Source: Arthrobacter sp. MA-N2
GTDB taxonomy: Bacteria; Actinomycetota; Actinomycetes; Actinomycetales; Micrococcaceae
NCBI RefSeq assembly: GCF_000517125.1
Contig: NZ_KI912155.1
Coordinates: forward strand, 249,707-313,706
Direction of reading: 5' to 3'
Length of the DNA stretch: 64,000 bases
Shown piece after piece: positions 1-64,000 of the stretch; within the stretch, counting starts at the first letter, position 1; the number at the start of each line of letters is the position of its first letter. Under the pieces are notes generated by a model. The model saw nothing but the letters and a program-made list of their open reading frames with translations, was not told the origin of the DNA and ran no database searches. The position numbers and the translations under genes were made by a program.

Positions 1-1409
1 CACTTGATAGTGCCACCCAACTCGCTCGTGACAAGCGTCCGCACAATCTGAAGGCCGAGACCTTCTGTGTACGAGCCCTCGGGCAGACCGACGCCATCAT
101 CGGCAATCGTCACCGTCAGGAGTTCGTCGCCCCCCTCCCCCGTCGAACGATCGGCCATCAGCCATACTGTTCCCGCCCGTCCTTCAAGCCCGTGCTCCAC
201 AGCATTCGTTACGAGCTCGTTGATGACAAGGGCAAGGGGTGTGGCAAAATCGCTGGGCAACTCACCGAACAGACCTGCGCGCTCGGTCCTCACGTGCTGT
301 GAAGGGGACGCCACTTCGGCCGAGAGCCGGAACTGACGTCCGATCAGTTCATCAAAATCGACACTTTGCGTCAGGCCTTGCGAGAGGGTCTCGTGCACGA
401 GCGCAATCGTCGCGACGCGCCGCATCGCCTGTTCCAAGCCTTGTTTCGCCTCATCGCTGACCATGCGTCGCGACTGCATGCGCAGCAGAGCAGCCACGGT
501 CTGCAGGTTGTTTTTGACCCGGTGGTGAATTTCACGAATCGTAGCGTCCTTGGTCACCAGCTCGAGCTCGCGTCGACGAAGCTCGGAGACGTCGCGACAC
601 AAAACCAAAGCGCCGAAGCGATTCTTTTCATCGCGCAATGGAATTGCACGCAAGGACAAGCTCACGCCACGGGATTCAATCTCACTCCGCCACGGCATCC
701 GGCCGGTGACCACCAGGGGCAGAGTCTCGTCCACCATGCGCCGGTCTTTGAGGAGTCCTGCGGTTACCTCCGCAAGGGATCGTCCTTCCAAGGTCTCCAC
801 CTCGCCGAGGCGGCGGAATGCGGAAACGCCGTTCGGACTCGCGTACTGGACGATGCCGTCGGCGTCGAGCCTGATCAGGCCGTCACCCACCCGGGGAGCT
901 CCGCGCCGGGAGCCCGTCGGGGAGGCGAAGTCCGGCCACAACCCCAACGTGCCCATCCGGAGCAGATCATAGGCGCATTGTCGGTATGTGAGTTCCAGGC
1001 GGGAAGGCATCCGTGAGCTGGAAAGATCCATGTGCGACGTGACGACGGCCAGTGTCCGCCCGTTCCGGACCATAGGGACTGCTTCAACCCGCAGCGCCAT
1101 GTCGCTGCTCCAATTGGTTTCACTGGAGCGTTCTATGGAACGGCTGGACCATGCCTTGTCGACTATGGGTTGCAAATCCGATCGGATGCCCTCTCCAACG
1201 AAGTCCGCATGAAACACGGTGTGGCTCGTCGATGGCCTGACGTGTGCCAGCGCGATGTAACCGAATTCCGGATGCGGAAACCACAAGGCCAGGTCCGCGA
1301 ACGCTAGGTCGGCGACCATCTGCCAGTCGCCGACCAGGAGGTGCAGCCATTCGGCATCTCCAGGCCCGAAATCAGCGTGCTCCCTGATGGGGTCTGTAAA
1401 GATTGCCAC
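1..1409 (-). CDS. pdtaS: PdtaS-type sensor histidine kinase, 3' end beyond the window
   Basis: Reading the minus strand from a GTG at 1409, with GGAGG a few bases upstream, gives an open frame that runs off the left edge. The first 150 or so residues resemble the GAF-like N-terminal domain of PdtaS kinases, followed by a PAS-like segment (about 180-280). The HisKA_2 phosphoacceptor motif EIHHRVKNNLQ comes next, with the histidine near residue 295. An HATPase domain follows, with N-box NELVTNAVEHG and the glycine-rich IADDGVGLP and GLGLQIV. In mycobacteria PdtaS is a soluble kinase that phosphorylates the antiterminator PdtaR; the partner is not in this window. Only the last few dozen residues should be missing. 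Confidence 0.93.
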   Translation of the reverse strand, partial: MAIFTDPIREHADFGPGDAEWLHLLVGDWQMVADLAFADLALWFPHPEFGYIALAHVRPSTSHTVFHADFVGEGIRSDLQPIVDKAWSSRSIERSSETNWSSDMALRVEAVPMVRNGRTLAVVTSHMDLSSSRMPSRLELTYRQCAYDLLRMGTLGLWPDFASPTGSRRGAPRVGDGLIRLDADGIVQYASPNGVSAFRRLGEVETLEGRSLAEVTAGLLKDRRMVDETLPLVVTGRMPWRSEIESRGVSLSLRAIPLRDEKNRFGALVLCRDVSELRRRELELVTKDATIREIHHRVKNNLQTVAALLRMQSRRMVSDEAKQGLEQAMRRVATIALVHETLSQGLTQSVDFDELIGRQFRLSAEVASPSQHVRTERAGLFGELPSDFATPLALVINELVTNAVEHGLEGRAGTVWLMADRSTGEGGDELLTVTIADDGVGLPEGSYTEGLGLQIVRTLVTSELGGTIK

Positions 1410-1438
1410 TGCACCTCCATATAACGCCGGGCTTGAAC

Positions 1439-4400
1439 CTAGCGTCGAACGATTGACCTCAAGAGTCTCAATGCTACCGACAGAGAAGCCATGTCGTCGG
1501 CCTCCAAGGCGTTGACCTCGTCAAACATGCTCTTCGCACGCCCCAGTTGCTCAGCATTGAGGCCTTCCCAAGCCCGCAAACGGGCTTCGGCGTCGAGCCC
1601 GGCGTCGGTGGTTTCGAGCACCGACGTCGTCATGTCGGCCACTGTCGAGTAGAGGTCGTCGCGCAGGGCCGCACGTGCAAGTGCTTGCCACCGGTCATCC
1701 CGTGGGAGTGCCGTGATCCGTTCAAGCAATGAATCAACATGGAAGCGGTCAAACGCGGTGTAGTAGACGTGGCTGACCTCTTCCACACGGGTCTCGCGGC
1801 TTTGCGCGATCTTGGCGATGTCCAGGAGCACGAAGCTCTCGAAAAGCTCGGCCCAGCGGTGGGCGAGCGTTTCGGGAAGGCCCCAAGCGCGCGCTTTCTC
1901 GAGCCAAGCAGTCACCCGTTCCTTGTCGCCGCCGCGCAGGTAGTCGAGCACCCGGGCCCGCATCGGATCCATCATCGGCTTGAATTCCGCGACGATCTCC
2001 GAGATGGGCTTCGAGGCGTTACCCTGACTCAGCAACCAGCGAACGGCACGATCCAGCAGTCTCCGGATGTCCAGGTGCACGGTGCTCCAGTGTTCCGTCG
2101 GGAACGAGGCCGGCAGGGCATTGAGCTCCTTCACCATCGAGTCGAGTTCGTAAATCTCGCGCAGGGCGACGAACGCCTTCGCTACGGCAACCTCGGTGGC
2201 GGAGGTTTCCTCCATGGTGCGGAACGCGAAGGTAATGCCACCCAGATTGATCATGTCGTTGGCAACCACGGTTGCGATGATCTCGCGACGCAGGGGATGG
2301 GTGTCCAGCTCGGCGTCGAACCGTTCGCGGAGCTGCTTCGGGAAGTAGGAGCGAATTGTCTTGCGGAACCAGGGATCGTCAGCCAGGTCGCTGTCGCGCA
2401 AAGCCGAGCCCAACTCGATCTTGGCATAGGCGGCAAGGACCGACAGCTCCGGAGACGTCAGGCCTTGGCCCTGTTCCAGGCGCTCACGAAGCGTGTCCGT
2501 GGTCGGCAAGGCTTCAAGGTCCCGCTTGAGGTCGGCCGACTTCTCGAGCCAGTCCATCAGGCGTTCGTAGCTCGGGCTCCATTCGGCGACACGTGCTCGG
2601 TCGTTGAGCAACAGGATGTTCTGATCGATGTTGTCTTCGAGCACGAGGCGCCCGACCTCGTCGGTCATGTCGGCGAGGAATGATGTGCGCTCGGAAGCAT
2701 CAAGTTTCCCGGCGGCGACCATACGGTCGACGAAGATCTTGATGTTGACCTCATGGTCGGAGCAGTCCACGCCGGCAGAATTGTCGATTGCGTCAGTGTT
2801 GAGGATGACTCCTTGCAGTGCCGCCTCGATACGTCCGCGCTGGGTCATTCCGAGGTTGCCGCCTTCGCCGACAACCTTAACGCGCAGCTCGCGACCGTTC
2901 ACACGGATACCGTCGTTTGCCTTGTCCCCCACCTCGGTGTTGGACTCGGTGCTGGCCTTGATGTACGTTCCGATCCCGCCGTTGTACAGGAGATCGGCCG
3001 GAGCGAGGAGGATAGCCCGCAGAAGTTCGGGCGGGCTCAGCTGAACCGTTCCATCCGGCAGGCCGAGTGCGCTACGGACCTGTGGCGAGATCGGGATGAC
3101 CTTTGCCTGGCGCGGGAAGACCCCGCCCCCTGCACTGATGAGCGACCGGTCGTAATCATCCCAGGAGGAGCGGGGCAGCTCGAAGAGACGCTGCCTCTCA
3201 TCGAAGGAAGAAGCCGCATCCGGAGTGGGATCCAGGAAGATGTGGCGGTGGTCGAAGGCGGCCAGCAGACGGATGTGCCTGGACAGCAGCATACCGTTGC
3301 CGAACACGTCGCCGGACATGTCGCCGACGCCAACCACGGTAAATTCCTCGGTCTGGGTGTCCAGGTCCAGCTCGCTGAAGTGGCGCTTGACCGATTCCCA
3401 GGCGCCGCGGGCCGTGATGCCCATGGCCTTGTGGTCGTAGCCAACGGAACCACCGGACGCGAACGCGTCCCCCAACCAGAATCCGTACTCGGCAGCGAGG
3501 CCGTTGGCCGTGTCCGAAAATGTCGCCGTGCCCTTGTCTGCAGCCACCACCAAGTAGGAATCGTCGTCATCCTGGCGGACAACGTCCGACGGCGGCACGA
3601 TCTTCTCGCCGTCTGCTGAGGTCACGAGGTTGTCGGTGAGGTCAAGCAGGCCGCGGATGAAGGTCTTGTAGCTCTCAATGCCTTCCGCCATCCAGGCTGC
3701 GCGGTCAACTGCCGGATCCGGGAGTTGCTTCGCAAAGAACCCGCCCTTGGCGCCGGTGGGCACAATCACCGCGTTCTTCACCGTTTGTGCCTTGACCAGA
3801 CCAAGGATCTCGGTCCGGAAGTCTTCACGACGGTCCGACCATCTCAGGCCGCCACGGGCCACCTTGCCGAAGCGCAAATGCACGCCTTCAACGCGGGGCG
3901 AGTAGACCCAGATTTCGAACTTTGGTCTCGGGAACGGCAAGCCGTCGATCTTGGTCGGATCCAACTTAAAGCTGACATACGACTTGTCCTGGAAGTAGTT
4001 CGTGCGCAGCGTGGACTCGATGAGGTTGACGAACGTCCGCAGGACCCGGTCGGCATCGAGCGTGGCCACCTGGTCAATCGCTTCGGCCAGTGCGGCTCGG
4101 GCGCTCTCCTGGCGGGCCGGCCGCGCGGATGCAGCAGAAGCAGGGTCAAAGCGGGCCCCGAAGAGATCAATCAGCCCCCGGGCAACCTCAGGGTTGGCAA
4201 GAAGGGTATCCGCAATGAACTCAAAGGAGTTGGTGTTCCCCATCTGGCGCATGTACTTCGCATAGGCACGAAGCATGACGACTTGCCGCCAATGAATTCC
4301 CTCGCGGAGCACCAGCCGATCGAAACTGTCGGATTCCACCGAGCCTGTCACTGCGGCGCTGAAGGAATCTGCCAAAAGCTGGCCGGTGGCCACGGGCTCG

Positions 4401-6298
4401 ACGCCGGCGGGGTATTTCAGGCCGAGGTCGTAGAGGAAGAAGTCCCGGTGGTCGGCCGTCTCGATTTCGAAAGGTCGTTCATCCAGAACCTCAAGGCCGA
4501 GATTGTGGAAGTAGGGCAGAATCTGGCTCAGGCTCTTGGGCTCCAAAAGGTAGAGCTTGACACGCGCATCCTCTTCAAGGAGTTCACCGGCGCCGCTGGG
4601 CAAGTAGACGTGCACCCCGGGAGTTGCCTGGACTGCGACGGCATCACGATCGGCGAAGGCACTGTACTTCTCGAAGCGCTCGATGTCCTGAAGCGCGTCC
4701 TCGACTTCGTAGTCCACGCGGTAGCCAGCGGGGAATGCATCCGCCCAGAGGGGGGACAGTTGCTCGGCGTCCAAGCCGCTGGTGTTCTCGCGAAGCACCT
4801 CCGCGATTCCTTCCGCCCAAGAACGCGAAGCCCGGACGAGCCGCTTTTCCAGCTCACCGGCGTCGACGTCGCGCAGTTCCGCCTCGCGTGGCAGCCGGAT
4901 TCGGAAGAAGACCCTTGCGAGCGCCGACTCCGTGATCCGTGCTTCGTAGTCGATACTCTCGGCTTCGAAGGTGTCCCGCAGTTCCTGCTCAATACGCTGC
5001 CGCACGTTGGTGGTGTAGCGGTCACGGGGAAGGTAGACGAGGGCGGACATGAACCGTCCGTAAATGTCCGGACGCAGGAAGAGCTTCGTACGCCGTCTCT
5101 CCTGAAGCCGTTGGATACCCAAAGCTGTTGCTGCCAGATCGTCGGTTTCGATCTGGAAGAGTTCATCGCGGGGGTACGTCTCGAGAATACCAACGAGGTC
5201 TTTGCCGGAATGGGAGTCCTGCGGGAAACCGGCCGAGCGGAGCACGGCGTCAACCTTTTCCCGGACGATAGGAATGTTCCTTACTGAACCGGTGTACGCG
5301 CTAGTGGCGAAGAGGCCAATGAAGCGGCGCTCGCCGTTGACGTTGCCCGCAACATCAAAGCTCTTGACGCCTATGTAATCCAAGTACGCAGGGCGGTGCA
5401 CGGTGGACCGAGAGTTGGCCTTGGTGATGACCAAGGCACGCTTCTCGCGCGCCTTCCTGCGTCCAGCGTCGGTGAGGTGTTGGATTTGGTGCGGATGGTC
5501 ACCGGCCCTCAAGAGTCCCAAGCCGCTCTCTTCGCGCAGCTCAAGGACGTCTTCACCGCTCTCGGTGATGAGGTCGTATTCCCGGTAACCCAGGAACGTG
5601 AAGTTGCCGTTGTCCAACCAGTGCAGGAGGTCCTGTGCTTGCCTGAGTTCAGCGATGTCGTCGGGATGGGCCACTTTGTCCAAAGAGGATGCCACCTCAA
5701 GGGCCTTGGTCCGCATCCTGGGCCAGTCTTCCACGGCAGCACGGACGTCCTTCAGGACGCGGTGGATTCCCTCCACCAGTTCCTTCTGGAAGTCGTCGGC
5801 CACCCTGTCAACCTCGACCGCGATCCACGACTCCATGTGCGAAACGTTGTCACCCTGCGCGATCAGATGGGCGACATTAGGCATTGCCGCGGTGTCGCCG
5901 CTTGAGATGCCGATGTTGGAAGGCACGCGGGCGATAGCGGAGAGATCGCCCGTCTGGCGATCACGCGAAACCACGAAGAGCGGGTGCATCACGAGCCGGA
6001 TGGCGCAATGCTGGCGTACGAGTTCGGCATTCACGGAGTCCACGAGGAACGGCATGTCATCCGTCACGATGAAAAGAATGCTGCGATCCGCTTCGTTGGT
6101 CATCTCGACATTCGCGGTACCCGGTTTGCGGCTCTTTCCTACCTCCCGATGCCTCTCGGCTCTTAAGGTCAGCTGCTCGCCAGCGTATCTGCGGGCGTCC
6201 TCCTCTGCGAGATGCTCGTAGTAGTCTCCGAAGAACCCTTCACGGACTACTGCAGGTTTGGAACGATCCTCCACGCTGGATCCTGACGACATCGACAA
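1439..6298 (-). CDS. gdh: NAD-specific glutamate dehydrogenase, large (about 180 kDa) type
   Basis: At 1619 residues this has the normal length for the large bacterial NAD-dependent glutamate dehydrogenase, which deaminates glutamate to 2-oxoglutarate and ammonia. The N-terminal half holds the regulatory ACT-like regions typical of the family. The catalytic part begins near residue 790 (RFGKVARGGLRWSDRREDF) and includes KNAVIVPTGAKGGFF near 840. A nucleotide-binding fold follows, with VVGVGDMSGDVFGNGML and GEGGNLGMTQRGRIEA. A helical C-terminal domain completes the protein. The gene stops 29 bases before the pdtaS start on the same strand, so the kinase may be cotranscribed. The role is mainly catabolic, for growth on amino acids. 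Confidence 0.97.
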   Translation of the reverse strand: MSMSSGSSVEDRSKPAVVREGFFGDYYEHLAEEDARRYAGEQLTLRAERHREVGKSRKPGTANVEMTNEADRSILFIVTDDMPFLVDSVNAELVRQHCAIRLVMHPLFVVSRDRQTGDLSAIARVPSNIGISSGDTAAMPNVAHLIAQGDNVSHMESWIAVEVDRVADDFQKELVEGIHRVLKDVRAAVEDWPRMRTKALEVASSLDKVAHPDDIAELRQAQDLLHWLDNGNFTFLGYREYDLITESGEDVLELREESGLGLLRAGDHPHQIQHLTDAGRRKAREKRALVITKANSRSTVHRPAYLDYIGVKSFDVAGNVNGERRFIGLFATSAYTGSVRNIPIVREKVDAVLRSAGFPQDSHSGKDLVGILETYPRDELFQIETDDLAATALGIQRLQERRRTKLFLRPDIYGRFMSALVYLPRDRYTTNVRQRIEQELRDTFEAESIDYEARITESALARVFFRIRLPREAELRDVDAGELEKRLVRASRSWAEGIAEVLRENTSGLDAEQLSPLWADAFPAGYRVDYEVEDALQDIERFEKYSAFADRDAVAVQATPGVHVYLPSGAGELLEEDARVKLYLLEPKSLSQILPYFHNLGLEVLDERPFEIETADHRDFFLYDLGLKYPAGVEPVATGQLLADSFSAAVTGSVESDSFDRLVLREGIHWRQVVMLRAYAKYMRQMGNTNSFEFIADTLLANPEVARGLIDLFGARFDPASAASARPARQESARAALAEAIDQVATLDADRVLRTFVNLIESTLRTNYFQDKSYVSFKLDPTKIDGLPFPRPKFEIWVYSPRVEGVHLRFGKVARGGLRWSDRREDFRTEILGLVKAQTVKNAVIVPTGAKGGFFAKQLPDPAVDRAAWMAEGIESYKTFIRGLLDLTDNLVTSADGEKIVPPSDVVRQDDDDSYLVVAADKGTATFSDTANGLAAEYGFWLGDAFASGGSVGYDHKAMGITARGAWESVKRHFSELDLDTQTEEFTVVGVGDMSGDVFGNGMLLSRHIRLLAAFDHRHIFLDPTPDAASSFDERQRLFELPRSSWDDYDRSLISAGGGVFPRQAKVIPISPQVRSALGLPDGTVQLSPPELLRAILLAPADLLYNGGIGTYIKASTESNTEVGDKANDGIRVNGRELRVKVVGEGGNLGMTQRGRIEAALQGVILNTDAIDNSAGVDCSDHEVNIKIFVDRMVAAGKLDASERTSFLADMTDEVGRLVLEDNIDQNILLLNDRARVAEWSPSYERLMDWLEKSADLKRDLEALPTTDTLRERLEQGQGLTSPELSVLAAYAKIELGSALRDSDLADDPWFRKTIRSYFPKQLRERFDAELDTHPLRREIIATVVANDMINLGGITFAFRTMEETSATEVAVAKAFVALREIYELDSMVKELNALPASFPTEHWSTVHLDIRRLLDRAVRWLLSQGNASKPISEIVAEFKPMMDPMRARVLDYLRGGDKERVTAWLEKARAWGLPETLAHRWAELFESFVLLDIAKIAQSRETRVEEVSHVYYTAFDRFHVDSLLERITALPRDDRWQALARAALRDDLYSTVADMTTSVLETTDAGLDAEARLRAWEGLNAEQLGRAKSMFDEVNALEADDMASLSVALRLLRSIVRR

Positions 6299-6349
6299 AC
6301 GCCTCCATCACATCTTGATTGCTGCGTCCTTGCAGCCCACATGGCGAGC

Positions 6350-7663
6350 CTAACGCTTTAGACGTCGCCGTGCTCTGGAATAGATGACAGAGGATTTGCG
6401 ATTTTGATGGACGGGTGCACAGACCATTTTCGCTATCGCGTGCCTCAGGGCGGATTCGGGCGCCACTTCGAAGAGCACGCCGCCGGCTAGCAAGGCAGCG
6501 TCACAGGCTTCTGTGTCTGCAGGAAGGAACACCTCGATACCGTGCCCGGGCCCGTACCGCTCCCATGCTTCGCGAAGCTCCCGTTCGGGTGACCGCCCTG
6601 CGGATGCTGCCCGGACCTTGTTCAGGACCACTTGGGGAGCCGCCTGCGGAACGGACCGTTCAAGCTCCGCGAGGCCACGCACGAGCCGGGGAACCCCGAT
6701 GGCATCTGCTGCGCCCACTGCGTAAACCGTGTCCGCCAATTCGATACTGCGGAGGGTGGCGGCGTTGCGTCGGGGAGCCATGCTGTCGAAGCTGAGTTCC
6801 TCGTCGGCTTCAAGGCAGAACCCTGCATCGACCACAACGACCTCAGCGATTTCCTTGGCGTATTCGAGTACCAAGGAAAGAGCATTGGCCCGGAGCTCAG
6901 TCCACCGGTCCGCACGCGTTATTCCGCTAAGAACGCGGAAACTGCCGGCCTTGGTAAAGACAGGCGCCGCGATCCGCTTGAGGGATTCAGTTTCCAGCAT
7001 CCCTTGGTCTGCCAATCGACAAGACTGCGCTAGTCCGGAGGATTCTTCCAGCAGACCCAGCGAAGCGCCGACGCTGGCCCCATAGCTGTCCGCATCGACG
7101 AGGATTACGGACTTGCCTTCGGCCGCGAGCTCTGCGGCGATATTGACGGCCACAAGTGTGCGGCCCGGCGCTCCTATAGGCCCCCAGACCGCAACGATCC
7201 GGCCGTTCCCCGCCGGAACCCGCTCCGCTTCTTCCACGACATCGGAGGGACGGAGGTCTGCGGCGGTGTCTCCGAACGCCGAGTCCCGTTGCTCGGCACG
7301 CCGCCTTCCCTGCCCGGGCAGCCGGAGCACGGCATCCGAGATCTGCGAAGCCAGCGTTGCCGAATCAACATCCAGAGATGCTGTCACGACACCGATACTG
7401 TCCAAGCGGGCTGATTCCGTAGGATCGTCGCTCAAGGCAATAATGGAGACTCCGACTGCCGCCAGCCGATGGACAAGCGATGCAGTCAACTCCTCAGCCC
7501 CTTCGGCTATGACCGCCGCCCGAGCGAGGCCGCCTTGGCAGGCGGCAAGGAGTTCGGCGAGTTCGCCGCACCGGCGCACAATGGTCACCGGCCCGTGGAG
7601 CCGTTCGAGTCCCCCGACCAAGTCTTCCTCGGATTGCCCGACCGTCACTACGGGAATACTCAC
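6350..7663 (-). CDS. CpaE/TadZ-like MinD-family ATPase
   Basis: The 437-residue protein has a degenerate receiver-like N-terminal domain (about 1-115). A ParA/MinD-type ATPase domain starts near 155. The P-loop is GPIGAPGRTL, with arginine in place of the usual lysine, as is common in actinobacterial CpaE-like proteins. The switch segment VILVDADSYGASVG follows. CpaE/TadZ proteins localise Flp/Tad pilus machines to a pole. The gene starts with GTG and overlaps the stop of the CpaB-like gene by 4 bases, so the two are translationally coupled. No TadA ATPase, TadB/C or Flp pilin is visible nearby, so the pair is an orphan here. A role in type IVc pili is inference. Confidence 0.82.
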   Translation of the reverse strand: MSIPVVTVGQSEEDLVGGLERLHGPVTIVRRCGELAELLAACQGGLARAAVIAEGAEELTASLVHRLAAVGVSIIALSDDPTESARLDSIGVVTASLDVDSATLASQISDAVLRLPGQGRRRAEQRDSAFGDTAADLRPSDVVEEAERVPAGNGRIVAVWGPIGAPGRTLVAVNIAAELAAEGKSVILVDADSYGASVGASLGLLEESSGLAQSCRLADQGMLETESLKRIAAPVFTKAGSFRVLSGITRADRWTELRANALSLVLEYAKEIAEVVVVDAGFCLEADEELSFDSMAPRRNAATLRSIELADTVYAVGAADAIGVPRLVRGLAELERSVPQAAPQVVLNKVRAASAGRSPERELREAWERYGPGHGIEVFLPADTEACDAALLAGGVLFEVAPESALRHAIAKMVCAPVHQNRKSSVIYSRARRRLKR

Positions 7664-8304
7664 TTGCCGACACCGCCCGGATTCCAGACCACCGCGATCT
7701 TCGCTTTGTTTGCCTGGGCACCAAGAAGTTTCGGCATCTGGTCATCGGTCACTAGGACCAGCACTACCTTCTCCTTCGAAGCTCCGAGTGTGGAAGAACC
7801 CTCGGTGACTTGGGCGATTTCCGCACCGGGCAGCAGCAGGTGTGGAGTGTCGAAACCGTTGCGCGCGTCGGGATGCGCCACCCAAACGTCAACGCGGGAT
7901 CCTGCCACGACTTGGGAAGGCAGCGATTCCTGTATCGAGATCGCTACCGGTTTGCGGTTCAAGGCATCGGCGGACCCGAGGCTTTCCTGCGGAACCAGCT
8001 GGTTCTTGGCAATTCTTTGGACTGCAACTCTTCCTTCAGGCAGACCGTCCGCCACGGTCACATAGCTGGGCTCGACGTCGTCAAGCCGCACTTTGACGAT
8101 GGCGAGATCGTCTTTGTTGACTTGCTGGCCTACGGCAATCGATTCGCGTGCCGCATAGACCTGGACGGTGTGGTCGGCGGTTCCAACGAGGGCGATGACC
8201 CCGGCCACCGACGCCAAGACGAGGAGAATCCCCACCAAGAGACGTGGGTCCTTCCATGATGGTTTCTTGAGCCGCGCTGCAGCGGCCGCGGTAGCCACAC
8301 TCAT
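7660..8304 (-). CDS. CpaB/RcpC-like SAF-domain membrane protein
   Basis: The longest open frame reaches 8469, but I place the start at the ATG at 8304, where GGGGAG lies 4 bases upstream, giving 214 residues. A cytoplasmic basic stretch is followed by one membrane segment (about 19-40) and a SAF domain (about 45-115, ARESIAVGQQVNKDDLAIVKV). The remainder resembles the periplasmic part of CpaB/RcpC proteins. CpaB-type proteins are envelope components of Tad pilus systems. The gene is translationally coupled to the CpaE-like ATPase gene downstream and is divergent from the BldC-like gene at 8453. Confidence 0.8.
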   Translation of the reverse strand: MSVATAAAAARLKKPSWKDPRLLVGILLVLASVAGVIALVGTADHTVQVYAARESIAVGQQVNKDDLAIVKVRLDDVEPSYVTVADGLPEGRVAVQRIAKNQLVPQESLGSADALNRKPVAISIQESLPSQVVAGSRVDVWVAHPDARNGFDTPHLLLPGAEIAQVTEGSSTLGASKEKVVLVLVTDDQMPKLLGAQANKAKIAVVWNPGGVGK

Positions 8305-8452
8305 TTTGCTCCCCATTGCATAGTCCGACGGCGGTGATTCAGTCGCCCTCATTCTCACTGAATCGATGGGGCTTCCGAAAGTGAAGTAAGGCAAATCACG
8401 CCAAACTGTGGATAACCTCAACAAGAGCGCCCAACAGTGGCAAAATGGAGGA

Positions 8453-8668
8453 ATGCCCCGATTCCTCACCTTGGCTGATGTCGCCGAACAGCTTCAGATC
8501 AACTCACCGCAGGCGTACGCCTTGGTGCGAAGCGGGGAACTCAAGGCCATCCAAGTGGGTGGCCGGGGCCAGTGGCGCGTAGAAGAAAAAATGCTGGAGC
8601 AGTACATCGAAGAACGCTATGCCGAGGCCAACAGGATGATCCAAGGGGCCAAATCCAAGTCCGTCTGA
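8453..8668 (+). CDS. BldC/AlpA-like MerR-type excisionase-family DNA-binding protein
   Basis: This 71-residue protein is almost wholly a winged-helix excisionase-family domain (LTLADVAEQLQINSPQAYALVRSGELKAIQVGGRGQWRV), followed by a short helical tail. It resembles BldC, a developmental regulator of Streptomyces that binds direct repeats as head-to-tail oligomers. The start is not certain: GGAGG ends only one base before the ATG, too close for a normal ribosome site. Either the transcript is leaderless (weak TCAACA and CAAAAT hexamers lie 17 bases apart, ending 6 bases before the ATG) or translation starts at the in-frame GTG at 8408. It is divergent from the CpaB-like gene. A 10-bp phased repeat array that could be its target lies at 9344-9389. 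Confidence 0.88.
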   Translation: MPRFLTLADVAEQLQINSPQAYALVRSGELKAIQVGGRGQWRVEEKMLEQYIEERYAEANRMIQGAKSKSV

Positions 8669-8700
8669 TCACCATCCATGCAGCAAAGACACAGGTTTTG

Positions 8701-9261
8701 TCACCGCAATGACCGCAATGCAGCGAGGGACTGGAACGGAACCGTCGCCACGGAAACGACGTTGCCGGACCGGCGGACTTCGCCAGGAAGCATGACTGCG
8801 AGATCAAAGTGGTCCCTGCCCACGCGGTCAATAACGCCGCCCAACGTTGTGCCCTCTGGCACCAACCCCAGCAAATGGACCGCAAGTTCGGCCCTATCGC
8901 GCGCCAACGTCCGGAGTGCACTGGCCAAGCGTGGCCGTTGCGTCCCCTTTGATTGGTCTGCGCGCGCCTGCCGACTCAGCCCCTGATAAGTCAATGCTGC
9001 CGCGGTGGGCACCAGCCACTGGTGGCGACCTTCGTCCAGGACCACCCATTCGCTCCCGACGTGGCTCAGCGCCCCGGACACCACCGAACCGGAGCGAAGC
9101 GTCACATCAATCTTCTGGCCGAGTGCTCCACGCAGCCTGTCCGAGGTTGCGATCCCGGCGATCTCCACCCGGGCCCGTTCTGAAATTTCGGATTCAAGCC
9201 CCAGCAATCGTTCGGAGGCCATTTGCGCCTCCATGTCCTCAAATAGAGCATCCCAGCGCAT
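8701..9261 (-). CDS. Conserved hypothetical protein
   Basis: The frame is open up to 9348, but the best start is the ATG at 9261. Strong -35 and -10 hexamers end 6 bases before this ATG, so the mRNA is probably leaderless; it encodes 186 residues. There is no signal peptide or membrane segment. The first 40 residues are predicted helical (MRWDALFEDMEAQM). The middle is rich in short beta-like stretches (IDVTLRSGSVVSGALSHVGSEWVVLDEG, here abbreviated as an SH3/Sm-like repeat), and a second similar stretch appears near the C-terminus. I do not recognise a named family with confidence. It converges on the BldC-like gene and is divergent from the LysM gene. Confidence 0.75.
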   Translation of the reverse strand: MRWDALFEDMEAQMASERLLGLESEISERARVEIAGIATSDRLRGALGQKIDVTLRSGSVVSGALSHVGSEWVVLDEGRHQWLVPTAAALTYQGLSRQARADQSKGTQRPRLASALRTLARDRAELAVHLLGLVPEGTTLGGVIDRVGRDHFDLAVMLPGEVRRSGNVVSVATVPFQSLAALRSLR

Positions 9262-9267
9262 TGCGTC

Positions 9268-9296
9268 AGCGTAAGCTGGCACCACTCGATGGTCAA
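9268..9296 (-). promoter_or_regulatory. Sigma-70-type promoter giving a leaderless mRNA
   Basis: On the minus strand, TTGACC (9296-9291) and TACGCT (9273-9268) are separated by exactly 17 bases. The A of the ATG at 9261 lies 7 bases after the -10 box, where transcription normally begins, and there is no ribosome-binding sequence. This supports the chosen start of the hypothetical gene. Confidence 0.7.
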
Positions 9297-9343
9297 TTCT
9301 TCTCGACCAACACCCGCATTCTAGACAAGCGGCACTTTCTATG

Positions 9344-9389
9344 ATCAAAATGAATCAAGACTTATCAAACTGCATCAAATGACATCAAA
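9344..9389 (+). repeat. Five ATCAAA repeats with an exact 10-bp period
   Basis: ATCAAA (once ATCAAG) begins at 9344, 9354, 9364, 9374 and 9384, so all five copies fall on the same helical face. The array is in the divergent intergenic region and ends 16 bases before the LysM-protein ATG. It looks like an operator for a protein that polymerises head to tail. The BldC-like gene about 700 bases away is an obvious candidate regulator, but that link is inference. Confidence 0.75.
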
Positions 9390-9405
9390 CGGGTAAGGGG
9401 AACCC

Positions 9406-10194
9406 ATGGAACAGATCAGCACGCCCGTTCGAAACGACGCGGCCATGGCAGCGATCATCCTGATTCTGGGTCTTTTGCTCGCTGGGACCGGGCTGATCTT
9501 GATTGACCAATGGCACTCCGCAGCGGAACGGCGCCAAGAACCCATGTTCGAGGATCTCCTCGGATTTGTTGCCACCGCCACCGGACTGGCGATCGTTGGC
9601 TGGTGGATCGCCGCCTTTTTGCTCGCCATCGCCACAGCAGTCCTCCGGCAATCGGGCAACGACCGCAGCGCCACCGCCACCGCAAGACTCAGCCCAGCCT
9701 TCATGCGCCGGCTGGCCGTGGCAATCCTTGGCCTGAACCTCGTCGGAATTCCGTTGGCGAATGCCGCTCAGGCTGCTGTTGAACCCGTCTGGAGCCCGGC
9801 GGACGGATCAACACCGGCCAGCAGCGCCGCTGCCCAATGGGTACCCGGCACGGGTCCTTCTGCGTACCCGCCCGGCCTGCCATCCCTTGAGCCCGGCCCA
9901 TCGGACATCGAACCGAATTGGCAACCCCGCGCACCTGCTACCGATCTTGGGTTCCTGGGATCCAGGCCCCAGCGGGCCATGGAACCGCCTGCCTCGCCAA
10001 GCCGGGGCACCGTGGTGGTGAGCCGGGGAGATTCTCTGTGGTCAATTGCAGCGCAGCAGCTCGGCCCCACGGCCAGCGATGTCGACATTGCCCTCCACTG
10101 GCCAAAGTGGTACGCCGCAAACCGACAGATCATCGGCGACAACCCGGGAGTCCTCATTCCGGGCCAGATCCTGCAACCGCCGCCCCTTGGCTGA
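9406..10194 (+). CDS. LysM peptidoglycan-binding membrane protein
   Basis: AAGGGG lies 5 bases before the ATG. The 262-residue protein has three hydrophobic segments (about 14-34, 50-78 and 105-123). A proline/serine-rich linker follows, then a C-terminal LysM domain (about 205-260) starting VVVSRGDSLWSIAAQQLG and ending with the proline-rich PGQILQPPPLG typical of LysM ends. LysM domains bind N-acetylglucosamine polymers, so the protein probably anchors the membrane to the wall. Its 3' end overlaps a 9-bp tandem repeat, and the Rv3235-like gene follows 65 bases later on the same strand. The phased ATCAAA array directly upstream suggests specific regulation. Confidence 0.87.
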   Translation: MEQISTPVRNDAAMAAIILILGLLLAGTGLILIDQWHSAAERRQEPMFEDLLGFVATATGLAIVGWWIAAFLLAIATAVLRQSGNDRSATATARLSPAFMRRLAVAILGLNLVGIPLANAAQAAVEPVWSPADGSTPASSAAAQWVPGTGPSAYPPGLPSLEPGPSDIEPNWQPRAPATDLGFLGSRPQRAMEPPASPSRGTVVVSRGDSLWSIAAQQLGPTASDVDIALHWPKWYAANRQIIGDNPGVLIPGQILQPPPLG

Positions 10195-10219
10195 ACCAAC
10201 AGAACCAACAGAACCAACA
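10193..10219 (+). repeat. Three tandem copies of a 9-bp repeat (GAACCAACA)
   Basis: GAACCAACA occurs at 10193, 10202 and 10211. The first copy includes the last two bases of the LysM gene stop codon. As the unit is a multiple of three, slippage here would not change the reading frame if it spread into the gene. No function is evident. Confidence 0.8.
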
Positions 10220-10259
10220 CCGCCAGCCACGGAACCACCGATTCGTCACGAGGAAGTCC

Positions 10260-10682
10260 ATGAGCCCGACATCAGCTGTTCCTGCCCGGCCCAATGCAGC
10301 AGTCCCAACCGTGCCGTCTCCTGTACCCCAAGCAGTCCACGTTGCCGACCTTGACCAGAAAATACGCACGCTGGCCCGCAGTATCGCCCAAGCCGCCGTC
10401 GAAGTCCTTGCGGGCACCCGGCCCGTGCAGCAACTCTCCCGGTCCTTGGACCCGCGATGCCTCAGCGCATTGCAGCACCGGGCCGCGCTGACGCGTGCCC
10501 ATGCCGGACGGTCACGGATTCATCGCAGTCCGATGGTCCGCTCCGTGCACCTCTGCGCCGTGCGGGAGGGAGTCTACGAAGCCAGCATTGTTGTCTGGGA
10601 AGAGCACCGCTCCCGCGCCGTAGCTATGAGGCTTGAAGGAAGCAATAGCGCGTGGAAAGTCACTGCCCTCGAAATTGGCTGA
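10260..10682 (+). CDS. Rv3235-family protein
   Basis: The start is the ATG at 10260, with GAGGA 7 bases upstream; the longer open frame beginning at 9918 overlaps the LysM gene out of frame. The 140-residue protein has a proline/alanine-rich N-terminus. The C-terminal domain matches the small Rv3235-like family found near secA in actinobacteria (core RSVHLCAVREGVYEASIVV, then a final strand with WKVTALEIG). The function of the family is unknown. Gene order supports the call, since the next gene is secA in the convergent direction, separated by a strong terminator. Confidence 0.8.
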   Translation: MSPTSAVPARPNAAVPTVPSPVPQAVHVADLDQKIRTLARSIAQAAVEVLAGTRPVQQLSRSLDPRCLSALQHRAALTRAHAGRSRIHRSPMVRSVHLCAVREGVYEASIVVWEEHRSRAVAMRLEGSNSAWKVTALEIG

Positions 10683-10711
10683 TGCGGATGTCCACGAAGA
10701 ACAGGGACCAA

Positions 10712-10755
10712 AAACGGAGGAGGACCAGAACAAATGTTCTGGTCCTCCTCCGTTT
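10712..10755. terminator. Bidirectional terminator between the Rv3235-like gene and secA
   Basis: A perfect 21-bp stem (10712-10732 with 10735-10755) encloses a 2-base loop. It is followed by a run of T on the minus strand (complement of the A run at 10711-10714) and TTT on the plus strand. It serves both convergent genes. Confidence 0.93.
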
Positions 10756-10813
10756 CATCCTCAGCCTGTGCGTTGCCTGGTCAAACGGCCAGGTGCGCAA
10801 GGCAATCAGAGTG

Positions 10814-13558
10814 TTAGCGACGCTTCTTCTTGTTGGATCCGCGCTGCTTGTCATCGTCGGCCGCTTTGGCGGGGTTGCCTGAACGCCCCGAGCCACGTCT
10901 CTCAACCCGAGTCTGGCTCGCACCGTCTTCGCCAGGCGCTGTGTACTGCAGCTGAACAGGTTTCTCCGGGGCTTCGAGGCCGGCGGCGTGGATCTGTGGA
11001 TCGTGATGTTCCACATGGCCGCCTTCAGCGCTACCGTCCACAACGACAACGTCTTCGGCAGGCGTCACTTCCACGTCCAGGTTGTAGAGGAAGCCAACGC
11101 TCTCCTCGCGGATGGCCTCCATCATGCTCTGGAACATCGTGAAACCTTCACGCTGGTACTCGACCAGGGGATCCCTTTGGGCCATGGCGCGCAGGCCGAT
11201 TCCCTCCTTGAGGTAGTCCATCTCATAGAGGTGTTCCTGCCACTTGCGCCCTAGGACCGAGAGGACAACCCTGCGCTCAAGCTCACGCATGTTCTCGGAG
11301 CCAATGGCCTCTTCGCGCTCCTTGTAGACAAGCTGCGCATCCGAAAGGACCTCGTTCTTGAGGAACTCAACGGAAACGCGGGACTTTCCACCGGCTTCGT
11401 CAATGATTTCCTGCGACGTGACCGTTACCGGGTACAGCGTCTTAAGGTTCGTCCACAATTGATGGAAGTCCCAGTCGTCGCCGGTTCCCTCCGCAGTTGC
11501 GGCGTCGATCAAAGCGTTGATCGTATCTTCCAGGAAGAACTGGACCTTTTCGTGCAGGTCGTCGCCCTCCAAGATCCTCCGACGGTCGCCATAGATGGCT
11601 TCGCGCTGGCGGTTCAAGACGTCGTCGTACTTGAGGACGTTCTTGCGCTGTTCGGCGTTGCGGCTCTCAACCTGGCCCTGTGCCGAAGCAATTGCACGGG
11701 ACACGAGCTTGGATTCGAGAGCGACGTCGTCCGGCACGGAGCTGTTCATGAGGCGCTCAGCGGCTCCAGAATTGAAGAGCCTCATCAGGTCATCGGTCAG
11801 CGAGAGGTAGAAACGCGACTCCCCCGGGTCGCCCTGGCGGCCTGAGCGTCCGCGGAGCTGGTTGTCGATTCGACGGGACTCGTGGCGTTCCGTGCCCAGC
11901 ACATACAGCCCGCCAAGTTCGAGCACTTCTTCATGCTCGTCCTTGACTGCCTGCTTGGCTGCTTCGAGCGCCCCGGACCACGCGGCCTCGTACTCTTCGG
12001 AGTTTTCTTCCGGGTCCAGCCCCTGCCTTGCCAGTTCGGCAATGGCCGTGAACTCGGCGTTACCGCCCAGCATGATGTCAGTACCACGGCCTGCCATGTT
12101 GGTCGCGACAGTGACGGCGCCCTTGCGTCCCGCTTGCGCAACGATGGCGGCTTCGCGAGCGTGGTTCTTTGCGTTCAGTACCTCGTGGCGGATGCCTTCC
12201 TTGGCCAAGAGCCTGGCAAGGTATTCGCTCTTTTCCACGCTGGTGGTACCGACGAGCACGGGCTGGCCTTTTTCGTGGCGTTCCGCGATGTCCTTGACGA
12301 CGGCTTCGAATTTCACGATTTCGTTCTTGTACACAAGGTCCGACTGGTCAATGCGCTGCATGTCCCGGTTGGTGGGAATCGGCACTACGCCGAGCTTGTA
12401 TGTGCTCATGAACTCGGCAGCTTCGGTCTCCGCTGTACCGGTCATGCCCGAGAGCTTGGAATACATGCGGAAGTAGTTCTGCAACGTCACGGTGGCGAGA
12501 GTCTGGTTCTCGGCCTTGATCTCGACGTTTTCCTTGGCCTCGATCGCCTGGTGCATGCCCTCGTTGTAACGCCGTCCGGCAAGGATACGGCCGGTGTGTT
12601 CGTCGACAATGAGGACTTCGCCGTCCAGGATGACGTAGTCCTTGTCCCGCTTGAAGAGCTCTTTGGCTTTGATGGCATTGTTCAGGAAGCCGATGAGCGG
12701 GGTGTTGGCGGATTCATAGAGGTTCTGGATGCCGAGGTAGTCCTCGATCTTCTCGATGCCGGCTTCGAGAACACCGACCGTGCGCTTCTTTTCGTCGACC
12801 TCATAGTCGATTTCAGGCTCGAGGCGCTGCACTACCTTGGAGAACTCGCTGTACCAGCGGTTGGTGTCGCCCTGGGCCGGACCGGAAATAATCAGCGGGG
12901 TACGGGCTTCGTCGATGAGGATGGAGTCCACTTCGTCGACAATCGCGAAGTGGTGGCCGCGCTGCACAAGCTCGGATTTGTCCCACGCCATGTTGTCGCG
13001 CAAGTAGTCGAAGCCGAATTCGTTGTTGGTGCCATAGGTGATGTCTTCCGCGTACATCTGACGGCGCACTGCGGGATCCTGGTTCGACAGGATGCAGCCG
13101 CTGCTGAGGCCAAGGAAGCGGTAGACGCGGCCCATGAGCTCGGACTGGTATTCGGCGAGGTAGTCGTTGACTGTGACGACGTGCACGCCGTTTCCCGTCA
13201 GGGCATTGAGGTACGCCGGCGCGGTGGCCACGAGCGTCTTTCCTTCACCGGTCTTCATTTCGGCGATATTGCCGAGGTGAAGGGCGGCCCCGCCCATGAG
13301 CTGGACATCGAAGTGGCGCATCCCCAGCGTGCGGGAGGAAGCTTCACGCACGGCTGCGAAAGCCTCCGGCAAGAGGTCGTCGAGCTGCTCTCCGTCCTCG
13401 TGACGGGCGCGCAGCCGGTCCGTCTCTTCGCGCAATTCGGCGTCGGAGAAGGTCTTGAAGGAGTCTTCGAGGGCGTTGATGGAATCGGCATAGGTCCGCA
13501 GTTGCCTCAGGATTTTTTTGTCACCCGTGCGGAGAAGTTTTTCGATAAGTGATGCCAC
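10814..13558 (-). CDS. secA: Preprotein translocase ATPase SecA
   Basis: This 914-residue protein is the motor of the Sec export channel. The GTG start at 13558 has GGGAG upstream. The Walker A motif MKTGEGKT is near residue 100, the Walker B motif [14 protein letters not shown] near 210, and the helicase motif [17 protein letters not shown] near 590. The scaffold and wing domains follow. The tail is charged (ending KKKRR) and lacks the CXCX8CH zinc site found in E. coli SecA, as is usual for actinobacterial SecA1. The gene is at the end of the mtrA-to-secA block and is closed by the 10712-10755 terminator. Confidence 0.98.
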
Positions 13559-13690
13559 GTAAAGTTGCTCCCAGTCTCAAGCTGCCGAATTCTGGCGATT
13601 TCAGTCTACGGGAGAGACCAACGCCACGCGGCCTCGTTTCCCTGAGAGCAGAGCGCCGGGGGCTGCGCCATCGAAGGCTATCCCAGGAGC

Positions 13691-14932
13691 TCAGCCGCGG
13701 GCCACAGCTGAAGCGAGCGCCGACGCGAGATCGCCCTTCGGTGACACCACGACGTCGTCGAGGCCTAGCCAATCAGCCATCAGCCGCAGCTCGGCAGAAA
13801 GTTCGACGGCGGTGTCCGCAGGGGCGTCCGGCTCGGCATGGGAGGCACGCACCAGAAGCTGCTTGGCCGCGCGGTCGGCCTTCAGATCCACCCGGGCTAC
13901 CACTGCGTCCCGGAGGAGGAACGGCAGCACGTAATAGCCAAACTTGCGCTTCTGCGCCGGTGTGTAGATTTCAATCCGGTAATGAAAGCCGAACAGCTCC
14001 TCGAGCCTCCTACGTTCAAACACCAGGGAATCAAACGGGCTAAGCAATGCCCGTGCCGTGGCGGTGCGGGGAAGCCTGGCCTCTGCGTGTCGATACAACG
14101 CCCGGTCCCAGCCACGCACTGTCACTGGCTCCAATCGTCCTGCGGCAACGAGCCTGCCGAGCGATGCTGCCGCGGCCTTCACCGGGGTCCGGAAGTAGTC
14201 GGCGAAGCAACGGATTGTACCGATCCCATGGGCCTGGGCTGCGGCGTCAATTAGCCGGTCCATGGCCGCTGTCGATAGCTCGGAGCCTCCGTCCCGGAGC
14301 GCTCCTGCCCGGAGGAAGTCCGCAGTCAATCCCGGTGGCAGGATCCGCGAGGTCAGGGTGTAGCGGCGCTCGAACTGTTCCGTCCTCGAAGCAGCAGTGA
14401 CGAGTCCTTCTTCAAACAAGTGCTCCAGCACCCTTTTGACCAGATTCCAGTTCCAGCCCCAGTTGTCGTGCTGGCGCTCTTCCGCGTGCCCCAAGTGCGC
14501 AGTCAGCTGGGCTGCCGTCATAGGGCGCCCCGTTGCGAGCGCATCGAGGATCCGTTTGGCCATGTCTTCGCGGACTCCGTGCTCCAGATGGGCAGCGCCT
14601 ACCCACGCGCGACTTTGCCACAGCAGCAGATCCTGAAAGTGTTCCGGGCGGATGAAGCTGGCCTCATGCGCCCAATACTCCATCATGCGCCGCGGACTTC
14701 GCCCTGTCATGGCATGAAGGATGCGTCGATCGTAGTTGCCGAGTCTTGAAAAGAAGGGGAGGTAGTGGCTGCGGGAGAGGACATTGACGGAGTCGATCTG
14801 CACCACGTGGAGGCGGGCAAAGGTACGGCCCACCGCCCGTGACGTCACGGGGCCGGTGGGCCGTTCCTTGTCCAGTCCTTGGGCTGCCAATGCAATCCGC
14901 CGTGCCTGCAAGAGGCTCAGCGAAGAGGCCAT
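13691..14932 (-). CDS. YcaQ/AlkX-type winged-helix DNA glycosylase
   Basis: The 413-residue protein belongs to the HTH_42 family of winged-helix DNA glycosylases that unhook interstrand crosslinks and bulky alkyl adducts. The catalytic motif near residue 45 is Q-I-D (VVQIDSVNVLSRSHYLPFFSRLG). This matches the Q-hydrophobic-D form of the E. coli YcaQ group and differs from the Q-hydrophobic-Q form of Streptomyces AlkZ. Several winged-helix repeats follow, with a beta-barrel-like C-terminus (EIYTPAQKRKFGYYVLPFLL). The gene lies between hpf and secA on the same strand; it is absent from the core mtrA-secA order and may be an insertion there. Confidence 0.85.
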   Translation of the reverse strand: MASSLSLLQARRIALAAQGLDKERPTGPVTSRAVGRTFARLHVVQIDSVNVLSRSHYLPFFSRLGNYDRRILHAMTGRSPRRMMEYWAHEASFIRPEHFQDLLLWQSRAWVGAAHLEHGVREDMAKRILDALATGRPMTAAQLTAHLGHAEERQHDNWGWNWNLVKRVLEHLFEEGLVTAASRTEQFERRYTLTSRILPPGLTADFLRAGALRDGGSELSTAAMDRLIDAAAQAHGIGTIRCFADYFRTPVKAAAASLGRLVAAGRLEPVTVRGWDRALYRHAEARLPRTATARALLSPFDSLVFERRRLEELFGFHYRIEIYTPAQKRKFGYYVLPFLLRDAVVARVDLKADRAAKQLLVRASHAEPDAPADTAVELSAELRLMADWLGLDDVVVSPKGDLASALASAVARG

Positions 14933-14964
14933 GCCAGTCCTTTCGTGGGGAATGCGAATGCGGC

Positions 14965-15690
14965 CTAGGCTGTGGCGGCCTGGTCACTCGAGCGGTAAGC
15001 GTGGATCTTTTCCTCCACAGCTTGGTCTCCTGGTTCGCAGGTGGAGTCCAGAGTGATTACTCCATAGGTCCAGCCGCGGCGACGGTAGACGACCGACGGC
15101 GTGTTGGTTTCCTTGTCTACGAACAGGTAGAAATTGTGGCCCACCAATTCCATGTTGTCCACCGCGTCATCAAGGGTGAGCGAAGCGGCGGGAAAAACCT
15201 TGCGACGAATCAGGACCGGGGAATCACCGGCCGGGATATCGTTGTCGACGTCGTAGGGCGAGGTCTCCACCGGTGCCGTGGTTTGCTCCTGGTGATTGCT
15301 GGCCTCTACGTAGATGGGTTCGCTCGCGCTGGCAGGCTCAAGCGTTGCAGTTGCCTCACGAACTGCTTTGGGCGTGTGGCGGCCGTGGTGGACCTTCTTG
15401 CGGTCCTTGGCCCTGCGGAGTCTTTCCAGCAGCTTGCTGTATGCGAGATCAAAGGCGGCAAACTTGTCAGCGGCGCTCGCTTCGGCCCGGATCACGGGGC
15501 CGCGGCCCAGGACCGTCACTTCCACCGTGAGTTGGCCCGGTGCCTGGCGTGGATTGGTCTCCTTTGAAACCTTCGCGTCAACCCTCTGGACTTTGTCCCC
15601 AAGCGATTCAATCTTTGAAATCTTCTCGCTTGCATACTCGCGGAAGCGATCGGAAACGGTCAGATTACGGCCGCTGATCATGAACTCCAT
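14965..15690 (-). CDS. hpf: Long-form ribosome hibernation promoting factor
   Basis: The ATG at 15690 has GGAGGG 4 bases upstream and is preferred over the upstream in-frame start at 15702. The 241-residue product has an N-terminal ribosome-binding domain (about 1-100, MEFMISGRNLTVSDRFREYA). A charged linker rich in K and R and a C-terminal dimerisation domain (about 175-235) complete the long HPF architecture. The C-terminal part includes DDAVDNMELVGHNFYLFVD and VVYRRRGWTYGVITL. Long HPF dimerises 70S ribosomes into inactive 100S particles in stationary phase. It follows comF in the conserved mtrAB-lpqB-comF-hpf order. Confidence 0.96.
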   Translation of the reverse strand: MEFMISGRNLTVSDRFREYASEKISKIESLGDKVQRVDAKVSKETNPRQAPGQLTVEVTVLGRGPVIRAEASAADKFAAFDLAYSKLLERLRRAKDRKKVHHGRHTPKAVREATATLEPASASEPIYVEASNHQEQTTAPVETSPYDVDNDIPAGDSPVLIRRKVFPAASLTLDDAVDNMELVGHNFYLFVDKETNTPSVVYRRRGWTYGVITLDSTCEPGDQAVEEKIHAYRSSDQAATA

Positions 15691-15848
15691 GGTGCCCTCC
15701 AAACAACTCAGGTGACACGATAAGGGCGCTTCTCGGGGCTGATCTGACGGACAGTCGAGCCCCTTTCCGAGCCGCTATCGACAGGTACATCTGTTCTTGG
15801 TACCCATACCCGACGTTAGTTCATCGCCACGGCTAATTCATCCTTTCG

Positions 15849-16742
15849 TCACTTATTTTTTGTTTGAGTCGGTTCGGACTGCATCTTCGGTCTCTCGGCA
15901 GAGAGCCCGCGTCCGGCCGGCGGACGAGTGGCAGCGAGAACCACCGCACCACACACCACGCCTCCCGCCTTTGACACTGCCCGGGCGGCTTCGGAGAGGG
16001 TGGCACCTGTGGTGAGGACATCGTCCACGATGATGCACGCCTTGCCTTCCAAGGCCCTTTCCTGGAACAGCCGAACGGTCATGGAGCCCCGGACGCGGCG
16101 CACGCGCTCCCCACGGCCCAAGCCCTTCTGACCACTTCCCGGTCTTCGGGTCCCGACGCCGAGGATCCCCGCGCCGAGGGCTGCGAAGCCGGCCCGGAGG
16201 GAAGTGCCGTCCCGGGCGCGCGCAGCCTGGACCAGGTCGCGCCACGCGAGCCTGGACTTGACCTTCTTCAAGGCGTCCTTCATCTGTAGACCCGGCAATG
16301 CGTTCCGGCGCCGTAGATGGCCGAGCAAGAGATGGACCGGGCTGAATCCGCGGTTCCGGAAGGCCGCGTTACTGCTGGGAATAGGTACAAGGAAGATGTC
16401 CGTCCTGTTTCCGACGGCTGCCCGGACAGCCTTGCCCAGCGCAGGCGCGAGCACCGAGGCCAAGCGTCCTTGGCCGAGATGCTTGAACGAGAGCAGGGCT
16501 TGGGCCAGTTCGTCCCTATAGTGGCCCGCCGCGACGACAGGCAGAATGACGGCCCCATCCACGGTGAGCAAGGCCGGCGCCTGTCCTTCAGCCCGGAAGG
16601 GGCTGGTGCACAGAAGACGCACCTGGCGAGCGCAGGGCCCACAGAGCGTGGAGTCTTCGGCGCCACAACACACGCACTCCACGGGAGCCAGGACTGCCAG
16701 CAGCTCGGCGAAGGCAACAACCAGGCCCTGTGTGAGCCGCAT
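15849..16742 (-). CDS. comF: ComF-family phosphoribosyltransferase-like protein
   Basis: The protein has a zinc-ribbon-like CVCCG...CGPC near the N-terminus. A PRPP-binding motif CIIVDDVLTTGATLSEA near the C-terminus marks a type I phosphoribosyltransferase fold. ComF proteins are tied to DNA uptake and recombination, but their biochemical role in actinobacteria is not settled. I place the start at the ATG at 16742 (297 residues), a size close to the family. In-frame starts at 16841 (ATG) and 16880 (GTG) are possible, and third-position GC is also high in 16742-16841. The spacer between the PRT motifs contains a basic insertion (GTRRPGSGQKGLGRGERVRR). Confidence 0.88.
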   Translation of the reverse strand: MRLTQGLVVAFAELLAVLAPVECVCCGAEDSTLCGPCARQVRLLCTSPFRAEGQAPALLTVDGAVILPVVAAGHYRDELAQALLSFKHLGQGRLASVLAPALGKAVRAAVGNRTDIFLVPIPSSNAAFRNRGFSPVHLLLGHLRRRNALPGLQMKDALKKVKSRLAWRDLVQAARARDGTSLRAGFAALGAGILGVGTRRPGSGQKGLGRGERVRRVRGSMTVRLFQERALEGKACIIVDDVLTTGATLSEAARAVSKAGGVVCGAVVLAATRPPAGRGLSAERPKMQSEPTQTKNK

Positions 16743-16969
16743 CAATCGATCGGGATGCCTTCCCCGATGGCGCGCGCCATTGTTCCAGGTGGCCCCGAGG
16801 TCGGGGTCATGCACCCGGCGGCGCTTGTTGGCGTTCCCCATGCCCCAAGCATCCAGTGCTTTAGCCGTGGCGGACAGCACCGAACCGGGCTATGTGGATT
16901 ATGAAGCTATGTGCACTATGAAGCCATATGCGCCAGGAAGCGATGCCGAGAAGTTGCCGGAACCCCTGC

Positions 16970-18706
16970 TTAGCCAGGGAAGGCCGGGTCTACCGGTCCC
17001 TTGAGTTGCAATTCCCATCCGTTGCCCACCCGTTGGAAGACTCCGGCTGCGGACTGCCCGAAAATCTGGTCCGTTCCGTTGCCTGCGCTAATGGTTGTCA
17101 GGTTCGGCCAAGCCGGCAACAACTGCGGCTGCCCTGACGTGAGGGACAACAACTCGGGAACCACGTTCTGAGTCGAATCGGCTTTCATCACGGCAACTGT
17201 TGTGGAATTGACCCAAACCCCTTGGTCAACGGGGGAAGAAGTGAACAAGGTCGTCGGGGCGGTCAGATCCTTGGGGGTGCCATCGGGATTGCGGACAATA
17301 CCGGTTACCTGAACGGATGACTTGCCGTTCATCTCGGAAACGACCAGTGCGCGCGTACCCTCACGGGATATCCGGAAGTCCCTCACTACGCGCCCTGCCA
17401 ACCATGACGGGGTGATGGTCACCGTGGGCACGGTCTGGCCTTGTGGAACATCGGACGGTTTGAATGCGACTACTTCGGTGGCGCCAGTAGCTCCCGGACC
17501 TGCCGTCCAGACCCAATCCTGGGGGCTGAAGGAAGGACGGCTCAGCGTACTCCTGGTTGTCAGTTGACGGGCAGGCTGCCCCGGAATCATCGAATACAGG
17601 ACAGTTCCCGCGTCGTTGAGGAAGGCCACGGCTTGGGAAGTCGGGGATTCAGCTGGAGCCATCGGATTCAGTCCAGCCACGGCTTGCATGTCCGGAAGGG
17701 CCGAGACTCTGTTGTTCTCGTAGCGCACGAGTTCTTCGTTGTCGACGGCGATCTGGCGCGCCGGAACATTTTTCTCGAGCACAGGCGGCAGGACGGAGCC
17801 ATTGTCTTCCACACGGACGAGATCCTGGTCAGCCCGGAGCTGGACGTTCACCACGTCCGGTTGGCTACGGAAGGTGAGGGTGAGTTGGTTTTGCATACGT
17901 TGCCTGTCCTCCGCCGAGGCATCCACGAGTTCCTTCGCGGAAAGGTCCACTTGGGCGGCTCCCGACACAACCGGCACCGACTCCCGGGCCAGTTTCATTC
18001 CGGAGGGAAAGGCGCTGACGACGGCGCCCCGGAGGTAAGGCGCAGGACCGGCAAGCAAGGCGCTGGTCATCGCCTTGACGGTGTTCTTCTTAATGAACCA
18101 GCGGATGTCCGGAACCGCGTACGCAAAAGTGGGATCGTAGAAGTAGATGGGCTGGGCCGCGTAGATGACTTTGAACGTTTCTTCCGGGATAGCGGTGCCA
18201 TCCGGGACCGCTGAGATCCGCCACTCGCCGTCGACTTGTTCCAGGGTCACCGGAATGGTTTCGGTGGTTCCTTCCGGGAACTGCGTGGCAACGCCGTCCG
18301 CGTCGACGGCATAGGCGAGGTCGAGCTGGTACTTGAACTCGTTTTCCACGCCGGTCTTGACGACGGTCGCACTGCGGAAGACGAGCGTGCGCTTGTCGGA
18401 CTTCCAACTGACGGACAGCGACTGCGTCAGATACTGCCGGGCCACCGCATAATCGCCTTCGTACCCGCTGCCGGCACCGTAGAAGTCTTCGATGATCGAC
18501 GCCGGGCTGGCTCCGGGATGTGGCGGCGGCGGAAAGAAGACCGGAGCGTTCGGGTTGCCCGCGCTCTCGTCTTTGCTCTTTCCGACCGGACCGGACCGTG
18601 GAATCTGCGCGCAGGAACTCAGGATCACCATGAGGACCGCAAGAAGGGAGATCGTGGCCTTCAACAGGAAGGGGCGTCGAGTCAGGTAGGAGTGTTGTGA
18701 ACTCAT
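16970..18706 (-). CDS. lpqB: Lipoprotein LpqB, MtrB partner
   Basis: The 578-residue protein begins with a signal peptide ending in a lipobox (VILSSC, Cys32), so it is an exported lipoprotein. A GerMN domain (about 195-290) and a C-terminal beta-propeller-like domain (about 330-570) follow the usual LpqB arrangement. In mycobacteria LpqB binds the extracellular part of MtrB and modulates MtrA phosphorylation. The start overlaps the end of mtrB by 4 bases, so the genes are translationally coupled. Confidence 0.96.
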
Positions 18707-20706
18707 AGTCCCGTTCCCTCCCCGGTCTTGTCGGCGTCGTTCTCCCCCGCCGGCGGCAGTACAGGAGGCAGTACAGGAGGCAACGCCGGAGCGTCCTCCG
18801 GCGTCGGGTCTGCAACGGAACCTTGTTCCGAGGAGGCGTCACCTGCATCCACCACCAGGATCTGCCGTTCCGGGGCGGCGCCTGGCAGGTTGATATCTGC
18901 CGGTTCGAGCTGCAAAGGTGATTTCACGATGGTTCCTCCCTTCTTGAGCGGCAGAGTCAGACGGAAGTTGGAACCGGCCCCCTTGCGGCCCCAAGCCTGC
19001 AGCCAACCGTTGTGGAGCTTGGTGTCCTCCGCGGCGATGGAAAGTCCCAGGCCGCTGCCCCCGGTTGTCCGGGCGCGGGCTGGATCGGCCCGCCAGAAAC
19101 GATCGAAGACCCGCGCGGCTTCCGCTGGACTCATTCCTATGCCGAAGTCACGCACCGAAATGGCCACAGCGTCGTGATTGGCTGCAACGGAGACGTGGAC
19201 GGGCCTCCCCTCGCCGTGTTCGACGGCGTTGAGCAGCAGGTTCCGCAGGATGCGATCGATCCTTCGGGCATCCATTTCCACGATGATGCGCTTATGGCGC
19301 GAGGTAAGGCGCACTTCTGAACCGTAGTCCGCGGCGACCAGTGAGGCACCGTCGATAACGTGGGACACCACTTGGAAAATGTCCGTCGGCTCGGAGTCCA
19401 GAACGGCAGCCCCCGCGTCGAAGCGTGAAATCTCCAGCAGGTCTGAGAGCAAAGACTGGAAACGCTCCACTTGGTTGTAGAGGAGCTCCGCGGAGCGCTT
19501 GTTGATGGGGTCGAAGTCATCCCTGGCATCAAACAACACTTCTGCTGCCATTCGGACGGTCGTCAGCGGAGTCCGCAGCTCGTGCGACACATCGGACACG
19601 AACCGCTGCTGCATCTGGGACAAAGTGGCCAGCTGCGTGATCTGTTCCTGCAAGCTCGCGGCCATATGGTTGAACGATGCGCCCAGCCTGGCCACCTCGT
19701 CTTCGCCCTTGACCACCATTCGTTCCTGCAACTGACCGGCGGCCAGCTTCTCGGAGACGACGGCGGCGTGGCTCACCGGACTCACGACGTTCCTGGTTAC
19801 ATACCAGGCAATCCCGCCGATCATGAGGATGAGTGCGGCGCCGCCTGCCCACAGCACGTTCTGGATTTCGTCCAGCGTCTGTTGGGCGGTATCAAGGTCA
19901 TAGAGGAGATAAAGCTCGTAGACCGTGCCGTTGAACGTGACTTTGTTGCCGACTGCGATGCCGGGGTGGTCCTGGTTGCCGACGGGAAACTCCGTGGAGG
20001 CCCAGTACTGGTCCTTGCCCGATTCCTGGACGGACTTGCGAAGCGCCGGTGGAATGACCCGGACCGTCAATTGATCCGAGGCCCGCGATTCCACCCAGCG
20101 GTTGCGCGGCTTGGTCTGTTCGGGCATGGCCTCGAAGACGTACCGCCGCTGGATAACCGAGCCGTTGCCCTCCACTGCCTTGAGGGTGTCGTAGACCAGG
20201 GTGATGACGCTGGATTGATCGTTGGCCTGTGAACCGTCGAACGTGTCCTGGACTTGCTTGACGTAGTAGCGGCTTTCCGATTCGGCCTGCTTCAGGCGTT
20301 CCTGGAACAGGTTGTTCGCTATTTGGTTTGAGAGGTACGCGCCGACCACCGCAAATGACGCCATCGACAGGACTATCGTCACGGCGACCGTCCTGAATTC
20401 AAGCGAGCGGCGCCATCGCCGCAGCAGGGCCCGCCAGAGATAACGAAGTCCCGGACGAATGTGGCGAAGTCCCGTCAAGACCAGACGTGATACACGCAGT
20501 GCCAAGATCAGGGCGCGCCGCGTCCAAATGCGGGTCCGCTCCAGGATCCACGCAAGGTTCAATGCCCGGGCGTCGGTGTGTTCCGGGACGGTATGTCCTG
20601 AAACGACGGTATGTCCTGAAACAGGATGTTTGACCTTATCCGTCTCAGGGCCAGCGCCGGGCTCGCCGGTGGAAGACTCAGGCGCCTGCTTTGTATCCGA
20701 CACCAC
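18703..20706 (-). CDS. mtrB: Sensor histidine kinase MtrB
   Basis: The 667-residue kinase has a cytoplasmic N-terminus and two membrane segments (about 108-128 and 283-305) flanking an extracellular domain. A HAMP domain follows, then HisKA with the phosphoacceptor in [14 protein letters not shown] (His near 375) and an HATPase domain ([26 protein letters not shown]). MtrAB controls wall metabolism and septation genes. The N-terminus carries a doubled SGHTV segment encoded by an 18-bp tandem repeat, and the C-terminus has a doubled PPVL segment from a 15-bp repeat. The GTG start overlaps mtrA by 29 bases. Confidence 0.97.
20590..20625 (+). repeat. 18-bp tandem duplication inside mtrB
   Basis: GGTATGTCCTGAAAC occurs twice, 18 bases apart, encoding a duplicated SGHTV segment in the cytoplasmic N-terminus of MtrB. 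It keeps the frame. It is probably a recent slippage product. Confidence 0.8.
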
Positions 20707-21352
20707 GAACCGTCAATACAACTTCAGGGGCTTCCGGATCACGTTCGATCTTGGACCGCAGCCGCTGGACATGGACATTGACCAGCCGGGTGTCGGCAGC
20801 GTGGCGGTAGCCCCACACCTGCTCAAGGAGCAGTTCACGGGTGAAGACCTGCCAGGGCTTGCGGGCCAGGGCGACCAAGAGATCGAATTCCAGGGGCGTC
20901 AGCGAAATCCGTTCTCCGCCCCGCGTCACCAAGTGGCCCGCGACGTCGATAGTGACATCGGCAATCCGCAGGGTCTCTGGCGCCTTCTGGTCGCCCGGGC
21001 GCAGCCGGGCCCGCACCCGAGCCACGAGCTCAGCCGGTTTGAAAGGCTTTGGCACGTAATCATCAGCACCGGATTCGAGGCCCCGGACAACATCGGAGGT
21101 ATCCGCTTTGGCGGTAAGCATGACTATGGGAACATCGGACTCCCCACGGATCTGGCGACAAACTTCGATGCCGTCCGAGCCGGGAAGCATCAGGTCAAGC
21201 AGAACCAAGTCAGGCTTCGAGGAACGGAAGACCTCCAGCGCTTGCCCGCCGTCCGCGCAAAAAACCGGGTCGAAGCCGTCGTTCCGCAGCACGATGCCGA
21301 TCATTTCAGCCAGCGCTTCGTCGTCGTCTACCACCAGGATGCGTGCCTTCAT
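20678..21352 (-). CDS. mtrA: Response regulator MtrA
   Basis: At 224 residues this has the standard OmpR/PhoB layout. The receiver domain has an acidic pocket (DDDE near the N-terminus) and phosphoacceptor Asp near residue 53 in LVLLDLMLPGSDG. The C-terminal winged helix ends in [13 protein letters not shown]. MtrA is the essential response regulator for wall and division genes in actinobacteria. It is the first gene of the mtrA-mtrB-lpqB-comF-hpf block and is divergent from the membrane-protein operon at 21530. The 177-base gap between them must hold both promoters. Confidence 0.98.
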   Translation of the reverse strand: MKARILVVDDDEALAEMIGIVLRNDGFDPVFCADGGQALEVFRSSKPDLVLLDLMLPGSDGIEVCRQIRGESDVPIVMLTAKADTSDVVRGLESGADDYVPKPFKPAELVARVRARLRPGDQKAPETLRIADVTIDVAGHLVTRGGERISLTPLEFDLLVALARKPWQVFTRELLLEQVWGYRHAADTRLVNVHVQRLRSKIERDPEAPEVVLTVRGVGYKAGA

Positions 21353-21529
21353 AGTTATATATTCCCTTATCGTCCAGCCTTTGTCCCGTTGAGCCCGATC
21401 ACGGCATGGCGCACTGCAATAGGAAAGCCGCGAGGGCTATGAGGCGCGACGGCGGAACTATAGGCTGGAGCGGACGGTCCCATTCCGGTCCGTGCATTGC
21501 TGCGGGCGCATCGTTTGGGGGAGGAAAAC

Positions 21530-22744
21530 GTGTCACAGCCAGATCCGGGCAGCCGGCCTGAACAGGGACCGGCATCGCCGTGGGGCGCGCAACCACAATG
21601 GGGGCCGCCACAGTATCCGGGACAATCCTGGGGCGTCCCGGTCGATCCGCGCTGGCAGGGCGGCGGTCCGCCGCCCTCTGGCCAAGCTGGCTATGTCGCT
21701 CCCCCAAAACCAGGAATCGTGCCTCTCCGGCCGCTCTTTTTTGGTGAGATCATGGACGGCTCCTTCCAGACCATGCGCCGGAACGCCAAGACCATGTTCG
21801 GATCCGCGCTTGTTGTCCAGGCCATCATCGGAGCTTTGAGCGGAGTGGCCTCGATGGGAATGCTCGGGATGGCCCAGCCTCCCGCAAGGGGTTTCACGAG
21901 CCAAGACGAAGCCATGCGGTTTTTCGGCCCGGTGTTTGGCGCCGTTGTCGCAGTCCTGGGTGTTTCATTGCTGGCCATGGTCCTGAGTTCGATCCTGCAA
22001 GGCGTGATGGCCATCCCTGTCGCGCGGTCGGCATTGAACCGCCCCACGGGCTTCAAGCAAATGTGGTTTTTGGCCCGCTCACGCATCTGGCCCCTCCTGG
22101 GGTTTGCTTTCCTCATGCTTGGCGGATCTTTGCTGTTCTTCGTGGTCCTGACATTATTGGCCGCCCTCATCTTGACTGGCTTGGGACCGCTCGGGCTGCT
22201 TCTGGTTCTCCCCTTGGGACTCGGCGCCGTCGTCGTCTGCGTCTGGGTCTATACCAAGCTCCTTGTGACTCCGGCCGCCATCACCATTGAAGAACTCGGC
22301 GTCTTCGCCGGCCTTCGGCGATCTTGGACCCTCACGGCGAGGAACTGGTGGCGGATCTTCGGCATCACCCTCCTGGTGGGATTCATGGTGGGAGTCATCG
22401 CACAGGTCATCCAGATTCCCCTGACCTTGGCATCCGGCGGGATGACTGCCGTCTTTTCCCCGCATGCGAGCGCCCAACAAGCGGCGACGACAACAACGGT
22501 CCTGCTGGTGGTTTCACTGCTTGTAGGTGCCCTCATAGGTGCGGTCGGCCTCGCTTTTCAAACCTCGGTGGCAGCCCTGATCTACATGGATCTGCGGATG
22601 AGGCGCGACGGACTGGACGTGGAGCTGCTGCGGCTTTTGGAGACCGGGGAAGAGCCCGACGGCGTTCCGGGGCGCCGCAGCGCACGTCAGGCAGACGCCC
22701 GTTTATGGCCGCCCGTGCCCGGTCAGGGTCCCTATACCGGATGA
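21530..22744 (+). CDS. Multi-pass membrane protein, GDPD membrane-domain type
   Basis: The frame is open from 21497 but the GTG at 21530 has GGGGGAGG about 5 bases upstream, giving 404 residues. A proline/glutamine-rich cytoplasmic N-terminus (about 1-65) is followed by at least six hydrophobic segments. These resemble the membrane domain fused to some glycerophosphodiester phosphodiesterases (DUF7544/YciC-like), but no catalytic domain is present. It heads an operon in which every junction up to moxR is an ATGA overlap. The function is unknown. Confidence 0.83.
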   Translation: MSQPDPGSRPEQGPASPWGAQPQWGPPQYPGQSWGVPVDPRWQGGGPPPSGQAGYVAPPKPGIVPLRPLFFGEIMDGSFQTMRRNAKTMFGSALVVQAIIGALSGVASMGMLGMAQPPARGFTSQDEAMRFFGPVFGAVVAVLGVSLLAMVLSSILQGVMAIPVARSALNRPTGFKQMWFLARSRIWPLLGFAFLMLGGSLLFFVVLTLLAALILTGLGPLGLLLVLPLGLGAVVVCVWVYTKLLVTPAAITIEELGVFAGLRRSWTLTARNWWRIFGITLLVGFMVGVIAQVIQIPLTLASGGMTAVFSPHASAQQAATTTTVLLVVSLLVGALIGAVGLAFQTSVAALIYMDLRMRRDGLDVELLRLLETGEEPDGVPGRRSARQADARLWPPVPGQGPYTG

Positions 22745-23427
22745 TCCCCGCACCGACGTTCTTGACCCTTCTTTCCACTGGCGTCGAGCCTCCCGTTGAT
22801 CCGGACCGCGAGGGGGCCCGACGTTGGGCGGTTGAGGAACTCTCCAAGTCGCAGTATGCATCGGCCAAAACCGGTTGGATCGATGGGTTGTGGAACCAGT
22901 TTCTCGAATGGCTCCGCTCCCTGAACGGCGATTTCACCACCGGGTCGAATATAGGCGTGCCGTTAATCGGGGCGTTGGCTGTGGTCCTGATCGTGGGTGC
23001 CGTGATAGTTGTCAGGCCGAGGCTCAACGCCAGGAAGAAAGAGTCTGCGGAGGTTTTCGACGGCGGGGCACCAGTTGATGCCGATGCTTTCCGCCGTCGG
23101 GCAGCTGCCGCGGCAAATCGCGGAGACTGGCACACCGCCGTCGTCGAGCAGTTCCGCGCTTTGGTTCGCGCTGCGGAGGACCGGGCAGTCGTTGATATCC
23201 AGCCTGGCCGGACAGCAGATGAGGCGGCTGAGCAATTGGGGCGCGCCTTCGGGGCTGCCGGTTCCCGGCTTGAGAACGCCGCCAGGCTCTTCGATGGCGT
23301 GAAATACGGCAAGGCAACAGCCACCCCGTCCGATCATGCCGCTGTCCTCGCACTGGACACCGATTTGCTGTCCATGAGGCCTGATTTCGCTGGGCAGCCG
23401 GGCAATGGTTTGGCGGTACCGCGATGA
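22741..23427 (+). CDS. DUF4129-domain membrane protein
   Basis: The start ATG at 22741 overlaps the previous stop as ATGA; the longer open frame from 22324 is out of phase with real genes. The product is 228 residues. It has a short N-terminal region, one membrane segment (about 73-95, IGVPLIGALAVVLIVGAVIVV) and a cytoplasmic DUF4129 domain (about 115-220) with the characteristic AAAAANRGDWHTAVVEQFRALVRA. DUF4129 proteins regularly accompany MoxR/DUF58 operons, but their biochemical role is unknown. Translational coupling on both sides suggests fixed stoichiometry. Confidence 0.9.
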   Translation: MIPAPTFLTLLSTGVEPPVDPDREGARRWAVEELSKSQYASAKTGWIDGLWNQFLEWLRSLNGDFTTGSNIGVPLIGALAVVLIVGAVIVVRPRLNARKKESAEVFDGGAPVDADAFRRRAAAAANRGDWHTAVVEQFRALVRAAEDRAVVDIQPGRTADEAAEQLGRAFGAAGSRLENAARLFDGVKYGKATATPSDHAAVLALDTDLLSMRPDFAGQPGNGLAVPR

Positions 23428-24614
23428 CGCCGGCCCGCGGCACGGCGATGGAGCCCGCTGCAGCAAAAGCACGCAATACAACTGTGCGGGACTGGTCGCG
23501 AAGCCACATGGCCTGGATCATCATCGGAACCATCATCGCGGTGCTCGGCATAGTGACGGTGGCCCAGTCCCCCGCAAACACAGACAAGGCACCCTTGTCC
23601 GCCCGCAATCCGGCCCCGGACGGCGCCATGGCCGCGGCCGAAATTCTCCGGCGACACGGAGTCATGGTCACGGAATCCGATTCTTTCGTGACGACCACCT
23701 CGCTCCTTGCCCGGAAGCCACAGGCGACGGTGCTGCTGTATGACCGCAACGGCTATCTCGACTCCACCCAGTTGCACAAGCTGCTGGATTCGGCAGCCCG
23801 CGTGGTGGTGGTGGCTCCCGGCTTCCAGACGCTGACCGGGCTGGGCGGCCAGATCCGTCATGCCGGAGTTGTTCCCAACGGCACGTCAACGTTGGATGCG
23901 GGATGCGGGCAAGCGGATCCACTCGCCGCGGGGCCGGTCTCCGGCAAGGACGGGTTCCTGTACACGGGAGCCGGTGCTGTTTGCTACCGGCCTGATGGCA
24001 GCGACGGCGGCATGTATGCGACGAGCGTGGACGGCCGGCTGGTGGTTCTCGGCAGCACAGCGCTGCTCAGCAACGATCTCCTGCAACAGGAGGGCAATGC
24101 CGCGTTGACCCTCCGGACCCTTGGTCCAACGGCGGATCTGCTCTGGTACCTCCCCGGCTTGGGAGACGTGCCGCGGAACGACAAACCGGCCACGCTCGAT
24201 GAACTGGCGCCGCCTTGGCTCGGCTTCCTGGGAATGTGGCTGGCGGTGGTCGCAGTGCTCGCCATACTGTGGCGTGGCCGGCGGCTCGGTCCGCTCGTGT
24301 TCGAACCGCTGCCCGTAGTCGTCAAGGCTGCCGAGACGGCCGAAGGCCGCGCCCGCCTGTACCAGGACTCCCGCGCCGTCGGCCGGGCAGCTGACAATCT
24401 GCAGGCCGGTACTTTGACCAGGCTCGCAAGGCACTTCCGGCTCGGCCCCGAGGCCGGCGCGGAGGCCGTCCTGGACGCGGTGGGCCGAAAAGTCAACCGG
24501 CCGGTACCGGAGCTACGGATGCTGTTGCTGGACCACCGGCCCCACACCGAGCCCGAACTGGTCCGGTGGGCACAAAGCATCGAAAAACTCGAGCAGGAGG
24601 CTACAGCCCCATGA
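23424..24614 (+). CDS. DUF4350-domain membrane protein
   Basis: The 396-residue protein overlaps the previous gene by 4 bases. A membrane segment near 32-52 (MAWIIIGTIIAVLGIVTVA) is followed by an extracellular DUF4350 domain (about 60-260). A second membrane segment lies near 268-288 (LGFLGMWLAVVAVLAILW) and a cytoplasmic tail follows. DUF4350 resembles the glutamine-amidotransferase-like fold of GATase-type domains, but no catalytic Cys-His pair is obvious to me. Its place between DUF4129 and MoxR genes is a conserved actinobacterial arrangement. The function is unknown. Confidence 0.9.
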   Translation: MTPARGTAMEPAAAKARNTTVRDWSRSHMAWIIIGTIIAVLGIVTVAQSPANTDKAPLSARNPAPDGAMAAAEILRRHGVMVTESDSFVTTTSLLARKPQATVLLYDRNGYLDSTQLHKLLDSAARVVVVAPGFQTLTGLGGQIRHAGVVPNGTSTLDAGCGQADPLAAGPVSGKDGFLYTGAGAVCYRPDGSDGGMYATSVDGRLVVLGSTALLSNDLLQQEGNAALTLRTLGPTADLLWYLPGLGDVPRNDKPATLDELAPPWLGFLGMWLAVVAVLAILWRGRRLGPLVFEPLPVVVKAAETAEGRARLYQDSRAVGRAADNLQAGTLTRLARHFRLGPEAGAEAVLDAVGRKVNRPVPELRMLLLDHRPHTEPELVRWAQSIEKLEQEATAP

Positions 24615-25678
24615 GTAATCAAGCAATGAGCAACCCGGCAAACAGCTTCACTGACGGCAACTACGGCTACGACGGCCCTCAGGGAGGGGCAGCACCGCAA
24701 GGACCACCGGCCCAAGAAACATCCCGGCCGGATCCTGCCCGCAAAGCCTTGCTGGACGTCCGTCACGAGGTGGGAAAGGCCGTGGTCGGACAGGATGCGA
24801 CGGTGACTGGCATGCTGATCGCGCTGCTCTGCGGGGGCCACGTGCTGCTTGAGGGTGTTCCTGGCGTTGCCAAGACCCTATTGGTGCGTGCCTTGTCCAC
24901 CGCACTGAGCCTGGATACCAAACGCGTCCAGTTCACCCCGGACCTCATGCCGGGTGACGTCACAGGCTCTCTCGTCTACGATTCGCACACCTCGGAATTC
25001 ACCTTCCGCGAAGGGCCGGTCTTCACCAATATCATGTTGGCGGACGAAATCAACCGAACGCCTCCCAAGACCCAGGCCTCCTTGCTGGAGGCCATGGAGG
25101 AGCGCCAGGTCTCCGTGGACGGACTCTCCCGTCCGTTGCCGTCACCGTTCATTGTCGCCGCCACGCAGAACCCGGTGGAATACGAGGGCACCTATCCCCT
25201 GCCCGAGGCCCAATTGGACCGCTTCCTCCTCAAGCTCGCCATGCCGCTTCCCGGCCGTGCCGAAGAAATCGAAGTGATCCGCAGGCATTCGGAAGGCTTC
25301 GATCCGCGGAACCTGCACGCGGCCGGAGTCAGGCCGGTGGCGGGCGCCGCAGAACTCCAAGACGCACGTGACGCCGTCGCCGCTGTGACTGTGGCCCCCG
25401 AGGTCCTCGGCTACATTGTGGACGTCGTCCGCGCCACCCGGGCAGCGCCGTCGTTCCAGTTGGGAGTCTCCCCTCGCGGCGCCACTGCCTTGCTGAATAC
25501 CTCCCGTGCCTGGGCATGGTTATCCGGACGCGACTTCGTCACCCCCGACGACGTCAAGGCCCTGTCCCTGCCATGCTTGCGGCACCGGGTGGGGCTTCGC
25601 CCCGAAGCCCAGATGGACGGCGTCCACGTCGATGATGTCTTGGGCAGCATCCTGGCTTCTGTTCCCGTCCCGCGCTGA
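24611..25678 (+). CDS. MoxR-family AAA+ ATPase
   Basis: The start is the ATG at 24611 overlapping the DUF4350 stop, with AGGAGG upstream; the open frame from 24566 is not needed. The 355-residue protein has a glycine/proline-rich leader, then Walker [11 protein letters not shown] near residue 95 and Walker [16 protein letters not shown] near 150. The sensor 1 region [22 protein letters not shown] lies near 185 and a C-terminal lid domain follows. MoxR ATPases act as chaperones for complexes that often contain vWA-like proteins. The DUF58 protein downstream is the likely partner. Confidence 0.95.
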
Positions 25679-25728
25679 TGGTGCCAAGCCTGATGACTGT
25701 CCACCTTATGACTGTCCAGGGGTACTGA

Positions 25729-27021
25729 ATGGCGATTACAGGCCGCTTTGTACTACTGGCGTTCGCCGCTTTGGCGCCCCTGGTGCTGTTCCCGGCCTGG
25801 GGTACGGTCCTGCTCGCGGTGGCCGTGCTCCTGGCCTTGCTGGTGACCGATATCATGTTGGCGGCGTCTCCTGCCAGGGTTGAGCTACAGCGGAAGGGAC
25901 CCGGGAACGTGACCCTCCACTCGGAAACGGAATCCGTCCTGACGCTGGAAAACGGCAACCAACGGACCTTTCGCGGAATGGTGCGTGACGCCTGGCAACC
26001 CTCCGCTGGACCTGTCGCCCCCGTCCAGCGCGTCGAGATCCCGGCTGGGGAGCGCCGGCGCATGACAATTCGGCTAAAGCCCACGCGTCGCGGCGACCTC
26101 GCGGCCCGGCACGTCACGATGCGTTCCTTTGGACCGCTTGGCTTGGCCGCCCGGCAACGTACTGTTCCCCTCCCGGGCCGCATGCGTGTCCTGCCCCCCT
26201 TCCACTCAAAACGGCACCTTCCTTCCAAGCTACGAAAACTGCGGGAGCTCGACGGCAAGGCCGCCGTTCAGATACGGGGTGCGGGCACGGAGTTCGATTC
26301 CCTTCGCGACTACGTCCGGGGCGACGACGTGCGTTCCATCGACTGGCGGGCAACCGCCCGACGCACCGCCGTCGTGGTTCGCACTTGGCGTCCCGAACGG
26401 GACCGCCGTGTCGTGATCATGCTGGATACCTCCCGCACGGCCGCAGCCCGGATCGACGACGAGCCACGTTTGGACACCGGGATGGAAGCGGCTCTTTTGC
26501 TGGCCGTGCTCGCCGAGCGAGGCGGAGACCGGGTGGGCTTCTTCGCCTTCGACCGACGCGTCCGCGGTCGCGTCGATTCAGCGGCCAAAGGCACTCTCCT
26601 CGGCTCCCTGGTCCAAGCCATGGCCCCGCTCGAGGCAGAACTGATCGAGATGGACTGGGCCCAGATCCCCACCCAGGTGCGGGCAATTTCGGCTCACCGT
26701 TCCCTCGTAGTCCTATTAACATCACTTGACGGAGGAGCCCCGGAAGAAGGCCTCATTCCCCTGGTGGCGCAGCTGGTCCGGCAGCATGTGGTGCTTCTTG
26801 GATCGGTGAGGGACCCCTTGCTGGGGCGGATGAAGGAACAACGTACCACTGCGAGCCAGGTCTTTCGTGCCTCGGCCGCAGAACGTGCCTTACTCGACCG
26901 GGAAGCCGTCAGTGCCCAATTGCGCCAGCTTGGTGCGGAGGTGGTCGACGCCGAGCCTCTGGATCTACCGCCGCTCTTGTCGGATGCATACATCCGCCTG
27001 AAGGCTGCGGGCCGCTTGTAG
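25729..27021 (+). CDS. DUF58 domain (vWA-like) membrane protein
   Basis: The 430-residue protein starts with two hydrophobic segments (about 5-45). A beta-rich region follows, then the DUF58 signature LRDYVRGDDVRSIDWRATAR near residue 190. A von Willebrand A-like fold with a metal-site motif (VVIMLDTSRT near 225) completes it. DUF58 proteins are the usual partner of MoxR ATPases. The gene follows moxR by 50 bases. Together with the DUF4129 and DUF4350 proteins it probably forms a membrane complex whose substrate is unknown. Confidence 0.93.
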   Translation: MAITGRFVLLAFAALAPLVLFPAWGTVLLAVAVLLALLVTDIMLAASPARVELQRKGPGNVTLHSETESVLTLENGNQRTFRGMVRDAWQPSAGPVAPVQRVEIPAGERRRMTIRLKPTRRGDLAARHVTMRSFGPLGLAARQRTVPLPGRMRVLPPFHSKRHLPSKLRKLRELDGKAAVQIRGAGTEFDSLRDYVRGDDVRSIDWRATARRTAVVVRTWRPERDRRVVIMLDTSRTAAARIDDEPRLDTGMEAALLLAVLAERGGDRVGFFAFDRRVRGRVDSAAKGTLLGSLVQAMAPLEAELIEMDWAQIPTQVRAISAHRSLVVLLTSLDGGAPEEGLIPLVAQLVRQHVVLLGSVRDPLLGRMKEQRTTASQVFRASAAERALLDREAVSAQLRQLGAEVVDAEPLDLPPLLSDAYIRLKAAGRL

Positions 27022-27073
27022 CCTTGAGGCAGGAATCAATCCCAGTACCCGTTCCCAGAACCGAGGACACTAC

Positions 27074-27805
27074 ATGAGCACACCCATCTACGAGTTGGCG
27101 CTGGGCAGCAAGTTCGGGCGATTGCAGCCTGAACTCCAGGAGTACTTCTCCCTCGCGCCCGGCTCCGGATCATACGGAATTGGCGAGGGCGTGTTCGATG
27201 TGGTCGGTTGCCGACAGAAGTGGCTCCGACCCCTCCTTGCCGCGGTCGCCGGGGAACAGGCTTTCTTCCCGGAATACGGCGAGCGCATCCCGTTCCGAAT
27301 CGAGAACCACGCGCACCTGGACCCGTTCGGGCGGTCCAGCCTCACGGCCCGGCGCGAAATTTTCTTTCCCGGCCGTACCCGGCTGTTCCATGACACTACT
27401 GTGGCCGAAACCGGCGACGACGGCGGCACCCGGCTGGTCGACTACCTCGGCAGGTATCGCCGACTCGCGACGGCACTGGATCTCGATGCCACACCGGAGG
27501 GGCGGCTTCGGGGGGTCTCGAGCGCGTCACGCTTGTTCCTGGGTCCCTTGCGGCTCAGCCTACCGGCGTCCCTCGATGCGAAGGCCTTCGCAGAGCAGTG
27601 GTGGGATCCGCTGGAAGGCAAGCACCGGATCCAAGTGAAGGTGCTCCAGAAACACCTTGGACTGGTGCTCGTTTACGCGGGTTCCTTTGACTACCGTTTG
27701 GCGCCCTCGCTACCCGCCCCGAACGCCGCGGCCGCACCAACCGCCACTGCCGCCGTCGGGCTCCCCCGATACGCCGAACCTGACCGCTGGGAACGGCGGG
27801 TCTAG
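27074..27805 (+). CDS. DUF4166-domain protein
   Basis: The 243-residue protein has no signal peptide and begins with the DUF4166 pattern (IYELALGSKFGRLQPELQEYFSL). The family is often fused to, or next to, saccharopine-dehydrogenase-like enzymes, but here it stands alone. A basic/aromatic central part (GKHRIQVKVLQKHLGLVLVYAG) resembles the lipocalin-like barrel predicted for this family. It lies 52 bases after the DUF58 gene and may be in that operon. It converges on the MetE-like gene 4 bases away, with no hairpin between them. The function is unknown. Confidence 0.82.
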   Translation: MSTPIYELALGSKFGRLQPELQEYFSLAPGSGSYGIGEGVFDVVGCRQKWLRPLLAAVAGEQAFFPEYGERIPFRIENHAHLDPFGRSSLTARREIFFPGRTRLFHDTTVAETGDDGGTRLVDYLGRYRRLATALDLDATPEGRLRGVSSASRLFLGPLRLSLPASLDAKAFAEQWWDPLEGKHRIQVKVLQKHLGLVLVYAGSFDYRLAPSLPAPNAAAAPTATAAVGLPRYAEPDRWERRV

Positions 27806-27809
27806 AAGG

Positions 27810-28847
27810 CTAACCGAGGGCCAGTTGGTTCAACCCGTCGGCAAGCTGGGTCAACCGGCTCAGGATTTCCTGGGCTCCCGACGGCGAATACCCGGCCAAG
27901 CCGCCGGACGGCGTGACCCGGACGGCGCCCAGGCTCGACGCCGGCAAGCCGAGTTGGTGCCAAGGCCGCCAGACGGTGTCCACCACCTCGGCCGTGCGCG
28001 GCAGTGTTGCCCGCGGATCGTCCGTAGGCAACGCGCCTGCCCAGAAGCGCTTGCCCGCCTCCACTGCGGTGGCGATGTGTTCCCATTGGCGTGTAGTTAG
28101 TGCCTTGAGCGGAACGGCGATGCCGTCGGCCCCGGCGGCGAGGATCTGCTGGATCGGTGCTTCGATCTCCGGAACCGCGACCACGGTCTCCACCACTCCG
28201 GCAGCGCGCAACGCGTCGATCACCAGCCGCCATGCGCCTGTGACTTCTTCGCCCGGGATGGACCGTAGGGTGCGGTACCCGCTCGCAGTGGGAATGGTAC
28301 CGGCCAGGACGGAAGCGATGTCCGGTTCGTCGAGTTGGATCACCACCTCGGCGCCCGGCACTGCGGCGCGGATCCTGGCCACGTGCTCGGCGACGCCGGC
28401 GGCCAGGGATTCCGCGATGTCCCGGCGGGCACCGTAGTCAAGCAGGGCGCGCTCGCCATTGTGCAGGTACAGTCCGGCTGCCAGGCTCATGGGGCCGCGC
28501 AGCTGGATCTTCAACGCCTCCGCGGAGGATTCCTCCGAGCCGGCAATGTCGGCCAGGACATTGATGTCCGTGGCAAGAGCGGACTTGGCCCGCCGCAGGT
28601 CCTTCCCGGGTCGGTCAACCAAGCGCCAGCCGTGCGGCTGCACATCGATGGCCATGTCAACAAGCAGCGACGCTGTCCGGCCAAGGGTATCCGAGCCGAT
28701 GCCGCGGTCCGGCAGCTCAGCCAGAAACGGCAAATGCGGGCTGCCCAGCTCGCCACGGATGACCCGTGCAGCCTCGGCGGGATCGGTACCGGGCCACGGA
28801 CCCAATGCCGTGGCGGTGACCTGCTTCTGCACGGTTTCGGCGGGCAT
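27810..28847 (-). CDS. MetE C-terminal-like, cobalamin-independent methionine synthase family protein
   Basis: The 345-residue protein corresponds to the C-terminal barrel of MetE-like enzymes and lacks the N-terminal domain of full MetE. The segments VVIQLDEPDIASVLAGTIP and VRVTPSGGLAGYSPS fit the family's UroD/MetE superfamily barrel. I do not see the complete zinc-ligand set of true MetE, so the activity could be a related methyl transfer. It starts 4 bases after the chorismate mutase stop and is probably cotranscribed with it. Confidence 0.85.
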   Translation of the reverse strand: MPAETVQKQVTATALGPWPGTDPAEAARVIRGELGSPHLPFLAELPDRGIGSDTLGRTASLLVDMAIDVQPHGWRLVDRPGKDLRRAKSALATDINVLADIAGSEESSAEALKIQLRGPMSLAAGLYLHNGERALLDYGARRDIAESLAAGVAEHVARIRAAVPGAEVVIQLDEPDIASVLAGTIPTASGYRTLRSIPGEEVTGAWRLVIDALRAAGVVETVVAVPEIEAPIQQILAAGADGIAVPLKALTTRQWEHIATAVEAGKRFWAGALPTDDPRATLPRTAEVVDTVWRPWHQLGLPASSLGAVRVTPSGGLAGYSPSGAQEILSRLTQLADGLNQLALG

Positions 28848-28851
28848 GTGT

Positions 28852-29238
28852 TCAGCCCTGCGCGATGGAAGCCTGGTGGCCTTCGGCGATTGCCTCGTGG
28901 TGCCGAATGACCTCGCTGATGATGAAATTCAAGAATTTCTCAGCGAATGCCGGATCGAGATGCGCTTCCTCGGCGAGCCGGCGCAACCGCGCAATCTGGG
29001 CGGACTCACGGCCCGGGTCCCCTGCAGGGAGCTGATGCGTCGCCTTGAGGACGCCCACCTTCTGGGTGGCCTTGAAACGCTCGGCGAGTAGGAAGACGAG
29101 GGTGGCGTCGATGTTGTCAATGCTGGAGCGGATGGAGAGCAGCTCGTCCATGACGGCCTGGTCCACACGGCCAGCGAGGGAGCTGGCAGAAGGATCGAAG
29201 GAATCGGCGTCGGGGAGGGCGTGGTTCTGCTCGGTCAT
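28852..29238 (-). CDS. Chorismate mutase, AroQ type
   Basis: This 128-residue helical protein has the AroQ fold. The motif ELLSIRSSIDNIDATLVFLLAERF near residues 32-55 matches helix 1, which has catalytic arginine and lysine residues (here in SIRSSID). A second helix carries ERFKATQKVGVLKA. The enzyme converts chorismate to prephenate for phenylalanine and tyrosine synthesis. There is no signal peptide, so it is the cytosolic type. It precedes the MetE-like gene on the same strand and is divergent from the oxidoreductase gene at 29317. Confidence 0.93.
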   Translation of the reverse strand: MTEQNHALPDADSFDPSASSLAGRVDQAVMDELLSIRSSIDNIDATLVFLLAERFKATQKVGVLKATHQLPAGDPGRESAQIARLRRLAEEAHLDPAFAEKFLNFIISEVIRHHEAIAEGHQASIAQG

Positions 29239-29316
29239 TCCTACAGTCTAGGGTGTGCTGGCCGAGCATTGAGGGGCACAATGAGCATGTCCGCGCCGAC
29301 GAGAAGGAGAGCACGC

Positions 29317-29976
29317 ATGAAAATCGCAGTTCTTGGCACCGGAATGGTGGGGCATGCACTGGCCAGCAAACTGATGGCGGTTGGCCACCAAGTCATGATG
29401 GGTTCCCGGGAAGCCGGCAATCCGAAAGGGACGGAGTGGGCGGCGCAGGCAGGTCCGGGAGCAAGCTCCGGCTCCTTCGCCCAGGCCGCAGCCATGGCTG
29501 AGATCGTGGTCAATGCAACCCCGGGAATGGTCTCGCTCGCCGCGTTGAGCGAAGCCGGGGCAGCAAACCTGGCGGGCAAGATCCTGGTGGATGTGTCCAA
29601 CCCCTTGGATTTTTCGGCCGGATTTCCGCCGTCGCTCTCCGTCTGCAATACCGACAGCATTGCCGAAACCATCCAGCGCTCCTTCCCGGAGGCACGTGTG
29701 GTCAAGACCCTCAACACCTTGACTGCTCCCCTGATGGTCGATCCGCTCCGACTCGCTGAGGGCGCCCATGACGTGTTCGTAGCAGGGAACGACGACGACG
29801 CGAAAGCCACCGTCGTCGCGCTCCTGCGGGAGTTCGGCTGGCTACCGGAACGCATCCACGATCTGGGTGGGCTCGACGTCGCCCGCGGCCTTGAAATGTG
29901 GATGCCGCTGTGGCTCCGGATTTTCATGCGCCAACCGAAGGACAAGCTCTTCAACATCAGCATCGTGTCCGAATAG
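29317..29976 (+). CDS. NAD(P)-binding oxidoreductase of the F420-dependent NADP reductase-like family
   Basis: The start ATG at 29317 has AGGAG 9 bases upstream; the longer frame from 29221 has no site. The 219-residue protein begins with a Rossmann motif MKIAVLGTGMVGHALASKL and continues with SNPLDF and VVKTLNT. These are typical of the NADPH-dependent F420 reductase/dinucleotide-binding family. The substrate cannot be told from the sequence. It is followed by a terminator that it shares with the ABC operon. Confidence 0.85.
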   Translation: MKIAVLGTGMVGHALASKLMAVGHQVMMGSREAGNPKGTEWAAQAGPGASSGSFAQAAAMAEIVVNATPGMVSLAALSEAGAANLAGKILVDVSNPLDFSAGFPPSLSVCNTDSIAETIQRSFPEARVVKTLNTLTAPLMVDPLRLAEGAHDVFVAGNDDDAKATVVALLREFGWLPERIHDLGGLDVARGLEMWMPLWLRIFMRQPKDKLFNISIVSE

Positions 29977-29991
29977 CCACGGCAAAAAAGA

Positions 29992-30026
29992 ACATGCCCG
30001 CCCTTCGAGGAGAAGGGCGGGCATGT
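29992..30026. terminator. Bidirectional terminator after the oligopeptide ABC operon
   Basis: A 15-bp perfect stem (29992-30006 with 30012-30026) has a GAGGA loop. On the minus strand it is followed by TTCTTTTTT, so it chiefly ends the ABC-importer transcript. It also closes the oxidoreductase gene. Confidence 0.92.
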
Positions 30027-30054
30027 GCTTCTGGATGGTCGCAACGATGGCCGG

Positions 30055-31764
30055 TCAGATGCCCAACAGCGCGCGGTGTTCTTCCCGGCGTCGGGCCTGT
30101 TCATCAGGATCCGGAACTGGCAACGAGGCGATGAGCTTGCGCGTGTATTCGTGCTGGGGATTGCCCATGATCTGGCTGCCGATCCCCTGCTCCACAAGCT
30201 TGCCCTTGAACAAGACACCCACCCAATGGGAGAGGATGTCCACTACTGCGAGGTCATGGCTAATGAAGAGCGCGGCAAATCCGAACTCCTCCTGGATGTC
30301 CTTGAACAGTTCCAGGACCTTTGCCTGCACGGAAACGTCAAGGGCCGAGGTGGGCTCGTCGGCGATCAGAAGCCGCGGGTTGAGCGCGAGCGAGCGCGCC
30401 AGCGAAGCGCGCTGGCGCTGTCCACCGGAAAGCTCGTGGGGGAAGCGTTCAGCGTACGACGCCGGAAGCTGCACCGATTCGAGCAACTGCGCCACCCGCA
30501 GGCGTGCTTGGGCCGGACTGGGGTGGGTATGGATGAGCAGCGGTTCCGCAACGCACTCGCCAATGGTCAGGTGCGGATTGAACGAGGCCGCCGGGTCTTG
30601 GAAGACAAAGCCGATATCCTTGCGCAGCGGCTTGAACGTGTGTTCCTTGAAGTCCAGCATTTCGTAGCCGAGGACCTTGAGGCTGCCGCCGGTTACCCTG
30701 TTGAGGCCTGCAATGGCCCGGCCGATCGTGGACTTGCCGGAACCGGACTCGCCAACCAGGCCAAAGACCTCATTCTCGGAGACCGTGAAGCTAACGTTGT
30801 CCACAGCCTTGAACCCTGGTTTGCCGAGGCGCCCCGGATACTCGATGGTGAGGTTCTTGGCCTCGACCAGGATCTTTCCCCCCTGATGCAACCGTTCGGT
30901 GGCCCCTTCGGAAGCCGAGTTACGGCCAAGGTGCGGCACGGCGGCCAGCAGCTTCTTCGTATAGTCCTGCTTGGGCTCGGCGAACAGGACCTTGGCGGTG
31001 GCCTCTTCGACCACGTCGCCCTGGTACATGACCACGACGCGGTCGGCCAGGTCGGCCACGACACCCATATTGTGCGTAATGAGCACAATCGAGGTGCCGT
31101 ACTTGTCCCGCAGGTCCCGGAGCAATTGAAGGATCTCGGCCTGGACAGTGACGTCCAGGGCAGTCGTCGGCTCATCCGCCACAATCAATCCCGGGTTCAG
31201 GGCGAGCGCAGCGGCGATGACTACGCGTTGCTTCTGACCTCCGGAAAGCTGGTGGGGATAGTAGTTGACGCGGATTTCGGGATCGGGGATGCCCACCTTC
31301 CGCAGGGCCTCGGTGGCCCGTTTCTTGGCTTCCTTGGCCGAGACCCGGTGTCCGTCCGAGGCATGGGCCCGGATGCCTTCGGCGATCTGCCAGCCGACCG
31401 TGAACACTGGATTCAGGGCCGTTGACGGTTCCTGGAAGACCATGGCCACGTCACGGCCGCGGATCTTGCGCAGTTTTGACGCACTGACGCTGATGACGTT
31501 GTTGCCGTTGATCAGCACGGCGCCCGAGCTGATGGCTGTTTCCGGGAGCAAGCCGAGGATGGTCTTTGCCGTGACAGTCTTGCCGGAACCCGACTCTCCC
31601 ACGATTGCCAGAACTTCCCCGGCTTTGACCTCGAGGCTGACGTCCTTGACGGCGTAGACGTCCCCGCTGTCCGTGGCGAAGGTGACTTTGAGCCGTTCGA
31701 TGTCCAGGACGGGCTGCCCGGATGGGAGCGGCTGGTCCGAAATGTTGCCGATGTTGGTGGTCAT
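30055..31764 (-). CDS. Oligopeptide/dipeptide ABC importer ATPase, DppD-DppF fusion
   Basis: The 569-residue protein carries two complete ABC domains. The first has Walker A GESGSGKTVTAKT (about 42) and signature LSGGQKQRV (about 168). The second has Walker A GESGSGKSTIGRA (about 330) and signature LSGGQRQRAS (about 430). Each also has the oligopeptide C-terminal extension. One fused chain therefore replaces the separate DppD and DppF subunits. It overlaps the dppC-like gene by 4 bases and is last in the importer operon. Confidence 0.96.
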   Translation of the reverse strand: MTTNIGNISDQPLPSGQPVLDIERLKVTFATDSGDVYAVKDVSLEVKAGEVLAIVGESGSGKTVTAKTILGLLPETAISSGAVLINGNNVISVSASKLRKIRGRDVAMVFQEPSTALNPVFTVGWQIAEGIRAHASDGHRVSAKEAKKRATEALRKVGIPDPEIRVNYYPHQLSGGQKQRVVIAAALALNPGLIVADEPTTALDVTVQAEILQLLRDLRDKYGTSIVLITHNMGVVADLADRVVVMYQGDVVEEATAKVLFAEPKQDYTKKLLAAVPHLGRNSASEGATERLHQGGKILVEAKNLTIEYPGRLGKPGFKAVDNVSFTVSENEVFGLVGESGSGKSTIGRAIAGLNRVTGGSLKVLGYEMLDFKEHTFKPLRKDIGFVFQDPAASFNPHLTIGECVAEPLLIHTHPSPAQARLRVAQLLESVQLPASYAERFPHELSGGQRQRASLARSLALNPRLLIADEPTSALDVSVQAKVLELFKDIQEEFGFAALFISHDLAVVDILSHWVGVLFKGKLVEQGIGSQIMGNPQHEYTRKLIASLPVPDPDEQARRREEHRALLGI

Positions 31765-32795
31765 GCCTTACCTGCTTCTGGTTCAGGAGCAGTAGTAGCC
31801 CCTGTGTTCTTGCCGTCGGTTCCTGCCGCAGCCTTGGAACGGGAGGCCTTGCCCCCGGCTCGCTTGCGTCCGCGGAGGCGGGGATCGTTGAGGTCGTTGA
31901 TGCTCTCGCCGACCAGCGTCAGGCCCAGCACGGTCAGGACGATCGCGATACCGGGAAAGACACCCGTCCACCAGATGCCGGAGGATGCGTCCGCCATGGC
32001 TTTGTTGAGGTCGAAGCCCCATTCTGCGGCTGAGGAAGGTTCGATGCCGAAGCCCAGGAAGCCAAGGCCGGCAAGGGTCAGGATCGCTTCAGAAGCGTTC
32101 AGCGTGAACATCAGCGGAAGGGTCCTGGTGGCGTTCTTGAAGATGTGGCGGGTGATGATCCGCAGGCTGGATGCGCCCAGGACCATTGCCGATTCCACGA
32201 ACGGCTCTGCCTTGAGCCTGATGGTCTCTGCCCGGATCACGCGGAAATACTGCGGAACGAACACCACGGTGATCGAGAAGGCGCAGGCGAGGATGCCGCC
32301 CCAGAAGCTCGACTGGCCGCGGCTGATGACGATGGACATGACGATCGCCAGGAGCAGGGAAGGAAAGGCATAAATGGCATCGGCGATGACCACCAGCACC
32401 CGGTCCAGCCAGCCACCGAAGTAACCACTGAGGAGACCGAGTGCCACGCCGAGGAAGATGGACATCGCCACGGCAACGACGATCACTGTCACGGCGGTCT
32501 GTGAACCCCACAGGACGCGGGAGAGGACGTCATATCCGCCGACGGTGGTTCCGAACAGGTGCTTGCTGCTGGGGGCATCCTGGGTGGGGAACGAACCGGA
32601 AGCGTCACTCAGTTGGGCGTAGCCGTAGGGTGCGATCAACGGAGCGAGCACTGTGGAGAGGAGAAAGAAACCGGTCAGCACGAGCCCGGTGATGAGCATG
32701 CCTCGCTGGAGGCCAACGCTCTTCTTGAGGTGGGAAATGACGGGAAGTCCGGACAGGAAGGACTTCTTCCGTCCTGAAAGGGTTGCAGTGCTCAT
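31761..32795 (-). CDS. Oligopeptide ABC importer permease, DppC type
   Basis: The 344-residue protein has the usual five to six membrane segments and the permease loop EAA motif (EPFVESAMVLGASSLRIITRHIFKN). A charged alanine-rich tail follows the last membrane segment. It begins one base after the dppB-like stop and overlaps the ATPase gene, so the three are translated together. Permease identity fits OppC/DppC because of the N-terminal soluble leader and the transmembrane order. Confidence 0.95.
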   Translation of the reverse strand: MSTATLSGRKKSFLSGLPVISHLKKSVGLQRGMLITGLVLTGFFLLSTVLAPLIAPYGYAQLSDASGSFPTQDAPSSKHLFGTTVGGYDVLSRVLWGSQTAVTVIVVAVAMSIFLGVALGLLSGYFGGWLDRVLVVIADAIYAFPSLLLAIVMSIVISRGQSSFWGGILACAFSITVVFVPQYFRVIRAETIRLKAEPFVESAMVLGASSLRIITRHIFKNATRTLPLMFTLNASEAILTLAGLGFLGFGIEPSSAAEWGFDLNKAMADASSGIWWTGVFPGIAIVLTVLGLTLVGESINDLNDPRLRGRKRAGGKASRSKAAAGTDGKNTGATTAPEPEAGKA

Positions 32796-32796
32796 G

Positions 32797-33885
32797 TCAG
32801 TACCTCACTCGAGGGTCGATCAGCGCGGCGACGACGTCCACGACGAAGTTGGTAAAGGCGACGATGACGGCCAACAGAACCACGATGCCCTGGACTGCCA
32901 CGAAGTCCCTGGCGTTCAGGTACTGGACCAGCTGGTAGCCAAGTCCCTTCCATTCGAAGGTGGTCTCCGTGAGCACGGCGCCGCCGAGCATCAGGGCGAT
33001 CTGCAAGCCCATGACGGTGATGATGGGGATGAGCGCCGGCTTGTAAGCGTGCTTTGTCACGAGTCGGAATTCGCTGACGCCGCGGGAACGGCCGGCCTCG
33101 ACGTAGTCCTTGCCCAGGGTTCCGATGACGTTGGTCCGAACGAGGCGCAGGAAGACACCGGCGGTCAGGAGGCCCAGGGCAATAGCGGGAAGCACCGCGT
33201 GGGATATGACGTCGCCGAGTGCGGCGAAATTCCCGCTGCGCAAGGCGTCGAGCCAAAAAATGCCGGTGGGAGCGGCCAGTTGGCCCATGGCCAGCTCAGT
33301 GCGGGTGGACACGCGCCCGGCCACTGGGAGCCAGCCGAGCCAAACGGAGAACGTCAGCTTGAGGAGGAGTCCGGAGAAGAAGACCGGAGTGGCGTAGCAG
33401 AGGATGGCAAAGCAACGCAGGAAGGCGTCGGTGGCCTTGTCGCGCCGTTGCGCGGCGATCAGGCCCAGCGGGATGCCGACCGCGAGGGCCACAATCAGCG
33501 CGTTGATCGTCAGCTCGAGGGTGGCTGCACCGAAGGTCGAAAGCATTTCGACGACGGGGCGGCGGTCCGTGATGGTGGTGCCGAAGTTGCCGGTGACCAG
33601 TTGTCCCAGGTATTCGAAGTACTGGATGATGATCGGCCGGTCGTAACCGGCGTCGTGGATTCGCTGTGCCAGGACGTCCGGCGGAAGCCGGCCGCCTTGC
33701 GCGGCAGTGATGGGGTCGCCGATGACCCGCATCAGGAAGAAGACCAAGGTTACGAGGATGAAGATCGTGGGAATGATCAGGAAGAACCTGACCACGATGT
33801 ACCTGCCCAGACCTCCGCCCGCTGATTTGCTCTTGGGAGCGACCGCGTCCGGTTCGACGTCGGGCATCTCTATAAGTGTTGTCAT
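32797..33885 (-). CDS. Oligopeptide ABC importer permease, DppB type
   Basis: The 362-residue permease starts with a long cytoplasmic leader (about 1-30) and a hydrophobic segment (VVRFFLIIPTIFILVTLVFFLMRVIG). The loop motif KDYVEAGRSRGVSEFRLVTKHAYKPAL is typical of DppB/OppB. It is the first permease after the substrate-binding protein, separated from it by 115 bases that hold a stem-loop. The arrangement suggests the binding protein is made in excess. Confidence 0.95.
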   Translation of the reverse strand: MTTLIEMPDVEPDAVAPKSKSAGGGLGRYIVVRFFLIIPTIFILVTLVFFLMRVIGDPITAAQGGRLPPDVLAQRIHDAGYDRPIIIQYFEYLGQLVTGNFGTTITDRRPVVEMLSTFGAATLELTINALIVALAVGIPLGLIAAQRRDKATDAFLRCFAILCYATPVFFSGLLLKLTFSVWLGWLPVAGRVSTRTELAMGQLAAPTGIFWLDALRSGNFAALGDVISHAVLPAIALGLLTAGVFLRLVRTNVIGTLGKDYVEAGRSRGVSEFRLVTKHAYKPALIPIITVMGLQIALMLGGAVLTETTFEWKGLGYQLVQYLNARDFVAVQGIVVLLAVIVAFTNFVVDVVAALIDPRVRY

Positions 33886-33953
33886 TGCTACCTAAAAGTT
33901 CATTGCCCGCGGATCGCACGGGGTTTTGCTCATATGTGAGGCAATCAGCAAGA

Positions 33954-33990
33954 GGGGGAGGCAAAGCGCCTGTTGGCACCCGCCTCCCCC
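33954..33990 (-). other. Intercistronic stem-loop between the binding protein and permease genes
   Basis: GGGGGAGGC (33954-33962) pairs with GCCTCCCCC (33982-33990) across a 19-base loop. There is no T run, so it is more likely a 3' stabiliser or partial attenuator than a full terminator. It would favour the binding-protein mRNA over the permease part. Confidence 0.65.
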
Positions 33991-34000
33991 GACCGGCTGC

Positions 34001-35629
34001 TTACTTTGAAATGGTTCCCAATCGGAACTTGAAGGATGCGTCAAGCGTCTTGTCGACGCCGTTCACGCCCTGTGCCGAGATGGCAACCTGGGCGCCCTGG
34101 AGCAGCGGCAAAGTGGAAATGTCCTTTGCCAGAGCGTTCTGGGCGTCCTTGATGGTGGATTCACGAGCCGACTTGTCCGTGGTGGTCAGCTGCTTGTTGA
34201 TCAGGTCCGTCACGGCCGGGTCGTTGAAGTGGTTCTTCAAGAAGCCACCGTTCGGGAAGAACGGGGTCAGGTAGTTGTCGGGGTCGCTGAAGTCAGGGAA
34301 CCAACCGAACTGGAACAGGGGGTACTCGTCGGCACGGCTGGCCTTGCTGTAGGTCACCCATTCGGTGGACTGCAGGTTCACCTTGAAGAGGCCCGACTTC
34401 TCGAGCTGGTCCTTGATCATGGCGTACTCGTCACCCGAGGACTTGCCGTAGTGGTCGGGGTTGTACTGGAGGTTCAACGTGACGACGTCCTTGACACCGG
34501 CGTCGGAAAGGACCTTCTTGGCTTTGTCCAAGCTCGGCTTTCCGTTGTCGCCGTAGGCATCCTTGAACGACTCGTTGGCGCCCAGGAAGCCACTGGGGAC
34601 GTTGGAGTACAGCGGCAGGTAGGTGCCCTTGTAGACCTGGTCCGCGATTGCCTGGCGGTCAACGAGGTTGGCGATCGCCTGTCGCACGGCAAGTGCCTTG
34701 GCCGGGTCGGCACCGGGTGCCTTGGCGCCGAACGGCATGGTGTCGAAGTTGAAGGTGATGTAGCGGATCTCGCCGCCGGGACCAACGTTGACCTTGACCT
34801 TGGAGTCCTTCTTGAGGTCGTCGACGTCGGTGGCGCTGAGGCTTCGGTTAGCAACGTCGATGTTGCCCTGCTGGATGTCCAGCTTCATGTTGGTCGGCTC
34901 GGCGTAGTACTTGATGGTGGCGGCGTCATTGGCCGGTTTGCCCAGGACACCCTGGTAATCCGGGTAGGCCTTGAGGCTGATGAGCTCGTTCTTCTTGTAG
35001 CTGTCGATCGTGTATTGGCCGTAGAACGCTTTGGCCTTGATGATGTCGTCATCGGAAAGCAGCTTGTCGGCCGGGAAGACCTGATGGTCCACAATCGGCG
35101 CGGCCGGGCTGCTGAGGATCTGCGGGAACGTCTGGTCGTTGGCGAGCTTCAGCTTGAAAACGACAGTGCTGGGGTCAGGGGCGCTGACGCTGTCCAGGTT
35201 TTCGAGCAGGCTTGCAGGACCAGCGGGGTCGTTGATCTTGAGCTGCCGGTCGAAGGAGAACTTGACATCGGTGGAGTCCAGCGTGTGGCCGTTGGCCCAC
35301 TTCAGTCCGGGCTTCATCTTGACGGTGTACTCGGTCGGCGACGTGAACGATGCCGACGCTGCCAGGTCCGGAACGGGCTCGGCACTTCCTGGCTTCGAGT
35401 TGAGGAGGAAGGAATAGACCTGGTTCATCACCATGAAGGAACCGTTGTCATACGAGCCCGCGGGATCGAGTGCAGTCACCTTGTCGGTGGTGCCATAAGC
35501 GATCGGGCTGCTGGCAGCTGAAGAAGCCGAACCGCCGCCGCCCGACGGGCCCGTGCAGGCTGTCAGAGCGAATACGGAGATGCCCGCGAACGCGATAACG
35601 CTGCGCAAGGCTTTTTTGTTCAATGCCAT
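34001..35629 (-). CDS. Oligopeptide ABC importer substrate-binding lipoprotein
   Basis: The start is the ATG at 35629, with GAAAG upstream. The frame is open to 35704, but that extension would displace the signal peptide. The 542-residue protein has a signal peptide with lipobox FALTAC (Cys25). A glycine/serine linker and a large family-5 solute-binding domain follow (YTVKMKPGLKWANGHTLDSTDV near 105, GEIRYITFNFDTMPFG near 290). It delivers peptides to the permeases encoded downstream. As the first gene of the operon it lies just after a candidate operator at 35739-35762. Confidence 0.95.
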   Translation of the reverse strand: MALNKKALRSVIAFAGISVFALTACTGPSGGGGSASSAASSPIAYGTTDKVTALDPAGSYDNGSFMVMNQVYSFLLNSKPGSAEPVPDLAASASFTSPTEYTVKMKPGLKWANGHTLDSTDVKFSFDRQLKINDPAGPASLLENLDSVSAPDPSTVVFKLKLANDQTFPQILSSPAAPIVDHQVFPADKLLSDDDIIKAKAFYGQYTIDSYKKNELISLKAYPDYQGVLGKPANDAATIKYYAEPTNMKLDIQQGNIDVANRSLSATDVDDLKKDSKVKVNVGPGGEIRYITFNFDTMPFGAKAPGADPAKALAVRQAIANLVDRQAIADQVYKGTYLPLYSNVPSGFLGANESFKDAYGDNGKPSLDKAKKVLSDAGVKDVVTLNLQYNPDHYGKSSGDEYAMIKDQLEKSGLFKVNLQSTEWVTYSKASRADEYPLFQFGWFPDFSDPDNYLTPFFPNGGFLKNHFNDPAVTDLINKQLTTTDKSARESTIKDAQNALAKDISTLPLLQGAQVAISAQGVNGVDKTLDASFKFRLGTISK

Positions 35630-35931
35630 CAGTGAACTTTCTGTTCGATGGAAACGGCGAACCGCCGTGGGTAATTTCTTCGGAGCACACACTCCTGATT
35701 CCACGATTCAATCAGAAGGTTTCTTGGTGAAACGTTTGATTTTGTGAGTTGAGACACAAAATTTACTTTTTCTTTTAGCCCGCCGCGGGCTGCGGCGACG
35801 GCGCTCTGCTCGTCCGGGACCAAAAACGCAACTGTTTGGGAGCGCTGAGAATTCAGTGGGTGCGCCTCGTCTCCCGAGGGCGATCCACCTCTGCTCGATC
35901 AGCGGAGGGGTGGGGCGGCTACGCCCAAAGC
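35630..35931. other. Intergenic region between the ABC operon and mnmA
   Basis: About 300 bases hold the promoter region of the ABC operon (minus strand) and the 3' side of mnmA. The only clear structures are the 35739-35762 palindrome and a short GC hairpin at 35778-35792 (AGCCCGC-C-GCGGGCT). That hairpin is not followed by T on the minus strand, so it is a poor terminator. I see no gene. Confidence 0.7.
35739..35762 (-). promoter_or_regulatory. Candidate operator: 8-8-8 perfect inverted repeat before the ABC operon
   Basis: ATTTTGTG (35739-35746) and CACAAAAT (35755-35762) are exact complements across an 8-base spacer. The AT-rich arms and position about 110 bases before the binding-protein start point to a repressor or activator site and not a terminator. 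The regulator is unknown. Confidence 0.6.
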
Positions 35932-37071
35932 CTAGAGGGCAGCTCGCTGCAGCGAGCGGGCGGCGTCGATGGTTGCCTGGCCAAGAACACGGGTTCCCTG
36001 GTACAGCACGACGGTCTGTCCGGGCGCCACGCCACGGAGCGGATCGACGAGCCTCACCACGAGGCCAACACGTTCGATGCCGGCATCGTCGACGTGCCGT
36101 TCGACCGATGCTTTGGCAGGTACGGGGTCGCCGTGGGCGCGCACTTGGGCATGGCAATCGAATTCGGCGCCAGTGGCGACCTCGGCGATGGGCAGGCCGG
36201 CCCAGGACACCTTGATTCCGCGGATCTCCTCGATGGCGAGCAGAGATTCGGGTCCGACCACCACTTTGTTTTCCTTCGGCCGGATTTCCAGCACGAAGCG
36301 CGGCTTGCCGTCAGCGGCAGGAGTGCCCAGCTTAAGGCCTCGGCGCTGGCCGACGGTGAAGGCGATGGCTCCCGGGTGCTCCCCCACCTTGGTTCCGGCT
36401 TCGTCCACGATGTCGCCCGTGGTCATGTCGATCTTTTCCGCGAGCCAGCCGGCGGTATCGCCGTCCGGGATGAAGCAGATGTCATGGCTGTCCGGCTTGT
36501 TCGCCACGGACAGGCCGCGCCGCTCGGCCTCCGCACGAACCTCGGCCTTGGAAGGGGTCTCCGCCAACGGGAACATCGAGTGCTTGAGTTGTTCATGGGT
36601 CAGGACACCAAGCACGTAGCTCTGGTCCTTGGCCCAGTCCGCCGCACGGTGGAGTTCGGGGTTGCCGTCCGCATCCTGGATCACCTTGGCGTAGTGGCCC
36701 GTGCAGACCGCGTCGAAGCCCAGCGCGATAGCCTTCTCCAACAGGGCGGCGAACTTGATCCGCTCGTTGCAGCGCATGCAGGGGTTGGGAGTCCGGCCCG
36801 CGGCGTATTCGTCGATGAAGTCCTGGACCACATCTTCCTTGAAGCGCTCCGAGAAGTCCCAGACGTAGTACGGAATCCCCAGCACGTCGCAGGCGCGCCA
36901 AGCGTCACGGGAGTCTTCGATGGTGCAGCAGCCGCGGCTGCCGGTGCGCAGCGTTCCGGGCATGCGGGACAGCGCCAAGTGGACGCCGACGACGTCGTGC
37001 CCTGCTTCGACGGCGCGGGCGGCGGCAACGGCGGAGTCGACTCCGCCGCTCATGGCTGCAAGAACTCGCAT
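35932..37071 (-). CDS. mnmA: tRNA-specific 2-thiouridylase MnmA
   Basis: The 379-residue enzyme has the PP-loop [12 protein letters not shown] at the N-terminus. The two catalytic cysteines lie in NPCMRCNE (near residue 98) and HDICFIPDG (near 199), followed by a C-terminal tRNA-binding barrel. It thiolates U34 of the Lys, Glu and Gln tRNAs. Its sulfur comes from a cysteine desulfurase, which is encoded close by at 38491 on the same strand. That pairing is a common actinobacterial neighbourhood. Confidence 0.97.
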
Positions 37072-37164
37072 GCTGGCTTTCTGTTGATGGGGGAAGTATT
37101 TGCGACTAAAGAGAGTAAGCGCCCAACTATTCTAGCGCCCGCCGGAATCCGGCCCAAAAATGCC

Positions 37165-37193
37165 TTGACCGGCTTCGCGGGCGATTCTAAAGT
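37165..37193 (+). promoter_or_regulatory. Promoter of the FAD reductase gene
   Basis: TTGACC (37165-37170) and TAAAGT (37188-37193) are 17 bases apart. The -10 box lies inside the left arm of the operator at 37186-37212, so binding there would block transcription. The 5' leader to the ATG is about 70 bases. Confidence 0.7.
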
Positions 37194-37212
37194 CAAAGCT
37201 ACGAGTTTTAGA
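37186..37212 (+). promoter_or_regulatory. Operator shared with the doxX-like gene (TCTAAAG-N13-TTTTAGA)
   Basis: A 27-base inverted repeat, one mismatch from perfect in its 7-base arms, overlaps the -10 box. The same 7-13-7 layout with near-identical arms occurs at 40515-40541 before the doxX-like gene. That conserved geometry at two promoters about 3.3 kb apart is the evidence for a common repressor, most likely the SufR-like regulator encoded at 39797. Confidence 0.75.
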
Positions 37213-37273
37213 TGTTCGGCCGCGTGGCCGTTTCCTGGTCCACGCGTTCCAAGGCCAAGCGAATCGAGTCACC

Positions 37274-38512
37274 ATGGACATTGAACACATCCTTATTGCG
37301 GGCGGCGGCCTGGCAGGCGCCACGGCAGCCAAGACCCTGCGCTCCGAAGGGTTCCAAGGCCGGATCACGGTGGCCTGCGCCGAAGACGAACAGCCCTACT
37401 TGCGCCCTCCCCTCTCCAAGGAGTTCCTCCTCGGCAAGGCCGCTGAGGACACCGTCCCGGTGCTGGCGGCGGGCTGGTACCGGGAGAACGACGTCGAACT
37501 CCTCCTTGGCGAGGCGGTCACGGCTGCCGATCCTGCCGCCCACACGGTGCACATGAGTTCGGGGGCCGAGCTTCAGTACAGCAAGCTCCTCATCGCGACG
37601 GGTGCGCAGCCGCGCCGGATCCCGCTCCCGGGGTCCGACCTTGCCGGCGTGATGACGTTCCGGACCTTCAATGATTCGCGCAGGCTCAAGGAAGAGCTGG
37701 CACACGGCGGAAGGAACGTCGTGATGGTCGGCTCGGGCTGGATCGGCATGGAGCTCGCCGCGGCGGCCAGCGGCTACGGCAACACGGTGACGCTGCTGGG
37801 CCTGGAAGAGGTTCCGCTCAGCACGGCCATCGGCCCCGAACTGGGAGGCTTCTTCCGCAGCCTGCACGAAAAACATGGCGTGCAGTTCCGGCTGCCCGCG
37901 AGCGCAGCGGAAATCGCCGGAGTCGGGGGCAAGGCGAGCGCCGTCGTCACCAACTCAGGCGAGGTTCTTCCCGCCGATCTCGTAGTGGTGGCCGTCGGCG
38001 TGGTCCCGGATACGGCCTTGGCCGAGGCCGCCGGGCTTGATCTCCGGAACGGAATCGTGGTCGATGCTTCGCTCCGGACCAGCAGCCCGGACGTGTTCGC
38101 CGCGGGAGACGTCGCCAACGCACTCCACCCCTTCACCGGCGAGCACCACCGCAGCGAGCACTGGTCCAACGCCCTTAACGGAGGCAAGGTCGCGGCAAAA
38201 GCGATGCTGGGCCAGGACGCAGTGTTGGACGTGGTCCCCTATTTCTACACGGACCAGTTCGAGGTCTCCATGGAGTACTGGGGATATCCCACGCTCTCTG
38301 CCGGCTCCATACCCGTGATCCGAGGTTCCATGGAGGAAGACAGCTTCCTCGCCTTCTGGCTGCGGGACGGGGCCGTGGTGGCGGCTATGAGCGTCAACCA
38401 GCAACGGGTACAAAAGCCCATCAAGGCACTCATTTCCGGGCGCATTCCGGTGGACGTGGACCGCCTGGCCGACCCAGCCGTGCCGCTGGATCAGTTGTTG
38501 CCCGGCACCTGA
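37274..38512 (+). CDS. FAD-dependent ferredoxin-reductase-like oxidoreductase
   Basis: The 412-residue enzyme has two dinucleotide-binding motifs (IAGGGLAGATAAKTL near 8 and VGSGWIGMELAAAASGYG near 155). The FAD motif SPDVFAAGDVAN lies near 275 and the reductase C-terminal domain is present. It belongs to the ferredoxin/rubredoxin reductase group that serves cytochrome P450 and dioxygenase systems. No ferredoxin gene is adjacent. The 3' end overlaps the cysteine desulfurase 3' end by 22 bases on the opposite strand. The operator upstream links it to the Fe-S block. Confidence 0.9.
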   Translation: MDIEHILIAGGGLAGATAAKTLRSEGFQGRITVACAEDEQPYLRPPLSKEFLLGKAAEDTVPVLAAGWYRENDVELLLGEAVTAADPAAHTVHMSSGAELQYSKLLIATGAQPRRIPLPGSDLAGVMTFRTFNDSRRLKEELAHGGRNVVMVGSGWIGMELAAAASGYGNTVTLLGLEEVPLSTAIGPELGGFFRSLHEKHGVQFRLPASAAEIAGVGGKASAVVTNSGEVLPADLVVVAVGVVPDTALAEAAGLDLRNGIVVDASLRTSSPDVFAAGDVANALHPFTGEHHRSEHWSNALNGGKVAAKAMLGQDAVLDVVPYFYTDQFEVSMEYWGYPTLSAGSIPVIRGSMEEDSFLAFWLRDGAVVAAMSVNQQRVQKPIKALISGRIPVDVDRLADPAVPLDQLLPGT

Positions 38513-39771
38513 TCGCTTGCCGTGCCGACGGCACGGTCTTTACCAAAGCCGTCGCCGTAACCGCGCGCTGCCGTGGCTGCCGTCTGGATGCTGGACTCGT
38601 GTCCGGCCATTCCGGCCACCTTCGCCCGGGCATAGGCATCCGGCAGGGCTCTGAGGAGCGCGTCGACGTCGGCGTCGTTCGAAGAGTGTCCCAGGCTGAA
38701 TCGTTGTGCCCCGCGGGCGGTGTCCTCATCCAACCCCATGGCAAGCAAGACGTGCGAAGGCCTGGGAACGCCCGCAGTGCAGGCGGATCCGGTGGAAGAT
38801 TCGATGCCCGCCAGGTCCAGGAGAAACAGCAGGGAATCGCCTTCACAGCCCGGGAAGGTGAAGTGCGCGTTGCCGGGGAGCCGGGCGTCGCCAGGGGCTC
38901 CGCGCAAAACTGCCTCCGGAATGGCAGCCCGGACTCCGTCAATGATCCGGTCCCGCAAGGCACTGATTCGTTCGCGCTCCGCCACCAGGTTTTGAGCCGC
39001 CGAGTCCGCCGCGGCGGCGAAGGCCGCGATCGACGCCGTATCGAGGGTTCCCGAGCGGACGTCGCGTTCCTGCCCGCCCCCGTGCTGGACCGGCGTCACC
39101 TTGGTGGACCGTCCGAGGAAGAGGGCGCCAACACCCACGGGGCCGCCGATTTTATGGCTCGATACGGACATCGCCGCGAGGCCGGAATCGCGAAAGCTGA
39201 GCGGAATCGAGCCGAATGCCTGGACCGCGTCCGAATGCACGGGAATGCCATGGACAGAGGCGATGTCCACGATCTCCTTGATGGGCTGGATGCTGCCCAC
39301 CTCGTTATTGGCCCACATGACTGTGACCAAGGCCACCGATCCCGGATCACGTTCGATCTCGGTCCGGACGGCGTCGAGCCGAACCACGCCGTCGGAATCG
39401 ACGGGGAGCCAGACCGCTTCGGCTCCTTCGTGGCGTTCAAGCCATTCGACGGTGTCCTGCACTGCATGGTGCTCGACGGCGGAGCACAGGATCCGCTTGC
39501 GGCGGCCGTCTTCGTCGTGGCGGGCCCAGTAGATCCCCTTGACGGCAAGGTTGTCCGCCTCGGTCCCGCCGGAGGTGAAGATGAGTTCGGACGGATGCGC
39601 CCCGGCCGCTGCCGCGATAGCCTCGCGGGCGTCTTCCACGGATCGCCGGGCACGACGTCCCGAGGCGTGCAGCGATGAGGGATTTCCCGTCCGCGCCAGC
39701 TCGCGGGTCATTGCGGTGAGCGCAACGGCGGCAAGGGGCGTGGTGGCGGCATGGTCCAGGTAAACAGGCAC
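38491..39771 (-). CDS. Cysteine desulfurase, IscS/NifS type
   Basis: The 426-residue PLP enzyme releases sulfur from cysteine. It has the PLP lysine in SSHKIGGPVG (near residue 206) and the sulfur-carrying cysteine in SACTAGVPRPSHVL (near 330). The N-terminus begins MPVYLDHAATTPLA as in IscS proteins. It starts 25 bases after the SufR-like regulator stop, on the same strand, so the regulator and desulfurase are probably one operon. It can supply sulfur to MnmA. Confidence 0.95.
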   Translation of the reverse strand: MPVYLDHAATTPLAAVALTAMTRELARTGNPSSLHASGRRARRSVEDAREAIAAAAGAHPSELIFTSGGTEADNLAVKGIYWARHDEDGRRKRILCSAVEHHAVQDTVEWLERHEGAEAVWLPVDSDGVVRLDAVRTEIERDPGSVALVTVMWANNEVGSIQPIKEIVDIASVHGIPVHSDAVQAFGSIPLSFRDSGLAAMSVSSHKIGGPVGVGALFLGRSTKVTPVQHGGGQERDVRSGTLDTASIAAFAAAADSAAQNLVAERERISALRDRIIDGVRAAIPEAVLRGAPGDARLPGNAHFTFPGCEGDSLLFLLDLAGIESSTGSACTAGVPRPSHVLLAMGLDEDTARGAQRFSLGHSSNDADVDALLRALPDAYARAKVAGMAGHESSIQTAATAARGYGDGFGKDRAVGTASDQVPGNN

Positions 39772-39796
39772 TACCCAAGTCTATCGAAGCAGCTGC

Positions 39797-40462
39797 TCAG
39801 CCTGCCGGGCGGATCCTGGCGCAGCAATGGCCTTCGCGGTTGTCATCGGCGATCCGGTCCTCCGCGATTCCGCACGCAGCTGCCGCTCCGCTCAGGAAGG
39901 CGCCGTTCATGGCACAGACGACGTTTGTGTGACTTTCGGCCAGCCGGTGGAACGGGCAATTGACCAAGGAGTACCCGCCGTCGTCGTCAGCTTCCGGACG
40001 GTAGCCGAAGCTCGCCAGGACATCCTCGAAACGTGGCTCCGCGGCACCGGCCTCACGGCCGCGGGCGTAGGCGGTTTCGAGGAGCGCTTCGCGGGGGGAA
40101 CCCCCCTCCGCCATCAAGTTCTGGATGGCGGAAGCCATGACCTCCCCGGCGAGGTCATAGTGGCGCTCGGGAACCGAGGCGCCGATCTCGTCGACAACGG
40201 CTGCGTAGAGCTTTGCAGGGCGCCCTGAACCCGGCCCGACCTTGCCACCGAGCTTGCGGAATTCGACATCCAGGAGCCCGTCACGGACCAGCCGGTCCAG
40301 GTGGAAGGAAGCAGTGCTGCGGGGAAGTCCGAGGGCCATCGCGGCGTCGTCCCGGCTCACCGGGCGGGTTGCAGCGCAGACGTGCTCGTACAGGCGGCGG
40401 CGATTGCCGTCGTCAAGGGATGCCAGAGCGGAAAGCCGACGCAGCCAGGAAAGTCCGGTCAT
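39797..40462 (-). CDS. SufR-like winged-helix regulator with a cysteine-rich C-terminus
   Basis: The 221-residue protein has an ArsR/DeoR-type winged helix (about 18-90; STASFHLDRLVRDGLLDVEF). A C-terminal domain carries cysteines at 169, 183, 197, 213 and 214. Their spacing (13, 13, 15 residues) is close to the C-X12-C-X13-C-X14-C Fe-S ligand pattern of SufR, the iron-sulfur repressor of suf operons. It is transcribed toward the cysteine desulfurase. A half-site (TCTAAAATCAA) lies just before its start, which suggests autoregulation. The Fe-S cofactor is inference. Confidence 0.8.
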   Translation of the reverse strand: MTGLSWLRRLSALASLDDGNRRRLYEHVCAATRPVSRDDAAMALGLPRSTASFHLDRLVRDGLLDVEFRKLGGKVGPGSGRPAKLYAAVVDEIGASVPERHYDLAGEVMASAIQNLMAEGGSPREALLETAYARGREAGAAEPRFEDVLASFGYRPEADDDGGYSLVNCPFHRLAESHTNVVCAMNGAFLSGAAAACGIAEDRIADDNREGHCCARIRPAG

Positions 40463-40476
40463 GCATCCAGCTTAAC

Positions 40477-40487
40477 TCTAAAATCAA
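40477..40487 (-). promoter_or_regulatory. Half-operator before the SufR-like regulator gene
   Basis: TCTAAAATCAA is identical over 11 bases to the left arm plus flank of the doxX operator. No matching right arm lies 13 bases away. Its position 14 bases upstream of the ATG would allow autoregulation. Confidence 0.5.
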
Positions 40488-40493
40488 CACTCA

Positions 40494-40522
40494 TTGCTTA
40501 ATCCCGGGGAACTTTCTAAAAT
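40494..40522 (+). promoter_or_regulatory. Promoter of the doxX-like gene
   Basis: TTGCTT (40494-40499) and TAAAAT (40517-40522) are 17 bases apart. As at 37165-37193, the -10 box is inside the left operator arm, so the two promoters share the same architecture. Confidence 0.65.
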
Positions 40523-40541
40523 CAAACTATCTACTTTTAGA
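40515..40541 (+). promoter_or_regulatory. Operator before the doxX-like gene (TCTAAAA-N13-TTTTAGA)
   Basis: Perfect 7-base arms separated by 13 bases. It matches the site at 37186-37212 in arm sequence and spacing and covers the -10 region. The divergent regulator gene starts 53 bases to the left. Confidence 0.78.
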
Positions 40542-40552
40542 GAGAAGGCATC

Positions 40553-40984
40553 ATGAACACCGCATCATCCCCAGCCCCCACGAAGTCCGGATCACTGTTG
40601 GCCATGGATCCCCAACGACAGGCATTCCTCCTCCTCCGGACCGTGTTCACGGTGGCACCGATCATTTTCGGCCTGGACAAGTTCGCCAACCTGCTCACCC
40701 ATTGGACGATCTACTTGGCCCCTATGGCCACGTCGGTGGTGCCGATCCCGGCCCAGACATTCATGTACATCGTGGGCGTCGTCGAGATCGTAGCCGGGAT
40801 TGCCGTAGCAGTCCGCCCGCGCTTCGGCTCGCTCCTGGTGGCCATGTGGCTTCTGGGAATCATCGTGAACCTGCTGGTACTCGGCAACTTCTTCGACGTG
40901 GCACTGCGCGACTTCGGGCTCCTGGTGGCCGCACTCGCGCTCAATCGTTTGGCTGTCGCCGCGGGTCGAGCCTCCCGGAACTAA
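40553..40984 (+). CDS. DoxX-like membrane protein
   Basis: The 143-residue protein has four membrane segments (about 26-47, 65-85, 90-108 and 115-138). It has the small-membrane-protein look of the DoxX/SURF4-like family (MYIVGVVEIVAGIAVAVRPRFGSLLVAMWLLG). AGAGAAGG precedes the ATG. DoxX proteins are linked to oxidative stress and sulfur chemistry in other bacteria. It lies divergently from the SufR-like gene and carries the shared operator, so it is probably part of the same regulon. Confidence 0.8.
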   Translation: MNTASSPAPTKSGSLLAMDPQRQAFLLLRTVFTVAPIIFGLDKFANLLTHWTIYLAPMATSVVPIPAQTFMYIVGVVEIVAGIAVAVRPRFGSLLVAMWLLGIIVNLLVLGNFFDVALRDFGLLVAALALNRLAVAAGRASRN

Positions 40985-41091
40985 AGCGGGGCGCGCGGTC
41001 GTTCTCAAGGATGGCTGGCTAGACTTGCCAGGATCGCCACTCCACACCGGGGTCGGCGGAAATCGTCAGAATCCCAGAGAAAGGCCCATGG

Positions 41092-42045
41092 TTGGCTGAG
41101 GGCAGCAGTTCCCACTACCAGATCCTCCGAGTTCCCGTCACGGCGACCGACAAGGAGATCAAGGTGGCTTACCGGAAAGCCGCGAGGAACGCCCACCCGG
41201 ACCATGGCGGGGATCCGGAAATCTTTCGACAGGTCACACTTGCGTACGAGACGCTGATTGATCCCAAGCGACGCGCGGAGTACGACCGCCGCTACGCCAG
41301 CGGTCCTTCCGGAAGAGCGAACCCCTTCCCAACGCAAAGACCGGACTACGGCGGTGCCGGCGCTCCGGAAACCCGCACCGCCGCCGGGGTCCACCGGCAG
41401 AATGCCCCGCGCAACACTGCTGGCGATCCCCCCGTCTACGTCCCGTCCTTCGATGATCCCCGCGAGGTCCCCCTCCTCTCCAAAGGCGAGGCCGCTCTCC
41501 AGATCCACGGGATTCCCCGGAAACGCGGAATCTTCGGCGCCGAAGCGCGCATCCAGCGGGAAATGCGGACGGTCCAGCTCATCAGCCGCCAGATCCTGCC
41601 TGCCATTCCCGCAGCCCGGCTCATCAACGGTCTCCGCTCCCCCTCGGACGACAGCCACATTGATCATGCGCTGCTTTCCGGATACCGGCTCGCGTTGATC
41701 GGATCCATGCTGCTGCCCAAGGGTGCGTACGCGTGGGACGGCGTGGCGCTCAAACACGGCGGCCGTTCCGTTCCACCGCCCCGGCTCGAGCTGACGGTGC
41801 GCCACATGCAGGAGATCTTCCCGGAGCTGAACGTGACCGGCTGGGTGGTAGTCCACAGCCCGGACGGGAACCCGCATGAACCGGTCATCGACCACTACCG
41901 ACGCACGGACGGGGATTTCGGTTCGGTGCAGGTGGTCAACGCCGCCGGGCTGGCCCGCGGGCTCAAGCGGTTCCTGAGTTCCGGTCCCGTGCCAAATACG
42001 GTGGTCGTCCCGGTCCTGGCCCGGCTACTTCGCGGCATGCACTAG
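41092..42045 (+). CDS. J-domain protein
   Basis: The TTG start at 41092 is used because the ATG 4 bases upstream closes at once in its frame; GAGAAAGG precedes it. An N-terminal J domain (about 7-70) has the HPD motif in NAHPDHGGD, so it can stimulate a DnaK partner. No DnaJ zinc-finger or C-terminal peptide-binding domain follows. The remaining 240 residues are an unrecognised, partly disordered module ending in a globular part. The true DnaK partner is not nearby. Confidence 0.9.
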   Translation: MAEGSSSHYQILRVPVTATDKEIKVAYRKAARNAHPDHGGDPEIFRQVTLAYETLIDPKRRAEYDRRYASGPSGRANPFPTQRPDYGGAGAPETRTAAGVHRQNAPRNTAGDPPVYVPSFDDPREVPLLSKGEAALQIHGIPRKRGIFGAEARIQREMRTVQLISRQILPAIPAARLINGLRSPSDDSHIDHALLSGYRLALIGSMLLPKGAYAWDGVALKHGGRSVPPPRLELTVRHMQEIFPELNVTGWVVVHSPDGNPHEPVIDHYRRTDGDFGSVQVVNAAGLARGLKRFLSSGPVPNTVVVPVLARLLRGMH

Positions 42046-42065
42046 CCGCTGGCTAGGATTGATAC

Positions 42066-42533
42066 GTGTTCCGCATCCTCTTCCACACCCCTGAAATCCC
42101 GGGCAACACGGGAAACGCCATCCGGCTCGCCGCCATCACCGGCGCGGAGCTCCATCTCGTGGAGCCGCTGGGCTTCGACTTCTCCGACGCGAAGCTGCGC
42201 CGGGCGGGACTCGACTACCACGACCTCGCGGTGGTCACCGTGCACAAGGACATCGACGCCGCGTGGGCGGCTTTGCAGCCCGAGCGGGTCTTCGCGTTCA
42301 CGTCCGACGGCGAGTCTTCCTATACGGACATCGCCTACCAAGAGGGCGACGTCCTGCTTTTCGGTCCCGAATCCGTTGGCTTGCCGTCCTGGCTGAAGCA
42401 GGACCCGCACGTCACGGCCCGTGTTCGGCTCCCCATGCTGCCGTCCCTGCGTTCCCTGAACCTGGCCAACGCGGCCTCGATCGCGGTGTACGAGGCTTGG
42501 CGCCAACACGGCTTCGCCGGCGCCAAGCTCTAG
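42066..42533 (+). CDS. trmL: tRNA (cytidine(34)-2'-O)-methyltransferase TrmL
   Basis: The 155-residue protein is a minimal SPOUT methyltransferase. The motifs EIPGNTGNAIRLAA near the N-terminus, FGPESVGLP near 100, and LRSLNLANAASIAVYE at the C-terminus form the trefoil-knot SAM site. TrmL methylates the wobble base of tRNA-Leu. The GTG start has AGGA upstream. The gene directly follows the J-domain gene. Confidence 0.94.
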   Translation: MFRILFHTPEIPGNTGNAIRLAAITGAELHLVEPLGFDFSDAKLRRAGLDYHDLAVVTVHKDIDAAWAALQPERVFAFTSDGESSYTDIAYQEGDVLLFGPESVGLPSWLKQDPHVTARVRLPMLPSLRSLNLANAASIAVYEAWRQHGFAGAKL

Positions 42534-42772
42534 CAGCCAGCCTTAACAGGCACCCCGGCCGCCGCTCGGGCCTAAAGTCCCAGTTGGACCGCCCATCCAT
42601 ACGGCCTGTTGCACCGAATACCCTGTACAGGCACCAGAGCCTGGGCAGGCACCCGGCCTGTGAACAGCGGGCCGGGGAGCGACGGACCATGGAAGGGGCG
42701 CAGGTGACTACTCTCAAGTCCCGCAGTCCTTCTGGTACTGCAAGGGCCGCTAGCGACCTATGCTGGACGGTA

Positions 42773-43387
42773 ATGGATACACCGAATGTGCGAGGTCCCG
42801 AGGCCCTTGGCCTGCCTGAGGCCCCTGGCTTGATTGCCGGCAGCAATGCACAGCTTACTGAATTGCTGAGACTGATGGCCGACGGCGATCGGGCTGCCTT
42901 CAGCGAGTTCTACCGGCTCACTGCGCGGCGGGTATTCGGCATGGCCAAGCGCGTACTGATAGACACGGGCCTGAGCGAAGATACCGCGCAGGAAGTGTTC
43001 ATCCAGGTCTGGCAGAACGCCGGCAAATTCGATCCGAACGCCGGCAGTCCGCTCGCATGGCTCATGACCATCACCCACAGGCGTGCGATCGACCGCGTCC
43101 GTTCGGCCCAGTCGGCCACGGAGCGCGAAGCGAAGTACGGGGCCGCAAGCCAGAACCTCGACCATGATTCCGTGGAAGAAGAGGCCAGCGGCCGCCTCGA
43201 GGCCGAGGCCGTTACCCGCTGCCTTGGAACCCTCACGGAAACACAATTGGAATCCGTGCGGCTCGCATACTACGGCGGACTCACCTACCGGGAGGTAGCC
43301 GAACAACTCGGCGCCGCGATTCCGACCATCAAGTCCCGCATCCGCGATGGACTTCTCCGACTCAAGACTTGCCTGGGGGTGAGCTGA
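42773..43387 (+). CDS. sigK: ECF sigma factor, SigK-like
   Basis: Region 2 (about 40-105; RRVFGMAKRVLIDTGLSEDTAQEVFIQVW and LAWLMTITHRRAIDRVR, given in part) and region 4 (about 145-200; LTETQLESVRLAYYGGLTYREVAEQLG) are clear. They match SigK. The start is uncertain: the ATG at 42773 gives the usual length of about 204 residues, while in-frame starts at 42704 (GTG, good AAGGGG) and 42689 are possible. The anti-sigma gene follows with a one-base gap. Confidence 0.88.
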   Translation: MDTPNVRGPEALGLPEAPGLIAGSNAQLTELLRLMADGDRAAFSEFYRLTARRVFGMAKRVLIDTGLSEDTAQEVFIQVWQNAGKFDPNAGSPLAWLMTITHRRAIDRVRSAQSATEREAKYGAASQNLDHDSVEEEASGRLEAEAVTRCLGTLTETQLESVRLAYYGGLTYREVAEQLGAAIPTIKSRIRDGLLRLKTCLGVS

Positions 43388-43388
43388 C

Positions 43389-44276
43389 ATGACCGAACAC
43401 GACGACAACACCCGGAACTTCGGGAAGGACGGCTACCTCCGCAGAATGTTTGCTGGCAATATCGCCACGGATCTTGCTGAAGGCCGCGTCCTGGAGCTCG
43501 CCGAGATCTATGCCCTTGATGCGCTAAGCGACGCTGAACGCGCTGAAATCGACAACTACATTGCCACCGCACCTGTTCGCTCGGCATTCCTGGAACGGGT
43601 TCGGCAAACACGCGAAACGCTCGCAATGACGTTCACGGACGAGGCGGAGCCTCCCGCTGGCCTGCTGGAGGACATCCTCCGGCAACTCCCCCGGCAAGCC
43701 GGTTCCGCCGACCCGCGGACGGCCTCCGCTCCGCCGTCGGATCCTGCCGGCGGCACCGAAGCCTCTGCCGTTGCCGCAACGGCACCTGCAGCCGGCGTCG
43801 TGGATCTCGAAGAGGCCAGGACCCGACGTCGACTCTTCGGCGGTGTCCGTGGTTGGGTGGCTGCCGCTGCGGCCGCTGCGGTGATTGCCATTGGCGGGAT
43901 AGGCGTTGGCGTGTACGTCGCCGGGCAGAACGACCCCGTGAACCAGGTCCTGCACGCCGGCGATGTCCGCCAAGCCACCGTCAACGTCAACGGCGGCGGC
44001 ACTGCCACGGTGTCCATTTCCACCTCGAAGAATGCCGTAGTGGTCCGCATGAACGGCGTGCCCGCTCCCCCCGCGGGCAAGGTCTACCAGATGTGGCTTA
44101 TTCCCAAGGACGGCTCCGCCCCTGTATCCCAGGGACTCATGGACGCCGAAGCCTTGAGCCATCCGGCGGTCGTCTCGGGCATTTCCAGCGCGGCGTCCCT
44201 CGGCATCACCGTGGAACCTTTGGGCGGCTCCAAGACACCAACGCTTCCCACGGTTGCCGCAGCGCCCCTCGCGTAA
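43389..44276 (+). CDS. rskA: Anti-sigma-K factor RskA
   Basis: The 295-residue protein has an N-terminal cytoplasmic anti-sigma domain (AEIYALDALSDAERAEIDNYI near 37) and a proline/alanine linker. One membrane segment lies near 157-177 (VAAAAAAAVIAIGGIGVGVYV). The extracellular RskA C-terminal domain ends the protein (VYQMWLIPKDGSAPVSQGLM). RskA holds SigK inactive until proteolysis. It starts one base after the sigK stop, a tight coupling. Confidence 0.93.
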   Translation: MTEHDDNTRNFGKDGYLRRMFAGNIATDLAEGRVLELAEIYALDALSDAERAEIDNYIATAPVRSAFLERVRQTRETLAMTFTDEAEPPAGLLEDILRQLPRQAGSADPRTASAPPSDPAGGTEASAVAATAPAAGVVDLEEARTRRRLFGGVRGWVAAAAAAAVIAIGGIGVGVYVAGQNDPVNQVLHAGDVRQATVNVNGGGTATVSISTSKNAVVVRMNGVPAPPAGKVYQMWLIPKDGSAPVSQGLMDAEALSHPAVVSGISSAASLGITVEPLGGSKTPTLPTVAAAPLA

Positions 44277-44287
44277 TAAGCCGGGGC

Positions 44288-44318
44288 TTGACCTTGACGT
44301 AGCGTCAACTTCTACGCT
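44288..44318 (+). promoter_or_regulatory. MerR-type promoter with 19-base spacer and internal palindrome
   Basis: TTGACC (44288-44293) and TACGCT (44313-44318) are 19 bases apart, the long spacing activated by MerR proteins. The spacer contains the perfect 6-3-6 inverted repeat TTGACG-TAG-CGTCAA (44294-44308). The ATG at 44325 is 6 bases after the -10 box, so the mRNA is probably leaderless and the gene autoregulated. Confidence 0.8.
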
Positions 44319-44324
44319 GGATAC

Positions 44325-45086
44325 ATGAAGCAGGACAAGGGCGGTACCTGGACCATTTCCGAAGTGGCCAAGGCCAGCAACGTTTCCTCGCGAACCTTGC
44401 GGCACTATGACCAACTCGGGCTGCTGGAGCCATCCCACACGGGGCACAACGGCTACCGGTACTACGGCCAGCCCGAACTGCTGCGCCTGCAGCGGATCCT
44501 CCTGCTTCGTGAACTTGGCCTGGGGCTCGAGACCATCGGCGAAGTTCTGGACGGCCAGGCCGATCCTGTCGAGGCGCTTGCCGTGCACAGGAACTGGCTC
44601 CTGGCCGAGCGTGACCGCATGGACCGGATGTCCAGGACGGTCGACGCAACTATCGCAGCACTACGTCGAGGAGAAACCATGACCGCGGAAAACATCTTCA
44701 GGGATTTCGACCACAACCCCTACGAAGCCGAAGCTCGCGAGCGCTGGGGCGATCGGGCCGTCGACGAGAGCAACGCCCGGCATTCGGCCTTGACCCCGGC
44801 CCAAAAGCAGGCCTTCATGGAGGAGTATGCGGCCCTGAACCAGGATCTGGCGCGTTGTTTCGATGCCAGCCTCCCGGCGGACCACCCGGAGGTCCAGGCC
44901 GCCGTCGACCGCCACTACAAGTGGATCTGCGCCAGTTGGACGCCGAACGCCGGATCTTATGTGGGCCTGGGCCAAATGTACGTGGACGACCCCCGATTCA
45001 GCGCCAATTACAACAAGGTCCGGCCCGGATTAGCGCCTTACCTCTTGGAAGGCATCAAGCTTTACGCGGCGGAAAAGCTCAGTTAG
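44325..45086 (+). CDS. TipA-like MerR regulator with a TipAS drug-binding domain
   Basis: The 253-residue protein has a MerR winged helix (about 9-80, ISEVAKASNVSSRTLRHYDQ) and a coiled-coil dimer helix. The C-terminal TipAS domain starts near 119, the region that binds thiopeptide-type drugs in TipAL. The internal Met119 has GAGGAG 6 bases before it (44668-44673). TipAS is known to be made separately in Streptomyces, so the same may happen here. Which drug is sensed is unknown. Confidence 0.92.
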   Translation: MKQDKGGTWTISEVAKASNVSSRTLRHYDQLGLLEPSHTGHNGYRYYGQPELLRLQRILLLRELGLGLETIGEVLDGQADPVEALAVHRNWLLAERDRMDRMSRTVDATIAALRRGETMTAENIFRDFDHNPYEAEARERWGDRAVDESNARHSALTPAQKQAFMEEYAALNQDLARCFDASLPADHPEVQAAVDRHYKWICASWTPNAGSYVGLGQMYVDDPRFSANYNKVRPGLAPYLLEGIKLYAAEKLS

Positions 45087-45104
45087 CTTCTTCCCGCTGA
45101 AGCG

Positions 45105-45151
45105 CGACGGCGGCCCGTCCCCACTGGAACCCCGGGGACGGGCCGCCGTCG
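45105..45151. terminator. Bidirectional terminator between the TipA-like gene and gntP
   Basis: An 18-bp perfect GC-rich stem (45105-45122 with 45134-45151) has an 11-base loop. It has no T run on either side, so it may act as a weaker or factor-assisted terminator between the convergent genes. Confidence 0.8.
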
Positions 45152-45173
45152 TGCTAGCCACTGAGTAGTCCCG

Positions 45174-46547
45174 CTAGATGATCAGCGAGAGCACCATGAT
45201 AAAGGCGAAGGCGACCACCGAGATGAGCGTCTCCATCACCGACCACGTCTTGAACGTCTGGCCGACAGTCAAGCCGAAGAGCTCCTTTACGAGCCAGAAC
45301 CCGGCGTCGTTGACATGGGACAGGAAGAGCGAGCCGGCGCCGATGGCCAAGGCAAGGAGTGCGGCATGCGTCGGGCTCAGGCTGCTCGCCAACGGAGCCA
45401 CGATGCCCGCAGCCGTCACCGTGGCAACTGTCGCCGAGCCCGTGGCCAGGCGAAGCGCCACAGCCACGATGAAGCCCAGGACCAGTACGGACATGTTGGC
45501 ACCCTCAGCCCATTTCTTGACCGCGTCACCGACCCCGGCTCCGATCAGGGTCTGCTTGAAACCACCGCCGGCACCCACGATCAGCAGGATCGCGGCAATC
45601 GGTCCGAGGCTGTTGCCTAGCTTCCCCGTGATCTTGCTTCCGGTGAAGCCCACGGCGTAGCCGAAGGTCACCATGGCGGCGAGCACAGCCAGGGTCATCG
45701 CCACGAGGGGCTGGCCAATGAAGTCAAGGACCGTACGGATCATCGGGGCGTGGGTGGCGTCGGGCCAGACAATGTCCGCGATGGCTTTCAGGAGCATGAG
45801 TACTACCGGGAAGATGATGGTCAGCAAAGTGACGGGGAAGGTCGGCTGGCGCTTCACTTCGCTGAGGTCGACGGCGTGCTTGGTGTCCACGCCACCGGCC
45901 ACTGCGGGGGCATCCACTGGAACCCAGCGCGCGGCCAAGCGGGAAAACAACGGACCGCAAATGATCACCGTGGGGACGGCCACCAGGAGCCCCAGTGCCA
46001 GGGTGGTACCCAGTTCGGCTTTCACCGCGCTGACGGCGATGAGCGGCCCGGGGTGCGGCGGGATCAAGCCGTGCAACACCGACAGGCCCGCGAGCGCCGG
46101 AATGGCAATGCGCATGAGCAACATGTGCGAACGCTGGGTGACCAGGACAATCACCGGAAGCAGCAAGACGAGGCCGATCTCAAAGAACATCGGGAGGCCG
46201 ATGATGACCGCGACCAAGGTGATCATCCAGACCACCTTGTTGCCGCTGGCCTTCTCCAGCAAGGTGTCCACCACCCGGTTGGCACCGCCGGAGTCTGCCA
46301 GGAGCTTCCCCAGCATGGCGCCCAGGGCAATCAGGAGGCCGACTTCCTTCAGGACGCCTCCCACTCCGTCTTCGAAGTTGCTGACCACCTTGTCGAGCCC
46401 GACTCCGGATGCCAGGCCAACAAAGGCCGAGCCGAGTACCAAGGAAAGGAAGGGGTGGACCTTGAATTCGGCGATCAGCACGACGATCAGCGCAATGCCG
46501 ATTGCCGCGACCACAAGGAGTTGGGTGTCGTGCCCGGTCCAGTTCAC
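45174..46547 (-). CDS. gntP: Gluconate permease, GntP family
   Basis: The 457-residue membrane protein has about 12 to 14 hydrophobic segments. It includes the GntP pattern GLIPPHPGPLIAVSAVKAELG near residue 160 and LFLSHVNDAGFWLVKELFGL near 410. It imports gluconate into the cytoplasm. The start overlaps the gluconokinase stop by 4 bases, so uptake and phosphorylation are coupled. Confidence 0.95.
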   Translation of the reverse strand: MNWTGHDTQLLVVAAIGIALIVVLIAEFKVHPFLSLVLGSAFVGLASGVGLDKVVSNFEDGVGGVLKEVGLLIALGAMLGKLLADSGGANRVVDTLLEKASGNKVVWMITLVAVIIGLPMFFEIGLVLLLPVIVLVTQRSHMLLMRIAIPALAGLSVLHGLIPPHPGPLIAVSAVKAELGTTLALGLLVAVPTVIICGPLFSRLAARWVPVDAPAVAGGVDTKHAVDLSEVKRQPTFPVTLLTIIFPVVLMLLKAIADIVWPDATHAPMIRTVLDFIGQPLVAMTLAVLAAMVTFGYAVGFTGSKITGKLGNSLGPIAAILLIVGAGGGFKQTLIGAGVGDAVKKWAEGANMSVLVLGFIVAVALRLATGSATVATVTAAGIVAPLASSLSPTHAALLALAIGAGSLFLSHVNDAGFWLVKELFGLTVGQTFKTWSVMETLISVVAFAFIMVLSLII

Positions 46548-47101
46548 GCTGCGCCACCAAGCATGTGGGCCGTCGGGGCCGTCTGGGCCTTGAGGCCGAG
46601 CCGGTCGACGATTTCGTCAGCCTCTTCCGCAGGGGAAGCAGATACACACAGCGAGATGTGGTCCTCATCCTCCGTGGGCACTTCGAGGGCGCCGAACTGG
46701 GATTCCAGCAACGCGGGAGGCATGAAGTGCCCGTGGCGCGAAGCCAGCCGGTCGGAAATCCGGTCTTTGCTTCCCTGGAGGAAGACGAATACAACCCCCT
46801 CGCCGCGAAGGACATCCCGGTAGCGCTTCTTCAACGCCGAGCATGTGATGATGCCGGGCTTTCCCGCTGCGGTGCGTTCCTTGATCCAATCGGCAATGAG
46901 GCCCAGCCACGGCCAACGGTCCTCATCGCTGAGGGCATGGCCCGCCTGCATCTTTGCCACGTTCGCTTCGGGGTGCAGGTCATCGCCTTCGGCGAGGTCC
47001 CACCCCAGCCGTCCGGCCAACAGACCGGCCACTGTCGATTTGCCGGAACCGGAGACGCCCATGATCACCAATACCGGTTGTTGTGCAGTCTTCGCCATCA
47101 A
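46544..47101 (-). CDS. gntK: Gluconokinase
   Basis: The 185-residue kinase has Walker A GVSGSGKSTVAGLL near residue 15. The family segments EGDDLHPEANVAKMQAGHAL and CSALKKRYRDVLR follow. It converts gluconate to 6-phosphogluconate, which enters the pentose phosphate pathway. It is the first gene of the gntK-gntP pair and lies after a palindromic candidate operator. Confidence 0.95.
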   Translation of the reverse strand: MMAKTAQQPVLVIMGVSGSGKSTVAGLLAGRLGWDLAEGDDLHPEANVAKMQAGHALSDEDRWPWLGLIADWIKERTAAGKPGIITCSALKKRYRDVLRGEGVVFVFLQGSKDRISDRLASRHGHFMPPALLESQFGALEVPTEDEDHISLCVSASPAEEADEIVDRLGLKAQTAPTAHMLGGAA

Positions 47102-47117
47102 AGTCTGCCTTCCTCAA

Positions 47118-47132
47118 TTAAATATGATTTAA
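47118..47132 (-). promoter_or_regulatory. Candidate GntR-type operator before gntK
   Basis: TTAAAT-ATG-ATTTAA is a perfect 6-3-6 inverted repeat 17 bases before the gntK start. AT-rich palindromes of this kind are typical operators of GntR or LacI repressors of gluconate genes. No regulator gene is adjacent. Confidence 0.55.
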
Positions 47133-47172
47133 ACGAGTGTAAGCATATGACACAGGTTACATATCAGCAATT

Positions 47173-47952
47173 TCAGAAGCCTGCGATGGTCTGGGAGCCG
47201 TTGACTTCCACCACGTGGAACGCTTCGGCGCTCCGGCCGCGGGGCATTCCTGCACGCGAGGCATTGTGCGCGAGCATGCCCCGGACGGCGCGCTCCATGC
47301 CCTCCAGATCGGGATGCTGACTCGCGTGGATCCGGATCGCGGCAAGCTTCGCGTCCACATGCCCCGTGACGTCCACGAAATGGTTCTCCCGCGCTTCGGG
47401 ACCGGCGAAGAGCCACAACCAGGGCAGCCGGAAGGCCGCAAGACCGGCTTCCGCCAGTTCCGGATACGCGAAGGGATTTTCCAGCGCAGGGTATACCGCG
47501 CGGGTCACGATCTCACCGACGGCAAGGTGGTCCGGGTGGCTCTTCTGGATCCTGTCCCAATTGCGTTCCGGATGCATGGCCAGGACCACGTCGGGGCGGA
47601 TTTCGCGGATCAACTTCACCACCTGCCTCATGACATCATGCGTCGGTTCCAGGTAGCCGTCGCGCTCATGGAAATAGTGCACGTCCGTCACGCCGACGAG
47701 GGCCGCAGCTTGCCTCTGCTCCTCTGCGCGCATGGCGATGATCTCTGCGCGGTGGGCAGGATCGAAGCCTCCGGCATCGCCGTCGGTCATCACGCAATAA
47801 CTGACCTCGACGCCGGCAGCGGTCCAGGCCGCGATGGTGCCGGCCGCACCGAAGTCGACATCGTCCGGGTGGGCGGTAAAACAAAGCACCCGCTCAACGC
47901 GCTCCGTGGAGGCGTTGAACGGGCTCTTTGCTGACGAATAGTCAGAAGACAA
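47173..47952 (-). CDS. PIG-L family deacetylase
   Basis: The 259-residue protein has the zinc-site motif [14 protein letters not shown] near residue 30 and [22 protein letters not shown] near 135. These are typical of LmbE/PIG-L N-acetylglucosamine deacetylases such as MshB and the mycothiol conjugate amidase Mca. Which substrate it uses cannot be told. It starts 5 bases after the etfA stop on the same strand, so it is probably cotranscribed with the first ETF pair. Confidence 0.88.
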
Positions 47953-47957
47953 GAGGA

Positions 47958-48911
47958 TCAGCCTTTCCGTTTCTTGATCTCTTCGGTGGCCTGCGGAACA
48001 ACCTTGAAAAGGTCGCCGATGATGCCAAAGTCCGCGATCTCGAAAATCGGCGATTCCGCGTCCTTGTTGATCGCGACAATGACCTTGGAGGTCTGCATCC
48101 CGGCCTTCTGCTGGATCGCTCCGGAAATGCCTGCCGAGATGTAGAGCTGCGGGGACACGGTCTTGCCCGTCTGGCCCACCTGGTAGTCATGGCCGATCCA
48201 GCCTGCGTCCGTCGCGGCACGGGACGCCCCGAGGGCACCGCCCAGCGCGTCGGCAAGCTCCCCGAGCGGGCCGAAGTCGCCATCGACGCCGCGTCCGCCG
48301 GCAACCACGATCCGGGCTTCGGTGAGCTCGGGACGTCCGCTGGCGGCCTTTTCTGCGCGTCCGGTGATCCGTGCGGCGTTCGCGGTAGCATCGCCGGGCA
48401 CCTCGACGGTGACGGCTTCCGGGGTGCTTGCCGCGGCCGGGGACTCGACGTCAACGCTGTTCGGCTTGACCGTGAGGACGGCGACGGCCGTGCGCGCCTT
48501 AGCAGTGGTGGTGTAGGAGCCGGCCAGGACCGACTTGTGGGCTGTGCCGTCGGAGTCGACACCTACGACATCCGTGATGACGCCGGCGTTGAGCTTCACG
48601 CCGAGACGCGCCGCGATCTCCTTGCCGTCGGCCGTGTTCTCCAAGAGGACGGTCTCGGCTCCTGAAGCCGCAACTGCCGCAGCAAGATAGGCGGCCTTCG
48701 GCGCAACCAGGTAGTCGTCGAGATCCGTAGCGGACGGCCGGTAGAGAACCGAGGCGCCGTACGCTCCCAGGGCGGCAGCGACGTCGTCGTGCAGCTCGCC
48801 GTTGAAGGCAACGGCCACTTCCCCGAGGGACCGGGCGATCGTCAGGAGTTCGAGGCTGCTCTTCTTGAGCGCTGCTCCCGGGTTGTCAATGAATACAAGT
48901 GCTTTTGCCAT
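47958..48911 (-). CDS. etfA: Electron transfer flavoprotein alpha subunit, copy 1
   Basis: The 317-residue protein has the EtfA FAD-binding domain at the C-terminus: [29 protein letters not shown] and the AMP-like segment [12 protein letters not shown]. At the position of the conserved histidine of human alpha-His286 it has glutamine (AIQQKAGM, residue near 267), where the second copy has histidine. ETF collects electrons from acyl-CoA dehydrogenases. It follows etfB1 by 14 bases. Confidence 0.95.
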
Positions 48912-48925
48912 GTGTCGGAATCCTT

Positions 48926-49726
48926 TTAGAGCAGCTTCTGGGCGGCCAGGAAATCAACCAGCTTGATGCCGGCGTCGCCTTCGTCAGTGATGATGGTGCC
49001 GGCTGTGCGCGGCGGACGCGCCTCCGCGGTCTCGACGGCGGTCAGCGAACCCGCGGCACCCACCTGGGCTGCATCGACGCCGATATCGGCGAGGGTGAGT
49101 GCTGTGATTTTCTTCTTTTTGGCGGCAAGGATGCCCTTGAAGTTGGGGTATCGCGGCTCGTTGATCTGGTCCGTCACGGATACCAGGGCGGGAAGCGTTG
49201 CCTCGACGGTGTCCGCGTGGGCGTCGCCGTCACGGCGGGCGATGATGCGCTCCCCATCGACATCCAGGGAGGAAGCAAAAGTGACTTGCGGCAGCCCGAG
49301 CCGTTCGGCGAGCTGGGCGGGAACCAAGGACGTTTCGCCGTCGGTCGAGGCCATGCCCGTCAAGACAAGGTCCACAGGCGAATCGGCACCGAGATACCGG
49401 ATCGCCGCGGCGAGCGCCAATGAGGTAGCGGCGGCGTCCGAGCCGGCCAAGGCGTCATCGCTGAGGTGCGCTCCTGATGAGGCGCCGATCTGCAAGGACT
49501 TCTTGACGGCGTTCACGGCACCGGCGGGACCCATGCTCAAGGCGATGACCTCATTGCCGGCCTTCGCACCTCCGCGGGCCTCGCTGAGTTGCAGCGCAGC
49601 TTCAAGCGCATACTCGTCCAATTCGGACAGGATGCTCTCGTCGCGGTCCGTGGTGTTGCCTGGGCCTGTGAGGTGTCGGTCGAACTGCGCGTCCGGGACG
49701 TGCTTGACCAGAACAACAATCTTCAA
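48926..49726 (-). CDS. etfB: Electron transfer flavoprotein beta subunit, copy 1
   Basis: I place the start at the TTG at 49726, with GGGAG 5 bases upstream. The product is 266 residues beginning LKIVVLVKHVPDAQ as in EtfB; the frame open to 49795 adds unrelated sequence. The signature DESILSELDEYALEAALQL is in the N-terminal third, and the recognition loop follows. It is the first gene of etfB1-etfA1-PIG-L. Confidence 0.94.
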   Translation of the reverse strand: MKIVVLVKHVPDAQFDRHLTGPGNTTDRDESILSELDEYALEAALQLSEARGGAKAGNEVIALSMGPAGAVNAVKKSLQIGASSGAHLSDDALAGSDAAATSLALAAAIRYLGADSPVDLVLTGMASTDGETSLVPAQLAERLGLPQVTFASSLDVDGERIIARRDGDAHADTVEATLPALVSVTDQINEPRYPNFKGILAAKKKKITALTLADIGVDAAQVGAAGSLTAVETAEARPPRTAGTIITDEGDAGIKLVDFLAAQKLL

Positions 49727-49910
49727 TGTATCTCCCACTGTGTTCGAGGCAGCCTTCCATACTCGGGGATGGCCAGCAACTAGGCGCATGGCCAAGAGTG
49801 CCCAGCATATGGGCTCGTCCTAGCTAAGCATATTGCGGGACAACGCGGACAACGGCGCGGTCCCCCATGAACTCCTGTTTCGAGGATTGCTCGCGCTTGC
49901 CGCGGCAAAA

Positions 49911-49969
49911 CAGCTAGCGACGACGGTGGGCGGCACCGCTGTGGTGCCGCCCGCCGTCGTCGCTAGCTG
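49911..49969. terminator. Terminator after htrA
   Basis: A 27-bp stem with one G-T wobble (49911-49937 with 49943-49969) has a 5-base loop. TTTT follows on the minus strand, downstream of the htrA-like gene that ends at 50008. Confidence 0.92.
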
Positions 49970-50007
49970 CTTGTTTCCGACTGGAATCCGCGGTCAAGGG
50001 GCTGCCG

Positions 50008-51657
50008 TTACGGGGCTGCGTCCAGGGTCACATCGAGGTCCTGGGACTGCCCGCCGCGCTGGACGGTCACCTTGACGGTGGCGCCTGCCGGCTGTTCGCG
50101 GACAGCCGCCGTGAGCTGTTCCGGATCAGTGATGTCCTTGCCGGCGAACTTGGTCACCACATCGCCCACCTTGATGCCTGCCTTCTCAGCGGCAGAGCCT
50201 GCGCTCACGCTTGCCACTTGGGCACCCACCGAGAACCCGGAACTGCTACCGGTAGCCGACTTGGGCTGCACGCTGACGCCGAACTGCCCGTGAGTGGCCT
50301 TGCCGTTCTTGATGATTTCCTGCGCAATACGCTTCGCGTTGTTGATGGGAATGCTGAAGCCCACGCCGATGTTTCCGCTGGACGAGGAGGAGGAGCTGCT
50401 GCTACCCGCAGAGGCGATCGCCACGTTGACGCCGATAATCTCGCCCTTCGTGTTGACCAGGGCCCCACCGGAGTTGCCCGGGTTGATGGCCGCATCGGTC
50501 TGGATCACGTTGAGCGAAACGGTACCCTGGCTCGCGCTCTGCTGGCTCTGGCCACCGCCTGGAGGAGCAAACTGGAATCCGCCCTGGCCGCCGCCTTGCG
50601 AGTTGTCCGAGCCGCCGTTGGGAACGGCCGAGGACGCGACGCTGATGGTGCGGTTGAGCGTGGACACGATGCCGTCGGTGACGGTGCCAGGCAGGCCGAG
50701 CGGGGCACCGATCGCGACGGCGTTGTCCCCGACGTTGATCTTGCTTGAATCACCAAGCGTGGCCGGGACCAGGCCCGAGGCGTTGTCGACCTTGATGATG
50801 GCAAGATCCGAAAGCGGGTCGGTACCCACCACGGTCGCCTTCATGACGCGTCCGTCGCTGAACCGCACTTCGATTGCGGCGTTGGCGCTGGCGCCATCGA
50901 GGGTCACCACGTGGGTGTTGGTCAGGATGTGTCCCTGATCGTCGAGGACGATCCCCGAACCGGTGCCACCCTGGCTTCCGCTGGAGGCCATGATGGTCAC
51001 GACGCTGGGCGAGGCTTTGGCCGCCGCGGCGGTGATGGCGTTGACGTCATCCGTGTTGTTGACGATGACCGTCCCGGTCTGGCTGCTGCTGGCCGCGGCG
51101 GGGGTCCGGCTGGCGAGCAATTGATCGCTGGCTGCCACGACGCCGCCGCCCACCAGTCCCGCCGCCAGGATGCTGGCTACCAGGGTCCCGACGCCGAAGA
51201 CCGGCTTGCGCTTTGGGCCCGCCGCGGGACCACCCTGGTGGGGCGCAGCCGGGAACTGCTGCGTGGGATAGTGCTGCGCGGGGTTCGGTCCACCGTAGAA
51301 AGGCTGGTGCTGCGGATAGTGGTTTCCTTGACCGGCAGCATAGCCCGGCTGGGGCCCCTGATGCTGCGGCGCCGAGTTGTGCTGGGGGCCACCGCTTTGC
51401 GGCGCGCCGTGCTGCGCCTGGATCTGCTCGGTAGCGTTTTCGGCGGGGCCGTGGGCCCACGGCGCGGGAGCTGCCGGGGGCTGGGCAGTGTACTCGGGCT
51501 TGGGTGTGAAATCCTGACCCGGCTGGTATGCCGGCAGCGGGGCCGTAGGCTGCGAATTGGCTTGCTTGTCCGCTTCCGCCTTGCCGGTGCCCTCAGGACC
51601 ATGGTTCTCGGGGCCATTGTTCTCAGGCGCGGCGCCCTGTGCTGGGTTCTCCGTCAT
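50008..51657 (-). CDS. HtrA-like membrane serine protease with a C-terminal PDZ domain
   Basis: The start is the ATG at 51657, with AAGGAAG upstream; upstream frame is not supported. The 549-residue protein has a proline/glutamine/alanine-rich cytoplasmic N-terminus and one membrane segment (about 157-178). A trypsin-like domain follows with His near 249 (LTNTHVV), Asp near 283 (SDLAIIKV) and Ser near 394 (GNSGGAL), then a PDZ domain (about 450-545). A glycine/glutamine/serine-rich insertion (about residues 340-372) sits inside the protease domain. HtrA handles misfolded envelope proteins. Confidence 0.93.
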   Translation of the reverse strand: MTENPAQGAAPENNGPENHGPEGTGKAEADKQANSQPTAPLPAYQPGQDFTPKPEYTAQPPAAPAPWAHGPAENATEQIQAQHGAPQSGGPQHNSAPQHQGPQPGYAAGQGNHYPQHQPFYGGPNPAQHYPTQQFPAAPHQGGPAAGPKRKPVFGVGTLVASILAAGLVGGGVVAASDQLLASRTPAAASSSQTGTVIVNNTDDVNAITAAAAKASPSVVTIMASSGSQGGTGSGIVLDDQGHILTNTHVVTLDGASANAAIEVRFSDGRVMKATVVGTDPLSDLAIIKVDNASGLVPATLGDSSKINVGDNAVAIGAPLGLPGTVTDGIVSTLNRTISVASSAVPNGGSDNSQGGGQGGFQFAPPGGGQSQQSASQGTVSLNVIQTDAAINPGNSGGALVNTKGEIIGVNVAIASAGSSSSSSSSSGNIGVGFSIPINNAKRIAQEIIKNGKATHGQFGVSVQPKSATGSSSGFSVGAQVASVSAGSAAEKAGIKVGDVVTKFAGKDITDPEQLTAAVREQPAGATVKVTVQRGGQSQDLDVTLDAAP

Positions 51658-51987
51658 GGGACTTCCTTTCTTCCTCGTCCCCTTAACTATGCTCGCTCTT
51701 GCTGAATCAAGAGTCGACGTTCGCTGGGAGCTTGCTGAATGCCGCCGATGGAACGGATCCGCGCCGCGAACATCCTCGGCTAACCCCTCAACGAGGGAGG
51801 AGAGACGATCTCTCCCCGTTTCGCTAGCGGCATATTTGCCGCTGTGGACGCTCCGAAAGGTGCACCATAGAATCAAGTGGAATTGCCACAGCGGCCTGCG
51901 GCTTGACAACCATGCGTGGGGGCGCTGACGCATTCTGTTTCGATTGTTCCGGCTTGGACCAGTCGCAGACGTGCTGAAGGGTTGCAC
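51658..51987. other. Divergent intergenic region htrA / TPM gene
   Basis: This 330-base region separates htrA (minus) and the TPM-domain gene (plus). The clearest structure is the 7-3-7 palindrome GGAGAGA-CGA-TCTCTCC at 51799-51815, which could be an operator. TTGACA occurs near 51903 but no convincing -10 box is at the right distance. No gene is visible. Confidence 0.65.
51799..51815. promoter_or_regulatory. Palindrome in the htrA/TPM intergenic region
   Basis: Perfect 7-base arms around a 3-base spacer, about 140 bases before the htrA start. It could be a stress-regulator binding site. There is no T run, so it is unlikely to be a terminator. Confidence 0.45.
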
Positions 51988-54033
51988 ATGCGGTCAATGT
52001 TGAAACGTGTATTCGCCGTCATCGGCTTGGCTGGAATGCTGGCTATTCCGGCAGCCGCAGCCTGGGCAGCTGATCCGGTGATTATCCCGTCCGGCCAAAA
52101 CATCACTGACGACGCCGGCGTCCTGCAGAACAAGACAGCGGTTCAAAACGCCATCAAGTCCCTCTACGACAACCACAAGTTCAATCTCTACGTCGTCACC
52201 GAAAAGACCTTCACCAACCCCAACACGCCTACCGACTGGGGCAACGCGGTAGCCAAGAAAAAGTCCTTCGGGTCCACTGACGTCCTGTTGGCCATCGCCA
52301 CGGACGCAGGGCAAATCAACATCACCCGGGGCCCAGGCAGCAAGATCACCGATTCCCAGCGCGACGACATCAAAAACGCGGTGCTTGCAAATCTCGTCCA
52401 GAACAAGAAGAACTACGACCAAGCCGCGATCGATGCCGCCAAAGCGATCGGCGACACCCAGAATTCAGCCGGGGGCGCTGCTGCACTCGTGGGTGCGGCC
52501 GTTGTCGCCGCAGGTGGCGTGGGAACCTACCTTTATTTCCGAAACCGTCGCAAGAAGGGCCTCGCCCCGGGCCCTGGTTACGGTCCCCAGGGAGAACAGC
52601 TCGATCCGCTTGCTTCCATGAGCATCGCGGAACTGCGCCGCAAGTCCGGCTCCCTGCTCATCGAAGCGGATGACACCATCAAGTCCAGCGAGCAAGAGCT
52701 CGGCTTCGCCCAAGCACAATACGGCGATGCCGCCGTCGGGAACTTCACCAAGGCCTTGCTGGAAGCAAAGAACCATATGACCGAATCATTCAAGCTGCAG
52801 CAACAGCTCGATGACCACATCCCGGACACGGAAGAGCAGCAGCGCAGTTGGCTCGGAGAAATCATCCGACGCTCGGAAGCTGCCCTCGAGTCGCTGCGCG
52901 AGCAGAAGGCCGATTTCGATTCCTTGCGTGAGCTCGAAAAGAACGCGCCCCAGGCTTTGGCTGCCGTGGCTGCGGGCGCGCAGGAAGCCGAAGCAAAGAT
53001 CGGCAGTGCCGAGCAATCCCTCAAGGGGCTGCGCGAAAAGTACGCAGACAGCGCACTCGGCCACGTGAGCGACAACATCACGCAGGCCAAGGACCGGCTT
53101 GCCTTCGTTCAGAATGCGACAAGCACAGCCCAGGAAAAGCTGGCGGCGGGTGAGAGCAGCCTGGCTGCGGTGGCCGTCCGTGCCGCGGAAGAGAGCCTGC
53201 ACCAGACCAACGTCCTGCTCGATGCAATCTCAAAGGTGGCAGGCAGCCTTGACGAAGCCCGGAATTCTCTCGAGGGCGCGGTAGCAGACACCAGCCAGGA
53301 CCTGGCGCAGGCCAAGGCCATGATCCAGGCCGGCGAACACCCGGAACTGACTGGTCCAGTGGCCGCAGTCGAAGCTTCGCTGGCCCAGGTAAACACCGAA
53401 ATCCAAGGCGGAAAGATCGATCCCATCGCCACTTTGGACCGGGTGGAGAAGGCGCACCAGGCTTTGGACCAGGCCCTCTCCGGAATCCGTGACCAGCAGG
53501 AACAGGTCCGGCGTGCGCAGGCCTCGCTGCAGCAGACCATCATGGCTGCCCAGTCCCAGATCAGCGCCACTTCGGACTACATTGCGGCGCGACGCGGCGG
53601 CGTAGGAACCGAAGCCCGTACCCGCTTGGCTGAGGCCCAACGGAATCTCGACTACGCCCTGTCCATTTCCCGTAATGACCCGGTCACCGCCCTGACGTAC
53701 GCCCAGCAGGCACAGTCGCTCGCGGCTCAAGCCGCCCAACTGGCCCAGTCCGACGTCGATCAATTCGGCGGCTTCGCCAACCAAGGCTACGGCCGGGGCG
53801 GCATGTTCGGTGGTGGGGGCAGCGGTGGCGGCCTCGGCGGGGCGATTCTCGGCGGCATCCTCATCAACTCCATCCTCCACGGCGGCGGGGGCGGCTGGGG
53901 CGGCGGAAACAACGGCGGCGGTGGCGGTTTCTTCGGCGGTGGCGACGGCGGTGGCGGAGGCGGTTTCTTCGGCGGCGACGGCGGTGGCGGAGGCGGCTGG
54001 GGCGGCGACTCCGGTGGAGACGGGAGCTTCTAG
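51988..54033 (+). CDS. TPM-domain surface protein with a long coiled coil
   Basis: The start is the ATG at 51988, with GAAGGG upstream (681 residues). A signal peptide (about 1-27) is followed by a TPM domain (about 28-150; ITDDAGVLQNKTAVQNAIKSL). A membrane segment lies near 165-185 and a long charged alpha-helical region (about 215-560) is probably coiled coil. The C-terminus is very glycine-rich with repeated GGGGG-W/F-GG units. TPM proteins appear beside PspA in several actinobacteria. The role is envelope maintenance at most; the details are unknown. Confidence 0.88.
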   Translation: MRSMLKRVFAVIGLAGMLAIPAAAAWAADPVIIPSGQNITDDAGVLQNKTAVQNAIKSLYDNHKFNLYVVTEKTFTNPNTPTDWGNAVAKKKSFGSTDVLLAIATDAGQINITRGPGSKITDSQRDDIKNAVLANLVQNKKNYDQAAIDAAKAIGDTQNSAGGAAALVGAAVVAAGGVGTYLYFRNRRKKGLAPGPGYGPQGEQLDPLASMSIAELRRKSGSLLIEADDTIKSSEQELGFAQAQYGDAAVGNFTKALLEAKNHMTESFKLQQQLDDHIPDTEEQQRSWLGEIIRRSEAALESLREQKADFDSLRELEKNAPQALAAVAAGAQEAEAKIGSAEQSLKGLREKYADSALGHVSDNITQAKDRLAFVQNATSTAQEKLAAGESSLAAVAVRAAEESLHQTNVLLDAISKVAGSLDEARNSLEGAVADTSQDLAQAKAMIQAGEHPELTGPVAAVEASLAQVNTEIQGGKIDPIATLDRVEKAHQALDQALSGIRDQQEQVRRAQASLQQTIMAAQSQISATSDYIAARRGGVGTEARTRLAEAQRNLDYALSISRNDPVTALTYAQQAQSLAAQAAQLAQSDVDQFGGFANQGYGRGGMFGGGGSGGGLGGAILGGILINSILHGGGGGWGGGNNGGGGGFFGGGDGGGGGGFFGGDGGGGGGWGGDSGGDGSF

Positions 54034-54096
54034 CTCACGAAAACCAAGTGGGGGCTAGTCCCCTACGTGGAACGGTACAAGAACTGATCACTGGAT

Positions 54097-54113
54097 TCAG
54101 TGGGCACCACTGA
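54097..54113 (+). other. Small stem-loop in the pspA leader
   Basis: TCAGTG-GGCAC-CACTGA (54097-54113), 20 bases before the pspA start. It may affect mRNA stability or translation. No T run follows. Confidence 0.45.
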
Positions 54114-54133
54114 GCAGGACGAAAGGCAACACC

Positions 54134-54922
54134 ATGGTTAAGCAGTCCATTTTCGGGCGGATAGCGCAACTCGCCAAGGCGAACATCAATGCCTTGCTCG
54201 ACCAGGCCGAGGACCCGCAGAAGATGCTGGACCAGATGGTCCGCGACTACTCAAACAACATCGCCGAAGCCGAGTCGGCCGTAGCGCAGACCATCGGCAA
54301 CCTCCGAATGCTCCAGGCCGACTACAGCGAGGACATCAAGAACGCCCAGGACTGGGGCAACAAGGCCCTTGCCGCCTCCCGCAAAGCGGATGAATACCGC
54401 GCTACCGGTAACGCGAGCGACGCCATGAAGTTCGACAACCTTGCCAAGGTGGCCATCCAGCGCCAGATGTCGGCCGAGAACCAAGCCAAGGCCGCAGAGC
54501 CCAACATCGCTTCGCAGTCGGAAGTCGTGGAAAAGCTCAAGAGCGGTCTCGACCAGATGAAGGGCAAGCTCAACGAGCTCACCAGCAAGCGCAATGAGCT
54601 GATTGCCCGCTCAAAGACCGTGGCTGCCCAGACCCAGGTGCACGATGCCCTCAAGAGCATCGACATCATGGACCCCACCAGTGAGGTTGGCCGCTTCGAA
54701 GAGAAGATCCGGCGCGAAGAGGCCAAGGTCCTCGGGCAGCAAGAGCTTGCAGCCTCCAGCCTCGACGCGCAATTCAACCAGCTTGAAGACCTCGGCGAAC
54801 AGACGGAAATCGAAGCTCGTCTGGCGGCCCTGAAGTCCGGTGGTTCGAACGCTGCGATCGGATCGGGCGCCACTGCCCCGGCTGACGACACGGTTGATGA
54901 AGCCGACTTCGACAAGCTCTAG
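54134..54922 (+). CDS. pspA: PspA/IM30-family membrane-stress protein
   Basis: The 262-residue protein is almost entirely alpha-helical, as expected for PspA (SIFGRIAQLAKANINALLDQAEDPQKMLDQMVRDY). It has a shorter charged C-terminus (ADDTVDEADFDKL). PspA/IM30 proteins bind and protect the inner membrane under stress. It follows the TPM gene on the same strand with a 100-base leader, and the two probably act together. Confidence 0.94.
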   Translation: MVKQSIFGRIAQLAKANINALLDQAEDPQKMLDQMVRDYSNNIAEAESAVAQTIGNLRMLQADYSEDIKNAQDWGNKALAASRKADEYRATGNASDAMKFDNLAKVAIQRQMSAENQAKAAEPNIASQSEVVEKLKSGLDQMKGKLNELTSKRNELIARSKTVAAQTQVHDALKSIDIMDPTSEVGRFEEKIRREEAKVLGQQELAASSLDAQFNQLEDLGEQTEIEARLAALKSGGSNAAIGSGATAPADDTVDEADFDKL

Positions 54923-54984
54923 GACCTTGCCGCCGGTTTGCCTCCGCGCGGCGATTGGCTAAGCAGAATCCTTGATCAGCATGA

Positions 54985-55020
54985 CGGCCGGCCGGGCCTC
55001 CAAATAGGCCCGGCCGGCCG
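54985..55020. terminator. Terminator between pspA and the acyl-CoA dehydrogenase gene
   Basis: A 15-bp perfect stem (54985-54999 with 55006-55020) has a 6-base loop and TTT on the plus side. It serves the two convergent genes. Confidence 0.9.
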
Positions 55021-55034
55021 TTTGAGGAGTGTTT

Positions 55035-56177
55035 CTATGCTCCCGCCGCAAGCCGGCCGACGATCAGCCGCATGATCTCGTTGCTGCCTTCCAGGATCTG
55101 GTGAACACGCAGGTCCCGCGCTATCTTCTCGAGTCCGTATTCGGACAAGTATCCGTAGCCGCCATGAAGTTGGATGGCCTTGTTTGCCACGTTGAACCCT
55201 GCGTCCGTGGCGACGCGTTTGGCCATGGCGCACAGCCGCACGGTGTCCGGAGCGCCGCGGTCCAAAGCGTCGGCCGCCCGGAAAATCAACGTCCTGGCGG
55301 TTTCGAGTTCCGTATCCATATCGGCGATATCAAAGAGCAGCGACTGCTGGTTGATGAGCGGTCCGCCGAAGGCCGAACGCGATTTGAGGTAGGCGATGGA
55401 CTTGTCCAACGCCGTTTGGCCCCCTCCCAGGGAACAGGCGCCCATATTGACCCTGCCTCCGTTGAGGCCCTTCATGGCGATGCCGAATCCGCTGCCTTCC
55501 TCCCCCAGCCGATTTGCCACGGGGACGCGTACGTCTTCGAAGATGACCTGCCGGGTAGGCTGGGCGTTCCACCCCATTTTCTTTTCGTTCGGGCCGAAGG
55601 ACAGGCCCGCAGCATCCTCAGGTACCACGATGGCGGTGATGCCCTGGCTGCCGGTGTCGGCGGTCCGCGCCATGACCACATAGAGGCTCGAAACGCCGGC
55701 ACCGGAAATGAACTGTTTGGTTCCATTGAGGACATAACTGTCGCCGTCGAGGACTGCCTTGGTGCTCAGCGCCGCGGCATCGGAGCCTGCACCGGGCTCC
55801 GTGAGGCAATAGCTGCCCAGGGCCTCCATGGACGCAAGCTGCGGCACCCATTTGGCCCGCTGCTCATCGTTGCCAAAAGCGTCGATCATCCATACCACCA
55901 TGTTGTGGATGGAAATATACGCCGCGATAGTGGGGTCTGCCTTGGACAGCTCTTCAAAAATCAACGCGGCATCGGTGCGGCTGAGGCCTGAGCCGCCGAA
56001 CTCTTCCCGGACGTAGATGCCTCCCATGCCAAGGGTGCCCGCTTCCTTCAGGACATCCACGGGGAAGTGTTTGGTCTCATCCCATTCTGCGGCGTGTGGG
56101 GCAATGGCCGTCGTGGCGAAGTCGCGCACCATCTCCACCACGGCTTGCTGGTCCTCTGTGAGCTCAAACATTGTCAC
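55035..56177 (-). CDS. Isobutyryl-CoA dehydrogenase-like acyl-CoA dehydrogenase
   Basis: The 380-residue enzyme has the acyl-CoA dehydrogenase pattern YCLTEPGAGSDAAAL and VNMGACSLGGGQTALD. The catalytic glutamate is in HQILEGSNEIMRL near residue 363. The segments SIHNMVVWMIDAFGN, GWNAQPTRQVIFEDVRVP and LHGGYGYLSEYGLEKIARD closely resemble mitochondrial isobutyryl-CoA dehydrogenase (ACAD8). The likely role is in valine breakdown, passing electrons to ETF. It does not overlap the ETF pair downstream but shares the neighbourhood. Confidence 0.9.
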   Translation of the reverse strand: MTMFELTEDQQAVVEMVRDFATTAIAPHAAEWDETKHFPVDVLKEAGTLGMGGIYVREEFGGSGLSRTDAALIFEELSKADPTIAAYISIHNMVVWMIDAFGNDEQRAKWVPQLASMEALGSYCLTEPGAGSDAAALSTKAVLDGDSYVLNGTKQFISGAGVSSLYVVMARTADTGSQGITAIVVPEDAAGLSFGPNEKKMGWNAQPTRQVIFEDVRVPVANRLGEEGSGFGIAMKGLNGGRVNMGACSLGGGQTALDKSIAYLKSRSAFGGPLINQQSLLFDIADMDTELETARTLIFRAADALDRGAPDTVRLCAMAKRVATDAGFNVANKAIQLHGGYGYLSEYGLEKIARDLRVHQILEGSNEIMRLIVGRLAAGA

Positions 56178-56221
56178 TCCTTTTCCGGGTTGTCCGGTCT
56201 ATTTCTAGCTGTCCGCTGGGG

Positions 56222-57166
56222 TTATTTGCTGACTTTCCCCATCAGGGATGCGATGGGGCGAAGGAACAACGGCCTGGCGAGGAACCACGCGCCCACAATG
56301 ACCAGGAGGGACACGGCAAAGATGCCGAAGCCAACCCAGTTGATGTCGTCGCTGCTGCCGTACATGTGGTTCAGGTTGCGTAGCGCCCCGGTGGCGAGCA
56401 CCAAGGTGACGTGCACGATGGTGAAGAGCACGAAGTACACCATCACCGGGAAATGCACTGCCCGGGCAAGTTCGATGGGGTACAGCTTGTTCACGGTGCC
56501 CGCCTTCTTCGGCCATGCCGAGGACGTGCGCAGGCCGGTGATGATCGCAAGCGGAGCGGCGATGAAGACCGTGACGAAGTAGGTCAGCAATTGCAGGGCG
56601 TTGTAGTTGACCCAGCCGTCTTCGGTGGGCCAGTTCAAGGAGGCGTACTGGAGGGCCGCGGAGACGGCGTTCGGGAACACATCCCAGCTGGTGGGAATGA
56701 TCCGCATCCATTGCCCGGTGGCAAAGATCACGATGACGAAGACAATTCCGTTCAACACCCACAATGCATCAAGGGTCAGGTGGAACCAAAGGTCGAGGCT
56801 GATCTTGGTGGGCGCATTCTTGGTCCGGATCAACCCTGTGTTGTTGCGCGTCCATTGGGCCGGAGGCCTCTTGGCGGTGCGGACCTGCCAGCCGGAGCGA
56901 ACGATGAGCACCATAAAGAAGACGTTCAGGAAATGCTGCCACCCCAGCCAGGCCGGGAACCCTACGGGAGCGTTCTCCGGGAGGCTCGATGCGCCCGGGT
57001 AGTCGTGCAGGAACGACTGCACACCCGACAGGCCCGTCAACCATTTGGCCAACAGGACAATGAGCAAAAGTACGATCAGCACGCCCGGAACTACCCAGAG
57101 GGGTTGGGACCATCTGCTCTTGGCTGCCGTCGACTTTTTCGCGGGGGTGGACATCTTCTCAGACAC
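56222..57166 (-). CDS. Cytochrome b561-like membrane protein
   Basis: The 314-residue protein has four to five membrane segments. Four histidines lie inside them (in GWQHFLN, LWFHLTL, AVHFPVMV and IVHVTLVL), the expected ligands for two b-type hemes. It resembles formate-dehydrogenase gamma/b561-type di-heme subunits. Its position next to the second ETF pair suggests it could link ETF to the quinone pool, but that is inference. A terminator separates it from etfA2. Confidence 0.83.
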   Translation of the reverse strand: MSEKMSTPAKKSTAAKSRWSQPLWVVPGVLIVLLLIVLLAKWLTGLSGVQSFLHDYPGASSLPENAPVGFPAWLGWQHFLNVFFMVLIVRSGWQVRTAKRPPAQWTRNNTGLIRTKNAPTKISLDLWFHLTLDALWVLNGIVFVIVIFATGQWMRIIPTSWDVFPNAVSAALQYASLNWPTEDGWVNYNALQLLTYFVTVFIAAPLAIITGLRTSSAWPKKAGTVNKLYPIELARAVHFPVMVYFVLFTIVHVTLVLATGALRNLNHMYGSSDDINWVGFGIFAVSLLVIVGAWFLARPLFLRPIASLMGKVSK

Positions 57167-57204
57167 CTCTCGGAAGAACTTTGCAATCAGGGACGCATCA
57201 AGCT

Positions 57205-57238
57205 AACAGGCTTTGGGCTGGAGCGGCCAAAGCCTGTT
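57205..57238. terminator. Terminator after the second ETF operon
   Basis: A 12-bp perfect stem (57205-57216 with 57227-57238) has a 10-base loop. It lies just after the etfA2 stop on the minus strand. No strong T run follows, so efficiency is uncertain. Confidence 0.75.
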
Positions 57239-57244
57239 ACGCCG

Positions 57245-58216
57245 TCAGTTGGATCGGGCTTTGACGGCCTCGATGAGTTGCGGAACCACCGTGAAAATAT
57301 CCCCCACGATTCCGAATTCGGCCACCTCAAAAATAGGCGCGTCCTCGTCATTGTTGATGGCCACGATGGTCTTGGCGGTCTGCATGCCAGCGCGGTGCTG
57401 GATGGCTCCGGATATTCCCAAAGCGATGTACAGCTGCGGGGACACGCTGACACCGGTCTGGCCGACCTGCGCGGTCTGGGCGACGTACCCGGCGTCGACG
57501 GCGGCGCGCGACGCGCCGACAGCCGCACCCAGGGTATCGGCGAGCTGTTCCACCAGCACGAAGTTCTCGGATGAGCCAAGTCCACGTCCCCCTGAAACCA
57601 CCGTTGCCGCGCTGCGGAGCTCGGGTCGCGCGGAGCCGGCGGGATCGTCATGGAACCGGTCAATGAGGGCGGCGCATTCTGCGTTGTTTCCCAGGGACAC
57701 AGTCTTGAGCTCGGCTTGAACCGTGGGAGCCTGGCCTTCGATCGCGCCTTGGCGGATGGTCAGGATCGGCAGTCCGCCTTCCACCACCGACTCCACCGTG
57801 TAGGCACCGCCAAAGACTGAATGTTGGGCAACCACGGTTCCGTTGTTGTTGTGCACGTGCACGACGTCGGCGAGCACGCTGCCGCCGACCCGCACAGCAA
57901 GACGGGCGGCGGCTTCGCGGCCGTCCACCGAGTTCGCGGCAAGCACGGCAGCCGGCTCGTAGGCGTCGACGGCTCCGCTCAGGGCGTCCACGGCTGGCGC
58001 CAGCAAAACGGTGCCGGCGGCGGCTGTTACAGCCGAGTAGATCCCTGCCGCTCCGAGCTCACCCAGGTGCGCAACGTCGTCGTCCGCCAGCGGTGTTGCG
58101 GAGACCACGACGGCGACGGGCGAACCCAGCGTGGCCGCGGCAGCCAGCAGCCCGCGGGCGGAAGCGGCGATCTCGCCGCGTGGGGAAAATTCGATGAGTA
58201 CCAAGACATTCGACAT
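57245..58216 (-). CDS. etfA: Electron transfer flavoprotein alpha subunit, copy 2
   Basis: The 323-residue EtfA has the FAD segment [29 protein letters not shown] and, at the alpha-His286 position, histidine (AIQHRAGM, near 273). It differs clearly from copy 1, so the two ETFs are not a recent duplication. It follows etfB2 by 12 bases and precedes the terminator at 57205-57238. Confidence 0.93.
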
Positions 58217-58228
58217 TTCTTCTCCTCC

Positions 58229-58996
58229 TCAGACCAAGCGATTCGCCACGAGGAACTCAGCCAGCTCGTTTGCTGCGGTCCCGTCGTCGATGAGTTTCCG
58301 GCCCGCTGGGCGCGGCGGCCGTTCAACGGTGGAAATCACCACGGTGCGGCTGACGGGGGCCTGAACTCCGAGCCTGGACGCGGAGAGGGTGGTGATGGGC
58401 TTGCGCTTGGCCGTCAGGATGCCCTTGAAGTTGGGAAACCGGGCCTCCGGGAACCGTTCGGTCACCGTGAGGACGGCAGGCAGTCCCGTATGGATATCAA
58501 GGGTTCCACCTTCTCCCTGGCGAACGCCGCTTACCGCGCCGTCGGTGATTTCGGCGGAGATCAGCGAGCCCAACAGCGGCAGCTGAAGATGTTCGGCCAG
58601 CATGGCGGGAATGACCCCGGCGCGGCCATCCGTCGATTCGTTGCCAGCCAGCACCACGTCAAAACCGGTGGACCGCAAGGCAGCCGCCAGCGTTGCCGCC
58701 GTTCGACCCGTGTCCGCGCCGCTCAGGGAGTCATCCACGATGTGAACCCCGGAATCCGCTCCCATGGAAAGAGCCTTCCGCAAGGCCTGGGCCGCTCCCT
58801 CAGGGCCCATGGTCATCGCCACCACTTCCGTACCCTTGTTGGAATCCTTGATGCGCAATGCGGCTTCGAGGGCGCGCTCGTTGATTTCATCGACCACGCC
58901 GCCGGTGGCCTCGCGATCGAGTTGACCCGTAGCCAGATCGAGCTTCCGCTCTTCGGCCGTATCCGGCACGTGTTTGACGAGCACGACGATCTTCAT
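58229..58996 (-). CDS. etfB: Electron transfer flavoprotein beta subunit, copy 2
   Basis: The 255-residue EtfB begins MKIVVLVKHVPDTAEE and has the family signature MTMGPEGAAQALRKAL. It is the first gene of the second ETF operon and is upstream, on the same strand, of the isobutyryl-CoA dehydrogenase gene. This supports a role in branched-chain acid oxidation. No upstream regulator is visible in the 160-base gap to the tRNA terminator. Confidence 0.94.
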   Translation of the reverse strand: MKIVVLVKHVPDTAEERKLDLATGQLDREATGGVVDEINERALEAALRIKDSNKGTEVVAMTMGPEGAAQALRKALSMGADSGVHIVDDSLSGADTGRTAATLAAALRSTGFDVVLAGNESTDGRAGVIPAMLAEHLQLPLLGSLISAEITDGAVSGVRQGEGGTLDIHTGLPAVLTVTERFPEARFPNFKGILTAKRKPITTLSASRLGVQAPVSRTVVISTVERPPRPAGRKLIDDGTAANELAEFLVANRLV

Positions 58997-59120
58997 TCAA
59001 CAGCTCCCTCGATGCACATGGCTGACGCTTGGAATCGAGAATACTAGGAACTCCTAGTATTTACCATGGAGCGAAGGGACGAATGCTTGGAAAGCCTAGG
59101 ATTCCTCTGCGGAAAACAAA

Positions 59121-59154
59121 AGGTCCGGCACAGTGTTTCCACTGTGCCGGACCT
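59121..59154 (-). terminator. Terminator of initiator tRNA copy 1
   Basis: A 15-bp perfect stem with a TTTC loop; the minus strand continues with TTTTGTTTT. It lies just after the tRNA at 59163-59236. Confidence 0.93.
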
Positions 59155-59162
59155 CTTATCAG

Positions 59163-59236
59163 TTGCGGGGACAGGATTTGAACCTGTGACCTCTGGGTTA
59201 TGAGCCCAGCGAGCTACCGAACTGCTCCACCCCGCG
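59163..59236 (-). tRNA. Initiator tRNA-Met (CAT), copy 1
   Basis: The 74-base minus-strand sequence folds as a tRNA with a CAT anticodon. C1 faces A72 and three G-C pairs close the anticodon stem, both hallmarks of initiator tRNA. The 3' CCA is not encoded. It is identical to the copy at 60516-60589. Confidence 0.97.
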
Positions 59237-59549
59237 TCGCAAAATCAACTCTACCGCACATTCAGGGCGCCTCCGACCACTCGCCCGTGGGTTGCGGCAC
59301 TCGCCGATACGTGGCCCCGTCGTGACCTTCTTTGCTTCGGGAAAACGCCCGGAACACGGCGAATCGGATCATTTCGGCTCCGATCCGGGGCAAAGACGGC
59401 CAGGACGGACGCGGGACCATAGGACAAAACGCGTGTAAGGGAGGGGTTTGCTTCCCACTGTCGGCTAGCTAAATCAGGGATGTTTAAGCATTCGGACCTT
59501 AGGCTGCCGGGGTGCTTGTAGATCTTCTCTTTGTTTGATCTGCGGCCGG

Positions 59550-59610
59550 GGGCTTGTCCGGCCGAGGGCTTGTCCGGCCCGAGGGCTTGTCCGGCCGAGG
59601 GCTTGTCCGG
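59550..59610 (+). repeat. Four tandem copies of GGGCTTGTCCGG
   Basis: GGGCTTGTCCGG starts at 59550, 59566, 59583 and 59599, spaced 16, 17 and 16 bases. There are no spacers, so it is not a CRISPR array. Confidence 0.85.
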
Positions 59611-59725
59611 AACGGAAGACCGGCTGAGGGCAAGCAGAGGTTCCGCATCGAGCCTTGAAGAACACCCGATGAAGGCAGGGCGGCAAGCATCTCCCCGGAA
59701 CCCTGGGTCTACTGCCAAAGAGTTC

Positions 59726-59815
59726 GATTCTGCTGGATCATTCCACCCGTCAGTGGTGCCCGCCGCGTGATTCCGGGGCACCGGGACTTGCCGAAGCGGA
59801 TGATCCAGCAGAATC
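59726..59815. repeat. Long hairpin A of the element
   Basis: GATTCTGCTGGATCAT (59726-59741) and its exact complement (59800-59815) enclose 58 bases of imperfectly paired DNA. Confidence 0.8.
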
Positions 59816-60271
59816 CGACGTTCCCCGATGCATTCGCGGGTTATAGGACAAAACGTGTGTATGAGAGGGGCTTGCTTCCCCGCGTTGGCGGGCGAATTTC
59901 GGGATAGCTAAGCTTTGGAAGCATAGGGTGGCTGGGTGCTTGCATACCTCAGGACTGTCTGGTTAGTGGTCAGGCGCTGGTACGGAACGGAAAGACGGCC
60001 GCAGGTGAGCAGCGCTGCCAGTCTCTGGGCTGCAGGGCCAGCCGCTCCGGTGAACGCCAGGACGTCAGCATACGCTCCGAACTCGAGGCGTTCCTTGGCT
60101 GGCTAATGGGTACCGCCAATCAGTCTTCGCTCACCTGGTTCGGCGCCGGCCGGTCATTCCGCCGCCGCACGACCTGGTGCTGGAACATCGCCCAGCGGAA
60201 ACATTGCCCAGCGGATCCCGGTGCCGGCGAGGTCCATGACCAGATCCAGATCGACGGGATCTATGGACAAC

Positions 60272-60369
60272 GTCGGATTCTGCTGGATCATTCTCCTCGC
60301 CGAAGTTGCCGGTCCCGTGAGTCCGCGGGTCCGGAGTTTGTCCATTCGAATCATTGAGCAGAATCCGAC
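60272..60369. repeat. Long hairpin B of the element
   Basis: Arms of 22 bases (60272-60293 and 60348-60369) match at 19 positions and begin GTCGGATTCTGCTGGATCAT. The left arm shares its sequence with hairpin A, so the two are related copies. Confidence 0.8.
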
Positions 60370-60470
60370 ATCCGAGCGAAGACGATCCCAAGGCGCTCGT
60401 GACACTCCCGGGATTTACACACGTTTTGTCCTAATAACCCCGCATTCGCCCTCAAACGGATGGAAAACAA

Positions 60471-60508
60471 AAAGGTCCGGCACAGTGTTTCCACTGTGCC
60501 GGACCTTT
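60471..60508 (-). terminator. Terminator of initiator tRNA copy 2
   Basis: A 17-bp stem with a TTTC loop, nearly identical to the one after copy 1. The duplication therefore covered the tRNA and its terminator. Confidence 0.93.
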
Positions 60509-60515
60509 TCTCCAG

Positions 60516-60589
60516 TTGCGGGGACAGGATTTGAACCTGTGACCTCTGGGTTATGAGCCCAGCGAGCTACCGAACTGCTCCACCCCGCG
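60516..60589 (-). tRNA. Initiator tRNA-Met (CAT), copy 2
   Basis: The 74 bases are identical to copy 1, with the same C1-A72 mismatch and CAT anticodon. The upstream 5 bases (GCGAC) are also shared. Confidence 0.97.
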
Positions 60590-60709
60590 TCGCAAGATCT
60601 ACTTTACCTGCAGGTGAATGTCAGGCCAAATCCTGGCGACGTGACCTCCGTCTCTCCACTCCTGGAGCGGCCTGCGGCAAGCCGACGGCAGGACAGCCGG
60701 TTCACAGGA

Positions 60710-60747
60710 AAGACCGGGCCAGCCCTGGTCTGGGTTGGCCCGGTCTT
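60710..60747. terminator. Terminator after the UPF0182 gene
   Basis: A 12-bp perfect stem (60710-60721 with 60736-60747) has a 14-base loop. It lies about 45 bases after the UPF0182 stop on the minus strand. Confidence 0.85.
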
Positions 60748-60790
60748 GTCATCCCGCGGCTAAGCCGAAATCACTCAGCCGGAGAACCGC

Positions 60791-63787
60791 CTACTTGCTC
60801 GGCGTCGGCGTCGGCGTCGGCAACGGGCTCGCCGAAGGGGTGGCAGTTGATGACGGTGCAGGAGTCGCACCAAGCCGGGACTCGGCGTCGAGCGCTTTCT
60901 GCAGTGCCGCGGAAAGGAGGCTCTGCTGGACGCCGTATCCGGCGAAGTCGCCCTTGGCCAGCGCAGCCTGACCGTCCTGGATGGCCTTGTTGGCCTGATC
61001 CAGCGCAGCCTTCAACTGTGCCTGGGCATCCGCCGCAGCGGGTGGAGTGGTGGTCCCCGGCGGGGTGGGGGTCTGGCCGTTATTGGCCGAGTCCCCTGCC
61101 GAGGCCCCGGAATCGCCGCCGAACAAAACCTTCAGCGCGGCATCCAGAGTGGAGGCGAAACCTACCTTGTCGCCGAAGGCTACGAGCACCCGCTGAAGGG
61201 TTGGATAGGACGTTTCACCCGTTGACTTCACGTACACCGGCTGCACATACAACAGGCCGCCACCCACAGGAAGCGTCAGGAGATTGCCATTGAGCACATC
61301 CGAGGCGCCCTGTCTGAGCAGGTTAAGTTGCTGCGACACATCAGGATCAGAGTTGAACTTGTTCTGGGCCTGGCCTGGCCCCGGAACCTGGGTATCCGTT
61401 GGCAACTGGAGTAATCGCAACTGGCCATACGAGTCCGCCTTCACCCCCTTCTGGCTGCCGGCGTCGGAATCAGCGGCAAGGAACCCGTACAGGATGTTCC
61501 GAGCGTTGCCGTTGACCACCTGCGGGATGAAGGACGACGTCAGCTGGAAGGCCGGCTTGGTCTGGCCAGGCATCTGCAGGGACAGGTAGTAGGGAGGCTG
61601 CCGGACGGGATCCGAGACGGTGGGGTCGTTCGGGACGCTCCATGCGTCGTTGTTTTGGTAGAAGCTGTCCGCATTGGTCACGTGGTACCGCCCAAGCAAC
61701 TCTTGCTGAACCTTGAAGAGATCCTCCGGATACCGCACGTGGCTCATCAGCTGTCCGGACATCTCCGAAATCGGTTTGATAGTGCTCGGGAAAACCTTCT
61801 GCCACGACTTCAGAATGGGGTCCTGGTCATCCCAGGCGTACAGCGTCACTGAGCCGTCATAGGCGTCAACAGTAGCTTTGACCGAGTTCTTGATGTAGTT
61901 GACGGTGTTGTTCGGTAAGAGCGCAGTGCGTCCGGAGGTCGTCTGCGAGTCGGCCGTAGCGGTTTGCAGTTGCTGCTGCTGGGAGTACGGGAAGTATTGG
62001 CTGGTGGTGTAACCATCCACAATCCACTTCACCCGCCCGTCGACCACAGCGGGATAAGCGCTGCCATCTACCGTCAGGTACGGCGCGACCTTTTCGACTC
62101 GCTCGCGCGGGGTCCGGTCATAGAGGATCTGCGACTTCTCATTGACGCCGTCCGAGAGCAGCAGATCCGAGGACTGGAACTTGATGGAGTACAGGAGGCG
62201 GTTGAACCAGTTACCCACGTTGGGGCCACCGTTGCCGGTGAACGTGTACTGGGTTTCAGTGGTGCTGTCCGTCGCGGCCGGACGGTCCTGCTCGCGGTGC
62301 GGAGCGCCGTCCGGGGCGCCGACTATCGAGTAGTCCGGAGAATCTTCACCGAAGTAGATGCGGGGTTGATAGCTCGCATCGTTACCGAGAGTGCCCATGG
62401 ACGGGATACCTGACAACAGGAAGTCCGGCTTGCCATCAACTGTGACCGTGTTGCCCTTGGCAGCCACCACGCCGTAACCGTGAGTGTAGACGATATGCCG
62501 GTTTACCCAAGTCTGCTGGCTGGCGTTCAACCCGTCCTGATTCAACTCGCGGACCGCAATTACGGTGTCCTGGGTCTTGCCGTCCACGGTGTAGCGGTCA
62601 ACGTTCAAGGACTTCGGGAACTGGTAGTACGGCCGGTACTGCTCCAGCTGGGAGAACGCCGAAGAAACGAGGTTCGGGTCCAGCAGCCGGATATTGGCGG
62701 TCGTCTGCGCATCCTTGGCTAGCGCGCCGGTCTTGGCATCCGTAGTGGCGTTGTAAGGGGATACCTGGATCTTGTCCAAACCATAAGCGGCCCGGGTCAT
62801 GGTTATATTGCGGTCAATGTACTTGTTCTCCAGTGTCTGCTCCGAAGGACGGACCTGGAACTGCTGGATGACCCAAGGGTAGACCCCGCCGGCGAGTATG
62901 GAGGTGATGATCAGCATGGCCGTGCCGATCACAGGCAAGCGCCAACGGCCAATCACGGCGGCCACAATGAAGAGGATCGCCACCAAGCCCGCGGCAACCG
63001 CGAGGATGGTCTTCGTGGGAATCACCGCATTGACGTCAGTGTAGAGGGCACCTGCCCAATGCCCCCCGTTGTTTTGGACGGTGCCGTAGACGTCGAGCCA
63101 GAAGTTGGCTCCAAGCAGCAACAGGAAAATCGCACCGGTCACGGCCAAGTGGATCTGGGCCGCGCGGCTGGTGAAGATGCCCCGCTCCATGAGCCGGATA
63201 CTTCCGTAGAGGTAGTGGGTCAGGATTCCGGCGATCCCGGCAATCACCACAACACTCATGAGGAAGCCCGTGGCAAAGCCAAGGAACGGCAAGGTCATGA
63301 GATAGAAGCTGATGTCCAGGCCAAATTGAGGATCGGTCTGGCCGAACGGCACTTGGTTGAAGAACAGAAGCACCGTTTGCCACTGGCTCGCGGCAGCGCT
63401 CCCGGCGAACAGCCCGAACAGCACGGGGATGCCGATCATGACCACGCGGCGTACGGGTTCGAGTTGGGCCTGGTAACGGTTCAGATTGTCCCTGACCTCG
63501 GCATCCGGAGCATAGACCGGCCGGGCGTGATAGGCGACTCGGATCGCGTAGAAAACCGGCACGGCCATCAGGACGAAGCCCGCCAGGAAGATCAGGATCC
63601 GGGAGAGGTTTTCTTTGAAATAGACCTCGAAGAAGCCCAGCTGCTGGTACCAGAGGACGTCTGTCCACACGTTGGCGAAGAAGATGAACCCCACCACCGC
63701 GACGGCCACGATGATCAAGGTCGGAGTGAGGGCACCTCGTCTCCGCGTCGGTCTTCCGGGCGGGCTGGTGCTGGCTGGACGGGACAA
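60791..63787 (-). CDS. UPF0182 membrane protein
   Basis: The 998-residue protein has seven or eight hydrophobic segments in the N-terminal 320 residues. A very large extracellular domain follows (about 330-900, including [16 protein letters not shown] and QIYFGEDSP-like stretches). A serine/proline/threonine-rich C-terminus carries repeated TPTPT and SPLPTPT units. UPF0182 is conserved in actinobacteria but its function is not known. The neighbour upstream matches the usual gene order for this family. Confidence 0.95.
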
Positions 63788-63919
63788 ACTTGGTACCTCA
63801 TCGCTGGTCGTCAGTTAACGGTCATCAGTGCGTGTGTTCGTCGGCTCCATGCCGTGCACTAATGGCGGAGACCGGCATTAGTGCCACGAGTGGCGGTGGA
63901 GCTAAGTTCCATCATCAGT

Positions 63920-64000
63920 CTAGTTGTTGGAGCAGGTCGGGAGGCGGGACATGTCCTGGCCCGAGGCGAGTCGTTCAACAGCTGACTTTGCATCCGCCAG
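63920..64000 (-). CDS. C-terminus of an unidentified protein, possibly PPA1309 family
   Basis: The last 81 bases of the window, read on the minus strand, give an open frame ending LASGQDMSRLPTCSNN and a TAG at 63922. The codon bias fits a real gene. A PPA1309-like gene often precedes UPF0182 in related genomes, which is the only basis for the name. Only about 26 residues are visible. Confidence 0.45.
   Translation of the reverse strand: MADAKSAVERLASGQDMSRLPTCSNN

Follow-up and report, generated by a model that had tools for sequence, protein, structure and literature searches.

Results

The locus and its predicted targets

The window, that is, the whole 64,000-nt stretch of Arthrobacter sp. 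MA-N2 analysed here (GCF_000517125.1, contig NZ_KI912155.1, positions 249,707–313,706), harbours a regulator gene that diverges from a gene for a DoxX-like membrane protein and is flanked on its other side by genes for a cysteine desulfurase, a ferredoxin-reductase-type oxidoreductase (FADR) and MnmA (Table 1). The best solved relatives of FADR include ferredoxin reductases and putidaredoxin reductases, with no NCBIfam family reaching its cut-off among the 25 listed. For the DoxX-like product, PF07681 is the sole Pfam match (18.7 bits, cut-off 23.6); DoxX was the best match, always below cut-off, in six of the seven copies scanned, and the seventh (L311) had no DoxX match.

Table 1. Genes, promoters and operators of the locus (window positions)
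Feature	Position	Strand	Basis
mnmA, likely partner of the desulfurase	35932–37071		
Predicted FADR promoter: −35 TTGACC (37165–37170), 17 bp, −10 TAAAGT (37188–37193)	37165–37193	+	sequence
Operator O(FADR), TCTAAA-N15-TTTAGA palindrome on the FADR −10 box	37186–37212	.	exact match
FADR, FAD-dependent ferredoxin-reductase-type oxidoreductase (Pyr_redox_2 + Reductase_C), predicted target	37274–38512	+	Pfam
NifS/IscS-like cysteine desulfurase, neighbour	38491–39771	−	family matches
Regulator, N-terminal ArsR-type winged HTH (HTH_20) and C-terminal sensor domain	39797–40462	−	Pfam, alignments, tree, models
Probable decayed second tandem operator on the regulator's own promoter	40477–40503	−	spacing, conserved box
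Predicted doxX promoter: −35 TTGCTT (40494–40499), 17 bp, −10 TAAAAT (40517–40522)	40494–40522	+	sequence
Operator O(DoxX), TCTAAA-N15-TTTAGA palindrome on the −10 box of the doxX-like gene	40515–40541	.	exact match
DoxX-like membrane protein, predicted target	40553–40984	+	sub-cut-off PF07681 match

Operators and promoters

Both 27-base sites that a preliminary description had placed at this locus are present exactly as claimed: O(FADR) reads TCTAAAGTCAAAGCTACGAGTTTTAGA and O(DoxX) reads TCTAAAATCAAACTATCTACTTTTAGA. Their 7-base arms had been called near-identical; those of O(DoxX) are perfect, while those of O(FADR) are palindromic at six of seven positions. The location of the sites on −10 boxes, with a 17-base −35/−10 spacing, can be read from the sequence at both promoters, the −10 of FADR lying inside the left operator arm. 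The half-site noted before the regulator exists as well (TCTAAA, 40477–40482), but is best read in another way: it lies 38 bp to the left of the 40515 site, the same distance that separates tandem sites where genera retain both copies, and it is most likely what decay has left of the second operator of a tandem pair. With perfect sites masked first, TTTTAGA or TTTTACA was found in the last ~75 bp 5′ of the regulator at 76 of 129 non-duplicate loci, compared to 1 of 179 control genes.

A similar promoter arrangement recurs in other genomes. A −35-like hexamer (at least 4/6 of TTGACA) precedes the arm's TAAANN by 17–18 bp in 28/28 non-identical FADR sites, and all 10 folE sites have one at a distance of 17 bp. 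Of 38 DoxX sites, a set that counts seven genomes twice, 31 carry a TTG at the 17/18-bp distance, and only 16 of 44 pass the stricter −35 test (at least 4/6 of TTGACA).

Conservation of the site

The two window sites are the only perfect matches to TCTAAA-N15-TTTAGA in the whole 4.83-Mb genome, for which ~0.02 would be expected from base composition (63% G+C assumed). When the window was shuffled 100 times, matches with up to two mismatches averaged 0.22, and two matches were reached in 3/100 shuffles. At this tolerance the genome as a whole shows no enrichment (13 places versus 49 for a reversed control pattern), and we therefore regarded only perfect sites as informative for counting.

Whether the pattern stays next to this regulator family had been proposed as a test, and it does: among 197 genomes of the window's family, which are not independent by descent, a perfect site is present in 50 of the 66 that bear the regulator and in 3 of the 131 that do not, with 3/66 and 11/131 for the reversed control. 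Several of the 16 regulator-bearing genomes without a perfect site have one-mismatch or 28-bp variants. At the level of single loci (recounted as non-duplicate after removal of seven duplicated genomes, and leaving out L080–L082, which are 27–30% paralogues, L083 and L084), perfect sites lie upstream of DoxX (39/79; 52/79 at up to one mismatch), the regulator (49/119), FADR (24/81) and folE (10/33), in keeping with the idea of a shared operator linked to the regulator family. None lies directly upstream of folP (0/23) or RibD_C (0/17) at non-duplicate loci. Sites unlinked to the regulator follow the same pattern, in that 12 of the 19 loci fetched from regulator-bearing genomes precede DoxX (6) or FADR (6), the FADR copies being followed by folP- and RibD_C-like genes; the other seven precede three DUF3040 genes, two small ORFs, one DUF1440-like gene and one FAD-oxidoreductase-like fragment.

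The form of the operator varies with the lineage. TTCTAT-N18-ATAGAA occurs once per genome in 7/7 Streptomyces (control, 0), TCTA-N19/20-TAGA is found in 87 of 126 regulator upstream regions (a set counting seven genomes twice), and Microbacteriaceae loci, as judged by eye, mostly show a one-sided box only. Could the sites be bound by an unrelated regulator, or be mere promoter elements? Their overlap with −10-like boxes would fit such a scenario. However, they are rare in genomes that lack this regulator family, they are tied to the regulator's neighbours and the unlinked copies of these, and their letters shift with the regulator lineage, as in Streptomyces, so that we consider it hardly credible.

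The regulator protein

The regulator's HTH matches PF12840 (37.6 bits, cut-off 27), which places it in the ArsR/SmtB-type winged HTH superfamily, and its score for NCBIfam HTH_metalloreg stays below the family cut-off. Structure models of the protein (mean pLDDT 92.0 and 92.9) align with ArsR, CzrA, CadC and others (Z 9.4–12.0) over approximately residues 5–100, and Foldseek and VIA-align searches with the whole model returned, among the matches listed, only HTH-type or unrelated proteins in that same region. For the sensor-domain model, the best alignment to TRAPPC/Bet3 proteins reaches Z 9.1, a moderate match given that other folds score Z 7.3–7.6, and Foldseek alone gave no match to this domain at E ≤ 0.001.

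Five cysteines spaced like SufR ligands had been noted, and five of the six cysteines (29, 169, 183, 197, 213 and 214) indeed fall into the C-terminal part. Alignments single out Cys169, His172, Cys183, Cys213 and Cys214 of the sensor domain, and the cysteine set is among the invariant positions of this domain. C-X13-C is kept in 126 of 127 non-duplicate orthologues, followed by X29-CC in 90 of the 126; in L077, the end of the motif is missing.

What do these residues bind? The cysteine/histidine set is also compatible with zinc binding, and the same regulator and operator might respond to oxidants or metals with no Fe-S cluster involved, through zinc-binding cysteines or a thiol switch. CPFH-X-C-X-CC would make a plausible zinc site, the HTH comes from a superfamily rich in metal sensors, and a fold neighbour, MopR, binds structural zinc. 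Yet C-X13-C-X29-C is exactly the motif of the [4Fe-4S]-binding ArnR (PMC12343034), and we judge this explanation unlikely. Alternatively, the sensor pocket might take a small molecule (pterin, flavin or an aromatic compound), with structural cysteines and control by product or substrate. Alignment of the sensor model with the ligand-binding MopR/PoxR (Z 6.4–7.3) and with H-NOX domains (Z 5.3–6.0) speaks for this, as do the pterin and flavin enzymes of the regulon. Against the invariance of the cysteines, and with DoxX lacking an adjoining pterin gene at many regulator loci, it appears quite unlikely.

In a tree of 25 regulator rows (the window protein and 24 of 78 named-locus sequences), two SufR rows and ArnR rows assigned by eye from nar, mod, hmp or thrB neighbours, the regulator rows form a clade of their own (support 98/96), apart from SufR (100/99) and ArnR (98/97). 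Two rows are atypical: ArnR row L274 in its sequence composition and Corynebacterium row L237 in the length of its branch, which is long. Neither SufR row falls into the regulator clade, so the protein is not placed with SufR.

The cysteine desulfurase and the suf operon

The preliminary description took the desulfurase as co-transcribed with the regulator and as a sign of a regulon for sulfur or Fe-S supply. Co-transcription is plausible in the window, since the desulfurase starts 25 bp past the regulator stop, but an opposite-strand gene intervenes at 16 of 55 non-duplicate same-strand loci. Neither the desulfurase adjoining the regulator (0/55), nor DnaJ (0/44) or SpoU-type genes (0/40) have a perfect site upstream at non-duplicate loci (0/139 together), and at 39 named regulator loci of other families, where the neighbours are doxX, FADR, folE, folP and RibD_C, the desulfurase is absent (0/39). 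Its use as evidence for a regulon of sulfur or Fe-S supply is thus not supported. Besides the short distance and shared strand in the window and the regulator's C-terminal cysteines, a SufR-like regulon including the desulfurase would be favoured by another genus (L314, L315, L317 and L327): at all four of its loci with clear gene calls, FADR and the desulfurase gene diverge from a common gap that contains a perfect site. Divergent control is possible there because the site occupies the shared gap, but the promoter-like pair in the four gaps points to FADR.

The claim of a small regulon apart from suf agrees with the finding that a SufR-type paralogue (G000:C1:3464126–3465016), not the window regulator, sits beside sufB-like and other suf-like genes (named by eye) of the same genome. 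This paralogue has X12/X27 cysteine spacing and no copy of the operator within two mismatches, and the suf operon has a single three-mismatch match, which is at chance level. Taken together with the sites and neighbours above, this makes a regulon for sulfur or Fe-S supply with the desulfurase as a member very unlikely. The operator was also said to differ from known SufR sites, and CAAC-N6-GTTG at up to one mismatch overlaps neither window operator, its nearest matches lying inside mnmA (37026) and inside the regulator gene (40195 and 40358). Over the whole window, this pattern has 42 such matches, compared to a mean of 25 in shuffles.

The desulfurase is probably a neighbour and likely partner of mnmA rather than a regulon member. 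At non-duplicate loci, perfect sites precede mnmA in 20 of 29 cases in which a divergent FADR adjoins it, but in none of the 14 in which it does not; the 37186 site therefore belongs to FADR, and mnmA is ruled out as its target.

Discussion

What might this regulon do? The sites are conserved, linked to the regulator family and superimposed on −10-like boxes. From this, the set of targets and the conservation of the cysteines, we infer, with somewhat better than even confidence, an apparently undescribed Fe-S-type repressor of a redox and reduced-pterin module that appears to recur in many actinobacteria from soil. The protein would act as a dimeric winged-HTH repressor, probably with a [4Fe-4S] cluster on Cys169, Cys183 and Cys213/214, possibly joined by His172. 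With the cluster intact, it would sit on the palindromes covering the doxX and FADR −10 boxes and on a weaker second copy over its own promoter; as these operators cover the doxX −10 and the regulator's promoter, both directions would be shut. Once the cluster is damaged, whether by nitric oxide, by oxidants, by too much copper or by loss of iron, the repressor would leave the DNA and allow the reductase and the DoxX-like protein to be made, together with the folE, folP and RibD_C enzymes in other genera. These proteins may keep pterins and folates reduced and the membrane redox balance intact under nitrosative or oxidative attack.

More broadly, and with slightly less than even confidence, the family may represent a third group of Fe-S winged-HTH sensors beside SufR and ArnR, with an operator tuned to each lineage and a redox and reduced-pterin rescue module. 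Within this reading, and no more firmly, it would extend across the Actinomycetota, with Micrococcaceae, Microbacteriaceae, Streptomyces, Rhodococcus, Amycolatopsis and others; its module, proposed just as tentatively, would comprise the DoxX-like protein and the ferredoxin-reductase-type FADR, joined in many genera by additional folE, folP-like and RibD_C genes, of which RibD_C could serve as a dihydrofolate reductase. If true, this links cluster damage to an emergency folate supply. Our reading suggests extra folate and pterin synthesis in response to Fe-S or redox sensing, and in the open-access literature, seen mostly at abstract level, we found no published account of such a regulon or link. 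A regulator family that spans a whole phylum, and that apparently had not been described, gains predicted targets, a candidate signal and a precise operator that is both short and rare.

How does this compare to known systems? LitR is a MerR-type regulator and as such belongs to another family. The light-inducible gene sets of Pseudomonas class II LitR resemble the present regulon in being of a stress type and in pairing folE with an FAD-dependent oxidoreductase (PMC9758184). In contrast, they hold photolyase and furan-fatty-acid genes, and no DoxX is named in the available part of that source (PMC9758184).

SufR of cyanobacteria, M. tuberculosis (Rv1460) and Streptomyces avermitilis represses in its holo form and is autoregulated (PMC8593673, PMC6034842), with CAAC-N6-GTTG as its operator (PMC8593673). 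The window protein shares with it an ArsR/DeoR-type HTH and C-terminal Fe-S-type cysteines. Its C-X13-C-X29-C spacing, however, differs from both Rv1460 (C203-X12-C216-X27-C244) and cyanobacterial SufR (X13-C-X14 to the last cysteine), its clade is separate, and its gene is not at the suf operon, the SufR target.

Judged by cysteine spacing, as read from sequence, ArnR rather than SufR comes closest among known proteins. ArnR of Corynebacterium glutamicum is a [4Fe-4S], NO-sensitive repressor of narKGHJI and hmp (PMC12343034), for which Cys179/193/223 are given and TRAPPC3 has been suggested as a sensor template (PMC12343034). Both proteins join a winged HTH to a C-terminal sensor with identical C-X13-C-X29-C (Cys169/183/213 in the window), a spacing also kept in the syntenic ArnR orthologue L274 and slightly varied in other ArnR-like rows, and the window sensor model aligns with the TRAPPC/Bet3 proteins to which that template belongs. 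Unlike ArnR, which targets nitrate reductase and flavohaemoglobin, the window regulator has DoxX, FADR and folE as predicted targets, has neighbours other than narKGHJI or hmp, and carries an extra invariant cysteine in its family; since the two form separate clades, ArnR function need not carry over. Rv2621c of M. tuberculosis has been called ArnR-like (PMC12343034), and Rv2620c of the same locus has been listed as a transmembrane protein (PMC10470581). Rv2621c-Rv2620c is possibly the same regulator–DoxX pair, albeit with both genes on one strand by name, unlike the divergent pair in the window, and our proposal offers a reading for it.

A probable operator that travels with its regulator

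The two palindromes that the preliminary description had placed before the FAD-dependent ferredoxin-reductase-type gene (FADR) and the DoxX-like gene lie exactly where it put them, each with a -10-like box in its left arm as it had also claimed, and they are the only perfect TCTAAA-N15-TTTAGA sites in the 4.83-Mb genome of Arthrobacter sp. MA-N2 (chance expectation ~0.02, assuming 63% G+C). Two-mismatch sites show no excess in this genome (13 places versus 49 for the reversed control pattern), and the case is therefore built on perfect sites and their conservation. CAAC-N6-GTTG-like matches with at most one mismatch number 42 across window positions 1-64000 (shuffle mean 25), of which none overlaps the operators.

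Coordinates of the features discussed (window positions unless a locus or genome is named)
Feature	Position	Strand	Sequence or remark
mnmA	35932-37071		
FADR operator	37186-37212		TCTAAA-N15-TTTAGA
FADR promoter-like pair			TTGACC-17-TAAAGT; -10-like box in operator left arm
FADR	37274..38512	+	
Cysteine desulfurase	38491..39771	-	NifS/IscS-like
Regulator	39797..40462	-	winged-HTH
Half-site	40477		38 bp from 40515
DoxX operator	40515-40541		TCTAAA-N15-TTTAGA
DoxX promoter-like pair			TTGCTT-17-TAAAAT; -10-like box in operator left arm
DoxX-like gene	40553..40984	+	
Sigma-like gene region	42.6-45.1 kb		genes resembling ECF sigma, anti-sigma and MerR factors (by eye), after SpoU-type gene
DUF3040 operators	L319:4609, L320:4464, L321:4579		perfect
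Small ORFs	L323:4414-4758, L325:4972-5220		no Pfam match; thioredoxin-like by eye
suf-type operon of MA-N2 (names by eye)	L083:2762-8017 (MA-N2 contig C1, about 3459.8-3465.0 kb)		adjacent SufR-type paralogue

How closely does the site follow the regulator? Regulator orthologues (E < 1e-35) were present in 66 of 197 genomes of the window's family. The proposed conservation of the site alongside this regulator family is borne out: a perfect site occurs in 50/66 genomes with the regulator and 3/131 without it (Fisher p 7e-29, treating genomes as unrelated), as compared to 3/66 and 11/131 for the reversed control. One perfect site from a genome lacking the regulator was fetched (L328). Per gene (scanned from 250 bp upstream to 30 bp into the gene; non-duplicate loci, each genome once, seven doubled genomes left out), perfect sites precede DoxX in 39/79 cases, the regulator in 49/119, FADR in 24/81, mnmA in 20/43 and folE in 10/33. 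The mnmA site depends on FADR, being found in 20/29 loci with an adjoining divergent FADR and 0/14 otherwise. No perfect site was found upstream of DnaJ (0/44), SpoU-type (0/40), folP-like (0/23) or RibD_C genes (0/17); many FADR and all folP and RibD_C genes are operon-internal, so their own upstream regions may be site-free. We consider it very likely that operator, regulator and targets are linked.

Seven loci (L038, L039, L109, L111, L119, L120, L125) have no DoxX beside the regulator and no perfect site on that side, yet keep the FADR site, a pattern of natural co-loss of DoxX and site.

Promoter layout

Several genera carry a pair of adjacent sites, spaced 38-39 bp from each other, in the gap that separates the divergent DoxX and regulator genes. 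Because the window half-site shows the same distance, it is most likely a decayed second copy of such a tandem operator. A tandem operator placed here would thus block both divergent promoters and render the regulator autoregulated. Once perfect sites are masked, 76/129 loci have a TTTTAGA/TTTTACA box in the ~75 bp immediately preceding the regulator, against 1/179 control genes. By eye, this box is often near the regulator start codon, suggesting that the mRNA leader may be short or absent. A -35-like hexamer precedes the arm's TAAANN by 17-18 bp at 28/28 non-identical FADR sites and by 17 bp at 10/10 folE sites; DoxX sites have one in 16/44 cases by the strict test used for FADR, and TTG at 17/18 bp in 31/38 (six unlinked loci left out). 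This predicted layout fits repression through polymerase blocking.

Predicted targets away from the regulator

Some regulator-bearing genomes hold additional perfect sites far from the regulator. We fetched 19 such loci (L309-L327) and read their genes, sampling recurrent groups in part (second DoxX, 5/10 genomes; FADR operon, 6/7; DUF3040, 3/4). Six sites precede a DoxX-family gene and six FADR followed by folP- and RibD_C-like genes; a DUF3040 gene adjoins another three, and the remaining four are next to other genes (two small ORFs without Pfam match, one DUF1440-like gene, one FAD-oxidoreductase-like fragment). As these DoxX and FADR genes do not adjoin the regulator, the 12/19 sites on the two families are independent support for the regulon.

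The second DoxX carries its own perfect operator in 5/5 fetched loci (L309-L313), all from one Arthrobacter-like genus, with an FMO-like monooxygenase gene alongside in L309 (PF00743), L311 and L312. The DUF3040 gene, with operators in three genomes of one genus, is a possible, unexpected target. The small ORFs adjoining perfect operators in two genomes are related.

The desulfurase, which in the window begins 25 bp past the end of the regulator gene, had been tied to the regulator and its regulon. Its membership is not supported: it has a perfect site in 0/55 non-duplicate loci beside the regulator, has an opposite-strand gene between itself and the regulator in 16/55, and is absent from 39/39 loci of other families. 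At the four unlinked FADR loci, from another genus, whose gene calls were clear (L314, L315, L317, L327), the site lies between divergent FADR and desulfurase genes, its -35/-10-like pair directed at FADR, and mnmA comes after the desulfurase; an operator effect on the desulfurase is possible there. Most simply, the desulfurase would be a tRNA-thiolation partner of MnmA. The sigma-like gene after the SpoU-type gene in the window recurs in 23/139 loci.

Distribution and lineage-specific operators

The regulator occurs in Streptomyces, Rhodococcus, Prescottella, Amycolatopsis, Microbacterium, Cryobacterium and others (best 80 of 572 relatives kept for named-genome loci), and 92/296 genomes of a phylum sample have a match at E <= 1e-20, counting distant paralogues. 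Clusters at 129 non-duplicate loci contain FADR (79), DoxX (78), desulfurase (55), folE (33), folP-like (23), RibD_C (17) and RibA (5) genes; the 39 named loci outside Micrococcaceae have FADR 23, folE 22, DoxX 13, folP-like 11, RibD_C 7, RibA 4 and desulfurase 0. Names are Pfam names of representatives, with FolE and DHPS assignments further supported. In the genus tested, genomes carry the folE of the regulon as a second copy (two copies each in G192 and G128; one each in MA-N2, G009 and G062).

Operator letters drift with lineage. In genomes picked for holding the regulator, such that rarity rather than presence is the finding, TTCTAT-N18-ATAGAA occurs exactly once in each of 7/7 Streptomyces genomes, with no control matches. 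The looser TTCTA-N20-TAGAA, found once in 4/7 other genomes and not in three, is weak evidence, since its reversed control matches 3 of the same 7. Microbacteriaceae loci show mainly a one-sided box (by eye).

Function and relation to ArnR and SufR

By family, the DoxX-like protein and FADR are predicted redox proteins, and the products of folE, folP and RibD_C would provide reduced folate/pterin; RibD-type proteins may have dihydrofolate reductase activity. M. tuberculosis Rv2621c is termed ArnR-like in PMC12343034. Its expression is described as raised in a copper study with a csoR mutant and following nitrite, and as reduced with para-hydroxybenzaldehyde (PMC4801387, PMC6593118, PMC10470581), which may offer weak hints to the regulator's signal.

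The regulator combines HTH_20 with a C-terminal domain whose invariant residues across 54 sequences include Cys169, Cys183, Cys213 and Cys214; His172 is kept in at least 90% of them, and the middle Cys197 is not invariant (some cysteine lies between the second and last cysteines in 89/126 orthologues). C-X13-C is present in 126/127 orthologues and X29 before CC in 90/126. For the sensor-domain model (mean pLDDT 92.9), the best structural matches were TRAPPC/Bet3 proteins (Z 9.1 and 8.5), followed by BcsD and MopR (Z 7.3-7.6) and H-NOX (Z 5-6); Foldseek alone gave no match with E <= 0.001. TRAPPC3 has been suggested as template for the ArnR sensor (PMC12343034). Our moderately favoured reading is a repressor with an Fe-S cluster, its repression being lifted by NO, oxidants or metals.

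No TCTAAA operator lies within two mismatches at the suf-type operon of MA-N2 (L083). The SufR-type paralogue adjacent to that operon has X12/X27 spacing, as does M. tuberculosis SufR (ligands C203, C216, C244; PMC6034842), whereas the window regulator has X13/X29. The latter's C-X13-C-X29-C is common to C. glutamicum ArnR (Cys179, 193, 223), reported to bind [4Fe-4S] and to lose DNA binding with NO (PMC12343034), and to L274, a syntenic ArnR that follows nar-type genes and has thrB/hom-type genes nearby (gene names by eye). In the tree, the three separate into distinct clades: regulator (98/96), ArnR (98/97) and SufR (100/99).
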